Shown one piece after another: positions 1-64,000 of a DNA stretch of 64,000 nt. The stretch covers positions 1 to 64,000 of the forward strand of contig NZ_CAJHBI010000008.1 of NCBI RefSeq assembly GCF_904846605.1, read 5' to 3'. The notes beneath the pieces are model-generated. The model made no database searches, was not told where the DNA came from, and saw nothing but the letters and a program-made list of their open reading frames with translations. Source of the stretch: Psychrobacter sp. 72-O-c. GTDB taxonomy: Bacteria; Pseudomonadota; Gammaproteobacteria; Pseudomonadales; Moraxellaceae. Numbering within the stretch: position 1 is the first letter of the stretch; every line of letters starts with the position of its first letter. The position numbers and the translations under genes were made by a program.

Positions 1-133
1 TCTTTGGAACACCCTTTTTCCAGTCTTGGACTGTTTTGGTGCTAATATTAAAGTCTTGGGCAACGCGGCGTACCGTTTGCCCTGCTGCAATCTTGCTTAA
101 TACGAGTTGTCGAAAATCATTTGAGTAGGTCAT
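1..133 (-). CDS. IS630-type transposase, N-terminal part only (runs off the left edge)
   Basis: Read leftward from an ATG at 133, the frame is open to the window edge and gives 44 residues. They begin MTYSNDFRQLVLSKIAAGQT and continue through VRRVAQDFNISTKTVQDWKK. This matches the N-terminal helix-turn-helix of IS630-family transposases as I recall it: a first helix after M-T/P-Y, then 'V..VA..F.IS..TV..W'. The domain would bind the element's terminal inverted repeats. The catalytic DDE part lies outside the window, so I cannot say whether the copy is intact. The AT-rich stretch at 134-180 is probably the end of the element, but no clear terminal repeat can be assigned from one end alone. The family call is from memory of the motif pattern. 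Confidence 0.7.
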   Translation of the reverse strand, partial: MTYSNDFRQLVLSKIAAGQTVRRVAQDFNISTKTVQDWKKGVPK

Positions 134-268
134 TTAGGTATTGTAGTTCTTTTTTGGTTTATTGACTATACATACTTTTGACTTTGAATCGACTAAAAAA
201 TAGTCGCTGTCAGTGCTATGGTCGAATGTTCAACACGACCTATTCGTATGAAAAAATACTTATAGTAA

Positions 269-943
269 TTACGGCAATAAACGCTTGGTATTCCAGCTTG
301 CTACATTATTTCTACCATTGTCACTATCAGTACTCCGCGTATAAACAATACGGTCATGCATCCGATTAGCACGACCTTGCCAAAATTCAATCTCATTGAT
401 GGTAATCTCATAGCCACCCCAAAATTCGGGCGTTGGCACTTGAGTATTTTCTGGATAATCAGTTTGTAGCTGGTCGAAAGTCTGTTCCATAACTTCTCGA
501 TTAACAACTTCACCACTTTGCGGTTGGCTAACCCAGGCACCTACTTGGCTATCATGTGGACGCTTTTGAAAGTACATAGCTGATTTGTCGGCATCTATTT
601 TTGCAATGCTACCGCTAATACGAATTTGACGCTCAAGCTCGTGCCAAAAGAACAGCACTTCTGCATTGGGGTTCTCAGCAATATCTTGACCTTTAGCACT
701 TTCATAGTTGGTATAAAACACAACGCCAGTCTCAGTAATCTCACGCATTAATACAATACGCACACTGGGTTTATTATCTGCGCCACAAGTAGCAAGACTC
801 ATCGCATAAGGCTCTTGTACTTGTTGCTCGGTCGCATCGCTAATCCAACCTTTTAATAGTTCAAACGGTGATGCAGGAATTGACTGCTGGTCAAGAACAC
901 CTTTTTCGTACGATAGCCGTTGATCGGTAAAATCCATGCTCAT
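269..943 (-). CDS. pdxH: Pyridoxamine 5'-phosphate oxidase
   Basis: This FMN enzyme oxidises pyridoxamine or pyridoxine 5'-phosphate to pyridoxal 5'-phosphate, the last step of vitamin B6 synthesis and salvage, in the cytosol. Family features visible are the N-terminal motif around DQQSIPASPFELLKGW, the FMN-binding segment SVRIVLMREITETGVVFYTN, the 'KGQDIAENPNAEVLFFW' strand and the C-terminal EFWQGRANRMHDRIVY block with R and H residues that contact PLP. I chose ATG 943 (MSMDFTDQ), which gives 224 aa, because AAGGAA lies about 8 bases upstream. The longer open frame to 1012 would add 23 residues without a family counterpart. The C-terminus ends RLLP, close to the usual RL-P. The gene is monocistronic, downstream of an insertion sequence. 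Confidence 0.95.
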   Translation of the reverse strand: MSMDFTDQRLSYEKGVLDQQSIPASPFELLKGWISDATEQQVQEPYAMSLATCGADNKPSVRIVLMREITETGVVFYTNYESAKGQDIAENPNAEVLFFWHELERQIRISGSIAKIDADKSAMYFQKRPHDSQVGAWVSQPQSGEVVNREVMEQTFDQLQTDYPENTQVPTPEFWGGYEITINEIEFWQGRANRMHDRIVYTRSTDSDNGRNNVASWNTKRLLP

Positions 944-1333
944 AACTATTCCTTGATTGATTCTCAGCCTAAATTTCTGATGTGTTTGTTTCCTTCTTTG
1001 CAAGTATAACAATATTTCTCCGATTTACTCATTTTACAAACAAGATTGAGCTATGCTGAAGAAACCTTAGAGACAAATTGTGTCTCTCATTGTAAGTAAC
1101 AAGGTAAGTTTTTGTGGCTACCGTAGATACCGGCTCTTTTTAGGCCGCCATTCGCCGCTTGATGCTGACAGTCGACGAGCTGTGTGTTTCCCAGTGACTG
1201 GCACTCTGATGGACGAAAGAAAGAAGAAGAGATAGTTTGTTTATCATTACTGGTAGGATAGCTATTAAATGAGTGGGCAGGTCAAAGTGCTTGAGAAGCA
1301 GTCTGTTGAGAGCCATAGCCTAAATTATTATCG
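944..1333. other. Intergenic stretch without a recognisable gene
   Basis: This is AT-rich sequence upstream of pdxH. It contains a small perfect dyad, GAGACAaattgTGTCTC, at about 1071-1087. No frame with a start, ribosome site and family motif was found on either strand. Confidence 0.5.
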
Positions 1334-1591
1334 TTAGAACTTATAACAGACCCAATTCTTGTTTTCTATCCTACCAAACCGTGCATCGCTATATTTGTCT
1401 TTTATAAAATTGAAGCGGAAGCGGACGTGTACACCTTCCTTGTCTATTGAGGCATACCAGTACTCGTCATTAGAGCCTGTCATTAATTTAAAACATTTGT
1501 CGTTCATGAATTCGCCTACTGTGTAAATCTCTCCTTGTACGTAACAATCATTACCACTCGTACATATAAGCTTATCGCCCGTATTTATCAT
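1334..1591 (-). CDS. Orphan small protein of unknown function (85 aa)
   Basis: I do not recognise this protein. The frame is open from 1684 (116 aa). The ATG at 1591 (MINTGDKLICTSG) is preferred because GAGAGAGG sits about 5 bases upstream of it. That start gives 85 aa beginning with a possible small beta domain (GDKLICTSGNDCYVQGEIYT, then a V-G-E-F-M stretch) and ending in an aromatic, basic tail (W-V-C-Y-K-F). The short beta-rich, cysteine-containing layout is reminiscent of phage or plasmid accessory proteins, but that is an impression only. It is AT-rich, has no operon partner and lies between an IS630-type element and a transposase remnant, so horizontal origin is plausible. Confidence 0.5.
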   Translation of the reverse strand: MINTGDKLICTSGNDCYVQGEIYTVGEFMNDKCFKLMTGSNDEYWYASIDKEGVHVRFRFNFIKDKYSDARFGRIENKNWVCYKF

Positions 1592-1956
1592 GTTTTCCTC
1601 TCTCATTTGTTCAGTGAATAAATATCTAGATAATTCGATCTCATCGTTAGAGATTTTCAAGCTTAGATATTTTTTTAGGCTCAACAGAAAAATTTGACAT
1701 ACGACATTTTACTTTATATTCGTATTAACGAATATAACAACTTATTAGGTAGTAATGAAGTCGATTTTTGTTTTAATAATTAAAATTTTGAGAATGTATA
1801 AGATAAACAGCTAAGTTCTTGTTTAACTCAGAGTTTCAACTGGCGTAATGGGTATTTTGATCACTATGATTAAAAGCTATTTTCTATAGTGGCGTCATAA
1901 ATCCGGACAGTTTTGAAGAAATTGTATTAGAGGATGTATAGAATTGAGCAAGTGTC

Positions 1957-2011
1957 AAAAAAATAAGCAGCGCCTTACCCTATTGTTTACCACAATAGAG
2001 TAAGGCACTGC
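1957..2011 (-). terminator. Long hairpin followed by a T-run (minus strand)
   Basis: The 19-base arm at 1967-1985 (GCAGCGCCTTACCCTATTG) pairs with 1993-2011, with only two mismatches that become G-U pairs in minus-strand RNA, around a 7-base loop. In the minus direction it is followed by a T-rich tract (1957-1965). It lies just beyond the transposase remnant at 2085 and could be that element's terminator or terminal repeat. The stem is longer than in most terminators of this window. Confidence 0.55.
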
Positions 2012-2084
2012 TCAATGGTACAACTGATGTTCAGGATAATAACGCACTATGATAGTGAATGGTTGTTTGTAGAAGGTAATATGA

Positions 2085-2366
2085 TTAAAGCGCCGCATTA
2101 CCACTACAATAACGATTAACCAGTTCTATCTTATGGTTATGGTTTTTAGCCAATATAGTGCCATTAAAGACTAGGTAATCATCAGAGTCAGGTACAATAT
2201 CTTGTTTAGCTTGCTCCCATACTAGACTAGATCTTAGTTTGTTACCTCTAAGACAACGGTTAATACGAGCATGGCTGGTATTTTTAGGATGATGATCCGC
2301 ATAGTTGGTGATAGTGTAGTTGACTCACCATCAAGTACTGGCAATACGTATTAGTTGCTGCGTAAG
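2085..2366 (-). pseudogene. Decayed transposase fragment (IS701/IS4-superfamily-like N-terminal part)
   Basis: Reading leftward, one frame gives TYCQYLMVSQ. After a one-base frame change near 2320-2326 it continues VNYTITNYADHHPKNTSHAR, then INRCLRGNKLRSSLVWEQ, a D-D-Y-L-V-F-N-G-T-I-L segment and KIELVNRYCSGNAAL, followed by TAA at 2085-2087. The pattern 'Y..YL..SQ.NYT.TN.AD.....SH..INR.LR......VWE......D..Y..F..T.L.K.....IELV.R.YSGNA' is how I remember the start of a common IS701-like transposase. If so, about 90 of more than 300 residues remain, with a frameshift and a lost C-terminus. There is no intact start codon with a ribosome site. The family name is from recall, so treat it as probable rather than certain. 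Confidence 0.6.
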
Positions 2367-2377
2367 TCCTAATTACT

Positions 2378-2527
2378 CTATAGTCGATTCAATCTAAAAA
2401 CGATACCGTGCTACTGAGATGCATTTTTTGCAGCCTCTGTCCCGCTTGCGAACAGCACACAAGAAAAATTTATACCAGTAGCACGTTGCTGTACACGATT
2501 CTCTTTTATTGTAAACTAACTATATAT
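2378..2527. repeat. MITE-like repeat, copy 1
   Basis: About 150 bp with no coding capacity. The left end reads CTATAGTCGATTCAAT and the right end AACTATATA, forming imperfect terminal inverted repeats. Inside, CGTGCTACTG (2407-2416) is perfectly inverted as CAGTAGCACG (2476-2485). The right half, from CTTGCGAACAGCA through ATTTATACCAGTAGCACGTT, is nearly identical to the right half of the copy at 51825-51988. The element separates the transposase remnant from anmK. Confidence 0.7.
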
Positions 2528-2597
2528 GCGTAACATTCAAGCTGCTAAAAACTCTAAGCCAAATTAATCTCGTCCTTATCATAACCTGAGTATTATT

Positions 2598-3947
2598 ATG
2601 ACTATAGAAAATAACGATGCTACCAATACAACTGATACTAATTTAAATGATTTAGAAAAAACATTAAACGATACACTGTTTGAGAGTTTCAATGACGGTT
2701 TGTATATCGGTATGATGTCAGGCACTAGCTTGGATGGCATGGATGCAGTGCTCTGTCAGTTCAATTCCGATGTTAGTGCTGATGAGAACGCAGAGATGCC
2801 CATGCAACTCTTGGCCACTTACAGCCAAGACTTTCCCAAGCGTTTACGTGAAGTGCTACTGGCTTTATGTCAGCCAAACGGGATAAAAGACTTAATTTCA
2901 CAAGACGATGAGCCTGATGATAAATGTGGTGAATTAGATTGGTTCGGTTGGGCAAGTCGCCTGTATGGAGAGTTTGCCAGTGAAGTGGTTAATACTTTAT
3001 TACAGCAAGCTGATATTGACACAGAATCAGTATTAGCGATTGGCTGTCATGGACAAACGGTTCGCCATCGTCCGCAGATGGGCTTTAGCCTACAACTGGT
3101 CGATGCCAACATTATCGCTGAGCGCACGGGTATCAGTGTGATCAGTGATTTTCGCCGCCGTGATATGGCGGTCGGTGGGCAAGGTGCACCTTTGGTTCCC
3201 GCCTTTCATCAGGCATTATTTGCGGCAACGGATAACACTCGCGTACTGCTCAACTTGGGCGGCATTGCCAATATAACGGTCTTGCCAGCCGCCTCTATTT
3301 ATGAGCAGTCTAGCAACCAAAATGATCAGCAAACCGATAGCGAGATTGTTGGTTATGATACCGGCCCCGCTAACTTATTATTGGATGCATGGGCGGCGCT
3401 ACATACGGGCAAAAATTATGATGCTGGCGGTGCATGGGCGCAAACAGGACAAATTATTGAGCCGCTGCTCACACAGTTATTAGCACATCCATTTTTTGCT
3501 AAATCTTATCCTAAAAGCACTGGACGTGAAGACTTTAACTTAGCGTGGCTACAAGCCGAGCTACAGACATTTGATCAAACAGCCGCCAATATTCGCTATT
3601 CGTCAGCCGATGTGCAAGCGACACTTACTGAGCTGACTGCAATAAGCGCCAGCGTACAAATCAAACAATTTATAAAAGATGATGATGGTACTGCAAATAA
3701 TGTAATAAGCGCAGTATACGTTTGCGGTGGTGGCGCGCTTAATGATTATTTAATGACCCGCCTGCAAGCACATCTTCCCCTCTGTACTGTAGAGACCACC
3801 GCAAGCTTAGGACCAGATCCAACATGGGTGGAAGCGGTCGCTTTTGCATGGCTTGCGCGGCAGACGCTAATGGGAGAAACGGGAAATCTACCAGCAGTGA
3901 CTGGTGCTAGTAAAAATGTAGTATTGGGACAGGTTTGTTTTGCTTAG
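2598..3947 (+). CDS. anmK: Anhydro-N-acetylmuramic acid kinase
   Basis: AnmK phosphorylates and opens 1,6-anhydro-N-acetylmuramic acid released from peptidoglycan turnover, giving MurNAc-6-phosphate for cell-wall recycling in the cytosol. Family motifs are in order: the ATP-site start GLYIGMMSGTSLDGMDAVL near residue 35, GCHGQTVRHRP near 150, the segment from VISDFRRRDM to GGQGAPLVPAFH near 180-200, LLNLGGIANITVL near 215, GYDTGPANLLLDAW near 250 and VCGGGALND near the end. At 449 aa it is longer than the usual 360-390. The extra length is an N-terminal Asn/Thr/Asp-rich tail and polar insertions (for example around residues 230-245). No partner genes of MurNAc recycling are adjacent. Confidence 0.95.
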   Translation: MTIENNDATNTTDTNLNDLEKTLNDTLFESFNDGLYIGMMSGTSLDGMDAVLCQFNSDVSADENAEMPMQLLATYSQDFPKRLREVLLALCQPNGIKDLISQDDEPDDKCGELDWFGWASRLYGEFASEVVNTLLQQADIDTESVLAIGCHGQTVRHRPQMGFSLQLVDANIIAERTGISVISDFRRRDMAVGGQGAPLVPAFHQALFAATDNTRVLLNLGGIANITVLPAASIYEQSSNQNDQQTDSEIVGYDTGPANLLLDAWAALHTGKNYDAGGAWAQTGQIIEPLLTQLLAHPFFAKSYPKSTGREDFNLAWLQAELQTFDQTAANIRYSSADVQATLTELTAISASVQIKQFIKDDDGTANNVISAVYVCGGGALNDYLMTRLQAHLPLCTVETTASLGPDPTWVEAVAFAWLARQTLMGETGNLPAVTGASKNVVLGQVCFA

Positions 3948-4160
3948 CTTTTTATTCAGTATTTTTATTTTACCTTATCGACCTCGTTAGTTACTTTAAG
4001 TTTACAGCCGTAAACTAATGTGTTTTATAATGGTTGCTAAAATACCGATATAACGCTATAAACAATATAGCGTGACAGCCTAGTAACTCCATAACAATAA
4101 CCGTATCACATTAGCAAAATACCATTCTTTTAGGACCGCAACAAATATAGGATATATCGC

Positions 4161-5537
4161 ATGAGCCAACATAGCAGTTCATCTACCTCGCAAGCCACGA
4201 ATAGTGCTCCACCGCAGCAACAAAAACTGCGACAAAAGCCACCCCATTATGAGCGCTCTGATGAGACGCGAATAGTGGTCACGGGTATGGGTGCCGTTAC
4301 GCCACTGGGGCTGGATGTCGGAAGCACATGGACAAGACTACTCAATGGCGAAAGTGGTATCGCGCAGATAACACATTTCGATGCTACTGAATATCGGGCT
4401 CAAATAGCAGGCGTGGTTAAGGGCTTCGATGCCAAGCAATACGTGAGCGCTAAAGACGCACGTCGCTACGATGACTTTATACATTATGCGGTAGCAGCAA
4501 CGACTATGGCGCTGAAAGATGCCGGCTATATCGATGAGGTTAGCGCTGCTGATACCCCTGTAAAAAGCGTGGATCAAGAGCGTTTTGGCGTCATTATAGG
4601 GTCGGGTATTGGCGGTATTCAAACCATTGAAGACAGCTGTGCAATGCTAAATGATAAAGGTCCTAAAAAAGTCTCACCTTTTATTATCCCCGGCTCTATC
4701 GCTAACATGGCAGCCGGTATTGTAGCGATTAAACACACCCTAAAGGGCCCAAATCTTGCCACTTCAACTGCATGCACAACTGCTACCCATGCTATTGGAT
4801 TAGCCGCGCGATTGATTGCTTATGGCGATGCTGATGTGATGATTGCTGGTGGTAGCGAAAAAGGCTCAAGCCCTCTTGGTATGTCAGGCTTCGCGGCGAT
4901 GCACGCGCTCTCTACTCGTAATGACGAACCAACTAAAGCCTCGCGCCCTTTCGATAAAGATCGTGATGGTTTTGTACTGGGTGATGGCTCGGGTGTAATG
5001 GTATTAGAGAGTTTGGCTCATGCCAAAGCCCGCGGCGCGACGATACTTGCTGAGCTGGTCGGATTTGGCATGAGTGATGATGCCAGTCATATTACCTCGC
5101 CCCCTGAAGATGGTAGTGGTGCAGCACGGGCGATGCGAAATGCGCTTAATGATGCTGGTATCGAGCCATCTGCTGTCGGTTATGTTAACGCGCATGGCAC
5201 CAGCACGCCTGCGGGAGATGTCGCTGAATCAATAGCGATTGAGACCGTATTTGCTCCTGTTAAAGACAGCATCTTGGTCAGCTCAACCAAATCGATGACC
5301 GGTCATCTGCTAGGTGCAGCCGGCGGCATTGAAGCGATCTTTACCGTACTGGCCCTGCAACATCAGCAGGTACCCCCGACCATCAATTTAGACAATATTG
5401 AAGACCACTGTAACCTCGACTACGTCCCTCACCAATCGCGTAAAGTTGATAATTTACAGTATGCTGTCTCTAATAGTTTTGGCTTTGGTGGCACCAATGG
5501 TTCCTTAATCTTCGCGCGCTGGCCACAAAATCGTTAA
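4161..5537 (+). CDS. fabF: 3-oxoacyl-[acyl-carrier-protein] synthase II-like protein (FabF)
   Basis: This is a condensing enzyme that elongates acyl-ACP with malonyl-ACP in type II fatty-acid synthesis. The thiolase-fold landmarks are RIVVTGMGAVTPLG at the start of the core, the nucleophile cysteine in ATSTACTTATHAIG, the two catalytic histidines in NAHGTSTPAGD and TGHLLGAAGG, and the C-terminal NSFGFGGTNGSLIF loop. The core matches FabF rather than FabB, especially 'GPNLATSTACTTATH'. The product is 458 aa because about 35 polar residues (Ser/Thr/Gln/Pro) precede the usual start, and no internal ATG offers a better alternative. It is not in an acpP-fabF operon, so it may be a second FabF-type enzyme of the genome. 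It is followed by a strong terminator at 5606. Confidence 0.9.
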   Translation: MSQHSSSSTSQATNSAPPQQQKLRQKPPHYERSDETRIVVTGMGAVTPLGLDVGSTWTRLLNGESGIAQITHFDATEYRAQIAGVVKGFDAKQYVSAKDARRYDDFIHYAVAATTMALKDAGYIDEVSAADTPVKSVDQERFGVIIGSGIGGIQTIEDSCAMLNDKGPKKVSPFIIPGSIANMAAGIVAIKHTLKGPNLATSTACTTATHAIGLAARLIAYGDADVMIAGGSEKGSSPLGMSGFAAMHALSTRNDEPTKASRPFDKDRDGFVLGDGSGVMVLESLAHAKARGATILAELVGFGMSDDASHITSPPEDGSGAARAMRNALNDAGIEPSAVGYVNAHGTSTPAGDVAESIAIETVFAPVKDSILVSSTKSMTGHLLGAAGGIEAIFTVLALQHQQVPPTINLDNIEDHCNLDYVPHQSRKVDNLQYAVSNSFGFGGTNGSLIFARWPQNR

Positions 5538-5605
5538 CCCCTAGCGTCGTGTGATGCTGTCAATGTAACGTTGGTGTCAGATTTGCTACGTTTGTCCCCT
5601 TGCAG

Positions 5606-5643
5606 CCCCTTATCGTACCTGCGTATGATAAGGGGTAATTTTT
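5606..5643 (+). terminator. Rho-independent terminator after the fabF-like gene
   Basis: CCCCTTATCGTAC (5606-5618) pairs with GTATGATAAGGGG (5623-5635), with one G-U pair, around a CTGC loop. A T-rich tract (5638-5643) follows. Confidence 0.8.
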
Positions 5644-5652
5644 GGAACATTT

Positions 5653-6399
5653 ATGGAAGAAATCATGTCAAGTTATTCATTTTCCCATCAATTCTATCAA
5701 CGCTGGACACGTGCGCCGGAGCCCATACGCGCAGCGATCATTCAAGAGCTAACTGACATTACCAGCCTACTACAAACGGATACCCCGTTTGAAGAATTCG
5801 TTTTTAGCTCTCCTGATTTAGATGCTCATCTTAACGACCTCTATGAAAATCATAATGCCGAACAAGCGGTGGCCAGAGCCATTGCTGAGAAGCAAACACA
5901 ACAGCGCGCTGCTGCCGAACAACAACGTTTAGAAGAAGAGCAAAAAAAGAACACGGAAGAGAAAGCAAAAGAAGAGGCTAAAGAAGCCAGGCTATTACAA
6001 GAAGCAGAAACTGCGCAAAAACAACAGGATAAAGTAGCGGCGTTAGAAGCCGATAAGATAACTGATACTCATATTAATACTGACACCAATATTAATACTG
6101 ATAAAACGAGTATCGATAACCACAGCGCTGATGATAAAGCCAACGTCGCTAACGATAGCAGTATTCAAACGATCACCGATAAGCTAAGCCAAAGTCCAGC
6201 AATTGATTTATCTTTAAAGGACCTAAAATTAAGCGACACTCATAAAGACTTAATCCATGAGTTAGAGATGCACGTTGATGATTACTTAAGTGAACAAATG
6301 GCGCAAATGTCTGAGAATTTGAAATCTTGGCTACGTGCTGAGCTTACCCAGCAATTGACCCAACAACAACAATCGGTTGATATAAATAATAAGAAATAA
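5653..6399 (+). CDS. Coiled-coil, Gln/Glu-rich protein of unknown function
   Basis: I do not recognise a named family. The 248-aa protein has three visible parts. The N-terminal globular segment (about 1-75, with the aromatic motif SYSFSHQFYQRWTRAPEPIR) could bind a partner. Residues about 76-150 form a charged helix very rich in Ala, Gln, Glu and Lys, almost certainly coiled coil. A low-complexity linker with repeated 'D-T-N-I-N-T-D' units follows, and a C-terminal helical region (about 185-240) ends in a Gln-rich tail. There is no signal peptide or membrane segment, so it is predicted to be cytosolic. ATG 5665 (MSSYSF) is an equally good start, with GGAAGA just upstream. A strong terminator ends the gene at 6455. 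Confidence 0.75.
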   Translation: MEEIMSSYSFSHQFYQRWTRAPEPIRAAIIQELTDITSLLQTDTPFEEFVFSSPDLDAHLNDLYENHNAEQAVARAIAEKQTQQRAAAEQQRLEEEQKKNTEEKAKEEAKEARLLQEAETAQKQQDKVAALEADKITDTHINTDTNINTDKTSIDNHSADDKANVANDSSIQTITDKLSQSPAIDLSLKDLKLSDTHKDLIHELEMHVDDYLSEQMAQMSENLKSWLRAELTQQLTQQQQSVDINNKK

Positions 6400-6454
6400 T
6401 ACCGTTAAAAAGTAAGCCTGCTAATAAGAATAGCACTTAGTTAAATTTCTAAAC

Positions 6455-6493
6455 AAAAAAGCGCCCAGTAAATTACTTACTGGGCGCTTTTTT
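6455..6493. terminator. Bidirectional terminator between convergent genes
   Basis: GCGCCCAGTAA (6461-6471) and TTACTGGGCGC (6477-6487) form a perfect 11-bp stem flanked by A6 and T6. It can serve both the coiled-coil gene (plus) and the aminopeptidase gene (minus). Confidence 0.9.
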
Positions 6494-6533
6494 ACGTTAC
6501 TTTTAGTATTTTAACAACGTTCTAATAGCTGTT

Positions 6534-8351
6534 TTATATTGCCTTTGTGCGCTCAGTCAGCCACTCAAGAGCAGCCCCTTTCACACGACCATTTAGCTCA
6601 GCATAGACTTGCTTATGATAGTCATTTAACCAATTTACTTCTACATCGCTTAATAATGACTTTTCGATTAAACGAGTATCGATTGGGCAATAAGTCACCG
6701 TCTCAAAATTAAGGAAGTCACCGAATTCAGTTTCTGTAGGCTGAGCAACGCGCTTATTGACCATCAAGTTTTCGATGCGGATGCCCCATTTACCTTCACG
6801 ATATAAGCCCGGCTCATTACTTGAAATCATGCCCTCTTTCATCGCGCGCTCTTTAGGCGTGCTGGCACTGTAGGCAATCACTTGTGGGCCTTCGTGAACG
6901 TTTAAGAAGAAACCGACGCCATGACCGGTACCATGACCATAATCCATCTGCGCTTGCCATAATGGGGCACGGCAAATCGCATCAATCAATGGTGAGGCGA
7001 TGCCATCAGGGAAGTTGGCACGTGCAAGCGCAACATGGGCTTTAAGCACGGTGGAGAAGTCGCTTTTGTGCGTGTCGCTCACGTGCCCAATACCGACTAC
7101 ACGAGTGATATCAGTAGTGCCATTTTGATACTGGCCACCTGAATCAATCAATAATAAGCCGCCCTCGCCCTTGCTAACATCAAGATAGCTGAACTTCTCT
7201 GGCGTTGCACGATAATGTGGCAACGCGCCGTTTTCATTAAAGCCTGCAATCGTCGGAAAGCTCGGTGAAACATAATGTGGCTGACGACTGCGCTTCTCAA
7301 TCAACATACTGTCAACATCTAACTCGCTTAAGCGCTCGCCAGCATTTAGCTTTTGCTCAAATTCGGCAAAGAACTCACATAACGCGGCGCCGTCTTGACG
7401 CATAGCTTCACGTACATGGTCAATATCAGCATCTGACTTAACTGATTTGAGTAAAGAACTAGGAGCCATTTGCTCAATAAAGCCAATATCATCGACCATC
7501 TTAGATAGCGTGCCAACGGCAACTTTACTTGGGTCTAATAACAATAAGTCTTCAGGAGTCAAAGCGCCTAATGCGTCTTGTACAGCATCATAGCTAGCAA
7601 GAGTAAACCCGCTGTCTTTTAAACCTTGTTCAATATCGCTACTGATTTTATTATTATCGACAAACAACGTTGCCTTGTCGCTACTGATAAGCAAGTGAGA
7701 TAAGAATATCGGATTATAATCGACATCAGCACCGCGCAAATTGGTCAGCCAGGCGATATCATCTAAGCTTGATAGTAGATGATGAGTCGCGCCCGCTTCC
7801 TTCATGCCTTCTCTTACCGCTGCAAGCTTTGAAGCTGCAGACTGCGCGACAAACTGGGCATCATGCGCATACAACTTTGCCATTGGTAACGCAGGACGAT
7901 CAGGCCAAACGTTGTTGAGCACATCACGCTCAGTAATGAGGGTGACTTCATTGGCATCAAAAGCATTTAACAGCTTATCTTGCTCAGCGATAGACAGAAC
8001 ATTGCCATCAACCGCCACGCTATCACCCTCTTGCAAATGGTCAGCAAGCCAATCAATATGATTGGGCTGCTTTGGCGCCATCTTCTCTAAGCTGATACCA
8101 GTATCTTCTAATTGATCAGCAGCATGTACCCAATAGCGGCTATCTGTCCACAGTCCAGCAAAGTCAGCAGTCACGACTAAGGTACCTACCGATCCAGTAA
8201 ATCCGGTTAGCCATTCACGCGCTTGCCAATATTCTGGCAAATATTCTGATAAATGCGGATCGGCTGACGGCACAATAATGGCCGTCAAGTCTTGCTCAAC
8301 CAATGCTTGACGCAGGTTATCGATACGATCATGAATATTTTGTTTATTCAT
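6534..8351 (-). CDS. Xaa-Pro aminopeptidase (aminopeptidase P, M24B family)
   Basis: This metallo-enzyme removes the N-terminal residue of peptides with proline in second position. At 605 aa it has the three-part layout of the long, eukaryote-like APP1 type: two creatinase-like N-terminal domains (about 1-310), the M24 'pita-bread' catalytic domain (about 315-535) and a short C-terminal M24_C extension. Metal ligands are visible: the two Asp in LLIDSGGQYQNGTTDIT, the His in GHGTGHGVGFFLNVHEGP, and the Glu residues in MISSNEPGLY and WGIRIENL. No signal peptide is seen, so it is cytosolic. It probably acts with the nearby POT peptide transporter in peptide use, though they are about 390 bp apart with a terminator between them and form separate transcripts. 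Confidence 0.92.
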   Translation of the reverse strand: MNKQNIHDRIDNLRQALVEQDLTAIIVPSADPHLSEYLPEYWQAREWLTGFTGSVGTLVVTADFAGLWTDSRYWVHAADQLEDTGISLEKMAPKQPNHIDWLADHLQEGDSVAVDGNVLSIAEQDKLLNAFDANEVTLITERDVLNNVWPDRPALPMAKLYAHDAQFVAQSAASKLAAVREGMKEAGATHHLLSSLDDIAWLTNLRGADVDYNPIFLSHLLISSDKATLFVDNNKISSDIEQGLKDSGFTLASYDAVQDALGALTPEDLLLLDPSKVAVGTLSKMVDDIGFIEQMAPSSLLKSVKSDADIDHVREAMRQDGAALCEFFAEFEQKLNAGERLSELDVDSMLIEKRSRQPHYVSPSFPTIAGFNENGALPHYRATPEKFSYLDVSKGEGGLLLIDSGGQYQNGTTDITRVVGIGHVSDTHKSDFSTVLKAHVALARANFPDGIASPLIDAICRAPLWQAQMDYGHGTGHGVGFFLNVHEGPQVIAYSASTPKERAMKEGMISSNEPGLYREGKWGIRIENLMVNKRVAQPTETEFGDFLNFETVTYCPIDTRLIEKSLLSDVEVNWLNDYHKQVYAELNGRVKGAALEWLTERTKAI

Positions 8352-8743
8352 TGGGTTATTCCTTATTCATTTTTTAGAGAGGTTCTATCATGAGACGACT
8401 ATAAGTAGTCTTTTTATTTAAGCAGTTGAACTTATATTTAGTAACGGCAAACACTATTTGAATTTAAGTATATAGTTCAATTTATTAAAACTACCAATTT
8501 ATTAAAAAAAGTATCGAGAGTAACTGCTACACGATATAAAAAGATAGACAGATAAGCATAAGTACTACGCTATTACCGAAGAGTATTATTAGATGTTTGG
8601 GCAGATAGTAGGCTTTCAATAGCCTGATAGAAATATATAAGCAATTAGATAACAAAAACGTGCTACCAATTATGGCAACACGTCCTATCACACGTAAATT
8701 ATGCGGTTGTCATTCACGAATATATCTTAATACATCTTATCAA
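8352..8743. other. AT-rich spacer with a terminator
   Basis: This region lies between the aminopeptidase start and the transporter stop. It holds the terminator at 8653-8683 and presumably the aminopeptidase promoter. No gene is seen. Confidence 0.6.
8653..8683 (-). terminator. Terminator of the POT transporter gene
   Basis: In minus-strand RNA ACGUGUUGCC pairs with GGUAGCACGU (positions 8683-8658) with two G-U pairs and a 6-base loop. A U5 tract (8657-8653) follows. It lies about 60 bp past the stop codon. Confidence 0.75.
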
Positions 8744-10306
8744 TTAGCTAAGCTGATCAGCACGCTCGCTCTTTTTAAGCATATTATTAACAGGCTTTGC
8801 TAATACTAATAATATAATGGCGGTAACCACCAAAAAGATCGTCATGGTCGTAAATAGACCCGGTAACCCTTCAATCTTATCCGCTGACACATGGCCACCG
8901 AAGAAAGCAGCAACCAAGTTACCCAGCGCTATAGAGGCAAAGAAAAGACCCATCATCTGGCCTTGCATACCCTTTGGCGCAAGCTTAGTCATTGCCGACA
9001 AGCCAACAGGACTGAGCGCTAACTCACCGAGGGTTAACAGGAATAGGCTACCCACTAACCACAAAGGTGACGCCAATCCACCTTCATTGGTCAAGATACT
9101 TTTAGACGCAAATATCATCAACGCAAAGCCGGCGGCGGCCAACAGCATACCAAGCGCGAACTTAGTCATACTACTCGGTTCAAGGCCTCGATTGCCAAGC
9201 TTGACCCATAGAATACTAGCGATGGGTGCTAACATTAAAATAAACAGTGGGTTTAGTGACTGAAACCAAATACTGGGTATCTCAAAACCTAAGACATTAA
9301 GATCGGTATAGTTATCGGCGAACAAGTTAAAAGAAGTCGGTTGCTGCTCAAAGCTTGACCAAAATAGCGTCGAGCCAACAATCAGGATGAAGCAGATTAA
9401 CAAACGCAGCTTATCTGTTTTATCCAGTCGCGGTGACAGGAACATAACCGCAAAGTACAGTATGACCACAGCTGCAATGACATAAGTCATATACTCTGCG
9501 ACCATTTCAGGCGCAAATGGCATGATGCCGGTACTGACCAAAATTGTCAGCAACGCCAAAGAGGCTAGGAACCCTATTACCCAGCGTCCCACATTTGTGA
9601 AACGGCCAGTCGTTTGTTCCCATTCAGGAGTAATTTTTTTGGCACGGGCATAACGATTCAAAGTTTTCTTAGCTGAAAAACGATAGATCAGCAACGAAAC
9701 CAGCATGCCCAGACCACCGACACCAAAGCCCACATGCCACATGCCTTTTTCTTTAAACACCCCGACAATAAGCGCGGCTAATAACGCACCAATATTGATA
9801 CCCATATAAAATAAAGTAAAGCCGCCATCACGGCGCGCATCGCTTTTGGGGTACAACGCACCAACCATCACTGAGATACAGGTTTTGAATAAGCCTGAAC
9901 CCAAAACAATACACATCAGACCTACGAAAAATAGCGTCATACCAAACATAGCAGATAGCGCAATACACAAATGACCAAGGGCAATAATAATACTGCCCCA
10001 CCAGAGTGCTCTTTCCTGACCCAGCCAGTTATCAGCCAACCAACCACCAGGCACGGCTGCCAAATAAAGGGAGCCGGCAAAGATACCATAGATAGCAGAG
10101 GCAGTTACTTCATCAAAACCAAAACCGCCGCTACCGACGGTCGCCACCATAAATAAGACCAGTAGCGGACGAATACTATAATAAGAAAAACGTTCCCACA
10201 TCTCTGTGAAAAATAACGGACGTAGCGGTTTAGGATGCCCCATAAACCCATCTTCTAGCGCTGCCAATTCGGCGGCGCTAAATTCTGATTGTGACTCTGT
10301 ACTCAT
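8744..10306 (-). CDS. Proton-dependent oligopeptide transporter (POT/PTR2, MFS)
   Basis: This inner-membrane symporter imports di- and tripeptides with protons. The 520-aa protein has 12-14 hydrophobic segments. It carries the POT signature in helix 1, FFTEMWERFSYYSIRPLLVLFM, where the E-x-x-E-R-F motif couples protons, and the second PTR2 motif FTLFYMGINIGALLA near residue 165. It resembles DtpA/YdgR-type proteins in layout, but which Dtp paralogue it is cannot be decided here. The gene has its own terminator and is preceded (10451) by the terminator of the upstream gene, so it is probably monocistronic. Confidence 0.93.
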   Translation of the reverse strand: MSTESQSEFSAAELAALEDGFMGHPKPLRPLFFTEMWERFSYYSIRPLLVLFMVATVGSGGFGFDEVTASAIYGIFAGSLYLAAVPGGWLADNWLGQERALWWGSIIIALGHLCIALSAMFGMTLFFVGLMCIVLGSGLFKTCISVMVGALYPKSDARRDGGFTLFYMGINIGALLAALIVGVFKEKGMWHVGFGVGGLGMLVSLLIYRFSAKKTLNRYARAKKITPEWEQTTGRFTNVGRWVIGFLASLALLTILVSTGIMPFAPEMVAEYMTYVIAAVVILYFAVMFLSPRLDKTDKLRLLICFILIVGSTLFWSSFEQQPTSFNLFADNYTDLNVLGFEIPSIWFQSLNPLFILMLAPIASILWVKLGNRGLEPSSMTKFALGMLLAAAGFALMIFASKSILTNEGGLASPLWLVGSLFLLTLGELALSPVGLSAMTKLAPKGMQGQMMGLFFASIALGNLVAAFFGGHVSADKIEGLPGLFTTMTIFLVVTAIILLVLAKPVNNMLKKSERADQLS

Positions 10307-10448
10307 GACTTTATTCCTTTAAAGATTATTATTATATGACCAAACCCTTAATTATTCTGATAGGCGGTCATATGTGCGGGTTATTGTTCAGCTAAACTGA
10401 CTGCAAGTAAAGAAAAAAATTGTTTATTAATTATACAAATACCCACAA

Positions 10449-10482
10449 AAAAACTCGCTTACCAATTACTGGAAGCGAGTTT
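10449..10482 (-). terminator. Strong terminator downstream of the Ala-rich membrane protein gene
   Basis: AAACTCGCTT (10451-10460) pairs with AAGCGAGTTT (10473-10482) around a 12-base loop. In the minus direction the stem runs into a tract of seven T's. Confidence 0.85.
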
Positions 10483-10587
10483 GCGTACAACATTCATTTA
10501 AGTCATAACAAGTAGGAAGCATAGCAAGTAAAAATTATAATGAGCCAATAGCCCTTTATAACCTAAAAAAATAACCTAAAAATCTAT

Positions 10588-11028
10588 TTATTCTGCAACG
10601 ACCGTAGCACCATCTAAATCGCCATCAGCTTGTTCAGCAGTTAAGTCAGCGTCACCCACAGCGGCTTGGTTCACTGTCCCTTCAGCGGTTGCAGTGCCGG
10701 CTTCAGCAGTAATTATCGCATCGCCAGTACTTGGAGCAGGGGTGACCATCGCATCAGCTGCCGTATCTGGAGTAGTTGCAGCAGCAGTAACTGGAGCAAC
10801 AGCTTCTACCGTATCAGCTTCAGCTGGCGCGGCATCTTCTTTAGCAATCACTACTGCTTCATCAGCGGCGACTGACTCTTCTGTAGGCTCAGCGGTAATA
10901 TGCTCACCAGCTGGACGCAGCCAGGCTGAAATGCCAATAAGTAGGACAATACCTAAAAACAAGGCAATGCCAACTAGAGTAAACATTAACTCTTTTTTTG
11001 GATTGTTTTTAACGATATCTTCTGACAT
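10588..11028 (-). CDS. Single-span membrane protein with an acidic Ala/Thr-rich tail
   Basis: No named family is recognised. The 146 aa consist of a short cytosolic N-terminus (MSEDIVKNNPKKELMF), one hydrophobic helix (about 17-36, TLVGIALFLGIVLLIGISAW) and about 105 residues of low-complexity Ala/Thr/Glu/Val sequence that is strongly acidic. The charge pattern (lysines before the helix) predicts N-in, with the tail in the periplasm. Such proteins are common between conserved genes in Moraxellaceae, and function cannot be inferred. The reading frame is supported by its ATG, its stop and the terminator 110 bp downstream. A long open frame on the other strand (10694-11059) is its shadow. Confidence 0.7.
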   Translation of the reverse strand: MSEDIVKNNPKKELMFTLVGIALFLGIVLLIGISAWLRPAGEHITAEPTEESVAADEAVVIAKEDAAPAEADTVEAVAPVTAAATTPDTAADAMVTPAPSTGDAIITAEAGTATAEGTVNQAAVGDADLTAEQADGDLDGATVVAE

Positions 11029-11168
11029 ACCTTATCCACCTTGCGCAAAAAATATTTAATGTATTGGCCTATTATATCGCAATTTATACCGATTTGTTAA
11101 AACCCTTAACGATTTAAAGGAATTATTAGCAAAAATTTTATTCATCAAGCATTTATCATCATTATTGT

Positions 11169-12743
11169 CTATTTACCTAAGCGTGCACGAGTGTTTGAAC
11201 GCTTGCCAAGATAGCTTAATAATAATAATAGGGCAATGATAAATAGGATGGGATAACTACCCATAAGCATGAAAGGGGTGTTGCCGACCCGTGCTTGAAT
11301 ATTACCCCGTAGGACGGTGCGCTCAAATTGCGGTGCGCGCTTAACGATACGTCCTTTATGATCGATGATAGCGGTAACGCCGGTATTAGTCGCACGCATA
11401 AACCAGCGACCATTCTCAAGGGCACGCATTTGTACCATTTGCAAATGTTGTAGCGGTCCTGCTGAAGTCCCAAACCACGCATCATTCGATATAGTCAATA
11501 AAAAGTCCGTATCGATGGCATTCTTACGAGTAGTATCAGGATAAGCCACTTCATAACAAACGGCAGCGCCTAGATTGTGTCCGCGTACTCGTAGCGGCGA
11601 CTGCTGATCACTACCGCGACTATAGCTCATAATGTCTTGGCTACCGGCTAGATTGGGCAAAATATCTAATACGCCTTCGAACGGAATATATTCACCAAAC
11701 GGTACCAGACGCTGTTTCTTATAGAGGCCATCGGCTTCTGCACCCAGTGCAATCACACTATTATAAAACGGTGGGTATTTGTCAGTACTGGCGTCGAATG
11801 CAGCTTCATCTTTATAAGGAATACCCGTGACCCATGTAGTATCAGTGGCATTGGCCATTTTGACCATTTCACTAATAAAGCCAATCGCCTCAGTCTGAAA
11901 CATAGGAATAGACGATTCAGGCCACACCACAACATCGCGCCCCCATTCACTACGGGTCAAAGTCGCATAAATCTCTAGTGTTTTTACTTGAAATTCAGTG
12001 AGCCATTTTAGATCTTGCGGGATATTGCCTTGGATTAAGGATACTGATAAGTCAGGCGTACCTTTGGGCTTGGTCCATTGAGGATTGATCAGCCATAACG
12101 AGGTGCTAATTACTAATATTATTACCGAGACCAGCATATAACCGCCGCGGCGACGTAGTAGCTCAACCATACTGGCTGCCAATAACACGGCAACAAAAGA
12201 GACCGCAAATACGCCCGCAACTGGTGCTAAGGAAGACAACCAATACTGTTCAGTAAACGCATAACCGACGAATAGCCATGGAAAACCCGTGAATAGCCAA
12301 GTTTTCATCCATTCCTGTAATATCCAAAGGGCTGCAAAAGAAAAAGGCTGTTTGCCGACCATACGGTTAAAAATCAGCGCCAAAAAGCCATGAAATAACC
12401 CCATGCCTAGGCCCATCAGCGCGATCATAATCAGCGCTAGCCATGTCGGCGTGTCACCATAAACATGAATAGAGGTATATAACCAAAAGGCACCAACGCA
12501 CCACAGCCCCGTACCGTATGCTTGACCGATGAAAAAGGCACGCTTACCAGTCATGTCTGGCATTAATAGCGCATACAGAATCGCTGGAGATACGATTGCC
12601 AATGGCCAAACGCCATAAGGGGCGAGCGCAAATAAAAATATCGCCCCTGCCAGCCAAGCAAGCAAAATAGTCAGACCAAGCGGTAAGCCTTTAGACTTAT
12701 TAGCGTTCAGACGCTTTTGTAAATCAACCGTAGACAGGCGCAT
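11169..12743 (-). CDS. lnt: Apolipoprotein N-acyltransferase
   Basis: Lnt adds the third acyl chain to the N-terminal cysteine of lipoproteins in the inner membrane, the last step of their maturation before Lol transport. The 524-aa protein has about six N-terminal membrane helices (residues 20-215), then a periplasmic nitrilase-fold domain (about 230-480) and a final helix. The catalytic Glu-Lys-Cys triad is visible in VVVWPESSIP, LYKKQRLVPFGEY and AAVCYEVAYPD. It follows corC as in many gammaproteobacteria, but a 252-bp gap with a terminator separates them. Lgt, the first enzyme of the same pathway, is at the other end of the window. Confidence 0.96.
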   Translation of the reverse strand: MRLSTVDLQKRLNANKSKGLPLGLTILLAWLAGAIFLFALAPYGVWPLAIVSPAILYALLMPDMTGKRAFFIGQAYGTGLWCVGAFWLYTSIHVYGDTPTWLALIMIALMGLGMGLFHGFLALIFNRMVGKQPFSFAALWILQEWMKTWLFTGFPWLFVGYAFTEQYWLSSLAPVAGVFAVSFVAVLLAASMVELLRRRGGYMLVSVIILVISTSLWLINPQWTKPKGTPDLSVSLIQGNIPQDLKWLTEFQVKTLEIYATLTRSEWGRDVVVWPESSIPMFQTEAIGFISEMVKMANATDTTWVTGIPYKDEAAFDASTDKYPPFYNSVIALGAEADGLYKKQRLVPFGEYIPFEGVLDILPNLAGSQDIMSYSRGSDQQSPLRVRGHNLGAAVCYEVAYPDTTRKNAIDTDFLLTISNDAWFGTSAGPLQHLQMVQMRALENGRWFMRATNTGVTAIIDHKGRIVKRAPQFERTVLRGNIQARVGNTPFMLMGSYPILFIIALLLLLSYLGKRSNTRARLGK

Positions 12744-12928
12744 ATCAATTATCCAAAATTATCAACTTTCAATACCAGCTCTTAAAATTCAAATCTTAGC
12801 TCATGGTTTAATTTGAGAAAAGCTTGCCGACTTGCATTTAAGCCCCTTAAATTAAGCCCGCCCATAATACCAGCCTGTACTGATAAATGGGTAAATTTGC
12901 GTGCTTTATATCGCTAACGCTAAACAGA

Positions 12929-12955
12929 AAAAAACACGACCGCAATCGTGTTTTT
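12929..12955. terminator. Terminator between corC and lnt
   Basis: AAAACACGA (12931-12939) pairs with TCGTGTTTT (12946-12954) around a 6-base loop, with A and T tracts on both sides. In the minus direction it would stop transcription after corC. Confidence 0.75.
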
Positions 12956-12995
12956 ATCGTTTGAGCTTACTTTTAAAACTTACCTGAACGGCAAT

Positions 12996-13895
12996 TTAAT
13001 GGCTGCCTATCAATAACTGCTGATCAGGATCAGTTTTAGTCACCTCTAAATTATGAATAAAACGCCCTTCTACATCTATGACCGTAATTTGCCAGTCATC
13101 TATTTTTATACTCTCGCCTTCCAAATCACCCACGTAGCCAAGCGCTTGCATTACCAGACCGCCCATCGTATCGACGTCGGTGTCATCAAAATTACTGCCA
13201 AGCTCATCATTACAGTCTTCAATCACGGTAGAAGCTTGCACCCGCCAAGTATTAGGCTTTTCGGGATGGACAACAATATTATTAATATCACTGTCTTCAT
13301 CGAAGTCGTCATGCTCATCGACGATATCACCGACGATCTCTTCCAACAAATCTTCCATGGTCACTACACCAGCGAAACTACCAAAATCATCAACCACAAT
13401 CGCCATATGTACCTGCGTGCGCTGTAAAGAGCGTAGCAAGGTATCAGAACGCGCCGACTCACTGATATATAACGGCTGGCGTACTAAGTCTTTTAGGCGC
13501 TTGCTATCAATTTCATCTTCTTGATCCCGCACCATATGCACTAAGATAGGAATCAAATCTTTGGCCAACAAAATCCCGATGACCGCATCATCATCTTGAC
13601 TGTCAAATACAGGATAGCGTGAATGGGTAGTATCAAGGATGATATCCATGACTTCAGCGAGGCTAGTACTTTCGTGCAGACCGATAACTTGCGGGCGTGG
13701 CGTCATGATTTCGCGTACTTGAGTCGCGGGTAGATCCAGCACACCCTCTAGCATATCGACAGTGTCAGGCTCTAAGAATTGGCGCGAGTGTTGCACCAAA
13801 AGAATCAATTCATCACGGGTTTCGGGGGCGGTCGATAGCCAGCGTTTTAAGCCGCGCATCGACCAACTACTCGGGCTGGGAGTGTCGTCAGACAT
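12996..13895 (-). CDS. corC: CorC/YbeX-type CBS-domain protein
   Basis: A cytosolic 299-aa protein of the HlyC/CorC family, historically linked to magnesium and cobalt efflux and, for YbeX, to ribosome and RNA metabolism. It lacks the membrane DUF21 part of longer family members. A pair of CBS domains (about 65-190) begins with MTPRPQVIGL and includes VVDDFGSFAGVVTMEDLLEEIVGDIVDEHD in pieces. The C-terminal CorC_HlyC domain (about 205-290) includes VDTMGGLVMQALGYV. Usually it sits in ybeZ-ybeY-ybeX-lnt. Here lnt follows, but ybeZ and ybeY are not upstream: a divergent DUF4105 gene is. Confidence 0.88.
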   Translation of the reverse strand: MSDDTPSPSSWSMRGLKRWLSTAPETRDELILLVQHSRQFLEPDTVDMLEGVLDLPATQVREIMTPRPQVIGLHESTSLAEVMDIILDTTHSRYPVFDSQDDDAVIGILLAKDLIPILVHMVRDQEDEIDSKRLKDLVRQPLYISESARSDTLLRSLQRTQVHMAIVVDDFGSFAGVVTMEDLLEEIVGDIVDEHDDFDEDSDINNIVVHPEKPNTWRVQASTVIEDCNDELGSNFDDTDVDTMGGLVMQALGYVGDLEGESIKIDDWQITVIDVEGRFIHNLEVTKTDPDQQLLIGSH

Positions 13896-14180
13896 GGTGT
13901 TGTGAGTTAACCTCTTTAGTTAATGACAGTTTATTGGTTAGTGACATTTAGTTAATGGCAGTTTTAATGATAATTAAAATAGTACATAAAACAATAAATG
14001 GGGACTAAAACGATAAATAAAACCGATTATCTCAACCTTAAAGACTAATAGGCCAGTTTAAATTAGCTTCACTTTATCGCAAGGCTGACAGACATTCAAC
14101 GACAAATTTATCCAAATTGTATTGTCAGTGTGTTATAAATTTTGCTATGGTCAAAGCCTCTATTTATTTAGTCTACACTT

Positions 14181-15551
14181 ATGTCGCCTCGTTCTTTTTT
14201 TTCACGTTTGCTATCGTCTCGTAAGACTAAGCCCAATCTATCGAACCCTACTGAAAATGGCAGCCATCAACCTCATACGTGGCGGCATCATCTTGTGCAA
14301 TTTCTTATAGTGGCCGCGCTAGTATTGTCTGCCGTTTGGCTACTAATGGCAATTTGGTATCAATTTGGGTCGCATAGTCCAATATCTTGGTTAGTGACAG
14401 CAATGATAGTGAGTTTATTAACTTCTCTACTTACTTTGCGCTATTTTCCCAATATTTTTAATAATAAGCGGTCCAAAAACAAAACAGTTGAAAACAATGT
14501 TTCTAAAGGGAATGTTGATAAAAACACAGCTTCTAATAACATAGCTTTTAATAAAGGCACAACCACTAAAATTACCGCTACTAAATGGCTAGCTGTATTG
14601 TATACCACTGTTTGGCTAATCGGTGCAGGCTGGTTTATCTTTATTACACCTCAGCAGCAACGCGACTGGCAGCCCGATGTTAGTCAAAGGCTTTCTTATC
14701 AGCGCGATGCGAATAATCCTAATTTGATTACATTTACCAATGTACGCAACTTTGACTGGCATAGTACTGATGAGACTAGTGTCAATAAAACTAGTGCCAA
14801 TAAAACTAGCAAGAAGACCGTTGAGCGCTGGGATACCCGTACTGTTGATCTGTCCAAATTATCCGGCGTCGATGTGATTAATTCCTACTGGATGGGACCA
14901 CTGATTGCTCATACCTTAGTCAGCTTTCGCTTCGAAGATGATAGGCCATTGTCATTATCGCTAGAGATTCGTAAAGAAAATGGCGAATCATTTTCAGCGC
15001 TTGGTGGATTTTTTAAGCGCTTTGAGCTCAGCCTTATCGCTGCTGAAGAGCGAGATATTATTTATACTCGTACTAACGTGCGTGGCGAACAAGTTTATTT
15101 ATTCCCTGTCAGCCATCTACAACAGCGCGAAGTACGGTCATTATTTGAGTCTTATTTAACCGTCGCCGATGAGCTCAATGCACAGCCAGCGTGGTATAAC
15201 ACTTTGACCAGCAACTGTACCAATATTATCTTTTATATGGCGCGGATCGTCAGCGGTGAGCGGCTGCCATGGGATTATCGGATTTGGGTTTCTGGTTGGC
15301 TACCCAACTATCTATATGACATAGGCATGCTAGACGCAGCTCCAGAGCAAGATGGTCAGCCATGGTCAATGGACAAGTGGTATGAACAGGCGCATATCAA
15401 TCCAAAAGTTAAAGGCTTTAATAATGAATCATCTGCTAATGGCGATGGCGGTAAAATTAACAGTAACAGTGACTTTTCGAGCCAAATTCGTCAAGGTATC
15501 CCTATTCCACCTCTTGCCGACTCTCATGCCATACGGGTTAATCCCAATTGA
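14181..15551 (+). CDS. DUF4105 (Lnb N-terminal-like) membrane protein
   Basis: This 456-aa protein belongs, by motif, to the DUF4105 group, whose fold resembles a cysteine-peptidase-like periplasmic domain; the reaction is not established. Two or three hydrophobic segments lie in the first 155 residues (around 40-60, 68-85 and 137-152), separated by an Asn/Lys/Thr-rich loop. The soluble domain follows. The conserved histidine is in GPLIAHTLVSFRF and the cysteine in NTLTSNCTNIIFYMARIV, the pattern expected of the family. A Thr/Ser/Asn/Lys repeat (T-S-V-N-K-T-S-A-N-K-T-S) near residue 195 looks like a slipped insertion. No strong ribosome site precedes ATG 14181, so the start is uncertain. It converges with the next gene with 26 bp between stops. 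Confidence 0.85.
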   Translation: MSPRSFFSRLLSSRKTKPNLSNPTENGSHQPHTWRHHLVQFLIVAALVLSAVWLLMAIWYQFGSHSPISWLVTAMIVSLLTSLLTLRYFPNIFNNKRSKNKTVENNVSKGNVDKNTASNNIAFNKGTTTKITATKWLAVLYTTVWLIGAGWFIFITPQQQRDWQPDVSQRLSYQRDANNPNLITFTNVRNFDWHSTDETSVNKTSANKTSKKTVERWDTRTVDLSKLSGVDVINSYWMGPLIAHTLVSFRFEDDRPLSLSLEIRKENGESFSALGGFFKRFELSLIAAEERDIIYTRTNVRGEQVYLFPVSHLQQREVRSLFESYLTVADELNAQPAWYNTLTSNCTNIIFYMARIVSGERLPWDYRIWVSGWLPNYLYDIGMLDAAPEQDGQPWSMDKWYEQAHINPKVKGFNNESSANGDGGKINSNSDFSSQIRQGIPIPPLADSHAIRVNPN

Positions 15552-15577
15552 ACCAACAGCCGCTAAATAAATATCAG

Positions 15578-16171
15578 CTAAGGATTTACCCAATTGACTA
15601 CTCGGGTTTCCATCTCTTCGTCCGACATACCAGTCTCAGTGACGCAGCGGCCTGCTATCCCAATATTAGCGGCGCGCATTTGCTGTTGAGTGGTCACTGC
15701 ATTTTCGGTTAACAGCAGATGCCAATCTGGTAGCGCCTGCCCTTTATACACTCGCTTATAAGCGCAATGTTCCGGTAACCACATCATATTTGGCATCTTC
15801 TCAGCGGTCAGTTGAATACAGTCAGGCACATACTGCTGGCGGGTATCATAGTGCTGACAGTAACCGGTATCGCAATTCATCAACTGGCAGGCCACATCAG
15901 TATATTCAACTAGGTCTTCGTCAACATCACCATTCTCGTCTTCATCAATATATTTGATCAAGCAACAACTGCCGCAGCCATCACATAAGGCTTCCCACTC
16001 GTTATGATTTAGCTCGCTTAGCGTATAGCGCGACCAAAACTGCGGACGCAAGGGTTCAGTTGGCGTGCTGTCTGTGAGCATAGGCACGGCTGTCTCTGAC
16101 TTTATATCCAATTTTATATCTGGATGAAAGTCTGAGCGGGTATCGGATTGATGTAATAAATTTAGCTTCAT
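15578..16171 (-). CDS. ycgN: YcgN family cysteine-cluster protein (UPF0260)
   Basis: A cytosolic protein of 197 aa with the conserved cysteine pattern of the UPF0260/YcgN group, thought to bind a metal or iron-sulfur centre; the biochemical role is unknown. The motifs are CDGCGSCCL (about 62-70), the block from VACQLMNCDTGYCQHYDTR to DCIQLT, WLPEHCAYKRVYKGQ and the C-terminal GRCVTE. Family members are about 150 aa. The extra 45 residues at the N-terminus (HQSDTRSDFHPDIKLDIKSE and on) are low-complexity, and no internal ATG close to the core is obvious except MLTDST at about residue 31. Confidence 0.9.
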   Translation of the reverse strand: MKLNLLHQSDTRSDFHPDIKLDIKSETAVPMLTDSTPTEPLRPQFWSRYTLSELNHNEWEALCDGCGSCCLIKYIDEDENGDVDEDLVEYTDVACQLMNCDTGYCQHYDTRQQYVPDCIQLTAEKMPNMMWLPEHCAYKRVYKGQALPDWHLLLTENAVTTQQQMRAANIGIAGRCVTETGMSDEEMETRVVNWVNP

Positions 16172-16332
16172 AAGATCGCAGTAGCATTTTGATAAAGAGC
16201 GTTACAGTATTATAGCTGTTTTTGACCGTTATGGGCGTTAAGGTAGTACCGGTAAGCAAATTGCATACTGATAAATACAAATGCATTAACAACATTCATG
16301 CTATAAAACTCAAAATATAAAAGGACAATAAT

Positions 16333-17070
16333 ATGTCAATTAAGACGTTTGAATTAATAAGTACCACTGAAAATGGCGTTCAGCTAGTCAGCTATGTCGC
16401 GTTGCCAGAAAACGCCTCAGATGATAATCCAGTAGCGGGTATTTTGGTCGCACCAGAATGGTGGGGCGTAGTCGAGCATCCAAAAACCATCACCGAACGC
16501 TTAGCCAAAGCAGGCTATGCCGCTGTTGCAATGGATGTATATGGCGAAGGCAAACTGACTTCTGATGCAGCTATGGCCAATATGTGGATGGAGCAAGTAT
16601 TAGCAGACCAAGATATGCTCATGGCTCGCTGTCGTTTAATTCTTAATGACTTCAGTGATCAGCTAGCCGTTGATGGCGATAACTTAGCAGCTATTGGTTT
16701 TTGCTTTGGTGGCAAAATCGTCCTCGATATGGCACGCGAAGGCATGCCATTAAAAGCAGTAGCCACTTTCCATGGTAACCCTGAACCAAAACAGCCAGCA
16801 GATAACAAATTCAAAGCGAAGGTCCTAGTGGCTCACGGTCGCGATGATTCTATGGTGTCTATGGAGGCGATTGAAGGTCTTAAAAAAGAGCTAGACGCCG
16901 CTGAAGTTGATTACACCATTGATGTCTATGACGATGCCAAACATGGCTTCACCAATCCGAACGCAGATGAGCGTGGTGCCAAAAATAATGTTGATCTCGG
17001 CTATAATGAAACTGCAGCGAAGCAAAGCTGGGATAACATGCTGGAATTTATGAAAGCCAATTTAGGCTAG
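16333..17070 (+). CDS. Dienelactone hydrolase family protein
   Basis: An alpha/beta-hydrolase of 245 aa. The family includes carboxymethylenebutenolidase, but most chromosomal members have unknown substrates. The catalytic triad is visible: nucleophile Cys124 in IGFCFGGKIV, Asp171 or 172 in AHGRDDSM and His204 in DAKHGFTNP. PEWWGVVEH near residue 41 supplies the oxyanion/active-site loop, and AMDVYGEGK is typical of the family. No signal peptide. RBS AAAGGA lies 6-8 bases before ATG. It is monocistronic, with its own terminator at 17141. No aromatic-degradation genes are adjacent, so a role in chlorocatechol breakdown should not be assumed. Confidence 0.9.
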   Translation: MSIKTFELISTTENGVQLVSYVALPENASDDNPVAGILVAPEWWGVVEHPKTITERLAKAGYAAVAMDVYGEGKLTSDAAMANMWMEQVLADQDMLMARCRLILNDFSDQLAVDGDNLAAIGFCFGGKIVLDMAREGMPLKAVATFHGNPEPKQPADNKFKAKVLVAHGRDDSMVSMEAIEGLKKELDAAEVDYTIDVYDDAKHGFTNPNADERGAKNNVDLGYNETAAKQSWDNMLEFMKANLG

Positions 17071-17140
17071 TAGTTTAAATCAGTATCTTAAACCAGTAAC
17101 TTGAATCACTATTTTTAGATTGGTCGTAATGAATCTATAG

Positions 17141-17170
17141 CAGAGTATGCGAGTCATGCTCTGTTTTTTT
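17141..17170 (+). terminator. Terminator after the dienelactone hydrolase-like gene
   Basis: CAGAGTATG (17141-17149) pairs with CATGCTCTG (17155-17163) with one G-U pair, followed by T7. Confidence 0.85.
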
Positions 17171-17306
17171 ATGGCAAAAAATTAACGAATATAAAAAAAT
17201 TAAGAAGTATTCCAGCAAACTCTTTACCTGCATATCAATTCATAATCGCTACCCTTGTGCTTATCACTAAATAGCGTCATTATCCCCTCATTGTAGGATT
17301 AATTGA

Positions 17307-20300
17307 GTGGCATTGATGCTGTATTTTTTAATAGAATCATTAGGCTGGTTGGTGATTGTCTTTTTGCTGATCATTATGATTGTGCTATATATCAAGTTGC
17401 ATCAGCAGCTTGCTAAGCTAAGACAGAATATGGCCCAACTGCAAGACGAGCTGCAACAACATAAGGATAGCGTTCGGTCATTAACATCGTCTCATGCTGC
17501 TCCCGAACCTGTACCCCATTCTCTAACTGATTCTGCGCCTAACTCTGTAGCTGTTTCTAGTGCTAAAACCACTCTCTTATCCATACCTACATCTCTACCA
17601 TCCGCATTACCTTCGTCAAAACCTGAACCAATATCCACATCAAAATCATTACCACCACCAATACCAAATACTCTTGTATCAAACTCCCCTGCCCCTGAAC
17701 ACGCGGACAATAACAGCCATCAAATATTAAAAGAAAGGCCTACCGCACCTGTAGAGCCGGATGAGCATTCGCTACCTATGGTTACCTCGCTTTTCAATTC
17801 TATTAAAAACTGGTTTTTGGGTGGTAACTTAGTTGTTCGCGTCGGCGTGTTGGTGTTACTGGTGGGCGTAGTGCTGTTGTTGCGTTTATTAAGCGAATAC
17901 ATAGAAGTTCCTATCAGTCTAAAACTGGCAGCAATAGGAATTATAGGCTTGGCAATAGCAGGGCTGGGACTCAAGCTGGTATCAAAACGCTTTGCATACG
18001 GCATTACCCTACAAGGTACCGGATTGGCCATAGCTTATTTAAGCACCTTTTTTGCCTCTGATGTCTATCAGGTTATCGCCAGTCTGCCCAGTTTCATCGC
18101 GCTAGGGATATTATCTGCGGTAACCATTGCTTTAGCCGTACGCCAAAACGCCTTTCCTTTAGCCTTGCTGGCACTATCTGGTGGCTTCTTTGCACCAATA
18201 TTAACCAGTACCGATACCGGTAGCTTGGCGACACTGTTTGGCTATTATCTGCTATTAAACGTCACTATTGCTATCATCGCCCATTATCGGCCTTGGAAAG
18301 TGCTCAATCTATTAGGCGTTGGCGTGACTTTTGGGCTGGCTTACTATTGGGGCGCTACTGAAAATTTAACAACAGCCATTCAAAGTCAGCGTTGGTCGTT
18401 GGTGCTGCTAGTAGCGCTACATTTACTGCTGTATTTATTCGTAGTCATCCGCTATGCGCAGCAGATAATTGCTTATAACGACAGTAATGAAAGTGGCGCT
18501 GACAGCCTTAATAAAACTAGTAATGAGACTGACGCTAAAAGCGCAAGCGAAACGGCTACTGCAAATAGCTCGTATCTGTTCCCTATTGATATTGGTCTGT
18601 TATTTTCAGTACCCCTATTGGCGTTTGGTTTATTTTCTGCGCTACTAAACGACATCCCAAACGCTTTGACGATTACTAGCATTGTCTTAGCGGCCATTTA
18701 TCTAGGGTTAGGTTGGTTGTTTATTCAGCGCAGTCAGCGTTATGCATTAATTACCGAAGGTATGCTAGCATTGGGTTTTGGATTTTTGGCGTTGGTTATT
18801 CCGCTAGCATTGGATGCGGAATGGGTTGCGTTTGGCTGGTCAGTGCAAGGTTTAGCGCTAGTATGGTTTGGCAGACGCTCATTGCGAGCGTGGTCAGTAT
18901 TATTTGGGCTATTATTGCAGTTGGTTAGCGTAGTACTTTTGGTATTCAAACTAGCGCTATCTATCGAGTATTATCCAACCCTAACCTTGTCTATTTCTGC
19001 CATAAGTGCCTTAGCTACCGTCTTTATACTACGCGTCAGCAATTCGCCTATTAATCAAAGCCGTGACTTGAGTCAGCAATCCAAGCCAGCCTCATCTCAA
19101 AACATAGCAATGGACAGCCTATCTAAATATTTCCAATCATTAGGAATTAGCACACAGGCCGCTCAACAATGGCTGTCCACTATTAATAGTCGAAGTATCG
19201 CTTTTAAAGTTACTTGGCAAAGCCCTGTACTCATGCGTCTCTCAACCCTTACCGCTACCGGTTGGTCGCTGTTTGTATTGGTTGTCGATTTCGATCAATG
19301 GCTTGCCAGCTGGCAGTTAGCAACCACTACGCTGATAGCAATGGCCACCCTATCTAGCCTAACTATTTATTGGCTGATTAATCATTACCGTTCGTGGAGC
19401 GAGATCAGACAGTTTAGCCATGGACTGTTTTTAATATTTTATCTGATGCTAGTACTACAATTGCCACAAAAATTTGAATTCAGTTATCAGTGGACGACTT
19501 TTAATTGGCTGTTATTTTCCGCATTGCTAATCGGCTGGCTAGTCGTTGGCCAACTGTGGTTAAGAACGTGGCATGCCCATCTCAATTCAAAACAATATGA
19601 TAAATCGAGCTGGCTTGGTGCGGGAATCTTAATCATAGCGACAACAGTTCATTATGGTCTAGCAGATTCACAAGGTGTCCTAACCGTTCTTGTTCCGGTC
19701 GCTCTGATGTTGATAGGATTATGGTTCAATCATCGTTATCGTAGCATTCAAAACGAAAATACGACCAAACAACGTCCACGTTACTGGTTCAATTGGCAAA
19801 GCGCGCTCTTAGGCTGTGCTAAAGTTTTTGTTCCCGTGACTTTGTTTTGGGTCGTTATCAGCAACTGGTCTTATGATGGCGTGATTTGGGGACTGCCCTA
19901 TTTTCCATTGATTAATTTATACGATATCGCTTTATGGTTGGTATTGTTATATGGACTTGGCGCTTATTACCTTAACCCACAGCGCTCTAATCAACAGCAA
20001 GCTAATAAAACTACCAATAACTTATCAAGTGGCATTTTGTCGAACGTCGATAGGAAACCTAGCTATCAGGTAAAGCCTGGTGACTCTTTGCTCATTCTGT
20101 TAGGGCTTATCAGCTTTTGGGTCATATCCAGCATGCTGGTCAGAACGTTACATTCCTATATTGGCACACCGCTTTGGGATGGAGGTTTGTATGAAAATAA
20201 CGGCGGCGCATGGAACAGTGAGCAAGTGCAGACAGGTCTGACAATTCTATGGACGCTACTGGCATTGGTCGCCACTATTATTGCCAGTCGTTACTGGCAG

Positions 20301-20489
20301 CGAGCGCTTTGGTTTATGGGGATTGGTCTATTAGGCATTGTCGTGCTGAAGCTGGTGTTGGTTGACTTATCACAGACTGAAGCGATTTGGCGAGTGGTAT
20401 CCTTCCTTGGCGCGGGTAGCTTGATATTACTCATTGGTTATTTGGCACCGTTACCACCAGCACGCGATGGCATAGCGAATAAAGCTTAA
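17307..20489 (+). CDS. Large polytopic DUF2339 membrane protein
   Basis: 1060 aa, of the DUF2339 group of very hydrophobic inner-membrane proteins with more than 20 predicted helices; the function is unknown. An N-terminal helix (about 5-27) is followed by a short coiled coil (HQQLAKLRQNMAQLQDELQQ) and a Ser/Pro-rich linker (about 60-150). The family core begins around NWFLGGNLVVRVGVLVLLVG (about 170) and continues with AAIGIIGLAIAGLGLKLVSK to RFAYGITLQGTGLAIAYLST. Helices run to the end, with hydrophilic loops at about 390-420, 585-625 and 895-925. A GTG start at 17307 is chosen because AGGA lies 9 bases upstream. ATG 17316 is the alternative. It appears to be a single-gene transcript. Confidence 0.9.
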   Translation: MALMLYFLIESLGWLVIVFLLIIMIVLYIKLHQQLAKLRQNMAQLQDELQQHKDSVRSLTSSHAAPEPVPHSLTDSAPNSVAVSSAKTTLLSIPTSLPSALPSSKPEPISTSKSLPPPIPNTLVSNSPAPEHADNNSHQILKERPTAPVEPDEHSLPMVTSLFNSIKNWFLGGNLVVRVGVLVLLVGVVLLLRLLSEYIEVPISLKLAAIGIIGLAIAGLGLKLVSKRFAYGITLQGTGLAIAYLSTFFASDVYQVIASLPSFIALGILSAVTIALAVRQNAFPLALLALSGGFFAPILTSTDTGSLATLFGYYLLLNVTIAIIAHYRPWKVLNLLGVGVTFGLAYYWGATENLTTAIQSQRWSLVLLVALHLLLYLFVVIRYAQQIIAYNDSNESGADSLNKTSNETDAKSASETATANSSYLFPIDIGLLFSVPLLAFGLFSALLNDIPNALTITSIVLAAIYLGLGWLFIQRSQRYALITEGMLALGFGFLALVIPLALDAEWVAFGWSVQGLALVWFGRRSLRAWSVLFGLLLQLVSVVLLVFKLALSIEYYPTLTLSISAISALATVFILRVSNSPINQSRDLSQQSKPASSQNIAMDSLSKYFQSLGISTQAAQQWLSTINSRSIAFKVTWQSPVLMRLSTLTATGWSLFVLVVDFDQWLASWQLATTTLIAMATLSSLTIYWLINHYRSWSEIRQFSHGLFLIFYLMLVLQLPQKFEFSYQWTTFNWLLFSALLIGWLVVGQLWLRTWHAHLNSKQYDKSSWLGAGILIIATTVHYGLADSQGVLTVLVPVALMLIGLWFNHRYRSIQNENTTKQRPRYWFNWQSALLGCAKVFVPVTLFWVVISNWSYDGVIWGLPYFPLINLYDIALWLVLLYGLGAYYLNPQRSNQQQANKTTNNLSSGILSNVDRKPSYQVKPGDSLLILLGLISFWVISSMLVRTLHSYIGTPLWDGGLYENNGGAWNSEQVQTGLTILWTLLALVATIIASRYWQRALWFMGIGLLGIVVLKLVLVDLSQTEAIWRVVSFLGAGSLILLIGYLAPLPPARDGIANKA

Positions 20490-20638
20490 TAAAGATTCAA
20501 TAATAACCTCGTATTATGTCTGGATGAAATTGTAGCGTGAGTACTTTCGTTCTGTAGTAAACTGAACGCCATACCTGAAGGTAGCGTATTGGCTACTTTT
20601 AGCGCTAAATTCTATGAATAAAAAGGTTATGAAAGCAA

Positions 20639-21595
20639 ATGGATACTAGAGCGAATATTCAGTGGTTCCCCGGGCATATGAATAAAGCCCGTAATGAAGT
20701 CAAAGAAATGATGCCACAAATGGATGTGATTATCGAAGTGCTGGATGCGCGCATTCCTTATAGTAGCGAGAACCCAATGGTGGCAACGCTGCGCGGTGAC
20801 AAACCAGTCATTAAAATTTTAAACAAAGCTGATTTAGCCGACCCTGAGATGACCCAAGCATGGATGGATTATTTTGAGCAAGAAGATGGCGTAAAAGCTT
20901 TGTCTTTTGATGATAACAAGGCCAATAACGTTCATCGAATCGTTGAGCTATGTAAAAAGCTCATGCCCAATAAAGTCGGGACAGGACGCCAAATCAAAGC
21001 CATGATTTTGGGTATTCCTAACGTTGGTAAATCAACTTTAATTAATACCCTAGCAGGCCGAACGGTGGCAAAAACAGGCAACGAGCCAGCCGTGACTAAG
21101 TCGCAGCAGCTTATCAAATTAGAGGGCGGCATCATGCTGTATGATACGCCTGGTATGCTGTGGCCAAAAGTTGAAAATGCAAACTCAGGCTATCGTTTGG
21201 CGGCTACAGGTGGCATTCGCGATACGGCCTTTGACTTCGCTGATGTCGCCAGCTACACCGCAGAGTATTTAATACAAGCGTATCCTGAGCTATTAAAAGC
21301 CCGCTATAAAATTAAAGATCTGCCAGAAACTGATTGGGAATTTTTTGAAGTCGCCGGTCGCAATCGCGGTTGCGTGCGTGCGGGTAATAAAATTGATACT
21401 TACCGGATGTCTGAGATTCTAATCAATGAATTACGTAGTGGCACCCTAGGCCGCATTAGCATGGAAACCCCTGAGATGCGTGAAACTGAAGAAGCCGTAG
21501 TAGCAGAGCAACGGCTAGCAGCTGAAGAGAAAAAAACAGCGAAAGAAGAAGAGAAACGCTTACGCCGCTTAAAGACACGTAAAAATCGTAAGTAG
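20639..21595 (+). CDS. ylqF: Ribosome biogenesis GTPase YlqF/RbgA
   Basis: A circularly permuted GTPase that acts in late assembly of the large ribosomal subunit. The G motifs appear in permuted order: G4 NKADLAD (about 61), G5-like SFDD, then G1 GIPNVGKSTLINTLAG (about 122), G2 around KTGNEPAVTKS and G3 DTPGML (about 167). The N-terminus IQWFPGHMNKARNE is diagnostic of the YlqF branch. The 318 aa end in a highly charged Lys/Glu/Arg tail (EEKKTAKEEEKRLRRLKTRK) suited to rRNA contact. The gene starts shortly after the DUF2339 gene but with a 149-bp gap; no shared role is implied. Confidence 0.93.
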   Translation: MDTRANIQWFPGHMNKARNEVKEMMPQMDVIIEVLDARIPYSSENPMVATLRGDKPVIKILNKADLADPEMTQAWMDYFEQEDGVKALSFDDNKANNVHRIVELCKKLMPNKVGTGRQIKAMILGIPNVGKSTLINTLAGRTVAKTGNEPAVTKSQQLIKLEGGIMLYDTPGMLWPKVENANSGYRLAATGGIRDTAFDFADVASYTAEYLIQAYPELLKARYKIKDLPETDWEFFEVAGRNRGCVRAGNKIDTYRMSEILINELRSGTLGRISMETPEMRETEEAVVAEQRLAAEEKKTAKEEEKRLRRLKTRKNRK

Positions 21596-21665
21596 GTTTG
21601 GGATTCATTTAAATTAATTGAATCGGCTGAAATTTTAGACAAATTTATTATTAACTAGGCTGTAT

Positions 21666-22598
21666 ATGATTCCATCGGCTAAAACCATTCAAATCTATTT
21701 ACCAAAAGGCAATCCTCGCGGTTTACGTTTAGCAGAAATGACCACTAGAACGGTGCGCCTAATTGAAATTCCACGCATCCATATCGATGACTTTTTTGTG
21801 ATGCCGGAGGCCAACCAAGTTGGTTTGTATTTTTTGGTAGGTGATACTGATGGTGCCGCCAAGCCATTACTTTATGTCGGGCAAACGGGCGACCTTAAAA
21901 GACGCCTCAATCAGCATGGTGATAAAGATTTTTGGACACGTGCTTTTGTCATGCTCTCAACCAATAATACCATGACCCAAACTCATGCTTTATATATGGA
22001 GCATAAGGCGATTGCAACGGCTACTGAAGTTGGTCGCTACGAAATACAAAATGGTAATAACGGCAATCTTCCGCATACTCCTGATCCATTAAAAGCAGAC
22101 TGCGAAGAGCTGTTTTATACCTTAGATGTATTATTATCGACTTTAGGGCAGCCTGTTTTTGAATCACTCAGTATAAATAACAGTATTGCTCATAGCGATA
22201 TGCCTTTACCTATTACAGATGCCAAAAACAGTCTCAATATTGAGACAGCGCCTACTCAAGTGTCCCCTACCAAACCGGAGCCCATGCTATTTTATTACAA
22301 GCTCAAAGATGGAGACGCACAAGGCTATTACGATGATGATGGCTTTGTGGTATTGGCAGGCTCATTGATACGTCAGAAACAAACACCATCATCATCACCA
22401 TTTACTACTAAATTGAAAGAAAGTTTACTCAGTAGTGGGAAACTAATAGCAGTAAATGATAAAAGCTATAAACTGACTGAAAACCAATTGTTTAAAACGC
22501 CAAGCGGAGCTAGCCAACTGGTAGCAGGACGCTCAACTAATGGTTGGATTGAATGGAAAAATGCAAAGGGACAAACTTTAAATAGCATTTACCGCTAG
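21666..22598 (+). CDS. GIY-YIG nuclease-domain protein with C-terminal DUF4357
   Basis: 310 aa. The N-terminal half holds a GIY-YIG-like nuclease fold: 'VGLYFLVG' for the GIY strand, 'LLYVGQTGDLKRRLNQH' for the YIG strand and helix, and a conserved Glu in LYMEHKAIATA as the likely metal ligand. The first motif is degenerate. The last 60 residues (GKLIAVNDKSYKLTENQLF onward to NGWIEWKN) match the DUF4357 module often fused to such nucleases. Proteins of this layout are widespread but uncharacterised. DNA processing is possible; a role in defence is not supported by neighbours. A Thr/Ser-rich linker joins the domains. It is separated from ylqF by only 70 bp and may be co-transcribed with it. 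Confidence 0.8.
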   Translation: MIPSAKTIQIYLPKGNPRGLRLAEMTTRTVRLIEIPRIHIDDFFVMPEANQVGLYFLVGDTDGAAKPLLYVGQTGDLKRRLNQHGDKDFWTRAFVMLSTNNTMTQTHALYMEHKAIATATEVGRYEIQNGNNGNLPHTPDPLKADCEELFYTLDVLLSTLGQPVFESLSINNSIAHSDMPLPITDAKNSLNIETAPTQVSPTKPEPMLFYYKLKDGDAQGYYDDDGFVVLAGSLIRQKQTPSSSPFTTKLKESLLSSGKLIAVNDKSYKLTENQLFKTPSGASQLVAGRSTNGWIEWKNAKGQTLNSIYR

Positions 22599-22778
22599 TT
22601 GTATTCTCCGATTATTCGGTAAGCATTAACCACCTTTCATCTCCGTATATACAGACGATTCAACACTTTATATCTACTCACTCAATCTTCATATGATGAT
22701 AATTGATTATGACTGTTCATTTTATCGCTCGCCTACTTGCCCGCCAATTTTTATTATTAATAATGATATGACCAGCCT

Positions 22779-24053
22779 ATGACTCAGCTTACCGCTAATC
22801 CAAATTCCCCACTGTCAGATAAAACCATCAGTCACACTTCTACTTCCCTAAATTCATTTGCACCACGCCTACTCGACTGGTTCGAAACCAATGGTCGCCA
22901 TGATTTACCGTGGCAACAGCACCAGACCGACACGCCTAATCCTTATATTGTTTGGCTATCAGAAGTTATGCTGCAGCAAACGCAAGTGACGACCGTCTTG
23001 CCGTATTTTGCACGTTTTATGACTTCATTTCCGACGGTTCAGGATTTAGCAGCAGCGGAATGGGATGAGATAGCAGAACATTGGGCAGGGCTGGGTTACT
23101 ATGCGCGTGCACGTAATTTGCATAAAGGCGCTAAGCAGCTGGTCGCAACCATTGATGAGACAGGCGACTTTCCACAAACGCTGACAGGTTGGGAAGCCAT
23201 ATCAGGCGTTGGCCCTTCAACAGCTGGCGCTATCATGGCAATGGGCTTGCACCATTATGGCGTTATATGTGATGGCAATGTGAAGCGAGTGCTGACACGC
23301 TGGGCGGCAATTGATGGCGATATTACTAAGTCTGCGACTACCAAAGAGCTGTGGGCACTGGCGGAACGCTTGACTCCTAAGCAACATTCAGGATTATTTG
23401 CCCAAGCCATGATGGATATGGGCGCGACCTTATGTACGCGTCGCAAACCTGCTTGCCTATTATGTCCGTTGCAAACTGATTGTTTGGCACATGCGCAAAG
23501 TCGCGAAGAAGAATATCCGGTCAAAGCCAAGAAGAAGCCCAAACCAAGTAAGTTCAGCAATGCGTTACTGATTGAAAATACAGATGGCGAGATACTATGG
23601 TTACAACGTCCTGATAACGGTATTTGGGGTGGCTTGTGGAGTTTGCCACTAGAGTTTGTAGAGAAAATTGACGGCAAGGTGAGCGAAAAAATTACTGATA
23701 AAAACCAGACGGCTACCGATAATAAGCAATTAGATGTACGTAGTAATGAAAAAGTATACGAAGTAGAATTTACCATCGCTGAGCAAATTATCAATGAGTG
23801 GATAAGTAAGAATCAGCTAATAGCCCAATCAGTGAGTAGCGGTTTATTAGATGATGCTCCTAAACCCATTAAGCATTCATTGACCCACTTCCATTGGTAT
23901 TTGACGCCGCAATCATTAACTTTGAGTGCCGAGCAAACGCAAGAATTAACCACAGCTTTGCAAGCAGCTGAGATTAATGTAAATTGGCTAAACGGTGATG
24001 ACGCGCAGGCAACGCTAGGATTGCCAAGAGCGATGGTGAAAATTTTGGAATAG
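22779..24053 (+). CDS. mutY: Adenine DNA glycosylase
   Basis: MutY removes adenine mispaired with 8-oxoguanine in base-excision repair. The N-terminal HhH-GPD domain has the catalytic Glu in WLSEVMLQQTQVTTV (about residue 66), the hairpin ISGVGPSTAGAIMAMG (about 147) and the catalytic Asp in ICDGNVKRVLTRW (about 167). The [4Fe-4S] loop is C-x6-C-x2-C-x5-C in CTRRKPACLLCPLQTDC (about 222-238). The C-terminal Nudix-like domain that recognises 8-oxoG starts at ALLIENTDGEILWLQRP and carries the WGGLWSLPLEF motif. At 424 aa it is longer than the usual 350 because of a Lys/Asp/Thr-rich insertion inside this domain (about 295-325). It ends at a strong shared terminator. Confidence 0.96.
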   Translation: MTQLTANPNSPLSDKTISHTSTSLNSFAPRLLDWFETNGRHDLPWQQHQTDTPNPYIVWLSEVMLQQTQVTTVLPYFARFMTSFPTVQDLAAAEWDEIAEHWAGLGYYARARNLHKGAKQLVATIDETGDFPQTLTGWEAISGVGPSTAGAIMAMGLHHYGVICDGNVKRVLTRWAAIDGDITKSATTKELWALAERLTPKQHSGLFAQAMMDMGATLCTRRKPACLLCPLQTDCLAHAQSREEEYPVKAKKKPKPSKFSNALLIENTDGEILWLQRPDNGIWGGLWSLPLEFVEKIDGKVSEKITDKNQTATDNKQLDVRSNEKVYEVEFTIAEQIINEWISKNQLIAQSVSSGLLDDAPKPIKHSLTHFHWYLTPQSLTLSAEQTQELTTALQAAEINVNWLNGDDAQATLGLPRAMVKILE

Positions 24054-24084
24054 AATCCTATATAAGCACTTAAAGTGAGATAAT

Positions 24085-24121
24085 AAAAAAGCGACTCATA
24101 AATAATTATGGGTCGCTTTTC
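24085..24121. terminator. Bidirectional terminator between mutY and tesB
   Basis: AAAAGCGACTCATAA (24087-24101) pairs with TTATGGGTCGCTTTT (24106-24120) around an ATAA loop with one T-G pair. A and T tracts on both sides serve both convergent genes. Confidence 0.9.
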
Positions 24122-24189
24122 TTTCATTACTACCAGAGCTTACGATCAAAAAATACTATTGAAACGAGCTAGCAAAATTCCATAGAAAA

Positions 24190-25092
24190 TTAAGACTTCG
24201 GAACCCGCAAACGCATCAGCCCTTCTTGCTGCACAGTCGCAACCAGCTTGCCATTTTGCCAAAATTGACCATGATTTAACCCTTTAGCATTGGAAGTCGT
24301 ATCACTCCACATGTCATATAATAGCCAATTATTGAGATCAAAAGTGCGATGGAAATGCATTGAATGGTCAATACTGGCTGCTTGCAAACCACTGGTCATA
24401 AAGCTGACACCATGTGACATAAGCCCCGTACCCACTAAATAAAAGTCAGAAGAAAATGCCAATAGCGCTTGCTGAATGGCGATAGGCTGTGCGCCCAGTT
24501 CGCGAATACGTAGCCAGTTAGCTTGTTTAGGCTTCATCGGCTCCGGATGAATGGGGTCACGCGGTTTAACGGGTTTGATCTCTACATGACGGCGGCGCAT
24601 AAAACGCGATTTGAGAGCATCTGGTACTTTGCCGACGTAATCTTCTTTTAGATCTTGCTCAGCCAGCAAGTCTTCTGGCGGTGGATAGACAGGCATATCT
24701 TCTTGATACTCTAAACCCTCCTCCATCGGTGAAAATGAAGCAATCATCGAAAAGATCACTTGCTCGACTGGTGGTTTACCGCGTATTTGCTTATATTGAA
24801 TAGCAGTCACTTCACGCGCAGATAGGCTACGCCCGTCACGTAATCGGCGAACTTGATAGATGACAGGCTGAGTAATATCCCCACCCCGTAAAAAATACCC
24901 GTGCAGCGAATGGCAAGGCTTGTCTTCGGTGAGAGTATGGGCAGCCGCTATTATCGCTTGGGCTAGCACTTGTCCGCCAAAGATACGCGCGCCGACATAA
25001 TCATGGCTTTTGCCTTCAAAGACATCAGGGCTAACTTCAATAAGCGCCACTGTGGCCAGCAGCTCATCAATCAGTTGCGAATAATCGGACAT
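24190..25092 (-). CDS. tesB: Acyl-CoA thioesterase II
   Basis: A cytosolic double hot-dog enzyme that hydrolyses medium- and long-chain acyl-CoA. Landmarks are the first hot dog, with RIFGGQVLAQAIIAA and HSLHGYFLRGGD, and the second, carrying the catalytic residues: Asp in ASIDHSMHFH, the Thr/Ser region in MWSDTTSNAKGLNHG and Gln in ATVQQEGLMR. ATG 25092 (MSDYSQL) gives 300 aa. The frame extends nine codons further to a TTG at 25119, but the family begins near MSDY. AGGAA lies 11 bases upstream, a little far. An insertion rich in Pro/Arg (about 150-195) makes it slightly longer than E. coli TesB (286 aa). Confidence 0.94.
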   Translation of the reverse strand: MSDYSQLIDELLATVALIEVSPDVFEGKSHDYVGARIFGGQVLAQAIIAAAHTLTEDKPCHSLHGYFLRGGDITQPVIYQVRRLRDGRSLSAREVTAIQYKQIRGKPPVEQVIFSMIASFSPMEEGLEYQEDMPVYPPPEDLLAEQDLKEDYVGKVPDALKSRFMRRRHVEIKPVKPRDPIHPEPMKPKQANWLRIRELGAQPIAIQQALLAFSSDFYLVGTGLMSHGVSFMTSGLQAASIDHSMHFHRTFDLNNWLLYDMWSDTTSNAKGLNHGQFWQNGKLVATVQQEGLMRLRVPKS

Positions 25093-25502
25093 GACAATAC
25101 GTTTCCTTATTTTTATCAATAACCCCTGCGGTCTGACGATATCAATGCCATACGGCTCAAAGTAGCTTGGGATTTGACTTTAAAATAACATGAAATCACC
25201 AACAATAACGTTCAAAATGTATTTTAGGATGAACAATAGGATTGCTAAGTATTAATTATAAATGAAAAGGCAAACATCTTACCCAATATTTATGTCTTTG
25301 ACCAGTTGCGGGCTGTCAGCCATCTCGTATTAAGCTGACTGTTCAGACTAGAATAAAGTAACGTTGCCGCTGTTAATAACGAAAAAACGAGATACTACTT
25401 AGCACCTCGCTTTTATCATACAAAGTTTCTGTTTATGCAGATTCAGCGCTTATAGCACCAATATAGTACCGATACAGTGTTACAAATCAAAAAATGTAAG
25501 CT
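25093..25502. other. Spacer upstream of tesB and downstream of rapA
   Basis: It holds the rapA terminator at 25381-25409 and presumably the tesB promoter. No gene or repeat is recognised. Confidence 0.5.
25381..25409 (-). terminator. Terminator of rapA
   Basis: In minus-strand RNA CGAGGUGCU pairs with AGUAUCUCG (25409-25388), with two G-U pairs and an AAGU loop, followed by U6. It lies about 95 bp after the rapA stop. Confidence 0.7.
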
Positions 25503-28421
25503 TTATGGCTTCACTGATACTAGCACCCGAATAGAATCAGGTACTAGGGATAAACTGGCTAACGCTTGCTCACCTTGCGCTTTCAGCTGCTCTAAGCGCT
25601 CAATTTCTGCGGGACGCACATTAGGATTAATGGTTTGCAGGTGTTTTAGACGTTTGATTTCACGTGACCACTGCTGACTAAAGCGATTGCTGGCTTGCTC
25701 ACCCATATCAGCCAATTGCGTACGGGCAATATCTTCGGCTTCATAATAGCGTTGCTCAATGATATCGCCACGCACTTTAATTACTTGCCGTGCACGGTTA
25801 TTATCTAAGCGATCTATGTGCGGCATGATCATATCGCTACTGATGCGCTCTGATAAATCACTACCTTGCTCACTGATAAAGACACGAATATTTTGTGTCG
25901 ATAAGGTCGCAGGTAGATTTAGTATTTTCGGCGCAATGGCTTCAACGCGGAAGTTAACCTCCAGCATGACCGTTCCTTGCGGCATGGCAGCACTCTTTAG
26001 CATACCCACCGTAGTATTACCAAAGGTGCTAGTGCTGGCAAGCTCATATATAGCGCGCATCAGAGGATGTTCATGAGTAATGAACTCAATATCTTCATGC
26101 TGGAGCGCTTGATCACGGTCAAAGGTTAAGGTCAAGCCGTCGTCGTCACCCAGTGGCAAGCCATCGATATAATCACTAATCTCAGTACTGTCTAGCGGCG
26201 CAATCACCCATGAACCATCACGCTGGACGCTGTGGTCAATATTTGCTGACGCTAAGAAACGTTCAACGAACTGCGGCAATACATTGTGGCTATCAAAGTC
26301 ACGCATGGCATCAGCAATGCGCCCAGCAACCCGTGGACGGCACGAGTTATACTCTAGCAGACGATCGCGACCGGCTTGCAGTTGCGCCTCAAGTCCCAAT
26401 CGGGTTTGCAATGCATCGGCGATAACTTCCTGTAAAATAGTACGATTATCAGCAGTATCCGCACCTTCAAGCAAGGGCTTAAGCGTTTGGATATATTGCT
26501 CTTGCACACTTTGAGCAGTCGGTGAAATCTGGTTAAACATATTCAGCGCGCTGTTATACCAATGGTAGAGACGCTCTTGCGCCGTACCTTGGACATAAGG
26601 CACGTGCAAGGTGATTTGCTGCGTTTGTCCGATACGATCTAGGCGTCCAATACGCTGCTCTAAAGTATCGGGATTGGCAGGCAAATCCCATAATATCAGC
26701 TGGCTGGCAAACTGGAAGTTACGGCCTTCTGAACCAATCTCTGAGCACAATAATATCTGCGCGCCTTCGCTATCACCAAAAAATGCCGCCGCTTGGTCAC
26801 GCTCAAGTAAGGTCATTTGCTCCGTAAAAATGGCGGTCTTAATCCCAGCATGCAATCGCAATACCGCTTCCAAGCTTTCAACCGTTGCGCCGCTACGCGC
26901 GATTAATAGCACTTTCTGATGTTTAAGCTCACCTTTTAAGATATCAATAAGCCAAGGTACGCGCGGATCATCTTCTAGCCAGCCGCCATCGGGTTGATTC
27001 TCTTCACCCCATAGCTGTTCCCGTAACTTACCTGTGGTCTGGTAGCTGTCTATCCATACATCCGGTAGTGGCAATGGATGCGGTTGACTGCTACGCCCAT
27101 AAAATCCTTTAACGCTTTCACGAGTATTGCGGAACAGAATTCGCCCAGTACCGTGCCGATCTAAGAGCTCGTTGAGCGCATAAGTCCGCAGCTTATCATC
27201 CTCATTAATAGTAGCCAATTCATCTTGGCTAACATCTAATAGACTGGTCAAAGCGGAGATTTGCGCGAGACTTAGAGGTTCATCTTCTATTAACATACCC
27301 GCAACCGCTGCGGTTTCAGCAAAAGCTTCTTGACCCACAATAAACTCATCTAAGTCATCAAAACGGTCAGAATCGAGCAAACGCAAACGCGCAAAGTGGC
27401 TTTGCACGCCAAGCTGCTCAGGGGTTGCCGTTAGCAGCATTACGCCTGGAGTTTCTTCAGCAAAATCAGCAATCAGATCATATTTATCATTGCCGCCTTG
27501 CGCCTCATCCCAATGCAGGTGATGCGCTTCGTCAACTACTAACAAATCAAAGCCAGCTTCCATCGCTTGATCATACAAATCAGGATGATCGAGCAATAGA
27601 TCCATACCAGCAATAATACACTGCTCGGTTGAAAATACGTTTTGTTCAGGGTCATGCTCTTTAATAGCCGCAGTACGTACTAAATCAAACAGAGCAAAGT
27701 TCAAATTAAAGCGCCGACGCAGCTCAATCATCCACTGGTATTGCAGACTATCAGGAACTAGAATTAGAACTCGCTCAGCCTTACCCGTTAACAGTTGCTG
27801 ATGAATAATCAGTCCTGCTTCAATGGTTTTTCCCAACCCAACCTCATCAGCGAGAAGAACACGCGGCGCAATACGTTTGCCGACTTCATGAGCGATATAA
27901 AGCTGATGCTCAATAATATCGACGCGCGCACCCATCATCCCTTTTAGCGGATGGCCGGCCAGCGCTGATTGCATCCGTAGAATATCTTGGCGCAACTCAT
28001 ACCAATCTCCACGCTCAATACGCCCTGCTAATAGGCGCTCAAGTGGTTTTGCCAAGGTAATATTCGCGGCAAGGCGAGTTTCCATTATCCCTTTACTAGT
28101 AGCTCCTTTGGGAACAGCCCCTTTTTCGTTGTCTTCGACACTGTATTTGAGTACCCCCATGACCTCATCGACTGCAGTGACCGTGTAGCTATTACCTTGT
28201 TGGTCACTAATGCTATCACCAACTTTGAAAACCACACGTGATAAAGGCGCGGAGTTTTTTGCATAGACGCGCGTCTCTTCACTTTGCGGGAATAAAATAT
28301 GCACACATCGGTCGTCTACATCGACGACCACACCTAAGCCCAGTTCGGACTCAGTATCAGATAAATAGCGTTGACCAACGGCGAATTCAGTACTGTGCAA
28401 TGAAGCGATAGAGATAGTCAT
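25503..28421 (-). CDS. rapA: RNA polymerase-associated ATPase RapA (HepA)
   Basis: RapA is a SWI2/SNF2 translocase that binds RNA polymerase and helps recycle it after termination. The product is 972 aa from ATG 28421 (MTISIASLHS); the frame is open to a TTG at 28445, but no ribosome site supports either start well. Two N-terminal Tudor-like domains (about 10-110) begin FAVGQRYLSDTESELGLG. The helicase motifs follow: I DEVGLGKTIEAGLI (about 195), II VVDEAHHLHW (about 300), III LTATPEQLG, IV/V in the C-terminal lobe, and VI QRIGRLDRIGQTQQI (about 600). The C-terminal RapA-specific domain fills the rest. It is monocistronic. Confidence 0.95.
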   Translation of the reverse strand: MTISIASLHSTEFAVGQRYLSDTESELGLGVVVDVDDRCVHILFPQSEETRVYAKNSAPLSRVVFKVGDSISDQQGNSYTVTAVDEVMGVLKYSVEDNEKGAVPKGATSKGIMETRLAANITLAKPLERLLAGRIERGDWYELRQDILRMQSALAGHPLKGMMGARVDIIEHQLYIAHEVGKRIAPRVLLADEVGLGKTIEAGLIIHQQLLTGKAERVLILVPDSLQYQWMIELRRRFNLNFALFDLVRTAAIKEHDPEQNVFSTEQCIIAGMDLLLDHPDLYDQAMEAGFDLLVVDEAHHLHWDEAQGGNDKYDLIADFAEETPGVMLLTATPEQLGVQSHFARLRLLDSDRFDDLDEFIVGQEAFAETAAVAGMLIEDEPLSLAQISALTSLLDVSQDELATINEDDKLRTYALNELLDRHGTGRILFRNTRESVKGFYGRSSQPHPLPLPDVWIDSYQTTGKLREQLWGEENQPDGGWLEDDPRVPWLIDILKGELKHQKVLLIARSGATVESLEAVLRLHAGIKTAIFTEQMTLLERDQAAAFFGDSEGAQILLCSEIGSEGRNFQFASQLILWDLPANPDTLEQRIGRLDRIGQTQQITLHVPYVQGTAQERLYHWYNSALNMFNQISPTAQSVQEQYIQTLKPLLEGADTADNRTILQEVIADALQTRLGLEAQLQAGRDRLLEYNSCRPRVAGRIADAMRDFDSHNVLPQFVERFLASANIDHSVQRDGSWVIAPLDSTEISDYIDGLPLGDDDGLTLTFDRDQALQHEDIEFITHEHPLMRAIYELASTSTFGNTTVGMLKSAAMPQGTVMLEVNFRVEAIAPKILNLPATLSTQNIRVFISEQGSDLSERISSDMIMPHIDRLDNNRARQVIKVRGDIIEQRYYEAEDIARTQLADMGEQASNRFSQQWSREIKRLKHLQTINPNVRPAEIERLEQLKAQGEQALASLSLVPDSIRVLVSVKP

Positions 28422-28827
28422 AGGGCGATGTCTTTTTGTACTCAAATGATAAGAAAAATAGATAACTAATATATAGTAGCCAATAACAGCCGCTAAGCTG
28501 GCGGTAGGCGCCTAGTGCAGCAATGTCAGCACGTTAACCAAATCAATAAATGACTTGGGCAGCAACTAAGCTGAACTATTATATAGCGTTAGCGGCTAGA
28601 TGCGTGCGTTAAGTTGACTTTTCAAGGGATGATTCATTCAAAAGCATACTAATGATAAGTATGGGATCGTCATACAAAGCAGTTGAATAACTACTTTTTT
28701 ACTGGCCATTTTCGAATAACCATCTTTTGACTAACTCAGCCAACGTGCTACATTAAGCCGACTGCAACTAAAGTTCATATCAAAAATAAAATTAGTATTA
28801 GAGACAACCTATAAATAAGGAGCACGC
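28422..28827. other. Divergent intergenic region between rapA and the hydroxyacid dehydrogenase gene
   Basis: No gene is seen. Imperfect inverted ends (ATATATAGT near 28470 and ACTATTATATA near 28575) frame a GC-richer middle, but no second copy was found in the window. Promoters for both flanking genes must lie here. Confidence 0.4.
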
Positions 28828-29766
28828 ATGCAAGCAGTATTTTTAGATAAAGGCACTTTTTCTGATGGCGTAAACCTGCCCGCACCGACTGGGGTTAGTG
28901 ACTATATTCTTTATGACGATACGTCGCAAGAGCTCATCATTGAGCGTTGTCAAAATGCTGAAATTATTATTACTAATAAAGTCCAAATTACTGCCGAAGT
29001 GATTGCCAAGCTACCCAAGCTTAAGCTCATTCAATTGACTGCTACCGGCATGAATAATGTCGATCAAGACGCTTGTGCTGAACACAATATCACCTTGTAC
29101 AACGTCGCTGGATACGCAGTCAAAAGCGTTCCTGAGCACACTTTTATGTTGATGCTTAACGCTATGCGCGCAGGACTTTATTATCATAATAAAGTAACCG
29201 ATGGTACGTGGGCAGCTAATGGTAATTTTTGTCTGCTTGATATTCCACTGGTAGATTTAGAAGGTAAAACGCTGGGTATCATCGGAGTCGGCACTATCGG
29301 TAAGCGGGTCACCGAAATTGCACAAGCTTTTGGCATGACCGTACTATGGGCGGAACATCAAGGGCGCGCGCCACGTAATGAGGACTATACGGCCTTTGAT
29401 GAGGTGCTTGCCTCTGCTGACGTGATTAGCCTACATTGTCCATTGAACGAGGATACCAAGTATCTTATTAATAAAGACACGCTAGCCAAAATGGCTAAAC
29501 AGCCGCTACTTGTTAATGTGGCACGCGGTGGTATTGTGGACAGCCAAGCGCTTACTGATGCCATTCATAGTGAGCAGATTCTTGGTTATGGCAGTGATGT
29601 ATTTGAGCAAGAGCCAATCGCTGCCGATGACCCCCTATTGACTCTTGGAGATCATCCGCGCGTGATATTTAGTCCGCATAACGCCTGGGGCAGTAGAAGC
29701 GCACAAGAAACCTTATGGAAAATCCTTAGTAAACAAGTTGCTGGTTTTATTGATGACTGTGTATAA
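28828..29766 (+). CDS. D-2-hydroxyacid dehydrogenase (glycerate/hydroxypyruvate reductase-like)
   Basis: An NAD(P)-dependent cytosolic enzyme of the D-isomer 2-hydroxyacid dehydrogenase family, 312 aa. The Rossmann motif GIIGVGTIGKRVTEIAQAFG lies at about 152. The catalytic residues are Arg in LVNVARGGIVD (about 232), Glu in GSDVFEQEP (about 261) and His in SPHNAWGS (about 283). The substrate loop LTATGMNNVDQDAC and the overall length fit HprA-like glycerate dehydrogenases, but substrate choice among hydroxypyruvate, glyoxylate and others cannot be read from the sequence. AAGGAG lies 7-8 bases before ATG, a strong ribosome site. It is convergent with the next gene, with 29 bp between stops and no obvious terminator. 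Confidence 0.88.
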   Translation: MQAVFLDKGTFSDGVNLPAPTGVSDYILYDDTSQELIIERCQNAEIIITNKVQITAEVIAKLPKLKLIQLTATGMNNVDQDACAEHNITLYNVAGYAVKSVPEHTFMLMLNAMRAGLYYHNKVTDGTWAANGNFCLLDIPLVDLEGKTLGIIGVGTIGKRVTEIAQAFGMTVLWAEHQGRAPRNEDYTAFDEVLASADVISLHCPLNEDTKYLINKDTLAKMAKQPLLVNVARGGIVDSQALTDAIHSEQILGYGSDVFEQEPIAADDPLLTLGDHPRVIFSPHNAWGSRSAQETLWKILSKQVAGFIDDCV

Positions 29767-29795
29767 AGTCTTTATCAATACTGATACTTCCTGCT

Positions 29796-31454
29796 CTAAC
29801 GACTAAAACGTAGCCATTTGTCTTTTATTTGGCGATGTTTGAGCATAATGCGATCGCTTAAATAGTTACTAGTGACCTTCCAAGGGTAGCGGTCCCCTTG
29901 TTTAGGCAACTCATCTTTGGCCCGACGTATATAACCAGCTGATAGTGATCCCATGATCGTATCCGCTTGAGCTTGAGCTTTTTCGTTCTCAATCTCTGCT
30001 TGTGGCAAAACAGTATGATAACGATGCTTTTTCATATAGCCCAATAGTCTAATCAAGTAGTAACAGGCCAAATCAACTTTTAGGGTCCACGATGCATTGG
30101 TATAGCCAAACATGACCGCCATGTTGGGCAGTCCCTCAATCATTACTGCTTTATAAGTCATGCGCGAGCCCACATCAACCACTTCACCATCGACATATAC
30201 TTTTGCGCCCCCAAGCATCTGGAGCTTAAGCCCCGTTGCCGTCACGATGATATCAGCATCGAGGTGTTTGCCTGACTTCAACATTACACCGGTCTTAGTA
30301 AAGTGGCTGATATGATCAGTGACCACCTCTGCACGCTCCCCATGCAAAGCTAAAAACAAGTCACTATCAGGTACAGCGCACAAGCGCTCATCCCATGGAT
30401 TGTAATCTGGTAAAAAGTGATCGATTTTGACCCCACTACCTTTAAGCTCTTGTTTGGCCCAGTGCTTTAGTAGTCCTTTCATAACACTAGGGGCATGAAT
30501 GGCCATTTGATAGACGCCTTGTTGGCGTAGCACATTACGTACTCGTAGCAACGTATAGGCCTGCTGTTTGGATAAAGGGGAGTACTTAGCGGATAGCCAG
30601 TCAAGCGCATAATCGTCGCCCGGTACGCTTGCCACATAAGTTGGCGAACGTTGCAACATAGTGACATGGCGGGCGCTTTGGTCACTCGTTTCATCTACTA
30701 GCGCTGGCATTAGCGTCATCGCCGTTGCCCCACTACCTATGATCACTACTTTTTTGTCATTATAATCCACGTTTTGCCAATGCTGTGGATGAACGAGATG
30801 ACCTTTAAAATCCTCTTCCCCTTCAAAATGGGGACGATACCCAGCTTTGTAATCATAGTAGCCCGTTGCGCCAACTACAAAGTTTGCCGTCAAAGTAAAT
30901 ACTTCACCACTGCCGTGATCCTTGACCATTGCCGTCCATTGCTGATGGCTACTTGACCACGATAATTGCTGAACTTCATGCCGATAGCGAATATGTTCTA
31001 CGACCTTGAATTCACGCGCGGTATCGGCAATATAGCTTTTGATATCACCACCGCTTGCCAGCATTCTATGACTCACCCATGGGCGAAAGCTATAGCCGAA
31101 AGTCAACGCATCAGAATCAGAGCGAATACCGGGGTAATCAAACAGATCCCATGTACCGCCTAGATCCTCACGTTTTTCTAATACTACGAATCGCTGCGCC
31201 GACGGCTGATCTTTCTGCTTTTTCTTGATAGTGCGCTTTTGCTTAGCAGGGGTTTTATGACCAAAAAATTGAGTCTTCTGCTGTTGCAAGTAGCAAGCCA
31301 TACCGATACCGGCTATACCTGCCCCAATGATGAGCACCTCATAATCGGCTGGTATACTGGATTGTGGCTTTGCGCGTTTGAATAAACCTTTAATGCTTTT
31401 ATTCGCCCGCTTTTGGGTGTTCTTGCGCGTCTGAGATGATGTGTTGTCGACCAT
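29796..31454 (-). CDS. FAD-dependent monooxygenase of the FMO/Baeyer-Villiger type
   Basis: A 552-aa flavoprotein with an FAD motif VLIIGAGIAGIGMACYL (about 43) and an NADPH motif VVIIGSGATAMTLMPAL (about 235). The Baeyer-Villiger signature F-x-G-x-x-x-H-x-x-x-W lies between them as FKGHLVHPQHW (about 219-229). The third family motif, in the IVTATGL region, is near residue 400. It resembles EtaA-type monooxygenases that oxidise ketones or thioether/thioamide compounds, but the natural substrate is unknown. The first 35 residues are basic and low-complexity (QTRKNTQKRANKSIKGLFKR), and a second basic insertion (KTPAKQKRTIKKKQKD) interrupts the FAD domain near residue 70, which is unusual. It is monocistronic. 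Confidence 0.88.
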   Translation of the reverse strand: MVDNTSSQTRKNTQKRANKSIKGLFKRAKPQSSIPADYEVLIIGAGIAGIGMACYLQQQKTQFFGHKTPAKQKRTIKKKQKDQPSAQRFVVLEKREDLGGTWDLFDYPGIRSDSDALTFGYSFRPWVSHRMLASGGDIKSYIADTAREFKVVEHIRYRHEVQQLSWSSSHQQWTAMVKDHGSGEVFTLTANFVVGATGYYDYKAGYRPHFEGEEDFKGHLVHPQHWQNVDYNDKKVVIIGSGATAMTLMPALVDETSDQSARHVTMLQRSPTYVASVPGDDYALDWLSAKYSPLSKQQAYTLLRVRNVLRQQGVYQMAIHAPSVMKGLLKHWAKQELKGSGVKIDHFLPDYNPWDERLCAVPDSDLFLALHGERAEVVTDHISHFTKTGVMLKSGKHLDADIIVTATGLKLQMLGGAKVYVDGEVVDVGSRMTYKAVMIEGLPNMAVMFGYTNASWTLKVDLACYYLIRLLGYMKKHRYHTVLPQAEIENEKAQAQADTIMGSLSAGYIRRAKDELPKQGDRYPWKVTSNYLSDRIMLKHRQIKDKWLRFSR

Positions 31455-31529
31455 AGCCTTGTCCTTTTGTAATGCTTAATTGTCCCTAATATATACAGCC
31501 CTTAACTTATACAACTATAAAGGGTTTTG

Positions 31530-31645
31530 GCAGTATAGTCTGCCCAAAAAGAACGACTACATCGTCAACCTTGTTCGCTGTACTACTTGTATAGTCTGCA
31601 CTCGGTTTCCTTGTATTCATATCCTTTTAGATTGACTATATGCCC
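31530..31645. repeat. Possible short interspersed repeat with inverted ends
   Basis: The left end GGCAGTATAGTC and the right end GACTATATGCC are imperfect inverted repeats about 115 bp apart. The interior (CTTGTTCGCTGTACTACTTG, then TATAGTCTGCACTCGG) looks like an interspersed sequence I recall from Psychrobacter genomes. No second copy lies in this window, so this is tentative. Confidence 0.4.
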
Positions 31646-31716
31646 ACTTACTGTTGTAGCTTATTTCCTCAAAAGGAGACTTACTTTTTTAACTGAGCTA
31701 TCTAAATAGACGTTGG

Positions 31717-32457
31717 CTAAAAAGGGACTGGGCTTTCCCAATCCATCCACGCACCCAGCACGGGATGTTTGAGACGCAGCTGCTGGGCGTGCAAATTCAG
31801 TCGAGGAGCAATATTTAATGCCTGACCTTCTGCATAAATGGAATCGCCAATGATGACGTGACCGCAGTGCACCATATGTACCCGCAGCTGATGGCTACGG
31901 CCAGTGACGGGCTTAAGTGCTACCCGCGTGACCATCTGCTCTTCTTGTCCATCTTGACTGTCTTCTCCATGACAACGTTCATGCGCCAGAATTTCATATA
32001 ATGTCAGAGCATGTTTATGCCAATCAGGGTCCACGATATGACGTGGCTTAGTGGTCGGCTCATAGCGTACTGGCGCTGATATCTTGCCAGTCGCGCCAAC
32101 ACTCTCCCACTCTCCAAATACCCGCGCTTGGTATTTTTTCTGTGGTAAGCGCTCAATAAACTGCTTACTAATATTGGTTTGCGCTGCTGCATTTTTGGCA
32201 AAAATCAATAGCCCTGAGGTGTCCATATCGAGGCGATGAATTAATTTCACGGCTGGATTTGCCCGCTCAAGCCGTGATAGCAAACTCACCTTTAATATTT
32301 TACCATCGACACTCAATAACCCTGCCGGTTTATCGACTACCCAAATATCATCATCTTCATAGACGGTGACTTCTTTCGCAAATGTTTGAAAAAATTCAGG
32401 CGGATAGGTGGTTTCTTGTACATTAAGAGCGGCTATATGTTCATCAGGAAAAGGCAT
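31717..32457 (-). CDS. RluA-family pseudouridine synthase
   Basis: It isomerises uridine to pseudouridine in rRNA and/or tRNA. The 246-aa protein lacks the S4 domain, so it is of the short RluA-like kind. The catalytic Asp is in the signature IHRLDMDTSGLLIF (about residue 95-108). The earlier conserved strand IWVVDKPAGLLSVDGK and the later GRSHQLRVHM motif complete the active site. Which position it modifies (for example 23S 746 and tRNA 32 as in RluA) is inference from size only. An acidic insert (HGEDSQDGQEEQM) near residue 160 is strain- or genus-specific. It is monocistronic. Confidence 0.9.
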   Translation of the reverse strand: MPFPDEHIAALNVQETTYPPEFFQTFAKEVTVYEDDDIWVVDKPAGLLSVDGKILKVSLLSRLERANPAVKLIHRLDMDTSGLLIFAKNAAAQTNISKQFIERLPQKKYQARVFGEWESVGATGKISAPVRYEPTTKPRHIVDPDWHKHALTLYEILAHERCHGEDSQDGQEEQMVTRVALKPVTGRSHQLRVHMVHCGHVIIGDSIYAEGQALNIAPRLNLHAQQLRLKHPVLGAWMDWESPVPF

Positions 32458-32853
32458 AAAAATAACTACTTATGTTAGTTGGTTTGAATATAATTTTGAA
32501 TGTGATTTTGAATGTGACTTTGAATATGATAACGATAACGAGGGCTAAAATGACCGTTAGATTCCAGCTAAAAGTGACCAAAATCTACCTAAGTTACAGA
32601 TACAACATAACCTGTTTCGTTGTGTTTCGATTTATTGTACTAATAGTAATTGTTAAACAATTTAACCGCCTTCTATCTGCTAAGGCTTAGCAAACATGTT
32701 AATATAATGGCACATTTTCACCGCTCCTTAACCCTTCTTTAGCCGTTCTTTTAGCCACTGAGTAATCCGCTGTTAGCGTATTAAAAGTTTAATTATTAAC
32801 TAACTTGCGTGCTAATTAGTGGCAACAAACATGATAAAACAAGAGAGAAAACT
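32458..32853. other. Spacer upstream of trxA with a 12-bp tandem repeat
   Basis: It contains the 12-bp repeat at 32484-32531. The remainder is AT-rich and presumably holds the trxA promoter. A 72-codon open frame here (32472-32690) is repeat-derived and not a convincing gene. Confidence 0.5.
32484..32531. repeat. Four tandem copies of a 12-bp unit
   Basis: The units are TTGAATATAATT, TTGAATGTGATT, TTGAATGTGACT and TTGAATATGATA, contiguous and diverged by one to three bases. They lie just upstream of the pseudouridine synthase start codon. Confidence 0.85.
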
Positions 32854-33180
32854 ATGTCAGACCTTATTGTTAATACCACCGATGCCAACTTTGACCAAGA
32901 TGTGCTGCAATCTGATGTGCCTGTATTGGTAGATTTTTGGGCAACGTGGTGTGGTCCTTGTAAGTCTATCGCTCCTATTCTAGAAGATTTGGCAGTGGAC
33001 TACCAAGGCAAAGTTAAAATCGTCAAAGTCGATGTCGATAACAACCCACAAGCGGCAAGCCGTTTTGGTATTCGTAACATCCCAACCTTATTCGTCTTTA
33101 AAGATGGCGAAAAAGTAGATTCAGTAATGGGCTTACAACCAAAAGCTGAGCTGGCTAAAGTACTTGATAAGCATTTGTAA
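32854..33180 (+). CDS. trxA: Thioredoxin 1
   Basis: This general cytosolic protein-disulfide reductase is kept reduced by thioredoxin reductase. It has the family's normal length of 108 aa. The redox motif WCGPCK has the cysteines at 33 and 36, preceded by VLVDFWATW. The cis-proline loop IRNIPTL and the [12 protein letters not shown] tail are also present. The start at 32854 (MSDLIVN) follows AGAGAG by about 6 bases. The open frame extends 15 codons upstream but without homology. A terminator follows at 33224. The gene lies directly upstream of rho, the same order (trxA-rho) as in E. coli, but here as separate transcripts. Confidence 0.97.
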
Positions 33181-33223
33181 GTATCGAGTATTGGGCTCAT
33201 TAGCTCCTTTATAGAATAACCAG

Positions 33224-33258
33224 AAAAGCCATTATCTAGGCAAGATAGTGGCTTTTTT
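33224..33258 (+). terminator. Terminator of trxA
   Basis: GCCATTATCT (33228-33237) pairs with AGATAGTGGC (33243-33252) with one G-U pair, flanked by A4 and T6. Confidence 0.88.
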
Positions 33259-33310
33259 GCTGCTTTTTTAATCAAAAAGACCAATTAGGTGACTTTTTTA
33301 GCAAAAATTA

Positions 33311-33340
33311 TTGACAACGCTATTGGGAAGACCGTATAGT
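33311..33340 (+). promoter_or_regulatory. Sigma-70-type promoter of rho
   Basis: A perfect -35 TTGACA (33311-33316), an 18-base spacer and -10 TATAGT (33335-33340). The implied start is near 33347, which gives a leader of about 350 nt. Rho of E. coli is autoregulated through its leader; similar control here is inference. Confidence 0.65.
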
Positions 33341-33697
33341 CTGCTGACTAGATAAACATAACTGTTTTCCTAAGCATCTTATCGCTATTCTCCTCGTGTT
33401 TATCAACACAAAACACAATTGCTATTACTGAACACAGTTATTAAACAAAATCACCAAACGCAATTACTGATACTGAGTTCTTTTCTGTGACTCTTATGTC
33501 ATCTTCTTTATTTTCACTTTTTGTTATCCTGCTTCAAATATAAGCAGCTGATAATGATCTGATATATAAAAATCAATGTGATATAACGCTCAACTCTGTG
33601 CCCGCACCCTATCGCTACACTAGCGTTATTTTAATCAATATCGTGGGCTTTGCTGCAAATGGCAGTTCTCACTCGATAAATTGCTAACGACCTATCT

Positions 33698-34966
33698 ATG
33701 AATTTAACTGAATTAAAGAAAAAATCAATCGCCGAGCTGTTGGCTATCGCAAAAGAAATGGGTCTTGATAATATGGCGCGTAGCCGTAAGCAAGATATTA
33801 TTTTTGCTATCCTAAAAACCCATGCCCGTAACGGTGAAGCCATCTATGGTGATGGCGTCCTTGAAGTCCTACCAGATGGTTTTGGCTTTTTGCGCTCATC
33901 TGAAGGCTCATATTTGGCAGGTCCTGACGACATTTATGTCAGCCCAAGCCAAATTCGCCGCTTTAGCCTCAAGACAGGCGACAGTATCGCTGGCACTATT
34001 CGTCCGCCAAAAGACTCTGAGCGTTATTTTGCTCTACTAAAGGTTGGCGAAATCAACTTCGATACGCCAGACCGCTCACGTCATAAGCTTATCTTTGAGA
34101 ATTTAACCCCGTTATTTCCTACTGAGCAGCTTAAACTGGAGCTTGGTAACGGTACTACTGAGGATTTGACGGGTCGAATTATTGACCTAATTGCTCCTAT
34201 TGGTAAAGGTCAGCGTTCTATTATTGTCGCGCCGCCAAAAGCCGGTAAGACGATGCTGCTACAGACTATCGCCCAGTCCATTACTCGTAACAATCCTGAA
34301 TGTTATCTGATTGTTTTACTGATCGATGAGCGTCCAGAAGAAGTCACCGAAATGGTACGTACGGTCCGTGGTGAAGTGGTTGCCTCAACCTTTGATGAAC
34401 CACCGCAACGTCATGTACAAGTGGCCGAAATGGTTATCGAAAAAGCCAAACGTCTGGTTGAACACAAACAAGATGTGGTTATCTTGCTGGATTCTATTAC
34501 TCGTCTTGCCCGCGCTTATAATACGGTCATTCCTTCATCAGGTAAAGTATTGACCGGTGGCCTTGACTCTAATGCCCTTGAACGTCCGAAGCGTTTCTTT
34601 GGTGCTGCACGTAACGTCGAGGAAGGTGGCAGCTTAACCATTATTGCCAGTGCTCTTATTGATACTGGCAGTAAAATGGACAGCGTTATCTTTGAAGAAT
34701 TCAAAGGTACGGGCAACCAAGAGATTACTCTTGAGCGTGATTTGGCTGAAAAACGAGTCTTCCCCGCAATCAATATCAAAAAATCAGGTACACGCCGCGA
34801 AGAGCGTTTGCTTGATGAAGATAAGTTACGGAAGGTTTGGATTTTGCGCAAACTACTGCAGCCGATGGATGGTGTACAAGCGACCGAGTTCTTACTTGAT
34901 CGACTCAGAGAAGCTAAAACGAATGATGAGTTCTTTGAGCAAATGAAACGCAAATCACAAAACTAA
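33698..34966 (+). CDS. rho: Transcription termination factor Rho
   Basis: A hexameric RNA-dependent ATPase that ends transcription at Rho sites. The product has the standard gammaproteobacterial length of 422 aa. The N-terminal helical domain starts [20 protein letters not shown]. The OSB RNA-binding domain (about 48-125) contains [20 protein letters not shown]. The ATPase has Walker A in [12 protein letters not shown] (about 178), [10 protein letters not shown] (about 210), Walker B with [16 protein letters not shown] (about 262), the Q-loop [20 protein letters not shown] and the R-loop [17 protein letters not shown]. No insertion is present. It ends at a strong terminator. Confidence 0.98.
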
Positions 34967-34991
34967 ATCAAGCTCGTTTATACGACTGAAC

Positions 34992-35021
34992 AAAAAGACC
35001 GCTTCTATGCGGTCTTTTTTT
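34992..35021 (+). terminator. Terminator of rho
   Basis: AAAAAGACCGC (34992-35002) pairs with GCGGTCTTTTT (35009-35019) around a 6-base loop, with a T-run of seven. Confidence 0.9.
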
Positions 35022-35259
35022 GCTTTAGCTTTACGTAAAACCTAAAAAACAGTTAGCGTATTATCGATTCGAATACAATAACTACAAGCTAAACCCCTAC
35101 CAATGATATATTGTGGAAACATCACTTACAGAGTATTTGCAAAGCTTAGCGATTCTACTACGACTAAGCTTGAGTTAAGAGGTTAGTATAAAACACAGTA
35201 TAAATATACTTTATTAACCAACAACGTATTCTAAATTTGACGACTTAATAGGTGATACT

Positions 35260-35499
35260 ATGAAATTTGCTAAAACCATCGCAATGACTGCCATTACAAG
35301 CTCAGCGCTTATTCTATCTGGCTGTAACTCTATGGGTGGATACGGCGGCAACGTAAGCAATACTGCTAAAGGTGCTGCTGCTGGTGCCGCTGCTGGCGCA
35401 CTTATTAGAAGTAAAGGTGATAGCAAAGACATCGCTCGTGGCGCATTAGCGGGTGCTGCAGTAGGCGGTGCAGGCGGTTATATCATTGATAATAATTAA
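35260..35499 (+). CDS. Small glycine-zipper lipoprotein
   Basis: 79 aa. The lipoprotein signal peptide MKFAKTIAMTAITSSALILS ends in the lipobox L-S-G-C, with Cys22 as the acylated residue. The mature part has a short Gly/Asn stretch (NSMGGYGGN) and a glycine-zipper repeat (A-K-G-A-A-A-G-A-A-A-G-A-L, then A-R-G-A-L-A-G-A-A-V-G-G-A-G-G), typical of small outer-membrane proteins of the YMGG/OsmB-like kind that form membrane-inserted or oligomeric helices. AGGTGA lies 7 bases upstream of ATG. A strong terminator follows, so it is transcribed alone. Confidence 0.85.
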   Translation: MKFAKTIAMTAITSSALILSGCNSMGGYGGNVSNTAKGAAAGAAAGALIRSKGDSKDIARGALAGAAVGGAGGYIIDNN

Positions 35500-35568
35500 A
35501 TGGCTGTCTAATCTCTAGATAACTTATATTTAGATTAGAGCTATTCAAATATAATTATTTAAAACACG

Positions 35569-35601
35569 AAAAAGCCTGCAATCAATATTGCAGGCTTTTT
35601 T
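35569..35601. terminator. Terminator after the glycine-zipper lipoprotein
   Basis: GCCTGCAAT (35574-35582) pairs perfectly with ATTGCAGGC (35587-35595) around CAAT, flanked by A5 and T6. It can serve the metallopeptidase gene on the other strand as well. Confidence 0.9.
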
Positions 35602-35682
35602 AATGCGTTGTACTTATAACTTTAAGGTTAACGTCGCACATCACTGATTATAGAGCTTAACTAATTATAGTGCATTGCTAAA

Positions 35683-36588
35683 CTATAACGCCCCACTAAA
35701 GGTATCACACGACTGTACGCTACCACTTTCAATACCGCGAGTGAACCAACTAACACGCTCTTGGCTGGTTCCATGAGTAAAGCTATCTGGCGTTACAGCG
35801 CGACCACTAGCGCGTGCCAGTCGATCGTCACCAATCTGCCCAGCAGCATTAATTGCTTCATCCACATCACCCGCTTCTAAAAATCCTCCTTCTACTATAG
35901 ACTGAGTGCGCTGCTGATTTCTATTCGCCCAAACCCCCGCAAAGCAGTCCGCCTGTAATTCCTGCAATACTGATAATTTATTAGCCTGCGCCTGCGTCAC
36001 TTGACGGCTGGCTTCGTTGACCTGTTGAGTAATACCTAATAGTGTCTGTACGTGATGCCCTACTTCGTGTGAAATGACATAGGCTTGAGCAAAATCACCT
36101 GCTTTTCCCCTATTTTCTGCATCGCCTGAGCCTTGTTGATCACCCGTGATGCCAAGGTTTTGACGCATTTCTGCAAAAAAAGACGTATCTAAATAAACAG
36201 TCTGATCGCCTGGGCAATAAAATGGCCCAGTAGCTGCTGTAGCGCTACCACAGGCTGAACTGACTTGACCATTGAACAAGATTAATGAGGGCTCTTGATA
36301 AGTACTGCCGCCTTCATTAAATATTTGATGCCAAACTGCTTCAGTGTCGGCGAGCACCACTTTAACAAACCTAGTATCACGGCTGTCATCATTGGCAACT
36401 TCAGTCGATGCATTCGTACCGCCACCTGCCACAACTTGCCCTGTTTGTAACGCAGTCATCGGATTAACACCAAATACTAGCCATAATATACCGGCGATGA
36501 TAATGCCGCCAATACCGCCACCAATCATCTTACCGCCACCGCTGCTTGTTCGAACATTAGAGCTACCTCGCCTACCTTGCCATTTCAT
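35683..36588 (-). CDS. ypfJ: YpfJ-type neutral zinc metallopeptidase
   Basis: 301 aa, anchored by one N-terminal membrane helix (about 23-43, GGGIGGIIIAGILWLVFGVN) with the catalytic part on the periplasmic side. The zinc motif HEVGHHVQ (about 173-180) gives two His ligands and the catalytic Glu. The downstream Glu in ELQADCFAGVWANR is the likely third ligand. ACGSATAATGPFYCPGDQTVYLD in pieces is diagnostic of this family. Its physiological substrate is not established. ATG 36588 (MKWQGRRGS) is preceded by GAGGAGAG at ideal spacing. The frame could extend five codons to a TTG, but the family begins MKWQ. It is transcribed alone. Confidence 0.92.
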   Translation of the reverse strand: MKWQGRRGSSNVRTSSGGGKMIGGGIGGIIIAGILWLVFGVNPMTALQTGQVVAGGGTNASTEVANDDSRDTRFVKVVLADTEAVWHQIFNEGGSTYQEPSLILFNGQVSSACGSATAATGPFYCPGDQTVYLDTSFFAEMRQNLGITGDQQGSGDAENRGKAGDFAQAYVISHEVGHHVQTLLGITQQVNEASRQVTQAQANKLSVLQELQADCFAGVWANRNQQRTQSIVEGGFLEAGDVDEAINAAGQIGDDRLARASGRAVTPDSFTHGTSQERVSWFTRGIESGSVQSCDTFSGAL

Positions 36589-37099
36589 AATTACTCTCCT
36601 CAAATATATAGGCCATTGCTTATTTTTTTCTTACCCTTTTTACTTCTGGAATTCGTTGGCGCTTAGCCGGTGTTTTCATAGCGTATCAAGCAGTTAAAAA
36701 TAAACACATCACTTCACGATTTTATAAAATTTATTTATAAGTTACCTAATTATTGCTACCTATATGCTAGTTATCCAACCGCCTGTTTCATGTTTAACCA
36801 TTTAATTATCAATACCTTCAAAACCTTGCTATCATTAGGTTTTAGCACTATATATTCGTTGATTATACGCAAATTACTTTTAAATAATGTAGTAAAAATT
36901 ATATCAAAGCAGGATCAATTAATATTATTCACTACTTTATTGTTACTTAATTGTACAACCTATTTTCATTTCAAAAGAAAAGGTATAGAATGCGTGAAAG
37001 CTGAGTAGCTGTAACTAAGATTAGTTGATTTTCGAAATATCTCGAAAATTCTAGTCTTTTCCATGGCTATTAATCATTTCATTTTCCGGAGAATATCGT
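36589..37099. other. AT-rich spacer without a convincing gene
   Basis: A 72-codon open frame (36790-37008) rich in Leu, Ile and Asn has no ribosome site and no recognisable motif. The only structure noted is the dyad at 37028-37049. Confidence 0.5.
37028..37049. promoter_or_regulatory. Perfect dyad upstream of the acidic lipoprotein gene
   Basis: ATTTTCGA (37028-37035) and TCGAAAAT (37042-37049) are perfect inverted repeats around AATATC, about 50 bp before the start codon. It could be an operator or an RNA hairpin, and the following TCTAGTCTTTT makes an attenuator conceivable. Confidence 0.4.
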
Positions 37100-37438
37100 A
37101 TGAAACTTAAATTACTTGCACTAGCTGGTATTATGGCCGCAACTATGGGCGTAACTGCTTGTGATAACAACAAAGAAGAAGCTGTTGATGATTTAGCTGA
37201 TGCACAAGAAGAAGTGCAAGACGCTTCTGAAGAGCTAAACGAAGCTGATGTAGACGTAGCTACTGCTGATGCTGAAGCTGCTGTTGCTGAAGCTGAAGCA
37301 GATGTAGCTGACGCTCAAGCTTCTATCGAGACCACTGACATGGACATGGATGCTGAAACTCCTTTAACTGACGATGTTGTGGTTGTTGATCCTGTAGCTG
37401 TTGACGCAGCTGACGAAGTAGTTGTTGTTGAAGAATAG
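37100..37438 (+). CDS. Small, very acidic lipoprotein
   Basis: 112 aa. The signal peptide MKLKLLALAGIMAATMGVTA is followed by Cys21 in the lipobox V-T-A-C. The mature chain is almost wholly Ala, Glu, Asp and Val. It has heptad-like helix repeats (A-D-A-Q-E-E-V-Q-D-A-S-E-E-L, A-E-A-A-V-A-E-A-E-A-D-V-A-D-A-Q) and ends V-V-V-V-E-E. The helix could pack as a coiled coil along the cell wall in the manner of Lpp-like or Alr/YjdI-type small lipoproteins, but no family is recognised. CGGAGA lies 8 bases before ATG. High-expression codon style (GCT, GAA, GTA) and its own terminator suggest an abundant product. Confidence 0.85.
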   Translation: MKLKLLALAGIMAATMGVTACDNNKEEAVDDLADAQEEVQDASEELNEADVDVATADAEAAVAEAEADVADAQASIETTDMDMDAETPLTDDVVVVDPVAVDAADEVVVVEE

Positions 37439-37489
37439 CCAGTTCTGTAATTTTTATTGTTTATGCAATAAATATGACAAACTATATAT

Positions 37490-37517
37490 AAAAAGAGAGC
37501 CTAGGCTCTCTTTTTTT
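37490..37517. terminator. Bidirectional terminator between the acidic lipoprotein and the BLUF unit
   Basis: AGAGAGC (37494-37500) and GCTCTCT (37505-37511) are arms of a perfect palindrome around CTAG, flanked by A5 and T7. Confidence 0.85.
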
Positions 37518-37630
37518 GTGTCTACTATTAATATAGTTGGGTCGTCGACTTTAAATATAAGTAACCATTTCCTTTATAAGGATATTAGCGTTCCACCAGT
37601 ATAACCGCTCTATTACAGAGACTATCCTAG

Positions 37631-38059
37631 TTAATTACTAAGTTCACTCATCAAACCACGCGCTGCTTCAGCACTGAGTAAGTAGGGATTAAAATTGATA
37701 GTAGTAGAATATTTAAGATAAATCGCTGCATTTTCTTTGGTCGGAGACGCATAATTCATCGACCATTCAGACCACTCTCTATGCTTCAATTCGCGAGTTT
37801 CAATGAGCTGTAAATCATGATGCCGCTGATCCGCAATTAGAGCATACAACAAACGGTTAATCTGCGCTCTCGGACCTTCGATAGTTTGTAAAAAATAATC
37901 TTTATTGAAAGTCAGCATGCCGGTAATCCCATTGGCGGTATTGTTCTCTTGGGCTTGCTGTAGAATTTCGTTGAAGTCTTTAGCTGATACATCTGGGTTT
38001 GCGCGGCTAGCGTAGGTCATGCTCACTAAAATGTGGGCGTCTGAAATTGTCTGTGCCAT
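37631..38059 (-). CDS. BLUF-domain blue-light sensor protein 1
   Basis: A 142-aa protein made almost entirely of one BLUF domain, which binds FAD and changes its hydrogen-bond network under blue light. The three flavin-site residues of the family are present at the canonical spacing: Tyr16 in VSMTYASRAN, Asn40 in QENNTANGITG and Gln58 in FLQTIEGPR. The later conserved REWSEWSMNY segment holds the switch Trp/Met. There is no attached output domain, as in short BLUF proteins (PixD, BlsA), so signalling must go through a partner protein. It is the last gene of an apparent leftward unit, 53 bp after a second BLUF gene. The nearest candidate partner is the 222-aa protein at the head of the unit. 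Confidence 0.92.
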   Translation of the reverse strand: MAQTISDAHILVSMTYASRANPDVSAKDFNEILQQAQENNTANGITGMLTFNKDYFLQTIEGPRAQINRLLYALIADQRHHDLQLIETRELKHREWSEWSMNYASPTKENAAIYLKYSTTINFNPYLLSAEAARGLMSELSN

Positions 38060-38112
38060 ATCTTGTCTCTTATATAGGTGCTATTGAGTCTGATAAATTC
38101 TATTAAATCTAA

Positions 38113-38637
38113 TTAGCTGAATGAGAACCAAGACTTTTTCACCTTAGAGGTGCGCTCTTCCTCTTCTTCTTGTTCTTGAAGTTTTGATAGGGTCTCAATC
38201 AACATCATGATTTGAGCGGTATTCATCAAATAAGGATTAAACTCAGTACCTGTAGAGAACTTAAGCGCTTGCTCTTTATTCATATCACTAGGAATTAAAT
38301 ACTTCATTGTCCACTTATTCCAACGTCGCTGTTCAACCTCGCAACACTCAATCACTTGCAATGCAAAGTGCCGATCATCTTTAGTTAGTTTACGTAACAA
38401 CTCATTGATGATAGGTCTTGCGCCCTCGATACTTTGGAGGAAATAGTTATGGTTAAACACCAAGGCCCCAGTAATGCCATTGTGCTCATTGTTCTCTTGC
38501 GCTTGAGCAAGGATACGCGTCACTTCACCGTTTGGGTTGTTGGTGTTATAACGGCTAATATAAGTTAAACGCAGAATGATATGCTCGCCATGTAGCATAT
38601 TCCCATTATCGTTTTCTGATAGTTCGGCTGGTTGCAT
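38113..38637 (-). CDS. BLUF-domain blue-light sensor protein 2
   Basis: 174 aa. The BLUF domain spans about 18-115. Tyr26 in RLTYISRYN, Asn50 in QENNEHNGITG and Gln68 in FLQSIEGAR keep exactly the same 24 and 18 residue spacing as in the neighbouring BLUF protein, so flavin photochemistry should be intact. WNKWTMKYL carries the switch Trp/Met region. It differs in having a 17-residue N-terminal extension and a longer C-terminal helix that ends in a run of five Glu residues followed by R-T-S-K-V-K-K-S-W-F-S-F-S, a possible docking tail. CGGAGT lies 7 bases before ATG. The two BLUF proteins are clearly related but strongly diverged: an old duplication, not a recent one. Confidence 0.92.
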   Translation of the reverse strand: MQPAELSENDNGNMLHGEHIILRLTYISRYNTNNPNGEVTRILAQAQENNEHNGITGALVFNHNYFLQSIEGARPIINELLRKLTKDDRHFALQVIECCEVEQRRWNKWTMKYLIPSDMNKEQALKFSTGTEFNPYLMNTAQIMMLIETLSKLQEQEEEEERTSKVKKSWFSFS

Positions 38638-38711
38638 AGAATACTCCGAATAATTAAATTTTAGTCACACCTTACTAGCCAGATGGATGGCTACTGCATA
38701 AAGTGTCCAAG

Positions 38712-39380
38712 TTAACGCTTAAGCGTTTTAGAAAATTTATCCATGCCGCGCGACAGTCCACCGCTAGTGGATTTTTGAATTCTTTGTACTAGAGCCAATA
38801 ATTGCGAGTCATCTTTGCATTGCTCCAAACTAAGCAAATAGCCCCAAGCGTCTTGGGGAGGCGCATTTTTTTCTATGTAGGTCGCCAAGTCCGACTTTAC
38901 TTTTTCATAATCGCTATCGGGTTCTTTGCCTTTGAAATAATTGCTTATAGAAGTCGTTTTATTTGGCTCTTGACTATTAAAAGTATTATCAAATTCAGCC
39001 TCACTACTTGATTGAGACGGGAGCTTTTGAGAAGGAGATGGTTGAGGAGGTTGCACCAAGGGCGCTTTAGGGTCTTCGTTAGACAACGCTGCGCCTACCG
39101 GCTTAGGCATGGGGGTTTTTTGTTCTGGAGAAATAGATTGTGCTTGTTCTACAAGTTCTATGTATTGAAGGTCTTGGAGCAACTCAAAAAGCGGTACTAT
39201 GCCACCAGTCTCGACGAACATTTTGCTTTTATCAAGCGACTCAAAGTAACGTTGATAAGTTTTTTTACCATCAATCAAGATGAGTAAGGTTCTCGCTTCT
39301 CGCGGCAACACACCCATTTCTTGATTTTTAATTTCTTCTCGGCCCAAATCACTTTTTCGAAATATATCACTATTATTCAT
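38712..39380 (-). CDS. Uncharacterised two-domain protein at the head of the BLUF unit
   Basis: 222 aa, with no named family recognised. The N-terminal part (about 15-85) contains VLPREARTLLILIDGKKTYQ, then VPLFELLQDLQYIELVEQ. The 'LL.LIDG...' helix-turn and the later 'L..L....YIEL' wing recall the small winged-helix modules found in PatA/DUF4388-type response-regulator proteins. The middle (about 86-160) is a Pro/Ser/Gln-rich disordered linker. The C-terminal helical segment (about 165-222) has DYEKVKSDLATYIEKNAPPQ and a basic end (GGLSRGMDKFSKTLKR). No signal peptide or membrane helix. It starts 74 bp before the first BLUF gene and in the same direction, so an effector or adaptor role for the photoreceptors is plausible but inferred. 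Confidence 0.75.
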   Translation of the reverse strand: MNNSDIFRKSDLGREEIKNQEMGVLPREARTLLILIDGKKTYQRYFESLDKSKMFVETGGIVPLFELLQDLQYIELVEQAQSISPEQKTPMPKPVGAALSNEDPKAPLVQPPQPSPSQKLPSQSSSEAEFDNTFNSQEPNKTTSISNYFKGKEPDSDYEKVKSDLATYIEKNAPPQDAWGYLLSLEQCKDDSQLLALVQRIQKSTSGGLSRGMDKFSKTLKR

Positions 39381-39900
39381 TTTCTAAACCCAACTCACAC
39401 ACTCGAGCAGGCACTACCGTAACGATGTGCTACTCGAATGAAATATTATGGTTCGAGCAATAGAATAGCCCAACCTTGATCTTTTAAGCGTTTCTTGGAA
39501 GCACTTATTATAAATCGAAAAACTAATGTTCCAGTTTTGACGATCTATTTAATTGGGTTGATTATAGCAAAAAATTTGCTTTACTATTAAGATATATTAA
39601 ATAAAATGGAATGAATGGTAAGTATAAGAGAACAAACGGTAAGAATAAGACGTGAATAATTTATTCACTTGAGCTAGGAGTGATTCGGGTATCGATGTGG
39701 TTTTTAAAGCGTGGTTGCCACTAGTTCGATTAGCGACTTTGTTTATTAGTGTTCTGTCTGAATATGCTTATAGAAAAGCATCAAGTTGGTTAGACCTTTC
39801 TCGATGCTTTTTGACCGCTTGCATGGGTACATATGCGGATGAGCTAGCAACGTTTTGATAGACAAAAACTCGCTAGCTTGTTAACTGTCATCACTAACAA
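39381..39900. other. Spacer between ihfA and the BLUF unit
   Basis: It holds a terminator-like hairpin at 39774-39812 and, nearer ihfA, a GCTAGC dyad around 39842-39878. The promoter of the BLUF unit should lie at about 39400-39600, which is AT-rich. No gene is seen. Confidence 0.5.
39774..39812. terminator. Terminator-like hairpin downstream of ihfA
   Basis: AAAAGCATC (39774-39782) pairs with GATGCTTTT (39803-39811). An inner GGT/ACC pairing may shorten the loop. The A and T tracts allow either direction. It lies about 90 bp past the ihfA stop on the minus strand. Confidence 0.6.
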
Positions 39901-40200
39901 TTACAGATCGAATAAACGCTCGTCAACTTGTTGACGAAACTTTTGACCCGTTTTAAAGGTTACTACACGGCGCGCAGAGACCGCAACAGGCTCACCTGTT
40001 TTTGGATTACGCCCTGGGCGACTGCTTTTGTCTTTAAGCTCAAAATTCCCAAAACCTGAAAGCTTGACCTCTTTTCCATCGATTAAACTTTCTGATAATT
40101 CATCAAAAAAATTCTCAACCAAACAGCGCCCTTCTTGGCGAGTTAAGTCAAGGTGACTCATCAAATGCTCAATCATGTCAGATTTGGTTAAGGTGCTCAC
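39901..40200 (-). CDS. ihfA: Integration host factor subunit alpha
   Basis: IHF-alpha pairs with IHF-beta to bend DNA in replication, recombination and sigma-54 transcription. The 99-aa protein has the family layout: N-terminal helices ([20 protein letters not shown]), the central [20 protein letters not shown] strand, the intercalating-proline arm [19 protein letters not shown], and the C-terminal helix. The alpha assignment rests on position, directly downstream of pheT as in E. coli, and on R-R-V-V-T-F-K. The start is GTG at 40200, supported by AGGAGT about 8 bases upstream. The 239-bp gap to pheT leaves room for a separate promoter, as known for ihfA in E. coli. Confidence 0.94.
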
Positions 40201-40439
40201 AGTACGACTCCTATGCTATGTCGTGATGTCGGGTATTATTGTTCAACGGTATGCTGACTAATTCTAGCTATTATAAAGGTTTTTGCGAGGCTTTTTGGTA
40301 AAGCTTGCAATAAAAACCTTTATTAATAACCAGTTAGCTTTATTTACGAAGAATATAAGTTGGTCGGCCCTACTATTTATAAATCTTTAGATTAAACTAG
40401 GGCTAGCAACTCATAATATCTTGATAGTGTAACTTAGCG

Positions 40440-42851
40440 CTAACTGTCACGTAACTGCGCGTTGTGCTGCTGAGTTAAGGCTTGAATAACCTTATCAGTC
40501 GAAACTTTTACGGCCTCATCCGATAAGGTTTGCGCGCTGTCTTGCCATATTAGCGCAAACGCTAATGAGCGTTGACCGGTCGGCACATGCTCACCTTGAT
40601 AGACATCGAACAACCATAGATCCGTCAATAGCGCTCCTGCAGCGTCACGTATTGTTGCCTGTAGGGTTTGTAAGCTAATATCACTATCTATAAAAATGGC
40701 AATATCACGGCGCACTTGTGGAAACTTACTGGGTGTCGTTATGCTATGTTGCTCACGAGCTAACGTCAATAATGGCGCTAACGCTAATTGTGCTACCCAG
40801 GTTGCTGGTAAATCTAACTGCTTGGCAGTATTGGGATGCAATTGACCAAGCCAGCCAATATAGTGATCATCGATATACAGTTTCGCACTTTGGCCAGGAT
40901 GTAAGAAGTCCAGCTCGCTGCGCTCATAGCGAATACGCGCGCCATCCAGCTTTACGGGTAGTAACTGCTCAACGTCGTGTTTAAGATCATAAAAATCTAT
41001 TACACGATTTTGATAGGCTTGTTCATCCCAAATATCACCAACCGCAACCAAAGCAATACTAGGCGTTTGCACCAACTCGCTGACGCTATGACCAACAAAG
41101 CTAAGACCGGTCTCAAAAAATCGCACACGTGGCTGCTGACGATTCAGATTATATTGTACACAAGGCAGCAGGCTTGATAATAGGGTACGGCGCATGACCG
41201 CCAAATCGCTAGAGATCGGATTGGCGAGCGCTAATACGGCTCCGAGCGCCTCATCATCAATCAGAGCTTCTAATTTTGCATCACTAAAACTGAAACTAAT
41301 GGCTTCCATGTAGCCAGTATCAACCAAAGCCAGTTTCATCTCATGAGTCAAATCTGCGGTATCGTCATAATCCATACTGACTTGCAAGTGCGGTAAGGTG
41401 CTGGGAATATTGTCGTAGCCATAAATACGGGCGATCTCTTCGATCAAATCTTCTTTGATACTCATATCAAAACGATACGATGGCGGCGTACAAATTAGTT
41501 CAGCGCCTTGATGTTCTACCACAAAACCTAATTGCGTTAAAATGCGCACCATCATTGCTGGATCAATCTCGATGCCGATGACATCGCGTACTTTAGAAAT
41601 CGGTAAGGTAATCGGCGTACGTACAGGCAAGTGGTTGCTATGCTCAGCAGTGACTATTTGCCCTGCTTGACTGCCTGTGATACTAGTAATCAAATCACAA
41701 GCACGTGCCAGTGCCAATGCCGGTAACTCAAAATCTACCCCACGCTCAAAGCGTTGCGAGGCATCGGTATGTAGACCAAAACGACGTGCACGTCCAGCGA
41801 TAGCTAATTGACTAAAGAATGCGCTCTCTAACACAATATTAGTGGTGCTATCGGTCACACTACTGCGTTGACCACCCATGATACCGGCTAGTGCCAACAC
41901 ACCTTGGTCATCAGCGATTACTAATTCATCACCAGTTAGGCTAATGGTTTGATCATTGAGTAAGGCAATCGTTTCTTTTGGCTGCGCTAGACGAACGACA
42001 ATGTCACCAACGATAGTATCAGCATCAAAAGCATGTAGCGGTTGACCAAGCTCCATCAGTACATAGTTGGTCACATCGACTAAGAAGTTATGGCTGCGTA
42101 ACCCTGATTGAATTAGCACTTCTTGCAGCCATTTTGGGCTATCAATACTGCGATCAATATCATTAATAGACTGTAATAAATAGCGCGGACAAGCTTCTAC
42201 TGCGCTTACCGTTACCGCAGGCGTAGCAGCGATATTATCAATAACCGCTACATCAGAAGCAGGAATGTTTGGTGTTTGCAACGGCAAATCATTAATAACC
42301 GATATCTCGCGAGCAATACCGCGTACGCTAAAGCAGTCACCGCGATTGGGCGTGATAGAGATATCAAATATTTGATTGTTTAGCCCTAGATAATCACGGA
42401 TATCAGTGCCAACAGGCGCATCATCAGGCAGCTCAAGCAAACCATCTAGCGCATCGACTAAATCAATTTCAGAAGCGCCGCATAACATGCCATTTGAGGC
42501 GATACCGCGTAGCTCACTTTCTGTGATTTTGAAGCCTTTACTGTCATTGCTTGGTAATACCGCGCCAACAGTCGCAACCGGCGCTTTCATACCGACTCGG
42601 ACATTAGGCGCGCCGCAGACAATCTGTAACGGCTCATCGCTACCAATATTCACCTGTGTAACACGTAGCTTATCGGCATCAGGATGCGGTTCGACACTGA
42701 TTACTTCACCGACTATCACGCCACTAAACGGACGCGCGACAGCATAGCGGTCATCAATCTCAAGTCCCGCCATAGTGAGCTGTTCGGCCAGCTGCTCACT
42801 GGTGTTAGCAGGGTTTGCCCATTGACGTAGCCATTGTTCGCTAATTTTCAT
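40440..42851 (-). CDS. pheT: Phenylalanyl-tRNA synthetase beta subunit
   Basis: With PheS it forms the heterotetramer that charges tRNA-Phe. At 803 aa it has, in order, the MKISEQWLRQW start, the EMAP-like tRNA-binding domain (about 40-150, VEPHPDADKLRVTQVN and ICGAPNVRVGMK), the B3/B4 editing domain with SITPNRGDCFSVRGIAREI (about 170) and DVTNYVLMELGQPLHAFD (about 255), the B5 domain (about 400-475), the catalytic-like core and the C-terminal FDX-ACB anticodon-binding domain (about 710-803, PSKFPQVRRDIAIFID). ATG 42851 is chosen; the frame reaches eight codons further to a TTG, but the family starts MKIS. The ribosome site is weak (GAG), suggesting translation coupled to pheS. Confidence 0.97.
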   Translation of the reverse strand: MKISEQWLRQWANPANTSEQLAEQLTMAGLEIDDRYAVARPFSGVIVGEVISVEPHPDADKLRVTQVNIGSDEPLQIVCGAPNVRVGMKAPVATVGAVLPSNDSKGFKITESELRGIASNGMLCGASEIDLVDALDGLLELPDDAPVGTDIRDYLGLNNQIFDISITPNRGDCFSVRGIAREISVINDLPLQTPNIPASDVAVIDNIAATPAVTVSAVEACPRYLLQSINDIDRSIDSPKWLQEVLIQSGLRSHNFLVDVTNYVLMELGQPLHAFDADTIVGDIVVRLAQPKETIALLNDQTISLTGDELVIADDQGVLALAGIMGGQRSSVTDSTTNIVLESAFFSQLAIAGRARRFGLHTDASQRFERGVDFELPALALARACDLITSITGSQAGQIVTAEHSNHLPVRTPITLPISKVRDVIGIEIDPAMMVRILTQLGFVVEHQGAELICTPPSYRFDMSIKEDLIEEIARIYGYDNIPSTLPHLQVSMDYDDTADLTHEMKLALVDTGYMEAISFSFSDAKLEALIDDEALGAVLALANPISSDLAVMRRTLLSSLLPCVQYNLNRQQPRVRFFETGLSFVGHSVSELVQTPSIALVAVGDIWDEQAYQNRVIDFYDLKHDVEQLLPVKLDGARIRYERSELDFLHPGQSAKLYIDDHYIGWLGQLHPNTAKQLDLPATWVAQLALAPLLTLAREQHSITTPSKFPQVRRDIAIFIDSDISLQTLQATIRDAAGALLTDLWLFDVYQGEHVPTGQRSLAFALIWQDSAQTLSDEAVKVSTDKVIQALTQQHNAQLRDS

Positions 42852-42946
42852 AAATATCTCGGATAAAAATGTCAAAATAAATGCAATAAAATAGCCGTTA
42901 CAGCCGTGTTATTTACCTATTGCTGTGGGTTCGTTGCTCGAATCAT

Positions 42947-44338
<1,392 letters not shown>

Positions 44339-44695
44339 TTACGCCAAAGCTGCTTTTGCTTTTTCGACCAATACGCTGAAAGTTGCTGCATCATTCATAG
44401 CGATGTCAGCAAGTACGCGACGGTCAACAGTAATGTTGGCATGTTTCATACCGTTGATAAAGCGGCTGTAGCTTAAGCCGTTTAAACGCGCGCCAGCATT
44501 AATACGTGCAATCCAAAGACGACGGAAAGTACGTTTTTTGTTGCGACGGTCACGATATGCATATTGACCAGCTTTGGTCACTGCTTGTACCGCTACACGG
44601 TAAACACGTGAACGGGCACCGTAGTAGCCTTTTGCACGCTTTAAGATTTTTTTGTGACGGCGATTCGCCTGTACACCACGTTTTACACGGGCCAT
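44339..44695 (-). CDS. rplT: 50S ribosomal protein L20
   Basis: A 118-aa ribosomal protein that binds 23S rRNA early in assembly of the large subunit. It is recognised at once by [40 protein letters not shown] and [18 protein letters not shown]. Length is as in the family. GGAG is 7-8 bases before ATG 44695. It follows rpmI by 112 bp. In E. coli L20 represses rpmI-rplT translation through the leader; here any such control would have to act on the region 44696-44807 or upstream of rpmI. Confidence 0.98.
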
Positions 44696-44807
44696 AATTT
44701 ACTCCAAGATACTTTTAATTAATATTAAGTAATCAGCGACAAACAAAGTTGTCAGATTGCAAAGTCAAATAAAATTCAGATGACTGAATTTAAGTGACGA
44801 TAGTCGA

Positions 44808-45005
44808 CTAGATGTATGGGCACATGCGACGAACTGCTGATTCGTCAGACTTGTCCACCATCTTAAGACCGCGCAACTGGCGAATACGCTTAGCTGACTT
44901 CTTGGTCAAAATATGGCTCTTGTTTGCTTGCTTGCGCTTAAAGCCGTTCGCTGTTCTTTTAAAGCGTTTGGCTGCGCCGCTTTTAGTTTTCATCTTCACT
45001 TTCAT
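44808..45005 (-). CDS. rpmI: 50S ribosomal protein L35
   Basis: A 65-aa basic ribosomal protein. [20 protein letters not shown] and [19 protein letters not shown] are typical of L35. AGAGG lies about 7 bases before the ATG at 45005. It is the first gene of the leftward block rpmI-rplT-(terminator)-pheS-pheT-ihfA. The usual upstream partner, infC, is absent from the next 346 bp, after which a gene on the other strand begins. Confidence 0.97.
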
Positions 45006-45351
45006 GAGTGATTGCCTCTTGATCTTTGTTAGAACCTGGTCGTCAAATAGGTGTTGCTGGCATGTTTTATCTAATCTATTTTAACTAAATAATAGCCAAC
45101 CCTCTATTTGCCTCGAGGTGGGAGGCGCTATTTTAGCAGATACAGCACTATTTTGCCAAGCAAAATTTTAATAACCGTTTTAACCGGTATGGTGTTATTT
45201 ATTATTAATACTTTTCATCTATGTCGCGTTAATCTAACTTCACAACCCCTGTTTGTAGATTTATTTTTTTATAAAAACTCAGATAAGGTATAATTAATAT
45301 TATCGCTAGGTATAAAATTATCGCTAGGTATAAACAAGGTAGGAGATAATA
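45006..45351. other. Divergent region between rpmI and the thioesterase gene
   Basis: It must carry the promoter of the rpmI-rplT unit (minus) and that of the thioesterase gene (plus; TATAAT at 45289-45294). The tandem repeat at 45299-45334 lies just before the thioesterase start. No infC remnant was recognised. Confidence 0.5.
45299..45334. repeat. Perfect 18-bp tandem duplication in a 5' leader
   Basis: ATTATCGCTAGGTATAAA occurs twice in direct succession (45299-45316 and 45317-45334). It sits between a TATAAT element and the ribosome site of the thioesterase gene. Confidence 0.9.
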
Positions 45352-45795
45352 TTGTCAGATAGGGAATTAACCTTCGTTGATGGGGTGTTTGTCTTTGAGA
45401 CCGTCATGCGCGTGCGTAATGCCGAAATCGATGCGGGTCAGTATTTGAGGCTTGAATCTCTAACGGCGTTATTGGCTGAAGCACGGGAACGGTTTTTGTA
45501 CTCTAGAGGTGTCAAAGAGATTAATGCTGACTATCAAGGCTTAGTCGTTGATCATTTACAGCTGAGCGTTAATAGCCGTGTACGGGCACGTGAAGAGCTC
45601 TTTTTTGAGGTGGGCATTGAGCGATTGTCTAATGACAGCGGCGATATTGCGATCAAAATTACCCGCATGTATGATGGCTCTTTAGTAGCAAAAGCGCGGC
45701 AGCGCTTTATTAATTACGACTTTCGCTTAAATAAAGTGGTGGCCTTTAACAACACTATTAGAACAGCATTAGACCCTCATCCGCTTGTGCCTTGA
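45352..45795 (+). CDS. Hot-dog thioesterase family protein (4HBT-like)
   Basis: A 147-aa single hot-dog protein. FETVMRVRNAEIDAGQYLRL, SLTALLAEARERFLYSRGV and FEVGIERLSNDSGDIAIKIT follow the pattern of acyl-CoA thioesterases of the 4HBT/YbgC type: strand, central helix with Glu, then strands. The usual 'Y.D.D..GH.N' motif is degraded to E-I-D-A-G-Q-Y, so activity and substrate are uncertain. The start is TTG at 45352, chosen because TAGGAG lies about 8 bases upstream and no ATG occurs before the fold begins. It is not obviously in an operon. Confidence 0.78.
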   Translation: MSDRELTFVDGVFVFETVMRVRNAEIDAGQYLRLESLTALLAEARERFLYSRGVKEINADYQGLVVDHLQLSVNSRVRAREELFFEVGIERLSNDSGDIAIKITRMYDGSLVAKARQRFINYDFRLNKVVAFNNTIRTALDPHPLVP

Positions 45796-45946
45796 TTGTG
45801 TCCTAAAGCTTGTCATAGATAATAATATTATAAAAACCATTTTATAGAAATCCATGCTATAAAACTTTAACGTCACAGGCTTTGTTACTATGCTCTTATT
45901 AGCAACCACATTATTCATTCACAACTCATAAAATGACAGAGATATT

Positions 45947-46819
45947 ATGACTTTACCTGCTTGGCTGACTGCGATAAGTTTCAACACTGATGGACTGATA
46001 CCTGCGATTGCGCAAGATCATCAATCAGGACGTATTTTAATGATGGCATGGATGAATGCTGAAGCGCTACAGTTAACGGCGCAAACCCAGACCGCGGTTT
46101 ATTTTTCGCGTTCGCGCGCCAAACTGTGGCATAAAGGAGAAACCTCCGGCCATACCCAGCAAGTGCATGATATTCGTTTAGACTGTGATGCGGATGTCAT
46201 TGTACTTAGTGTCACTCAAGTGGGTGGCATCGCTTGTCATACTGGGCGTGAGTCTTGTTTTTATCAGCGCCTAGATTTGTCAGGACAAACCCCTGAATGG
46301 CAAACGGCAGATAAGGTGTTAAAAGACCCTGCGGACATTTATAGTTTAGATAACCATAGCTCGAATAAACCTGCTGATTCTGACCATAAAATTGAGGATG
46401 TTAGCCTTACTGATGATAATGATAATAATATCAATATTAAAGCTGATAGCACTGTTAAAATCGACAATGCACCTATTTTACAACAGCTTGATCGAGTGTT
46501 AGCTGAGCGTAAACACGCTGATGCGGACAGCTCTTATGTCGCCAGCTTATACGCGAAAGGTCTTAATAAAATATTAGAAAAAGTAGGTGAAGAAGCCACC
46601 GAAAGTATCATTGCTGCCAAAGATCTTGCGAGTAGTCATGAGCAAACAGACAAAGCACAGTATGATGCTGCGCGCGATGAGCTGATCTATGAAATAGCAG
46701 ATGTCTGGTTTCATACTTTAGTGGGATTGGCATGGTTCGATATTGAATCAGATGCGGTACTAAATGAGCTGGGACGGCGCTTTGGTCTATCAGGCATTGA
46801 TGAAAAGGCGGCTCGGTAG
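45947..46819 (+). CDS. hisIE: Bifunctional phosphoribosyl-AMP cyclohydrolase / phosphoribosyl-ATP pyrophosphatase
   Basis: It catalyses steps two and three of histidine synthesis. The 290-aa fusion has the HisI cyclohydrolase at about 1-118, with [31 protein letters not shown] and the zinc-site cysteines in RLDCDAD and [13 protein letters not shown]. The HisE pyrophosphohydrolase is at about 172-285 ([20 protein letters not shown] and [17 protein letters not shown]). They are joined by an unusually long acidic linker (about 119-171, Asp/Asn/Ser-rich). Other his genes are not in the window. tatABC follow 226 bp downstream, a gene order seen in many proteobacteria. Confidence 0.95.
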
Positions 46820-47045
46820 TCTTAAGCTGTCTATTAGGTCAAAGAAATTGTAGCGTGTGTGATTAGTGTTGTTTTCACCTTTTTAGTGACCGCGCACGTT
46901 ATAATGAGTCTTATCATCTTTAAAATTATAATTGTCTTAATATTCGTTAGACTTCAAACTTTAACATTCGACAGTTATCATACGGCTAATAAACTTAAAG
47001 TGCTAATATAGAAATTAGCCTCACCAAGATATAAGGATACCTATT

Positions 47046-47330
47046 ATGGGCAGTTTTTCCATTACGCATTGGTTGATTTTGTTAGTAGTAGTGGTGATCG
47101 TATTTGGCACCGCCAAGCTTAAAAATGCGGGTAAAGATTTGGGCGGTGCAGTGAAAGGTTTCAAAGAAGCGGTCAAAGACGACAATGCAGAACACGCCAA
47201 GCAACATCGTGTTCTGGATCATGAAGCCCGCACAGGTAACGCTGATCACTCAACAACTAGCCCTACAGACTCTAAGATTGACGACATTGATATCAGTCCT
47301 GCCCCTACTGACGATAAGCACAAGGTATAA
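47046..47330 (+). CDS. tatA: Sec-independent protein translocase TatA
   Basis: The pore-forming component of the twin-arginine export system, which moves folded proteins across the inner membrane. It is 94 aa. The N-terminal helix [20 protein letters not shown] contains the FG hinge. The amphipathic helix [20 protein letters not shown] follows, and a polar tail completes it. AAGGAT is 8 bases before ATG. It is first of tatABC. Confidence 0.96.
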
Positions 47331-47395
47331 CGCGTGCAGCGTATAGATGTAGATAGTGATATTAAATAGCATATTAATGAATATATTTGAAAGTT

Positions 47396-48127
47396 ATGTT
47401 TGATATCGGGTTTTCTGAGTTATTCCTGTTTGGCGTTATTGCTTTAATTGTCCTAGGCCCAGAAAAACTGCCGCAGGCCGCACGTACGGCTGGGAAATGG
47501 TATGCCAAAATTCGCCGTACGGTTTCGACCCTACAGTCTGAGATAGAAGCGGAGCTCGACTTGGCTGAGACGCGGCAACAAATGCAAAATGAGCTGGCCA
47601 AAATTCGCCAGACTGAAGCAGACATGAAGCGTGAGATAGCAGAAATGCGCGGCAATATGCAAGAGTTTGAATCCTCGCAAAACCAAAGTCTAAAAGCAAC
47701 ACAGAAGACTGCTGCTTCTGATGAGCAAGCTGAGAAAAAACAGGACACTCCGGCAGAGTTTGATTATTCTTATGGGCAAGACCACACTGATCATCGAGAC
47801 CAAAATCATAACGAAAAGGCAGCGACTGAGCCATCTGAAGTTGATTCGATCAATAGCAGTGAGAATAGCGCTGCAAAAAAACCTGCTCCGACTGTTCAAC
47901 CTATAATTACTAAACCATGGGAGAATATGTGGTTTCGTCTTAGCGCCTATGACAAAGCGCGTTGCCTACCCGCGCCGCCACGTCTGCCTAACTATCACGC
48001 TGATATCTTATTGCATACTGGTTTAGATCAAAAAACGCAGGCTGACCTATCAGATACTGTTTATTCAGAGGCTCTAGCCAATCAGCCAGACAAACTTACC
48101 TCTTTAAATAAACAGCAGGTGGATTAA
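47396..48127 (+). CDS. tatB: Sec-independent protein translocase TatB
   Basis: TatB forms, with TatC, the receptor for twin-arginine signal peptides. The N-terminus MFDIGFSELFLFGVIALIVL then G-P-E-K-L-P is diagnostic: the E in the membrane helix and the GPE-LP hinge distinguish it from TatA. The amphipathic helix runs to about residue 100 (VSTLQSEIEAELDLAETRQQ). At 243 aa it is longer than the usual 150-170 because of a disordered Glu/Asp/His/Asn-rich middle and a C-terminal segment ending QVD. ATG 47396 is preferred over the TTG at 47387 because it matches the family start. Its TAA overlaps the tatC ATG by one base. Confidence 0.94.
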   Translation: MFDIGFSELFLFGVIALIVLGPEKLPQAARTAGKWYAKIRRTVSTLQSEIEAELDLAETRQQMQNELAKIRQTEADMKREIAEMRGNMQEFESSQNQSLKATQKTAASDEQAEKKQDTPAEFDYSYGQDHTDHRDQNHNEKAATEPSEVDSINSSENSAAKKPAPTVQPIITKPWENMWFRLSAYDKARCLPAPPRLPNYHADILLHTGLDQKTQADLSDTVYSEALANQPDKLTSLNKQQVD

Positions 48128-49017
48128 TGGGTCTGTTTAAACGGCAAAAAAGCCGGCAAGAGAAGTTAGAAGACTTGGATGATAGTAAATCAAAAGACAG
48201 CGCCAAAAATCAGACGGATATCGATAACACGGAAAAGTCTGATGATATATTGAGTACGCTTGCTGATATGCCGATTACCGAGCACTTAATTGAGCTGCGG
48301 TCGCATTTGATCAAAATATGTGTGGCGGTTTTAATTATATTTTTAGCGTTAGTAGGATTTTCACGCGAGTTGTATGACTTTTTATCCGACCCATTAGTTG
48401 CGCAACTGCCACCTAATTCGACCATGATTGCGACAGACATCACTTCCAACTTTATGGCACCGATACGCCTGACCATATTTGTCGCGGCATTTTTTGCGAT
48501 GCCTTATATTTTGTATCAAATCTGGTCCTTCGTCGCCCCTGGCTTGTATAAAAAAGAAAAGAAAGTCGCTATCCCAGTATTGCTGTCTTCTATTTTTCTA
48601 TTTTATGCGGGTGTCGCTTTTGCTTACTTTGTCGTGCTCAAAGGGGTCTTAAAGTTTTTTATCATGTTCGCCCCGCAGAACGTATTACCAATGACTGATA
48701 TCGACAGTTATTTGAGCTTTTCCTTAAAGTTATTTATGGTCTTTGGGCTGACTTTTGAGATTCCCGTGGTGACCTTATTGTTGATATTGGCCGGCATCGT
48801 CTCCATTCAGACTCTAGAAGATAAGCGTCGTTATATTATTGTCGGCTGTTTTGCGGTTGCAGCGGTAGTGACTCCGCCTGATGGCGTATCAATGTTAATG
48901 CTGGCGTTTCCAATGTGGTTATTGTTTGAGCTGGGCTTATTATTAGCTAAAATATTAATTAAAGAAGATCGTAACAGCACTTCAACATCAGACAAAGAAG
49001 TCGCAGACAACAAATAG
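48127..49017 (+). CDS. tatC: Sec-independent protein translocase TatC
   Basis: The multi-spanning core of the Tat receptor. The 296-aa protein has six hydrophobic helices after a 45-residue charged N-terminal extension (KSRQEKLEDLDDSKSKDSAK). The core starts at MPITEHLIELRSHLIKICVA, whose E-H-L-x-E-L-R is the signal-peptide contact. Later motifs are MAPIRLTIFVAAFFAMPYIL, FVAPGLYKKEKK and FGLTFEIPVVTLLLILAGIV. The start overlaps the tatB stop (TAATG), indicating coupled translation. Confidence 0.97.
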   Translation: MGLFKRQKSRQEKLEDLDDSKSKDSAKNQTDIDNTEKSDDILSTLADMPITEHLIELRSHLIKICVAVLIIFLALVGFSRELYDFLSDPLVAQLPPNSTMIATDITSNFMAPIRLTIFVAAFFAMPYILYQIWSFVAPGLYKKEKKVAIPVLLSSIFLFYAGVAFAYFVVLKGVLKFFIMFAPQNVLPMTDIDSYLSFSLKLFMVFGLTFEIPVVTLLLILAGIVSIQTLEDKRRYIIVGCFAVAAVVTPPDGVSMLMLAFPMWLLFELGLLLAKILIKEDRNSTSTSDKEVADNK

Positions 49018-49203
49018 CGTCATATCAAGTAAAGCTATTCGCTAATATTGCTTATCCACTTAGCAACTCGGCTTTTAATTCACTGTCTATTATCATGACT
49101 TACTGTCACAATCATTGTTCACCAGCCAGCCATTGTCTATTCAGTGGCTTTTTTTACCCCCGTCACTTTATAGCCATGTTTTTGTATTTTAGGTAACGTT
49201 ATT

Positions 49204-50700
49204 ATGTCAGCATCTATGCCCGCTTATATGAGCCATCCTACCGATGAGCAGCTCAACGCACTTAATATGGCGATGGATCAAAAGTCATTTAAAGTGGTGG
49301 CCTATGCTGGCGCGGGTAAAACGACAACACTAAAACTTATTGGCGAGAGGCTGCGTGGACGCGGTTTATATTTGGCCTTCAACAAAGCTATTGCCAATGA
49401 CGCACGGCAAAAATTCCCTTCACATGTGGATTGCCGTACTTTTCATTCGTTAGCTTATCGGCATGTTCCCCGCGATATCACAGCAAAGTTGTCACTACCA
49501 AGATTTTCACCCAAACGTCTTGGGGATGACTTAGGCTTGCAACCGGTACAAGTACGTCGGCAGATGGATGGGGTAAATAAATACATTACCTTGACCCCCG
49601 CTAGACTGGCGCGCTTCGTCAGTGACGCCGTGAGTAACTTTTGTAGCACGCATGCCAGCTATCCTGCTCCACGCCATATCGAATTTCCCAAGTGGCTTGA
49701 TGACTCTGATGCCGATCAATTGCGTGAGATGCTCTATCCTGCCGTAGAACAGCGCTGGTTACAGTCGATTGATGCCCGTCATCCAGCGGGTATTGGTCAT
49801 GATATTTATCTCAAACTGTGGGCATTGTCCAAGCCTAGCATTCCCGCTGACTTTATCTTATTTGATGAAGCGCAAGATGCGGATCCGTTAATGATGGGAA
49901 TTTTGACCCAGCAATCAAAGCAGGTCATTTATGTTGGTGACGCTCATCAACAAATCTATGAATGGCGCGGTGCGGTCAATGCGATGAAAAAATTGCCACT
50001 ACCGCAAACCTTATTGACCCAGTCGTTTCGTTTTGGTGACCCTATTGCAGAGATTGCCAATACCTTACTGAAGGCACTACAAGAAGAGGTGCCGTTAAAA
50101 GGCAATCCCAATAAGCATTCATCGACTGAAAAAGGCATGGTACATAGTAAAAAAGATGCCATTCTGTGCCGTACTAATGCCGCAGCGATGTCGCAATTAC
50201 TGACCGGGCTTAAGCTGGGTCACCGTGTGGCGCTACAAGCCGATACTGATCGCATGCTGAAGTTCTGTCAGGCAGCAGAAAACTTAAAAAACGGCAAATC
50301 TGCTTATGGCGTCCCTGAGCTGGCGTATTTTTATAATTGGTCGGATGTGCAAGAATACTCTGAAACCTCTGAAGGTAGTGATCTTAAAACCTTGGTTAAG
50401 CTGGTGGACGATCATGGCACTAGGGTCTTAAGCCAAGCGGTTAATAGCCTAACCAGTATTGAGAATGCCGATTATGTCATTTCAACCGCTCATAAAGCCA
50501 AAGGCCTTGAATGGGGACGCGTACAGCTCGATGATGACTTTTATTATGATGTTACAACCAACGCTGTAAAAATCAGCCCAGAAGAGTTACGACTACTATA
50601 TGTTGCCTGTACTCGCGCCCAAAGTAATTTAGATATTAATAATATTCAAAGCTTAATTTCAGGATTGCAAACGGGTAAAAAGGTGATTTATGGGGCCTAA
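49204..50700 (+). CDS. Compact UvrD/Rep-like superfamily I DNA helicase
   Basis: 498 aa, shorter than UvrD or Rep (670-720). Superfamily I motifs are in order: Q-motif/I VVAYAGAGKTTTLKLIGERL (about 31-50), II FILFDEAQDADPLMM (about 218), III VIYVGDAHQQIYEWRGAV (about 240), IV around LTQSFRFGDPIAE, V STAHKAKGLEWGRVQ (about 425) and VI LLYVACTRAQSNLD (about 463). The DEAQDA and H-K-A-K-G-x-E-W variants resemble the small Fbh1-like branch. Subdomains 1B and 2B are reduced. It may act in repair or as an anti-recombinase; this is inference. The ribosome site is weak. No nuclease domain and no defence partner lies next to it. Confidence 0.88.
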   Translation: MSASMPAYMSHPTDEQLNALNMAMDQKSFKVVAYAGAGKTTTLKLIGERLRGRGLYLAFNKAIANDARQKFPSHVDCRTFHSLAYRHVPRDITAKLSLPRFSPKRLGDDLGLQPVQVRRQMDGVNKYITLTPARLARFVSDAVSNFCSTHASYPAPRHIEFPKWLDDSDADQLREMLYPAVEQRWLQSIDARHPAGIGHDIYLKLWALSKPSIPADFILFDEAQDADPLMMGILTQQSKQVIYVGDAHQQIYEWRGAVNAMKKLPLPQTLLTQSFRFGDPIAEIANTLLKALQEEVPLKGNPNKHSSTEKGMVHSKKDAILCRTNAAAMSQLLTGLKLGHRVALQADTDRMLKFCQAAENLKNGKSAYGVPELAYFYNWSDVQEYSETSEGSDLKTLVKLVDDHGTRVLSQAVNSLTSIENADYVISTAHKAKGLEWGRVQLDDDFYYDVTTNAVKISPEELRLLYVACTRAQSNLDINNIQSLISGLQTGKKVIYGA

Positions 50701-50759
50701 TCGCATTTTCTTTTTAAATCCTTTTGATTGCGCCATTTTATAATGATGACTAACCACAG

Positions 50760-51806
50760 ATGAACAGTACTCAACAACCTAATCTACCCTCTCAGCAACT
50801 TGAAACTCGGCAAAATAAGTTACAGCAACTATTTGCGCAGCCGGTACGCCTTCTTGCGCCTATGGAAGGCTTGACCGATCCCTTGATGCGGCAAATATTA
50901 ACTCAAATTGCGTCAGATTTAGGTCGGCCTTACGATTGGTCAGTCAGTGAATTTATTCGAGTCACCCAGCATGTGTTACCGGCGCATGTTTTTTATAGAT
51001 ATGTCCCTGAGCTACATCAGGATGCCAAGACGGATACCGGTACACCCATTCATGTACAGCTATTAGGTAGTGAAGCACAGTTAATGGCAGAAAATGCGGC
51101 GTATGCTGCTGAGCTTGGTGCGCCTGCTATCGATATCAACTTTGGTTGTCCTGCTAAGACCGTCAATAGTCATCGAGGTGGCTCTGTACTGTTGGATGAG
51201 CCTGCGGTTATGTATGACATTATCAGTGCAGTACGCCAAGCCGTTCCCGCCCATATTCCGGTATCAGCAAAGATTCGATTGGGTTATACCGATACCAGTA
51301 GGATGGACGATATTCGTGGCGCTATCGCCGATAGTGGCGCAGATTGGCTGACCATTCATGCCCGTACTAAGACCCAAGGCTATAAACCACCTGCTTATTG
51401 GGACAAGATTCAAGCCTTTAATTCGCTCAAGATACCAGTGATTGCTAATGGTGAAATTTGGACCGCAGAGCAAGCCCATTCTTGCATGCAGCAAGCCGGT
51501 ACTGCGCATTTGATGTTAGGACGAGGGGCGATTACCCGTCCAGATTTGATTGCGAGTGTAGATAGCTCAGCAAATAATCCTATGAACGAGGATAAGGAAT
51601 TATCGTGGCAAGACTTGATAACACATCAGATTAAGTTCTTAGAAGGGAAAGCCAAAACTGACGTGGTATTAGTCGGTCGTTATAAACAATGGCTGGGCAT
51701 GCTGACTAAAGGCTATAGCGAGGCGCAAACCTTGTGGGATCAGATTAAACGTGAGAAAAATAAAGCCGTTATCATTAGTGCGCTACAAACTAGCACGCAT
51801 CAATAA
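50760..51806 (+). CDS. dusC: tRNA-dihydrouridine(16) synthase
   Basis: An FMN enzyme that reduces uridine in the tRNA D-loop. The order of motifs matches DusC: LLAPMEGLTDPLMRQIL, WSVSEFIRVTQHVLP, VQLLGSEAQLMAENAAYAAE, DINFGCPAKTVNSHRGGSVL (with the catalytic Cys), the HARTKTQGYKPPAYWDKI segment, and IPVIANGEIWTAEQA. The 348-aa length exceeds E. coli DusC (315) by an N-terminal Gln-rich tail and a small insertion near residue 265. Assignment to position U16 is by resemblance to DusC and was not tested. The MITE-like repeat starts 19 bp after its stop. Confidence 0.92.
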   Translation: MNSTQQPNLPSQQLETRQNKLQQLFAQPVRLLAPMEGLTDPLMRQILTQIASDLGRPYDWSVSEFIRVTQHVLPAHVFYRYVPELHQDAKTDTGTPIHVQLLGSEAQLMAENAAYAAELGAPAIDINFGCPAKTVNSHRGGSVLLDEPAVMYDIISAVRQAVPAHIPVSAKIRLGYTDTSRMDDIRGAIADSGADWLTIHARTKTQGYKPPAYWDKIQAFNSLKIPVIANGEIWTAEQAHSCMQQAGTAHLMLGRGAITRPDLIASVDSSANNPMNEDKELSWQDLITHQIKFLEGKAKTDVVLVGRYKQWLGMLTKGYSEAQTLWDQIKREKNKAVIISALQTSTHQ

Positions 51807-51824
51807 CAAATTGCCGCTTTTGTT

Positions 51825-51988
51825 GTATATAGTTAAACCAATTCAAGAATGATGCAGTGCTGCTGGGATGCTACTGTAACAAACGTTTTGCAGGCTCGAA
51901 GCACGCTTGCGAACAGCAAGTCAGAAAAATTTATACCAGTAGCACGTTGTTATAAGCATATCTCTTATATATTGAATTAACTATATAC
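51825..51988. repeat. MITE-like repeat, copy 2
   Basis: 164 bp with clean terminal inverted repeats: the left end GTATATAGTTAAACCAATTC (51825-51844) and the right end GAATTAACTATATAC (51974-51988), which match over the outer 12 bases and again in ATTC/GAAT after a 4-base bulge. An inner CAGTGCTGCTGG faces CCAGTAGCACG. The right half is nearly identical to copy 1 at 2378-2527. There is no coding frame. Confidence 0.8.
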
Positions 51989-52029
51989 TTTATTCGATAG
52001 CGATTTTAAAAAATTTAAAATAGAAACTA

Positions 52030-52455
52030 TTAAGCGCTAACTCGAATGGCTAGATAAAACAGCATCAGACAACAAGCGATCGATAATCCCCATAATATTG
52101 AGCGAAACGTCGCTAAATTGGTAATGTATGCAGCGCCATAACCAATGCGAATAATCACGTATAGCCACGCTAGATTATTAATAATGGCTTGCGGTACGAA
52201 GAATAGCATGGCAACCACTACCGCCACTAAAAATACCGGCAGAGTCTCATAGCTGTTCTGCTGGGCAGCATTGGCGCGAGCTGCTTTACCTGTCGTTTGC
52301 TGCAAAAAATTACGCGGATGTGCATTGTCTACTAAATTAAAACCACCAAACATCTTAGCCAACAGTGCAAACGCTAACGGCATTAAACTTGCCACCACCA
52401 TTGCCCATATCGCCGCCGCTGCTGTATCAGGGATAAATCCAAATAGTGCATTCAT
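52030..52455 (-). CDS. MAPEG-family membrane protein
   Basis: 141 aa with four membrane helices in the pattern of the MAPEG family (membrane-associated proteins in eicosanoid and glutathione metabolism). Between helix 1 and 2 is the conserved cytosolic stretch NAHPRNFLQQTTGKAARANA followed by A-Q-Q-N-S-Y-E-T-L-P, the most diagnostic motif. Bacterial members of this short type have unknown substrates; glutathione-dependent activity is possible but unproven. It lies 14 bp downstream of the OsmC-type gene and is probably co-transcribed with it. Confidence 0.9.
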   Translation of the reverse strand: MNALFGFIPDTAAAAIWAMVVASLMPLAFALLAKMFGGFNLVDNAHPRNFLQQTTGKAARANAAQQNSYETLPVFLVAVVVAMLFFVPQAIINNLAWLYVIIRIGYGAAYITNLATFRSILWGLSIACCLMLFYLAIRVSA

Positions 52456-52469
52456 CAGTATTTCTACCC

Positions 52470-52883
52470 CTACCCTACAATAATTTCAAAATCATGGGTG
52501 ATATTTACCCCACCTTGTACCAACATCCGGCTGGCTGAACAGTATTTTTCTGCTGATAAGTGGATCGCTTTTTCGACCTGTTTGTCTTTGATATCTTGAC
52601 CGGTCACCACAAAGTGCATATGAATATCGGTATATACCGCTGGGACAGTTTCGGCACGTTGCGCAGTTAGCTCACAACGCACGTCGACCAGTTCTTGGCG
52701 CGACTTTTGTAAAATTGCCACTACATCGTAGCTGGCACAGCCACCAAGCCCTAACAAGATCAGCTCCATTGGGCTAGCACCTTTTTCTTTATCGGCATCT
52801 ATTTGCACGTTATGGCCTGATGGAGACACCCCCATAAAGGCTTTATCTTCTTGCCAAGTGACGCTTGCTTTTGATTCTGCCAT
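52470..52883 (-). CDS. OsmC/YhfA-family protein
   Basis: 137 aa of the OsmC-like fold, whose characterised members reduce organic hydroperoxides with a pair of cysteines. Both are visible: in LLGLGGCASYDVVAIL (about 49) and SAEKYCSASRMLVQGG (about 115). The short form and the sequence around ASPMELILLGLGGCAS suit the YhfA branch, for which peroxidase function is less certain. AGGATT lies upstream of the ATG. It heads a two-gene unit with the MAPEG gene, and co-expression of a peroxide-linked and a glutathione-linked protein hints at stress metabolism. Confidence 0.88.
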   Translation of the reverse strand: MAESKASVTWQEDKAFMGVSPSGHNVQIDADKEKGASPMELILLGLGGCASYDVVAILQKSRQELVDVRCELTAQRAETVPAVYTDIHMHFVVTGQDIKDKQVEKAIHLSAEKYCSASRMLVQGGVNITHDFEIIVG

Positions 52884-53342
52884 TACTAATAATCCTTTTT
52901 TATATCACTGATTAGGCCAGTTAAACGGTTTTTATTAATTGGTATTATTGCTTGATATTTGCGTTACGCTCTAGTGTAGCACAGGCCAAAACAGGATTTT
53001 ATAGAGCAACTGTCATCCGCCTTGATTTGATGTATGGGTGTCTTTGATCTTAGCAGCTAACCGAATAAGACATTGTGCAGAGAGGACTAATATTTGACCA
53101 AGTCGATGGTTTCAAAGCGTTTACAAAACCAAATTCATAACCCTTTGATTTTAAAAGCTTAAATTCGTGAAACATTTTATAGCAAAATATTGTTACACAT
53201 TTTGCCTGATTCTTGGTTTAATAATGGCAATGAATCTTATTTTGATATGGTATCGACACCAGTCACCCAATAATAATTATGATTGCTGTCGCTATATCAT
53301 ATTGAAATAAGCTGTTTTTTAAGCAATTTAAAAGGTTTAGTC
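52884..53342. other. Divergent spacer between the OsmC-type gene and rppH
   Basis: AT-rich sequence expected to contain promoters for both sides. No structure beyond that was recognised, and no gene. Confidence 0.5.
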
Positions 53343-53864
53343 ATGATAGATACAGACGGCTTTCGCGCCAATGTCGGTATCATCTTGGCAAATACACAAG
53401 GACAAGTTCTGTGGGCAAAACGTATTGGTCATAATGCTTGGCAGTTCCCCCAAGGCGGTATCGACCGAGGGGAGACGCCAGTAGATGCAATGTATCGCGA
53501 GCTTTGGGAAGAGGTCGGCTTACATCCGCGTCATGTAGACTTATTAGCAGTCACGCAAGACTGGCTGCGCTATCGTCTGCCGAAGCGTTATGTACGTCAT
53601 GGACAATATCCGCTGTGTATTGGGCAAAAACAGAAATGGTTTTTGTTACGCTTAGATGAACTGAATACCCAACATATCCGCTTTGATGAGGGTAAGCCTG
53701 AGTTTGACCATTGGCAATGGGTCAGCTATTGGTACCCACTCGGACAAGTAATTCACTTTAAACGCGGGGTATATCGCCGCGCATTACAAGAGCTGGTGCG
53801 TGAGCTGCCACTCAAGCAAGAGCTGATTATTCCTGAACAGGACAATCACTTGATTCAATTATGA
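53343..53864 (+). CDS. rppH: RNA pyrophosphohydrolase
   Basis: RppH removes pyrophosphate from the 5' triphosphate end of mRNA and so starts RNase E-dependent decay. The 173-aa protein starts [20 protein letters not shown] and carries the Nudix box in [20 protein letters not shown] followed by V-G-L (about 37-59). [20 protein letters not shown] and [20 protein letters not shown] are typical of the NudH/RppH branch. AAAGG lies 8 bases before ATG 53343. The frame continues 20 codons upstream without homology. A perfect terminator follows. Confidence 0.96.
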
Positions 53865-53909
53865 TTTCTTCAATATCTTTGTACTTTTATTTTTAGCATA
53901 CAACACAAT

Positions 53910-53949
53910 AAAAAGCGCCTGTATCCAAAAGAGGATACAGGCGCTTTTT
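53910..53949. terminator. Bidirectional terminator between rppH and the alcohol dehydrogenase gene
   Basis: AAAAAGCGCCTGTATCC (53910-53926) pairs perfectly with GGATACAGGCGCTTTTT (53933-53949) around a 6-base loop. It is the strongest hairpin of the window. Confidence 0.95.
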
Positions 53950-53983
53950 ATATTTAATTTCTGCGTAGTCTATCTAGCAGGAA

Positions 53984-55081
53984 TTAGGGTTTAATTGCAA
54001 TCTTTAACACCCCATCGCGCTGATTCATAAATAAGTCATATGCTTCTACGATGTTATCTAAAGCGTAAGTATGAGTTACCATTTCTGATAAATCGACACG
54101 TCCGGTTTCAATGACATTCATTAAACGGCGCATACGCTCTTTACCGCCTGGGCATAGAGCGGTTCGAATCGTATGGTCACCAAGACCAGAGGCGAAGTGT
54201 GACATTGGAATGGTTAAATCTTCAGAATAAACACCAAGGCTAGATAGTGTACCACCTGGTTTTAATACCTTAAGCGCCTGCTCAAAGGTGGATTTTAAAC
54301 CAAGCGCCTCGATACTGCTATCAACACCGCGACCACCTGTGAGTTTCAGTATCTCGTCGACCACATCCACTTCGTTAAAGTTAAGGATGATGTCAGCGCC
54401 CATTTTTTTGGCCATCGCTAATCGCTGACTATTGCCGTCAACGGCGATGATAGTCGAGGCACCTTTGAGCCTTGCCCCAGCAGTAGCACATAAGCCAATG
54501 GGTCCTTGTGCGAATACCGCGACAATATCACCAATTTTAATATTGGCATTTTCCGCACCTTTAAATCCTGTAGACATAATATCAGGACACATAAGCACTT
54601 GTTCGTCAGTAAGACCATCAGGTACTGGGCACAGATTGGCCTGCGCGTCTGGCACTAGAACGTATTCTGCTTGCGTGCCATCAATGATATTACCAAAGCG
54701 CCAACCACCCGTTGCTTTATAGCCATGGCAAGCGCAAGTGCCGCCGTCTGGTTGGATATAGCCCCCATCTTGTGATGGAAAGCCGTCCTGACAGGCGTAT
54801 GAGCTAAAGCTTGGGCAAATTGCGCCAGCAATGACTCGTTGTCCTTCTTTGTAGCCTTGCACCGCTGAACCTAGCTTTTCGATAATACCTACTGGCTCAT
54901 GACCAATAGTCAGTCCTTTGGCGACAGGATACTCACCTTTATAAATATGAATATCAGTACCACAAATAGTCGTTGTCGTAATTTTTAGTAGAGCATCATT
55001 GGGACCTACATCAGGAATCTTTTTTTCTGTAATCTCAATTTTACCTGGCTTAATAAATATCAGTGATTTCATCATACTCAT
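53984..55081 (-). CDS. Zinc-dependent medium-chain alcohol dehydrogenase
   Basis: 365 aa. The catalytic zinc ligands are visible as Cys in TTICGTDIH (about 41) and His-Glu in TIGHEPVG (about 62). The coenzyme fold has GPIGLCATAGARLKGASTII with Asp after it (AVDGNSQR), which favours NAD over NADP. GWRFGNIIDGTQAEYVLVPD resembles the secondary-alcohol dehydrogenases of clostridia and Thermoanaerobacter. The segment at about 92-122 has four cysteines (C-P-S-F-S-S-Y-A-C and C-A-C) in a spacing unlike the classical structural-zinc lobe C-x2-C-x2-C-x7-C. The substrate is probably a secondary alcohol or diol, unproven. AAGGAG is 7 bases before ATG 55081. Confidence 0.9.
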   Translation of the reverse strand: MSMMKSLIFIKPGKIEITEKKIPDVGPNDALLKITTTTICGTDIHIYKGEYPVAKGLTIGHEPVGIIEKLGSAVQGYKEGQRVIAGAICPSFSSYACQDGFPSQDGGYIQPDGGTCACHGYKATGGWRFGNIIDGTQAEYVLVPDAQANLCPVPDGLTDEQVLMCPDIMSTGFKGAENANIKIGDIVAVFAQGPIGLCATAGARLKGASTIIAVDGNSQRLAMAKKMGADIILNFNEVDVVDEILKLTGGRGVDSSIEALGLKSTFEQALKVLKPGGTLSSLGVYSEDLTIPMSHFASGLGDHTIRTALCPGGKERMRRLMNVIETGRVDLSEMVTHTYALDNIVEAYDLFMNQRDGVLKIAIKP

Positions 55082-55295
55082 GTCACACTCCTTGTATTAT
55101 CAATATTTGCTTCACTGGCATTAGATTTAACACCCTGTATATTCATAATACGCCATATTATTAGTAATTTGAAGTAAATCCACAATTTATTTAGGGAATT
55201 GACTGCTATTTATCGTTGAGTGTTGAACATTGAGTTCAAATTTTTAGTATTAACTATAGTTGCGCATAACTAAAAATAGCTGAAAGGCTTATATA

Positions 55296-56165
55296 TTATT
55301 CGCTAATATTATGTTGACATTCTCGACTGTCTAATTGAGCATAATGAGTTGCTTGTGAGTTAGTAGACTGCGAATGAGTGCTGCTTTTATTACCTAAAGT
55401 CAAAATGCTTTGGGTACGCGTGCCATAAGTTGGCATTTTAGTCTCAAGATTGGCCAAAGTAATCGGCTCAATATAGATTGAAGACAAAGCCTGTTCGATT
55501 TCAATAGGCACTCCAGTATCTGGCAGCTTATCCGCTGGCGCTGGCGTGGTATCAGATAGGACGCTAAAAGCAGCCTTCTGCCAATATTCAGGAGCGCTGT
55601 TCTCAGCTATTAGCGGTAGCACTTCTTGACGTAGCCTTCCGCGCAATCGCTCAGTTTTAAACCAAGCCTCTTCCGGCTGTCCATTAGAGAATATGTGCAA
55701 ACCCGCATATAATGGCATCGGCGCATGACCGCGATTATTCACGATGACTGCTTGTTCGGCATCACCAATAATTAAATTAAAGCCTGCATAGTCTTGTAGG
55801 TTAATTTGCCGAGCAAATGCCATTGGACTCAGGGTACTAGTCAAAAACCCAGTTACTAGCTCACCGCGAGAACGCTCATCGGAACTTGCCTGCACGCCAT
55901 CGCGAAAGTTCAACACCGCCGCCCAGCGTCCATTTTGTTGATGGCTTTCATATTGACTGTCTTCTTGAACACTGTTTTGACTGCTATTTTGACTGTGAAT
56001 GCCTAGCCACGTGCCGCCACTTTGAGAGTCACGTCCAGCATAGATAGGTTTATCCGGCCATTGATGTAGCGGCTCAGTCGGACGCTGTAAGAACTCGTCG
56101 CGATTAGACAGTAATATCAGTGGTAATTGATCCGATAATTGCCAAGCAATGGCGACAATACACAT
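55296..56165 (-). CDS. NRDE-family protein (TANGO2-like)
   Basis: 289 aa. The N-terminus MCIVAIAWQLSDQLPLILLS leads into the diagnostic N-R-D-E motif, then AGRDSQSGGTWLGI and NFRDGVQASSDERSRGELV. The family shares the Ntn-hydrolase-like fold with Cys2 as the potential nucleophile, and eukaryotic TANGO2 has been tied to haem and lipid handling, but no bacterial reaction is established. Low-complexity insertions (HSQNSSQNSVQEDSQYESHQ near residue 55) and a His/Ser/Gln-rich tail are additions to the core. It is transcribed alone, divergent from the urea transporter genes. Confidence 0.88.
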   Translation of the reverse strand: MCIVAIAWQLSDQLPLILLSNRDEFLQRPTEPLHQWPDKPIYAGRDSQSGGTWLGIHSQNSSQNSVQEDSQYESHQQNGRWAAVLNFRDGVQASSDERSRGELVTGFLTSTLSPMAFARQINLQDYAGFNLIIGDAEQAVIVNNRGHAPMPLYAGLHIFSNGQPEEAWFKTERLRGRLRQEVLPLIAENSAPEYWQKAAFSVLSDTTPAPADKLPDTGVPIEIEQALSSIYIEPITLANLETKMPTYGTRTQSILTLGNKSSTHSQSTNSQATHYAQLDSRECQHNISE

Positions 56166-56602
56166 GAGCTATCCTATTTTTTAGTGGTGACTATTTATGA
56201 TGGCGTGATCACTTATTATTATGACATGGTCACTTATATAGTCGAAGTCCTTTTGGGCGCAGCAACTCAAATGTGGTGCTAGATGTCCGAGTACAGACGT
56301 CATTGCTATGTTTATTAAGCGTCGTGATAGAACCATCGAGGATAACGCCACAGCGCTCTTAGGCCATTTCGATAGTATGTCCTGTCTATCCGCTCATTTT
56401 GCAGCACTCCTTTATCTTTTTCCCCTTTATGGTGCATTCGATTAACCCTCGTGCACTACATTAACGACATTTGCATGCTTTTTTCAACTATTGCGTGATT
56501 ATTTTCTCTTTGCTAGCGATTTTTACTTGGCATGAAACTTGAACCTATAATTACTGTTAAGTAACAATTATTTTATCTTTTGTATTTATTTAGGAGATTG
56601 CC
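56166..56602. other. Regulatory region upstream of the urea transporter operon
   Basis: No gene is seen. It contains a candidate sigma-54 element at 56527-56543. TGGTGCA (near 56428) and TGCACTA (near 56452) are a divergent pair resembling NtrC half-sites but in reversed order. Near 56195-56240 there is an imperfect direct repeat (TGATCACTTAT and TGGTCACTTAT). Confidence 0.5.
56527..56543 (+). promoter_or_regulatory. Candidate sigma-54-type promoter of urtA
   Basis: TTGGCATGAAACTTGAA matches the -24 element (TGGCA) and the TTG of the -12 element at the right spacing. The invariant GC at -12 is GA here, so it is an imperfect match. It would place the transcript start about 50 bp before the urtA ATG. 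Nitrogen control of urt operons is known from other bacteria. Confidence 0.4.
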
Positions 56603-57946
56603 ATGTTTTCGTTATCGACTGTAGCCAACCCTCAGTTTATTGAGCCAAACCATAACAATAAACTCAAATCACGCGTCTCATTACTGGCTATTGCGGTAGT
56701 TGGCAGCTTGAGCCTTATCGGCTGTCAAAAACCGGTAGAAACCACAATAAAGACGACGACAGAAGCCGCCTCAGAAACGACGACTCCTGCCGCTGATGGC
56801 GACACTATTAAAGTCGGCGTCCTACATTCCTTGTCTGGCACTATGGCTATCTCTGAAACTTCGTTAAAAGATGTCGCATTGATGACTATTGATGAGATCA
56901 ATGACAATGGCGGGGTGTTAGGTAAGCAGTTAGAGCCTGTGGTGGTTGATCCGGCTTCTGACTGGCCTCTATTTGCTGAAAAGGCCCGTCAGCTATTAAC
57001 GCAAGATAAAGTAGATGTGATTTTTGGTGGGTGGACCTCGGTATCGCGCAAATCGGTATTGCCGGTGGTTGAAGAGTTAAACGGGTTGATGTTCTATCCG
57101 GTGCAGTATGAGGGACAAGAGCAATCAGAGAATATTTTTTACACAGGTGCGGCGCCAAACCAGCAAGCCATTCCAGCAGTGGAATATTTAATGAGTGAAG
57201 AAGGCGGTGGTGCAGAGCGTTTTGTATTGCTCGGTACCGATTATGTCTATCCGCGTACCACCAACCAGATTTTAAAGGCGTTCTTAAAATCAAAAGGCGT
57301 GGCCGATGCAGACATTATGGAAGAGTACACGCCATTTGGATTTAGCAACTACCAAACTATCGTCTCCAACGTTAGAAAGTTTGCAACCGGTAAAAAGACA
57401 GCAGTGATATCAACCATTAATGGTGACTCGAACGTGCCATTTTATCGTGAGCTTGCTAACCAAGGTATTAAAGCCTCAGATATTCCAGTGATGGCATTCT
57501 CAGTGGGCGAGGAAGAATTGCGTGGTATTGACACTAGTCTCTTGCAAGGTCATTTGGCGGCATGGAACTACTTTATGTCGATTAAAAACCCAACCAATAG
57601 CGACTTTACCAAACGCTATAAGCAATATGCTCTAGATAAAAATCTGCCTAATGCTGAAAAGGTCGTGACGAATGATCCGATGGAGGCCACCTATGTGGGC
57701 ATCAATATGTGGAAGCAAGCGGTTGAAAAAGCGGGCACCACTGATGTCGATAAAGTGCGTATTAGTATGGGCGGACAAACCTTTGATGCGCCGTCAGGCT
57801 ACACGCTGAAAATGGATGAGGAAAACCATCATTTATGGAAGCCGGTTATGATTGGTCAAATTCGTGCAGATGGTCAGTTTGATACAATCTTTAAAACGCC
57901 AGAGGTCATTCAAGCGCAGCCATGGAGCCAGTACATCCCTAAGTAA
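56603..57946 (+). CDS. urtA: Urea ABC transporter substrate-binding protein
   Basis: A periplasmic, probably lipid-anchored receptor for urea. The 447-aa precursor has an unusually long n-region, then the hydrophobic stretch SLLAIAVVGSLSLIG and lipobox cysteine 41 in S-L-I-G-C. The mature part starts after a Thr/Ala linker: IKVGVLHSLSGTMAISETSL, GGVLGKQLEPVVVDPASDWP, and FGGWTSVSRKSVLPVVEELN with LMFYPVQYEGQEQS, all typical of the UrtA branch of the Leu/Ile/Val-binding family. The C-terminal DAPSGYTLKMDEENHHLWKP segment is also diagnostic. TAGGAG lies 8 bases before ATG. First gene of urtABCDE. Confidence 0.96.
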   Translation: MFSLSTVANPQFIEPNHNNKLKSRVSLLAIAVVGSLSLIGCQKPVETTIKTTTEAASETTTPAADGDTIKVGVLHSLSGTMAISETSLKDVALMTIDEINDNGGVLGKQLEPVVVDPASDWPLFAEKARQLLTQDKVDVIFGGWTSVSRKSVLPVVEELNGLMFYPVQYEGQEQSENIFYTGAAPNQQAIPAVEYLMSEEGGGAERFVLLGTDYVYPRTTNQILKAFLKSKGVADADIMEEYTPFGFSNYQTIVSNVRKFATGKKTAVISTINGDSNVPFYRELANQGIKASDIPVMAFSVGEEELRGIDTSLLQGHLAAWNYFMSIKNPTNSDFTKRYKQYALDKNLPNAEKVVTNDPMEATYVGINMWKQAVEKAGTTDVDKVRISMGGQTFDAPSGYTLKMDEENHHLWKPVMIGQIRADGQFDTIFKTPEVIQAQPWSQYIPK

Positions 57947-58135
57947 ACCAATCCATAAATGAATTTATATCTACGCGTGCCTAAACACGTGTAGATGAAA
58001 GGCTCTACGCCTATTTTCTAAATTTATTTCTCAACACTTTAGACACCTTCAGACTTTATCAACTCCTCTACAGGCTTAACATACTAAGCGGTAGAGGCTT
58101 AGGATTTGTTGACTGCAAAAAATAGGGAGCCGCAA

Positions 58136-60076
58136 ATGCAGCACCGTACTTCACGCCCCATTGCAGGGCAAGCATCACCCGAAAGCAACCACTATCAGCA
58201 TGCGTTAATACATAGATTAAGAGATGGGTTGATAGATGGATTGATAAAAAGGATTACCGTTTTTTTAATTGCTGTGCCACGACGGCTATTTGCATTAATG
58301 GCACTAACCTTAGCCACAACCATATTGGCCACAACTCTACTGGCTACCATTGCCTACGCTCATGATACCCAAGTGGTTCATAGCCACGACACTCCAGCTG
58401 CCAAACCCGTCAACACCGTTGCTGTCACCTTAGAGGCCGTGACGACCACCGGTGACACACTACAAACCCAAAATCAGCAATCATTGACCACTCCTGCAGT
58501 CACTCCTACAGCTACTCAAACCAATGAGTCAGTCACTTCGGTAGCGGCAATCGCAAGTACAGGCGATACTATTGAGCAATTTGTGGCGGGTGATTTTGGT
58601 CAGCGCCAAACCATGTTAAATGCTTGGCCGGGATCGATTGAGAGTTTGGATGCTTTGGTCGAATTCATTGACAATGATGAGTTATATCAAGGTAATGTTG
58701 GTCAAACTTACTTGCTCAGTGCAGACGATCAGCTATTTACTTATCCTGATAAAAAAGAGACTGCTGATTGGCCCAGTGATTTATCGCCAATTACATTGAC
58801 CAACGCGCTACGCTCGGCGCTCATTTTTGGGCGGGCTAAAGTAAAACTGGAGTCTGACAAGTCAGCACAGCGTCTACAAGCGGTAGATATTTTATCTGAC
58901 AATATCGACCAAGTAGACCCCGCTATTATTACAGCAGCGGCAGCAAACGAGGACAATACTAAAGTTAAAAAAGCATTGGCCGCGCTGCAAGCCCGTATTG
59001 ATTTTAAGAATGGTGATCTACCTACTAAGATTGCGGCGGTCAAGCTTCTCGCTGATAGTGATAGCCCGCAAGTCTTAGTAGATATTGAGTCCGCCCTTGC
59101 TGACGACAACCTAGATGCCACACTCAAAGCAGCGCTTATCGATGCTGAGGCTAGCGTGTCACGGCGCATAGAAATAAGTACGTGGATGGGTCATATTTTC
59201 ACTGGTATGAGTACCGCCAGCATTTTACTGCTCGCCGCCCTCGGTCTTGCTATTACCTTTGGCTTGCTTGGCGTGATTAATATGGCGCATGGCGAGCTGA
59301 TTATGATTGGCGCTTATACCACTTATATGGTCCAAAATATGTTTCAAGCCTACTTGCCAAATATGGTCGGTTGGTATTTGGTGGCCGCTATTCCAGCTGC
59401 GTTTTTGGTGAGCGCTATTATCGGTATGATTATTGAACGTATTGTTATTCGCCCTTTGTATGGGCGTGAGCTGGAAACCTTACTCGCAACCTTTGGCGTG
59501 AGTCTGATTTTGATGCAATTGGTGCGGATGATTTTTGGTGCCCAAAACGTTGAAGTCAGTAACGTGGCTTGGTTAAGCGGTGCGTATCAAGTGTCATCTA
59601 GCCTAGTGCTCCCTTATAACCGCATTGCCATTATCGGCTTTACCGTCATTGTTGTGGCGTTATTGGTGTACTTGCTCAATAAAACACGCTTTGGTTTGTT
59701 TATACGGGCAGTCACGCAAAACCGCCAGATGGCACGGGCGGTCGGTATCCCCTCAGCACGTATCGATATGATGGCGTTTGGGTTGGGCTCTGGGCTTGCC
59801 GGCATGGCAGGTTGCGCGCTGGCTCAAGTGGGTAACGTTGGTCCAGATTTGGGTCAAACCTATATTATCGATACCTTTTTAGTGGTAGTCGTTGGCGGTG
59901 TCGGTCAAGTATGGGGCGCGGTGTTAGCGGCCTTAGGACTAGGCGTCAGCGGTACCGTACTTGAGATTGGTATTGGGGCGGTATTGGCCAAAATCGTGTT
60001 GTTGGTTCTTGTGATTCTGTTTATTCAGAAGCGGCCACAAGGTTTATTTGCACTCAAAGGCCGCTTTGTCGAATAA
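58136..60076 (+). CDS. urtB: Urea ABC transporter permease UrtB
   Basis: 646 aa, with two parts. An N-terminal signal-anchor (about 52-80) leads a periplasmic region of about 270 residues, including helical HEAT-like repeats (KVKKALAALQARIDF, IAAVKLLADSDSPQVLVDIE). The membrane permease fills about 355-646, with GLAITFGLLGVINMAHGELI, the EAA-type contact loop RFGLFIRAVTQNRQMARAVG and VVVVGGVGQVWGAVLAALGL. I chose ATG 58136 (MQHRTSRP) because AGGGAG is 6 bases upstream. The frame opens ten codons earlier at TTG 58106. UrtC follows 10 bp later. The extended form of UrtB is known in proteobacteria, but a Thr-rich linker (about 95-150) makes this one long. Confidence 0.94.
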   Translation: MQHRTSRPIAGQASPESNHYQHALIHRLRDGLIDGLIKRITVFLIAVPRRLFALMALTLATTILATTLLATIAYAHDTQVVHSHDTPAAKPVNTVAVTLEAVTTTGDTLQTQNQQSLTTPAVTPTATQTNESVTSVAAIASTGDTIEQFVAGDFGQRQTMLNAWPGSIESLDALVEFIDNDELYQGNVGQTYLLSADDQLFTYPDKKETADWPSDLSPITLTNALRSALIFGRAKVKLESDKSAQRLQAVDILSDNIDQVDPAIITAAAANEDNTKVKKALAALQARIDFKNGDLPTKIAAVKLLADSDSPQVLVDIESALADDNLDATLKAALIDAEASVSRRIEISTWMGHIFTGMSTASILLLAALGLAITFGLLGVINMAHGELIMIGAYTTYMVQNMFQAYLPNMVGWYLVAAIPAAFLVSAIIGMIIERIVIRPLYGRELETLLATFGVSLILMQLVRMIFGAQNVEVSNVAWLSGAYQVSSSLVLPYNRIAIIGFTVIVVALLVYLLNKTRFGLFIRAVTQNRQMARAVGIPSARIDMMAFGLGSGLAGMAGCALAQVGNVGPDLGQTYIIDTFLVVVVGGVGQVWGAVLAALGLGVSGTVLEIGIGAVLAKIVLLVLVILFIQKRPQGLFALKGRFVE

Positions 60077-60086
60077 GGAGATACCT

Positions 60087-61157
60087 ATGCTAATGACCAA
60101 ATTACTGTCCGATACCCCGCGTAGTGCCATTTTGATTGGCTTGTGCTTTGCAATCTTATTAATATTGCCTTGGCTGCATCTGATGCCAGAGACCTCCCCT
60201 TTTTATCTCTCAGCTTATTGGATTACCCTCATCGGTAAAATCATGGCACTGGCCATGGTAGCATTAGCACTAGACCTAGTATGGGGCTATGCCGGAATCT
60301 TAAGTTTGGGGCACGGCTTGTACTTCGCTTTGGGTGGTTATGCGTTTGGTATGTACTTAACGCGCGAAACCGCAGGCGATGCGCTACCCGACTTTATGCG
60401 CTTTTTAAGCTGGACTGAAATGCCATGGTATTGGGCCGGCACTCAACACTTTTGGTGGGCGATGGCGCTGGTGGTACTGGTACCGGGATTGATTGCTTTT
60501 ATCTTTGGCTTCTTTGCCTTTCGCTCCAAGATTAAAGGCGTTTATTTTTCTATCATCACCCAAGCCATGACTTATGCAGCCGCCCTATTATTCTTTCGTA
60601 ATGAAACCGGCTTTGGCGGCAACAACGGCTTCACCGGCTTTACGACTCTTTTGGGCTATGATATTACCGCGGCCTCAACCCGTTCGATGCTGTGCTTTAT
60701 TACCGCTTTAGCATTATTATTGTCTTATGTTGGCTTACGCTACTTAATGAACCAACCTTATGGACGGGTACTTGGCGCCATTCGTGATAGCGAAAACCGC
60801 TTGCAGTATTTAGGCTACCGTACCCTCTGGTACAAGCTGTCCGCTTGGGTGTTATCCGCCGTTATCGCGGGTATCGCAGGGGCGCTATATGTTCCACAAG
60901 TGGGCATTATTAACCCCAGTGAGATGAACCCCGTTAACTCAATTGAAATGGCTGTTTGGGTGGCGACTGGTGGCAGAGGCAAACTAATTGGTGCGATTTT
61001 GGGCACTGGCGTGGTTAATTCAGTAAAAACTTACTTTACTGTGGCCTACCCTGAGGTTTGGCTATTGATATTGGGCGGACTGTTCGTGGTAGTAACGCTG
61101 TTTTTACCCAATGGCATTATGGGCATGTTTGACCGCTTCAAAAAGGAGAAACAGTAA
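60087..61157 (+). CDS. urtC: Urea ABC transporter permease UrtC
   Basis: The second membrane subunit, 356 aa, with about ten helices. It begins with a short cytosolic segment and AILIGLCFAILLILPWLHLM. Family motifs are LDLVWGYAGILSLGHGLYFA (about 73), FFAFRSKIKGVYFSIITQAM (about 150), FGGNNGFTGF (about 175), the ATPase-coupling loop GRVLGAIRDSENRLQYLGY (about 232) and GRGKLIGAILGTGVVN. ATG 60087 has AAGGAG 6 bases upstream. Its TAA overlaps the urtD ATG by one base (TAATG), which implies coupled translation. Confidence 0.95.
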   Translation: MLMTKLLSDTPRSAILIGLCFAILLILPWLHLMPETSPFYLSAYWITLIGKIMALAMVALALDLVWGYAGILSLGHGLYFALGGYAFGMYLTRETAGDALPDFMRFLSWTEMPWYWAGTQHFWWAMALVVLVPGLIAFIFGFFAFRSKIKGVYFSIITQAMTYAAALLFFRNETGFGGNNGFTGFTTLLGYDITAASTRSMLCFITALALLLSYVGLRYLMNQPYGRVLGAIRDSENRLQYLGYRTLWYKLSAWVLSAVIAGIAGALYVPQVGIINPSEMNPVNSIEMAVWVATGGRGKLIGAILGTGVVNSVKTYFTVAYPEVWLLILGGLFVVVTLFLPNGIMGMFDRFKKEKQ

Positions 61158-62044
61158 TGTTCAATAAAAAACCAGCCTCTGTCAAGCACCCTACTAAAAC
61201 ATTGCCAGAAAGTGGCGCTTTAAATACACCTGCTATAGATGAATATGGGAGCCATAATGGTGGCGACGGTCTCAGTCACCCCAAAAAACCAGGCGTCGAT
61301 TTTAGCCACGGTATTGCTCTGTATTTAGAAGATGTGAGCGTGTGGTTTGAGTCGTTTCGGGCACTCAATAATCTATCGCTATACATTGAAGAGGGCGAGC
61401 TACGCTGTATTATTGGCCCAAACGGTGCCGGTAAAACCACACTAATGGACGTCATTACTGGTAAAACCCGCCCTACCAATGGCAGCGTTTTTTTTGGACA
61501 AACCCATAACCTTGCTAGCATGTCTACTGAAGAGATAGCCGAAGCGGGTATTGGGCGCAAATTTCAAAAACCTACCGTATTTGAAAATTTTACCGTTATG
61601 GATAACTTGTTACTCGCGGCGCCCAAAGATAAGCGCGTCGTCAAAAGCTTGTTTAACACCCTCAATGCCGATACCCGCGATACGCTTGACGCCACCCTAC
61701 AGCAAATCCGCTTGACTGACCAAATCAACAAGCCTGCCGGTTTGCTATCACATGGGCAGAAGCAGTGGCTAGAGATTGGTATGCTACTGATGCAAAGCCC
61801 CAAGCTTATTTTGCTTGATGAGCCCGTTGCGGGTATGACCGATGCTGAGACTGAGCACACGGCCGAGCTGTGTTTGCGCCTCAAAAAAAATCACACTTTA
61901 GTGGTGGTCGAGCATGACATGACCTTTATTGATGCCATTAGTGACAAAGTCACCGTCTTGGCACAGGGGGCGATTCTAGCCGAAGGCACCTTAGCCGAAG
62001 TACAAGCCAATGAGGCGGTCATTGAGTCCTATTTGGGTCGATAA
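61157..62044 (+). CDS. urtD: Urea ABC transporter ATP-binding protein UrtD
   Basis: The first of two cytosolic ATPases of the transporter, 295 aa. About 50 polar residues (PASVKHPTKTLPESGALNTP) precede the core at LYLEDVSVWFESFRALNNLS. Walker A is IGPNGAGKTTLMDVITGKTR (about 93), the signature LSHGQKQWLEIGMLL (about 197), Walker B KLILLDEPVAGMTDAET and the H-loop VVVEHDMTFI. LSHGQ rather than LSGGQ is usual for UrtD. urtE follows after 75 bp. Confidence 0.95.
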   Translation: MFNKKPASVKHPTKTLPESGALNTPAIDEYGSHNGGDGLSHPKKPGVDFSHGIALYLEDVSVWFESFRALNNLSLYIEEGELRCIIGPNGAGKTTLMDVITGKTRPTNGSVFFGQTHNLASMSTEEIAEAGIGRKFQKPTVFENFTVMDNLLLAAPKDKRVVKSLFNTLNADTRDTLDATLQQIRLTDQINKPAGLLSHGQKQWLEIGMLLMQSPKLILLDEPVAGMTDAETEHTAELCLRLKKNHTLVVVEHDMTFIDAISDKVTVLAQGAILAEGTLAEVQANEAVIESYLGR

Positions 62045-62119
62045 CTCGGTAAATAGTTAGGCCGATGAACTGTAATACAATTGATAGGTTAGGGATGATT
62101 CAAATGCTAGGAGACAACC

Positions 62120-62818
62120 ATGTTACAAGTTAATGTCATCAACCAATACTATGGCGGCAGTCATATTTTGCGAGACGTCTCGCTCACAGCGCCCGTTGGT
62201 GAATGCAGTGTGGTGCTCGGTCGTAATGGCGTGGGCAAAACCACCTTACTCAAATGTCTAATGGGCATATTGCCGATCAAATCGGGGCAGATTTTACTTA
62301 ACGATAAAGACATCAGTAAACTCTCATCCGAGCAGCGGGTACGAGCGGGACTCGCTTATGTGCCACAAGGACGTGATATTTTCTCCACCTTAACTGTGGA
62401 AGAAAACATTTTGATTGGTATGGCCAAATTTTCACGCAGTAAAGCCAAGCAGGTACCTAAGCATTTATATGATATTTTTCCGGTACTCGATGAGATGAAA
62501 CATCGACGTGGCGGCGACCTGTCTGGCGGTCAGCAGCAGCAACTGGCCATTGCTCGTGCCTTAGCCTCTGAGCCTACGGTGCTAATTCTAGATGAACCTA
62601 CTGAGGGCATTCAACCGTCTATTATTAAGGATATTGGCCGAGTCCTTCGGGACTTAGTCGATAAAGGCGATATGGCGATTGTACTGGTCGAGCAATTTTA
62701 CGACTTTGCTGAAGAGCTCGCCGACAACTACACAGTATTATCACGCGGTAAAGTGTTGGCACAAGGGGCAGGCGATACAATGGTGGACAACAAAGTGCAA
62801 GAGCTGGTCGCCATTTAA
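62120..62818 (+). CDS. urtE: Urea ABC transporter ATP-binding protein UrtE
   Basis: The second ATPase, 232 aa with no extension. It begins MLQVNVINQYYGGSHILRDV. Walker A is LGRNGVGKTTLLKCLMG, the Q-loop AYVPQGRDIFSTLTVEEN, the signature LSGGQQQQLAIARAL and Walker B TVLILDEPTEGIQPSI, with VLVEQFYDFA for the H-loop region (a Gln replaces His, as in LivF-like proteins). AGGAGA is about 7 bases before ATG. It ends the urtABCDE operon. No urease genes follow in the window. Confidence 0.96.
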   Translation: MLQVNVINQYYGGSHILRDVSLTAPVGECSVVLGRNGVGKTTLLKCLMGILPIKSGQILLNDKDISKLSSEQRVRAGLAYVPQGRDIFSTLTVEENILIGMAKFSRSKAKQVPKHLYDIFPVLDEMKHRRGGDLSGGQQQQLAIARALASEPTVLILDEPTEGIQPSIIKDIGRVLRDLVDKGDMAIVLVEQFYDFAEELADNYTVLSRGKVLAQGAGDTMVDNKVQELVAI

Positions 62819-63109
62819 CTATGAGCCAACAAAAAAGAGTCCTTAACAGTGATAGCTCAATCGCGACAGTGTCCTGTAACTATTGCTTTGCTTGTGTGTC
62901 GCTACTTATCAATACCAAACGTCACCATCAAAAACCTGCAAGCATTACCACCAAATCTATCTACCGCCATACCCATTATAAATCAGATGGTAAATTCAAT
63001 ACCTAAATCTATCATGGCTTCATGACTGACATAATAGCAATACAGTATGCTCAACGAGCGAAATTTGCTATTATGTACAGCATTTTATTACCAATATTAT
63101 GATGCCCTT

Positions 63110-63994
63110 ATGATGATTCATCCTCAATATGATCCTGTAGCGTTAGCACTTGGGCCTGTCGAAGTCCATTGGTACGGTTTGATGTACTTGCTAGCGTTTG
63201 CTACTGCTTACGGATTGGCATGGTATCGCAGTACTAAGCGCGATAATTGGTCAACTGATATGGTATCCGACCTAGTGTTCTACGGGGCGTTGGGAGTGAT
63301 ATTAGGCGGGCGTGTTGGCTATGTGCTGTTTTATCAGTTCGGCGAGTTACTGCAGAATCCTGCTTATCTATTCAGAGTCTGGGAAGGCGGCATGTCGTTC
63401 CATGGCGGTTTTATCGGCGTCATGTTGGGCATGTGGTTCTTTGCGCGTAAGTATAAAAAAACCCCGTTTCAAGTATTCGATTTCATCGTTCCTTGTGTAC
63501 CCATGGGTTTGTTTTTTGGGCGTGTAGGTAATTACATCAATGGTGAGCTGTGGGGGCGGGTTTCTGATGGTGGCTATAACTGGCTAACGTATTTCCCACA
63601 AGCCGCCACATCAGATATGGCGCTGCTACAAAGCAACCCAGCCTTGCAAGAGCTGATGACTGAAGTTAACAGCCAGTATTTACTGCCCCGTCATCCCTCT
63701 CAGCTGTATGAAGCCTTTGCCGAAGGACTGTTATTGTTCCTATTTTTATGGTGGTACTCATCCAAACCGCAACCACGTATGGCCGTGACCGCCGTATTCT
63801 TATTAGGTTATGGATTGAGCCGTTTTATTATTGAGTTCTTCCGTCAGCCAGATGCTGATCAAGGATTCGTTTTGTTAGGTTGGATGACCAAAGGACAGAT
63901 GTTGTCCGCACCGATGATTATTCTTGGTATCATTCTACTGATTTATGCTTATAAGAACAGCATTTATGATTGGGGTAAACAATCAGCTTATTAA
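63110..63994 (+). CDS. lgt: Phosphatidylglycerol--prolipoprotein diacylglyceryl transferase
   Basis: The first enzyme of lipoprotein maturation: it transfers diacylglycerol from phosphatidylglycerol to the lipobox cysteine. The 294 aa form about seven inner-membrane helices. Landmarks are ALGPVEVHWYGLMYLLAFAT, GGRVGYVLFYQF, the catalytic-His segment GGMSFHGGFIGVMLGMWFFA, the signature FFGRVGNYINGELWGR and HPSQLYEAFAEGLLLF. The frame is open to ATG 63047, but family members begin just before I-H-P-Q-Y-D-P, so ATG 63110 (or the next codon, 63113) is preferred; neither has a clear ribosome site. The stop codon lies six bases before the window edge. Confidence 0.95.
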   Translation: MMIHPQYDPVALALGPVEVHWYGLMYLLAFATAYGLAWYRSTKRDNWSTDMVSDLVFYGALGVILGGRVGYVLFYQFGELLQNPAYLFRVWEGGMSFHGGFIGVMLGMWFFARKYKKTPFQVFDFIVPCVPMGLFFGRVGNYINGELWGRVSDGGYNWLTYFPQAATSDMALLQSNPALQELMTEVNSQYLLPRHPSQLYEAFAEGLLLFLFLWWYSSKPQPRMAVTAVFLLGYGLSRFIIEFFRQPDADQGFVLLGWMTKGQMLSAPMIILGIILLIYAYKNSIYDWGKQSAY

Positions 63995-64000
63995 GCTGAG

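Follow-up and report, generated by a model that had tools for sequence, protein, structure and literature searches.

The two short repeats that an earlier note had singled out in the analysed stretch of Psychrobacter sp. 72-O-c (64,000 nucleotides, hereafter the window) very probably belong to a family of non-autonomous MITEs of about 150 bp (short form) or about 160 bp (long form), the ends of which are recognised by an IS630 transposase and which insert at TA with duplication of the TA. In the proposed mechanism a transposase of the IS630 (Tc1/mariner-like) family would recognise the two ends of the MITE in trans, and the element would be inserted at a TA target that is duplicated in the process. 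As far as the open literature could be searched (subscription papers lay mostly outside the search), the repeats represent a MITE family of the known IS630-type kind that is new in sequence and host, and no publication describing this Psychrobacter family was recognised there. The family thus appears as a parasitic, gene-less element that has spread through most Psychrobacter genomes, whose middle keeps a hairpin while its letters change and which apparently relies on a larger transposon for the enzyme that moves it.

Both repeats lie where they had been reported. Based on the family alignment and an empty site in a close relative (G091) their borders were refined to an element of 146 bp (copy 1) and one of 158 bp (copy 2), with the following parts:

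2379..2524, + strand: MITE copy 1, short form (family alignment, boundary refinement, empty site in G091)
2379-2380 and 2523-2524: duplicated TA of copy 1, counted within 2379..2524
2379..2395, + strand: left terminal inverted repeat of copy 1, TATAGTCGATTCAATCT (pattern match with one mismatch; consensus)
2508..2524, - strand: right terminal inverted repeat of copy 1 (sequence, family alignment)
2408..2484, + strand: core of the inner hairpin of copy 1, conserved and covarying (match to structure model R1 with 87.0 bits, E 4.9e-22)
51828..51985, + strand: MITE copy 2, long form, with both duplicated TAs included (alignment, boundary refinement)
51828..51844, + strand: left terminal inverted repeat of copy 2 (pattern, two mismatches)
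51969..51985, - strand: right terminal inverted repeat of copy 2 (pattern, one mismatch)
51868..51945, + strand: core of the inner hairpin of copy 2 (match to structure model R1 with 54.7 bits, E 7e-13)

The terminal inverted repeats claimed before (TATAGT..ACTATA) are present in both copies. The inner inverted pair GTGCTACTG/CAGTAGCAC, which had been ascribed to both, matches exactly in copy 1, whereas copy 2 carries GTGCTGCTG plus a second sequence, ATGCTACTG. To call the right halves nearly identical was an overstatement, as they share 81% identity across 84 nt. The long form is represented by copy 2, whose left arm contains a repeated TGCTACTG segment. Both window copies are short and without a transposase gene of their own: the stop-to-stop frames over copy 1 do not exceed 49 aa, and no ORF of at least 100 aa was found over copy 2. 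Promoter-like sites at the two copies were no commoner than in shuffled sequences (1 vs 1.3 and 2 vs 1.0).

Far from being the only two copies and lacking an insertion boundary, the outcome which according to the earlier note would have spoken against a MITE, the repeats have many relatives with sharp borders. The BLAST search of both copies against their own genome (G000, 81 contigs), as proposed in that note, gave at least 40 and at least 41 matches for copy 1 and copy 2, the scored candidates being 40 of 52 and 40 of 67, and the core motif matched 48 times in this genome compared to 0 matches of the reversed control, numbers that greatly exceed chance. In an alignment of 48 regions, 40 of which (eight left out) were used to build the consensus, conservation extends from TATAGT to ACTATA and the flanks are free to vary. 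Besides the short and the long form, the family includes a second end type, TATAGTTGAGCCACTTTAAAACG, and internally deleted elements of 76-91 bp. End refinement retained 107 of 120 selected matches, of which 57 were left after removal of redundancy. A search pattern for the terminal inverted repeats, TATATAGTTNAATNNAAT, proved too narrow, with three matches against two control matches, and was discarded; no match to a terminal inverted repeat pattern was found in viral contigs.

The core motif was detected in 84 of 105 genomes of the same genus with up to 339 matches per genome, the reversed control giving 0 in all 105. A BLAST search with one copy found matches in 94 of these genomes (eight candidates scored per genome in most), and structure model R1 under strict filters found them in 98, as opposed to one of 243 other genomes of the bacterial family. 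This sole genome (G296), from another genus, contains two model matches, a possible case of horizontal transfer. Partial relatives with 71-78% identity occur furthermore in four plasmid records, three from Psychrobacter and one from Acinetobacter variabilis (NZ_CP029792.1, NZ_CP078030.1, NZ_CP100399.1, NZ_CP100399.2), and may indicate a route of spread.

Copy number and divergence vary between the genomes. Compared to the 48 core-motif matches in G000 there are 60 in G091, 96 in G073, 252 in G019 and 339 in G005, the last genome being a single contig of 2,650,701 bases. The median pairwise identity amounts to 0.80 in G000 (30 copies) and 0.84 in G091 (31 copies); in a sample of one subfamily from G005 (44 copies, 36 distinct) it reaches 0.97, and these near-identical copies indicate a recent burst in this genome. 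A strand bias in G005, seemingly indicated by listed places that were all on the + strand, was dismissed given the whole counts of 170 and 169; the 49 copies in 20 sampled stretches lie on both strands.

The mode of insertion can be read from the comparison of the 115-kb contig of G000 with the matching 120 kb of G091, a close relative with 95% identity over the 1601-bp query of copy 2. As the aligner placed gap edges some bases off, manual inspection of the alignments was used to place the junctions. The target-site duplications and empty sites that the earlier note had advised looking for were found in three filled/empty pairs, in which the empty site shows a single TA and the filled site a TA on both sides, as is characteristic of an IS630-derived MITE; at one of the three filled sites the left TA reads TG. 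Window copy 1 and the copy at C8:95793 are missing from G091, and one copy of G091 is missing from G000. Copy 2 is present at the same place in G091, like at least three other insertions, so that at least four are common to both genomes. The empty site in G091 implies that copy 1 was gained in G000 after the split of the two lineages; less simply, its absence in G091 could result from a precise loss.

These sites also bear on the alternative that the repeats are an immobile shared regulatory element or a chance palindrome. Such an explanation might draw on the position of the copies, which are mostly intergenic and often near genes (an overlap with an ORF was flagged for 8 of 56). However, it is hardly conceivable in view of the empty sites with TA duplication, the many unrelated places of insertion and the near-identity of the copies in G005.

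The conclusion that the MITE is probably mobilised in trans by an IS630 transposase is based on its two unlike ends, which match those of one autonomous element outside the own genome. This 916-bp IS630-family element (L189 in G073) has an OrfA with the HTH_Tnp_IS630 domain and an OrfB with the DDE_3 domain. Its ends agree with the right end of the MITE at 28 of 29 positions (genus consensus with one undecided position filled in; 25 of 29 with a variant taken from the own-genome consensus) and with the left end at 23 of 29 (own-genome consensus). For comparison, 171 kb of DNA from G000 and G091, a background that itself contains MITE copies, hold 96 TATAGT sites, of which 88 score at most 18 and eight at least 19. 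The suggestion of the earlier note that the elements are mobilised by a related full transposase is therefore well in line with the sequence evidence, namely the many copies, the TA duplication with empty sites and the matching IS630 ends.

IS630 elements are widespread in the genus, with matches to the model NF033545 in 96 of 105 genomes, above the curated cut-off in 67. Among 57 IS630 loci, some of them duplicates, the 32 whose OrfB is more than 70% identical to that of L189 include 24 with TATAGT on both sides, compared to 7 of the 25 others, the best-scoring TATAGT near each gene having been chosen, which favours a match. Four named plasmid IS630 elements from Psychrobacter, Acinetobacter (two) and Moraxella, taken among the matches listed (60 of 182 records with a match), likewise have TATAGT on both sides. 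Within the own genome, the IS630 element with the most similar end (L193, contig C34) looks truncated or interrupted when read, and a second end was not found for it. Another element (L190, C14) has open frames and TATAGT ends that are weakly similar (17 and 18 of 29). Autonomous partners sought between distant sites resembling the terminal repeats on C21, C4 and C6 of this genome were rejected, as ordinary ORFs or further MITE copies lie there. One partial IS630 locus was detected in viral contigs. In G005, despite its 339 core-motif matches and near-identical copies, no good IS630 partner turned up: the matches to the IS630 model are weak (best 6.3e-8), and a search with five query proteins found none in a 400-kb sample.

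REP/BIME elements are palindromes without terminal repeats or target duplication that are associated with RAYT. An element of this type moved by a RAYT (Y1 tyrosine) transposase would equally be a palindrome of high copy number located between genes. Nevertheless, we regard this origin as very improbable for the Psychrobacter repeats, which possess both terminal inverted repeats and a TA duplication and whose full-length counterparts with matching ends encode a DDE_3 transposase. A table in a 2025 paper on REP repeats includes P. arcticus (PMC12306157, table as cited).

Copy 1 is situated between an IS701-family fragment (2085-2324, minus strand) and anmK (start 2598). The fragment matches NF049921 with 56.7 bits (E 2.4e-15), below the whole-protein cut-off of 250, and gave no match in a Pfam search. 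In G091, which lacks copy 1, the DNA of the fragment aligns at this same place, which indicates that the fragment is present independently of the MITE. The tie between copy 1 and the preceding transposase remnant, hinted at before, consequently fails, the remnant being of the IS701 family and also present in the relative without copy 1. Copy 2 follows the ORF 50760-51806 at a distance of 22 bp, and a convergent ORF has its 3' end 45 bp away. A further AT-rich palindrome in the window (40265-40332), scoring 24.4 bits with the hairpin model, was rejected as a family member because the conserved core is absent; it is perhaps another kind of hairpin, e.g. a terminator.

The inner part of the MITE is formed by a 77-position core, the fold of which comprises a 20-pair stem with an internal loop as well as a small apical stem. 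Core references were made for 52 of the 57 elements; 40 of these, one of them trimmed, entered the model alignment, while 12 long or arm-duplicated cores were left out. In the 40 cores 91.1% of the cells pair, 13 of 24 pairs have changed on both sides (shuffle mean 6.3, slid controls at most 7) and 44 cells show double changes (shuffle mean 10.8, slid controls at most 15), all as plain counts that are uncorrected for shared ancestry between the copies. The 57 whole elements gave a similar signal (17 of 30 pairs, 53 cells with double changes), and the helix formed by their terminal inverted repeats is paired to 90.3%. This inner hairpin may be kept by selection on its folded form (RNA or extruded DNA), by arm-to-arm palindrome repair, or by both.

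According to one explanation the core functions as an RNA structure, for instance an RNase III or mRNA-stability stem like those described for Correia/NEMIS, for which the mobile ends are only the vehicle. The excess of double changes would agree with this, as would the loop sequence, which is near-invariant (AGNCTC and ACAGCA), and the position of the elements: an ORF 3' end is found within 60 bp of an element edge in 35 cases, an ORF start in 10 (counted by hand on 56 rows; one copy may count twice). In addition, G-U pairs outnumber A-C mismatches in the outer stem by 43 to 24, in contrast to 10 to 16 in the terminal repeats (two rows with inverted cores left out of the count). The other stem parts do not support this, however, since in the second part (48 to 23) 36 of the 48 G-U come from one pair and the apical stem has 3 to 20; there is thus no more than a hint of strand-specific RNA selection, confined to the outer stem. 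Nor do the 56 copies show a clear preference in orientation, 22 lying with and 16 against co-directional gene pairs, 12 between convergent and six between divergent genes. Neither window copy has a terminator-like site, the Rfam search gave no match at gathering scores, and the fold z-scores of single copies are modest (-1.9 to -3.2). Taking furthermore into account that the covariation counts are uncorrected for common descent and that DNA repair from arm to arm yields covarying arms as well, we consider a functional RNA core possible but rather doubtful. The earlier statement that the elements may act as RNA structures is partly supported by the covarying hairpin; covariation is no proof of a function as RNA.

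Alternatively, the stem may be symmetric through events at the DNA level, such as recombination of one arm with the other or template switching between them, without any selected function. Three of the 107 records (two distinct places; one more is ambiguous) carry an inner core in inverted orientation with respect to the ends. The two places, L043:231-384 (G000 C4) and L075:278-421 (G067), suggest flipping of the segment between its own arms; such arm-to-arm events evidently occur and can make the arms covary. The long form is likewise created by arm duplications. On the other hand, the loop is near-invariant despite a median identity of about 80% in G000, for which arm repair alone is no explanation. 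A purely DNA-level origin is accordingly a serious candidate, if one that falls somewhat short of being probable. Whatever its cause, the structure-conserved core makes the family a good case for asking if bacterial MITEs are selected as RNA. Independently of the core, transposition lends itself to direct assay here, as this large MITE family occurs across most of a genus and offers both a candidate transposase and clean empty sites.

Among described elements the nearest precedent in kind for the Psychrobacter MITE is RUP of Streptococcus pneumoniae with IS630-Spn1, according to the cited passages an element of about 107 bp with IS630-Spn1-like ends, a TA target, about 110 copies and a predicted secondary structure (PMC2229807, PMC3049150). 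It is likewise a short MITE with ends resembling an IS630-family element. Unlike RUP as described there, the Psychrobacter family belongs to another organism, differs in sequence, measures about 150-160 bp, has a separate conserved inner hairpin and extends through most of its genus. MITEAba12 of Acinetobacter and Moraxella resembles it as a MITE in the same bacterial family with proposed mobilisation in trans by a co-resident IS. In the cited account, however, it is 111-114 bp long with a 9-bp target duplication instead of the TA duplication found here, and the table gives GGCTTTGTTGC as the ends of related ISs (PMC6382973), so that the two are not the same element.

The Correia element (NEMIS, CREE) is described in the cited passages as occurring in classes of about 105 and about 155 bp with TATAGT.. 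ends, often a TA target and a stem-loop, as carrying IHF-site and promoter features and as unique to Neisseria (PMC2649163, PMC5039591, PMC2229807). The Psychrobacter MITE is similar to it in size class, TATAGT.. ends, TA target and stem-loop. Its left end agrees with one of the Correia repeats printed in PMC5039591 at 24 of 30 positions; when TATAGT was kept constant, 0 of 2000 shuffles reached this value. For the right end the agreement does not stand out (20 of 29, reached by 272 of 2000). No ends apart from the two tested left ends of the MITE stand out in this way (0 of 2000 each), the second having been chosen for looking similar. Fourteen IS630 ends were likewise compared with four Correia repeats; for eight of them the value was matched by no more than 100 of 2000 shuffles, for the other six by more, up to 632. 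A Correia-type end had 0 matches in 369 genomes from the class, a sample that may lack Neisseria. In contrast to the host described for Correia, the exact core matches of the present family, in six named genome stretches, all come from Psychrobacter. We therefore treat the relation as a resemblance, not as membership, the defining traits of a Correia element being the 26-bp Correia repeat at its ends, a core with IHF site and promoters, and occurrence in Neisseria; the cores were compared informally, with one short Correia copy (L265).

One could go further and suppose that the Psychrobacter MITE and Correia share the ends of one IS630 clade, that an IS630-type enzyme spread Correia too, and that the Psychrobacter core is an RNA structure which aids persistence in transcripts. 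We consider this combination unlikely, and the G-U count of the apical stem makes both it and the functional RNA core less probable. The mechanism mobilising CREE had not been determined as of a 2009 paper, in the passage cited (PMC2649163), and the Correia-like left end suggests the IS630 clade as a testable candidate. Together with the covarying inner hairpin this left end goes beyond what is routine for such a family, and both are worth testing. Three internally deleted elements of the own genome, L048 (84 bp, C1), L049 (91 bp, C2) and L050 (76 bp, C4), have kept their ends with most of the inner core missing and recall the short Correia forms.
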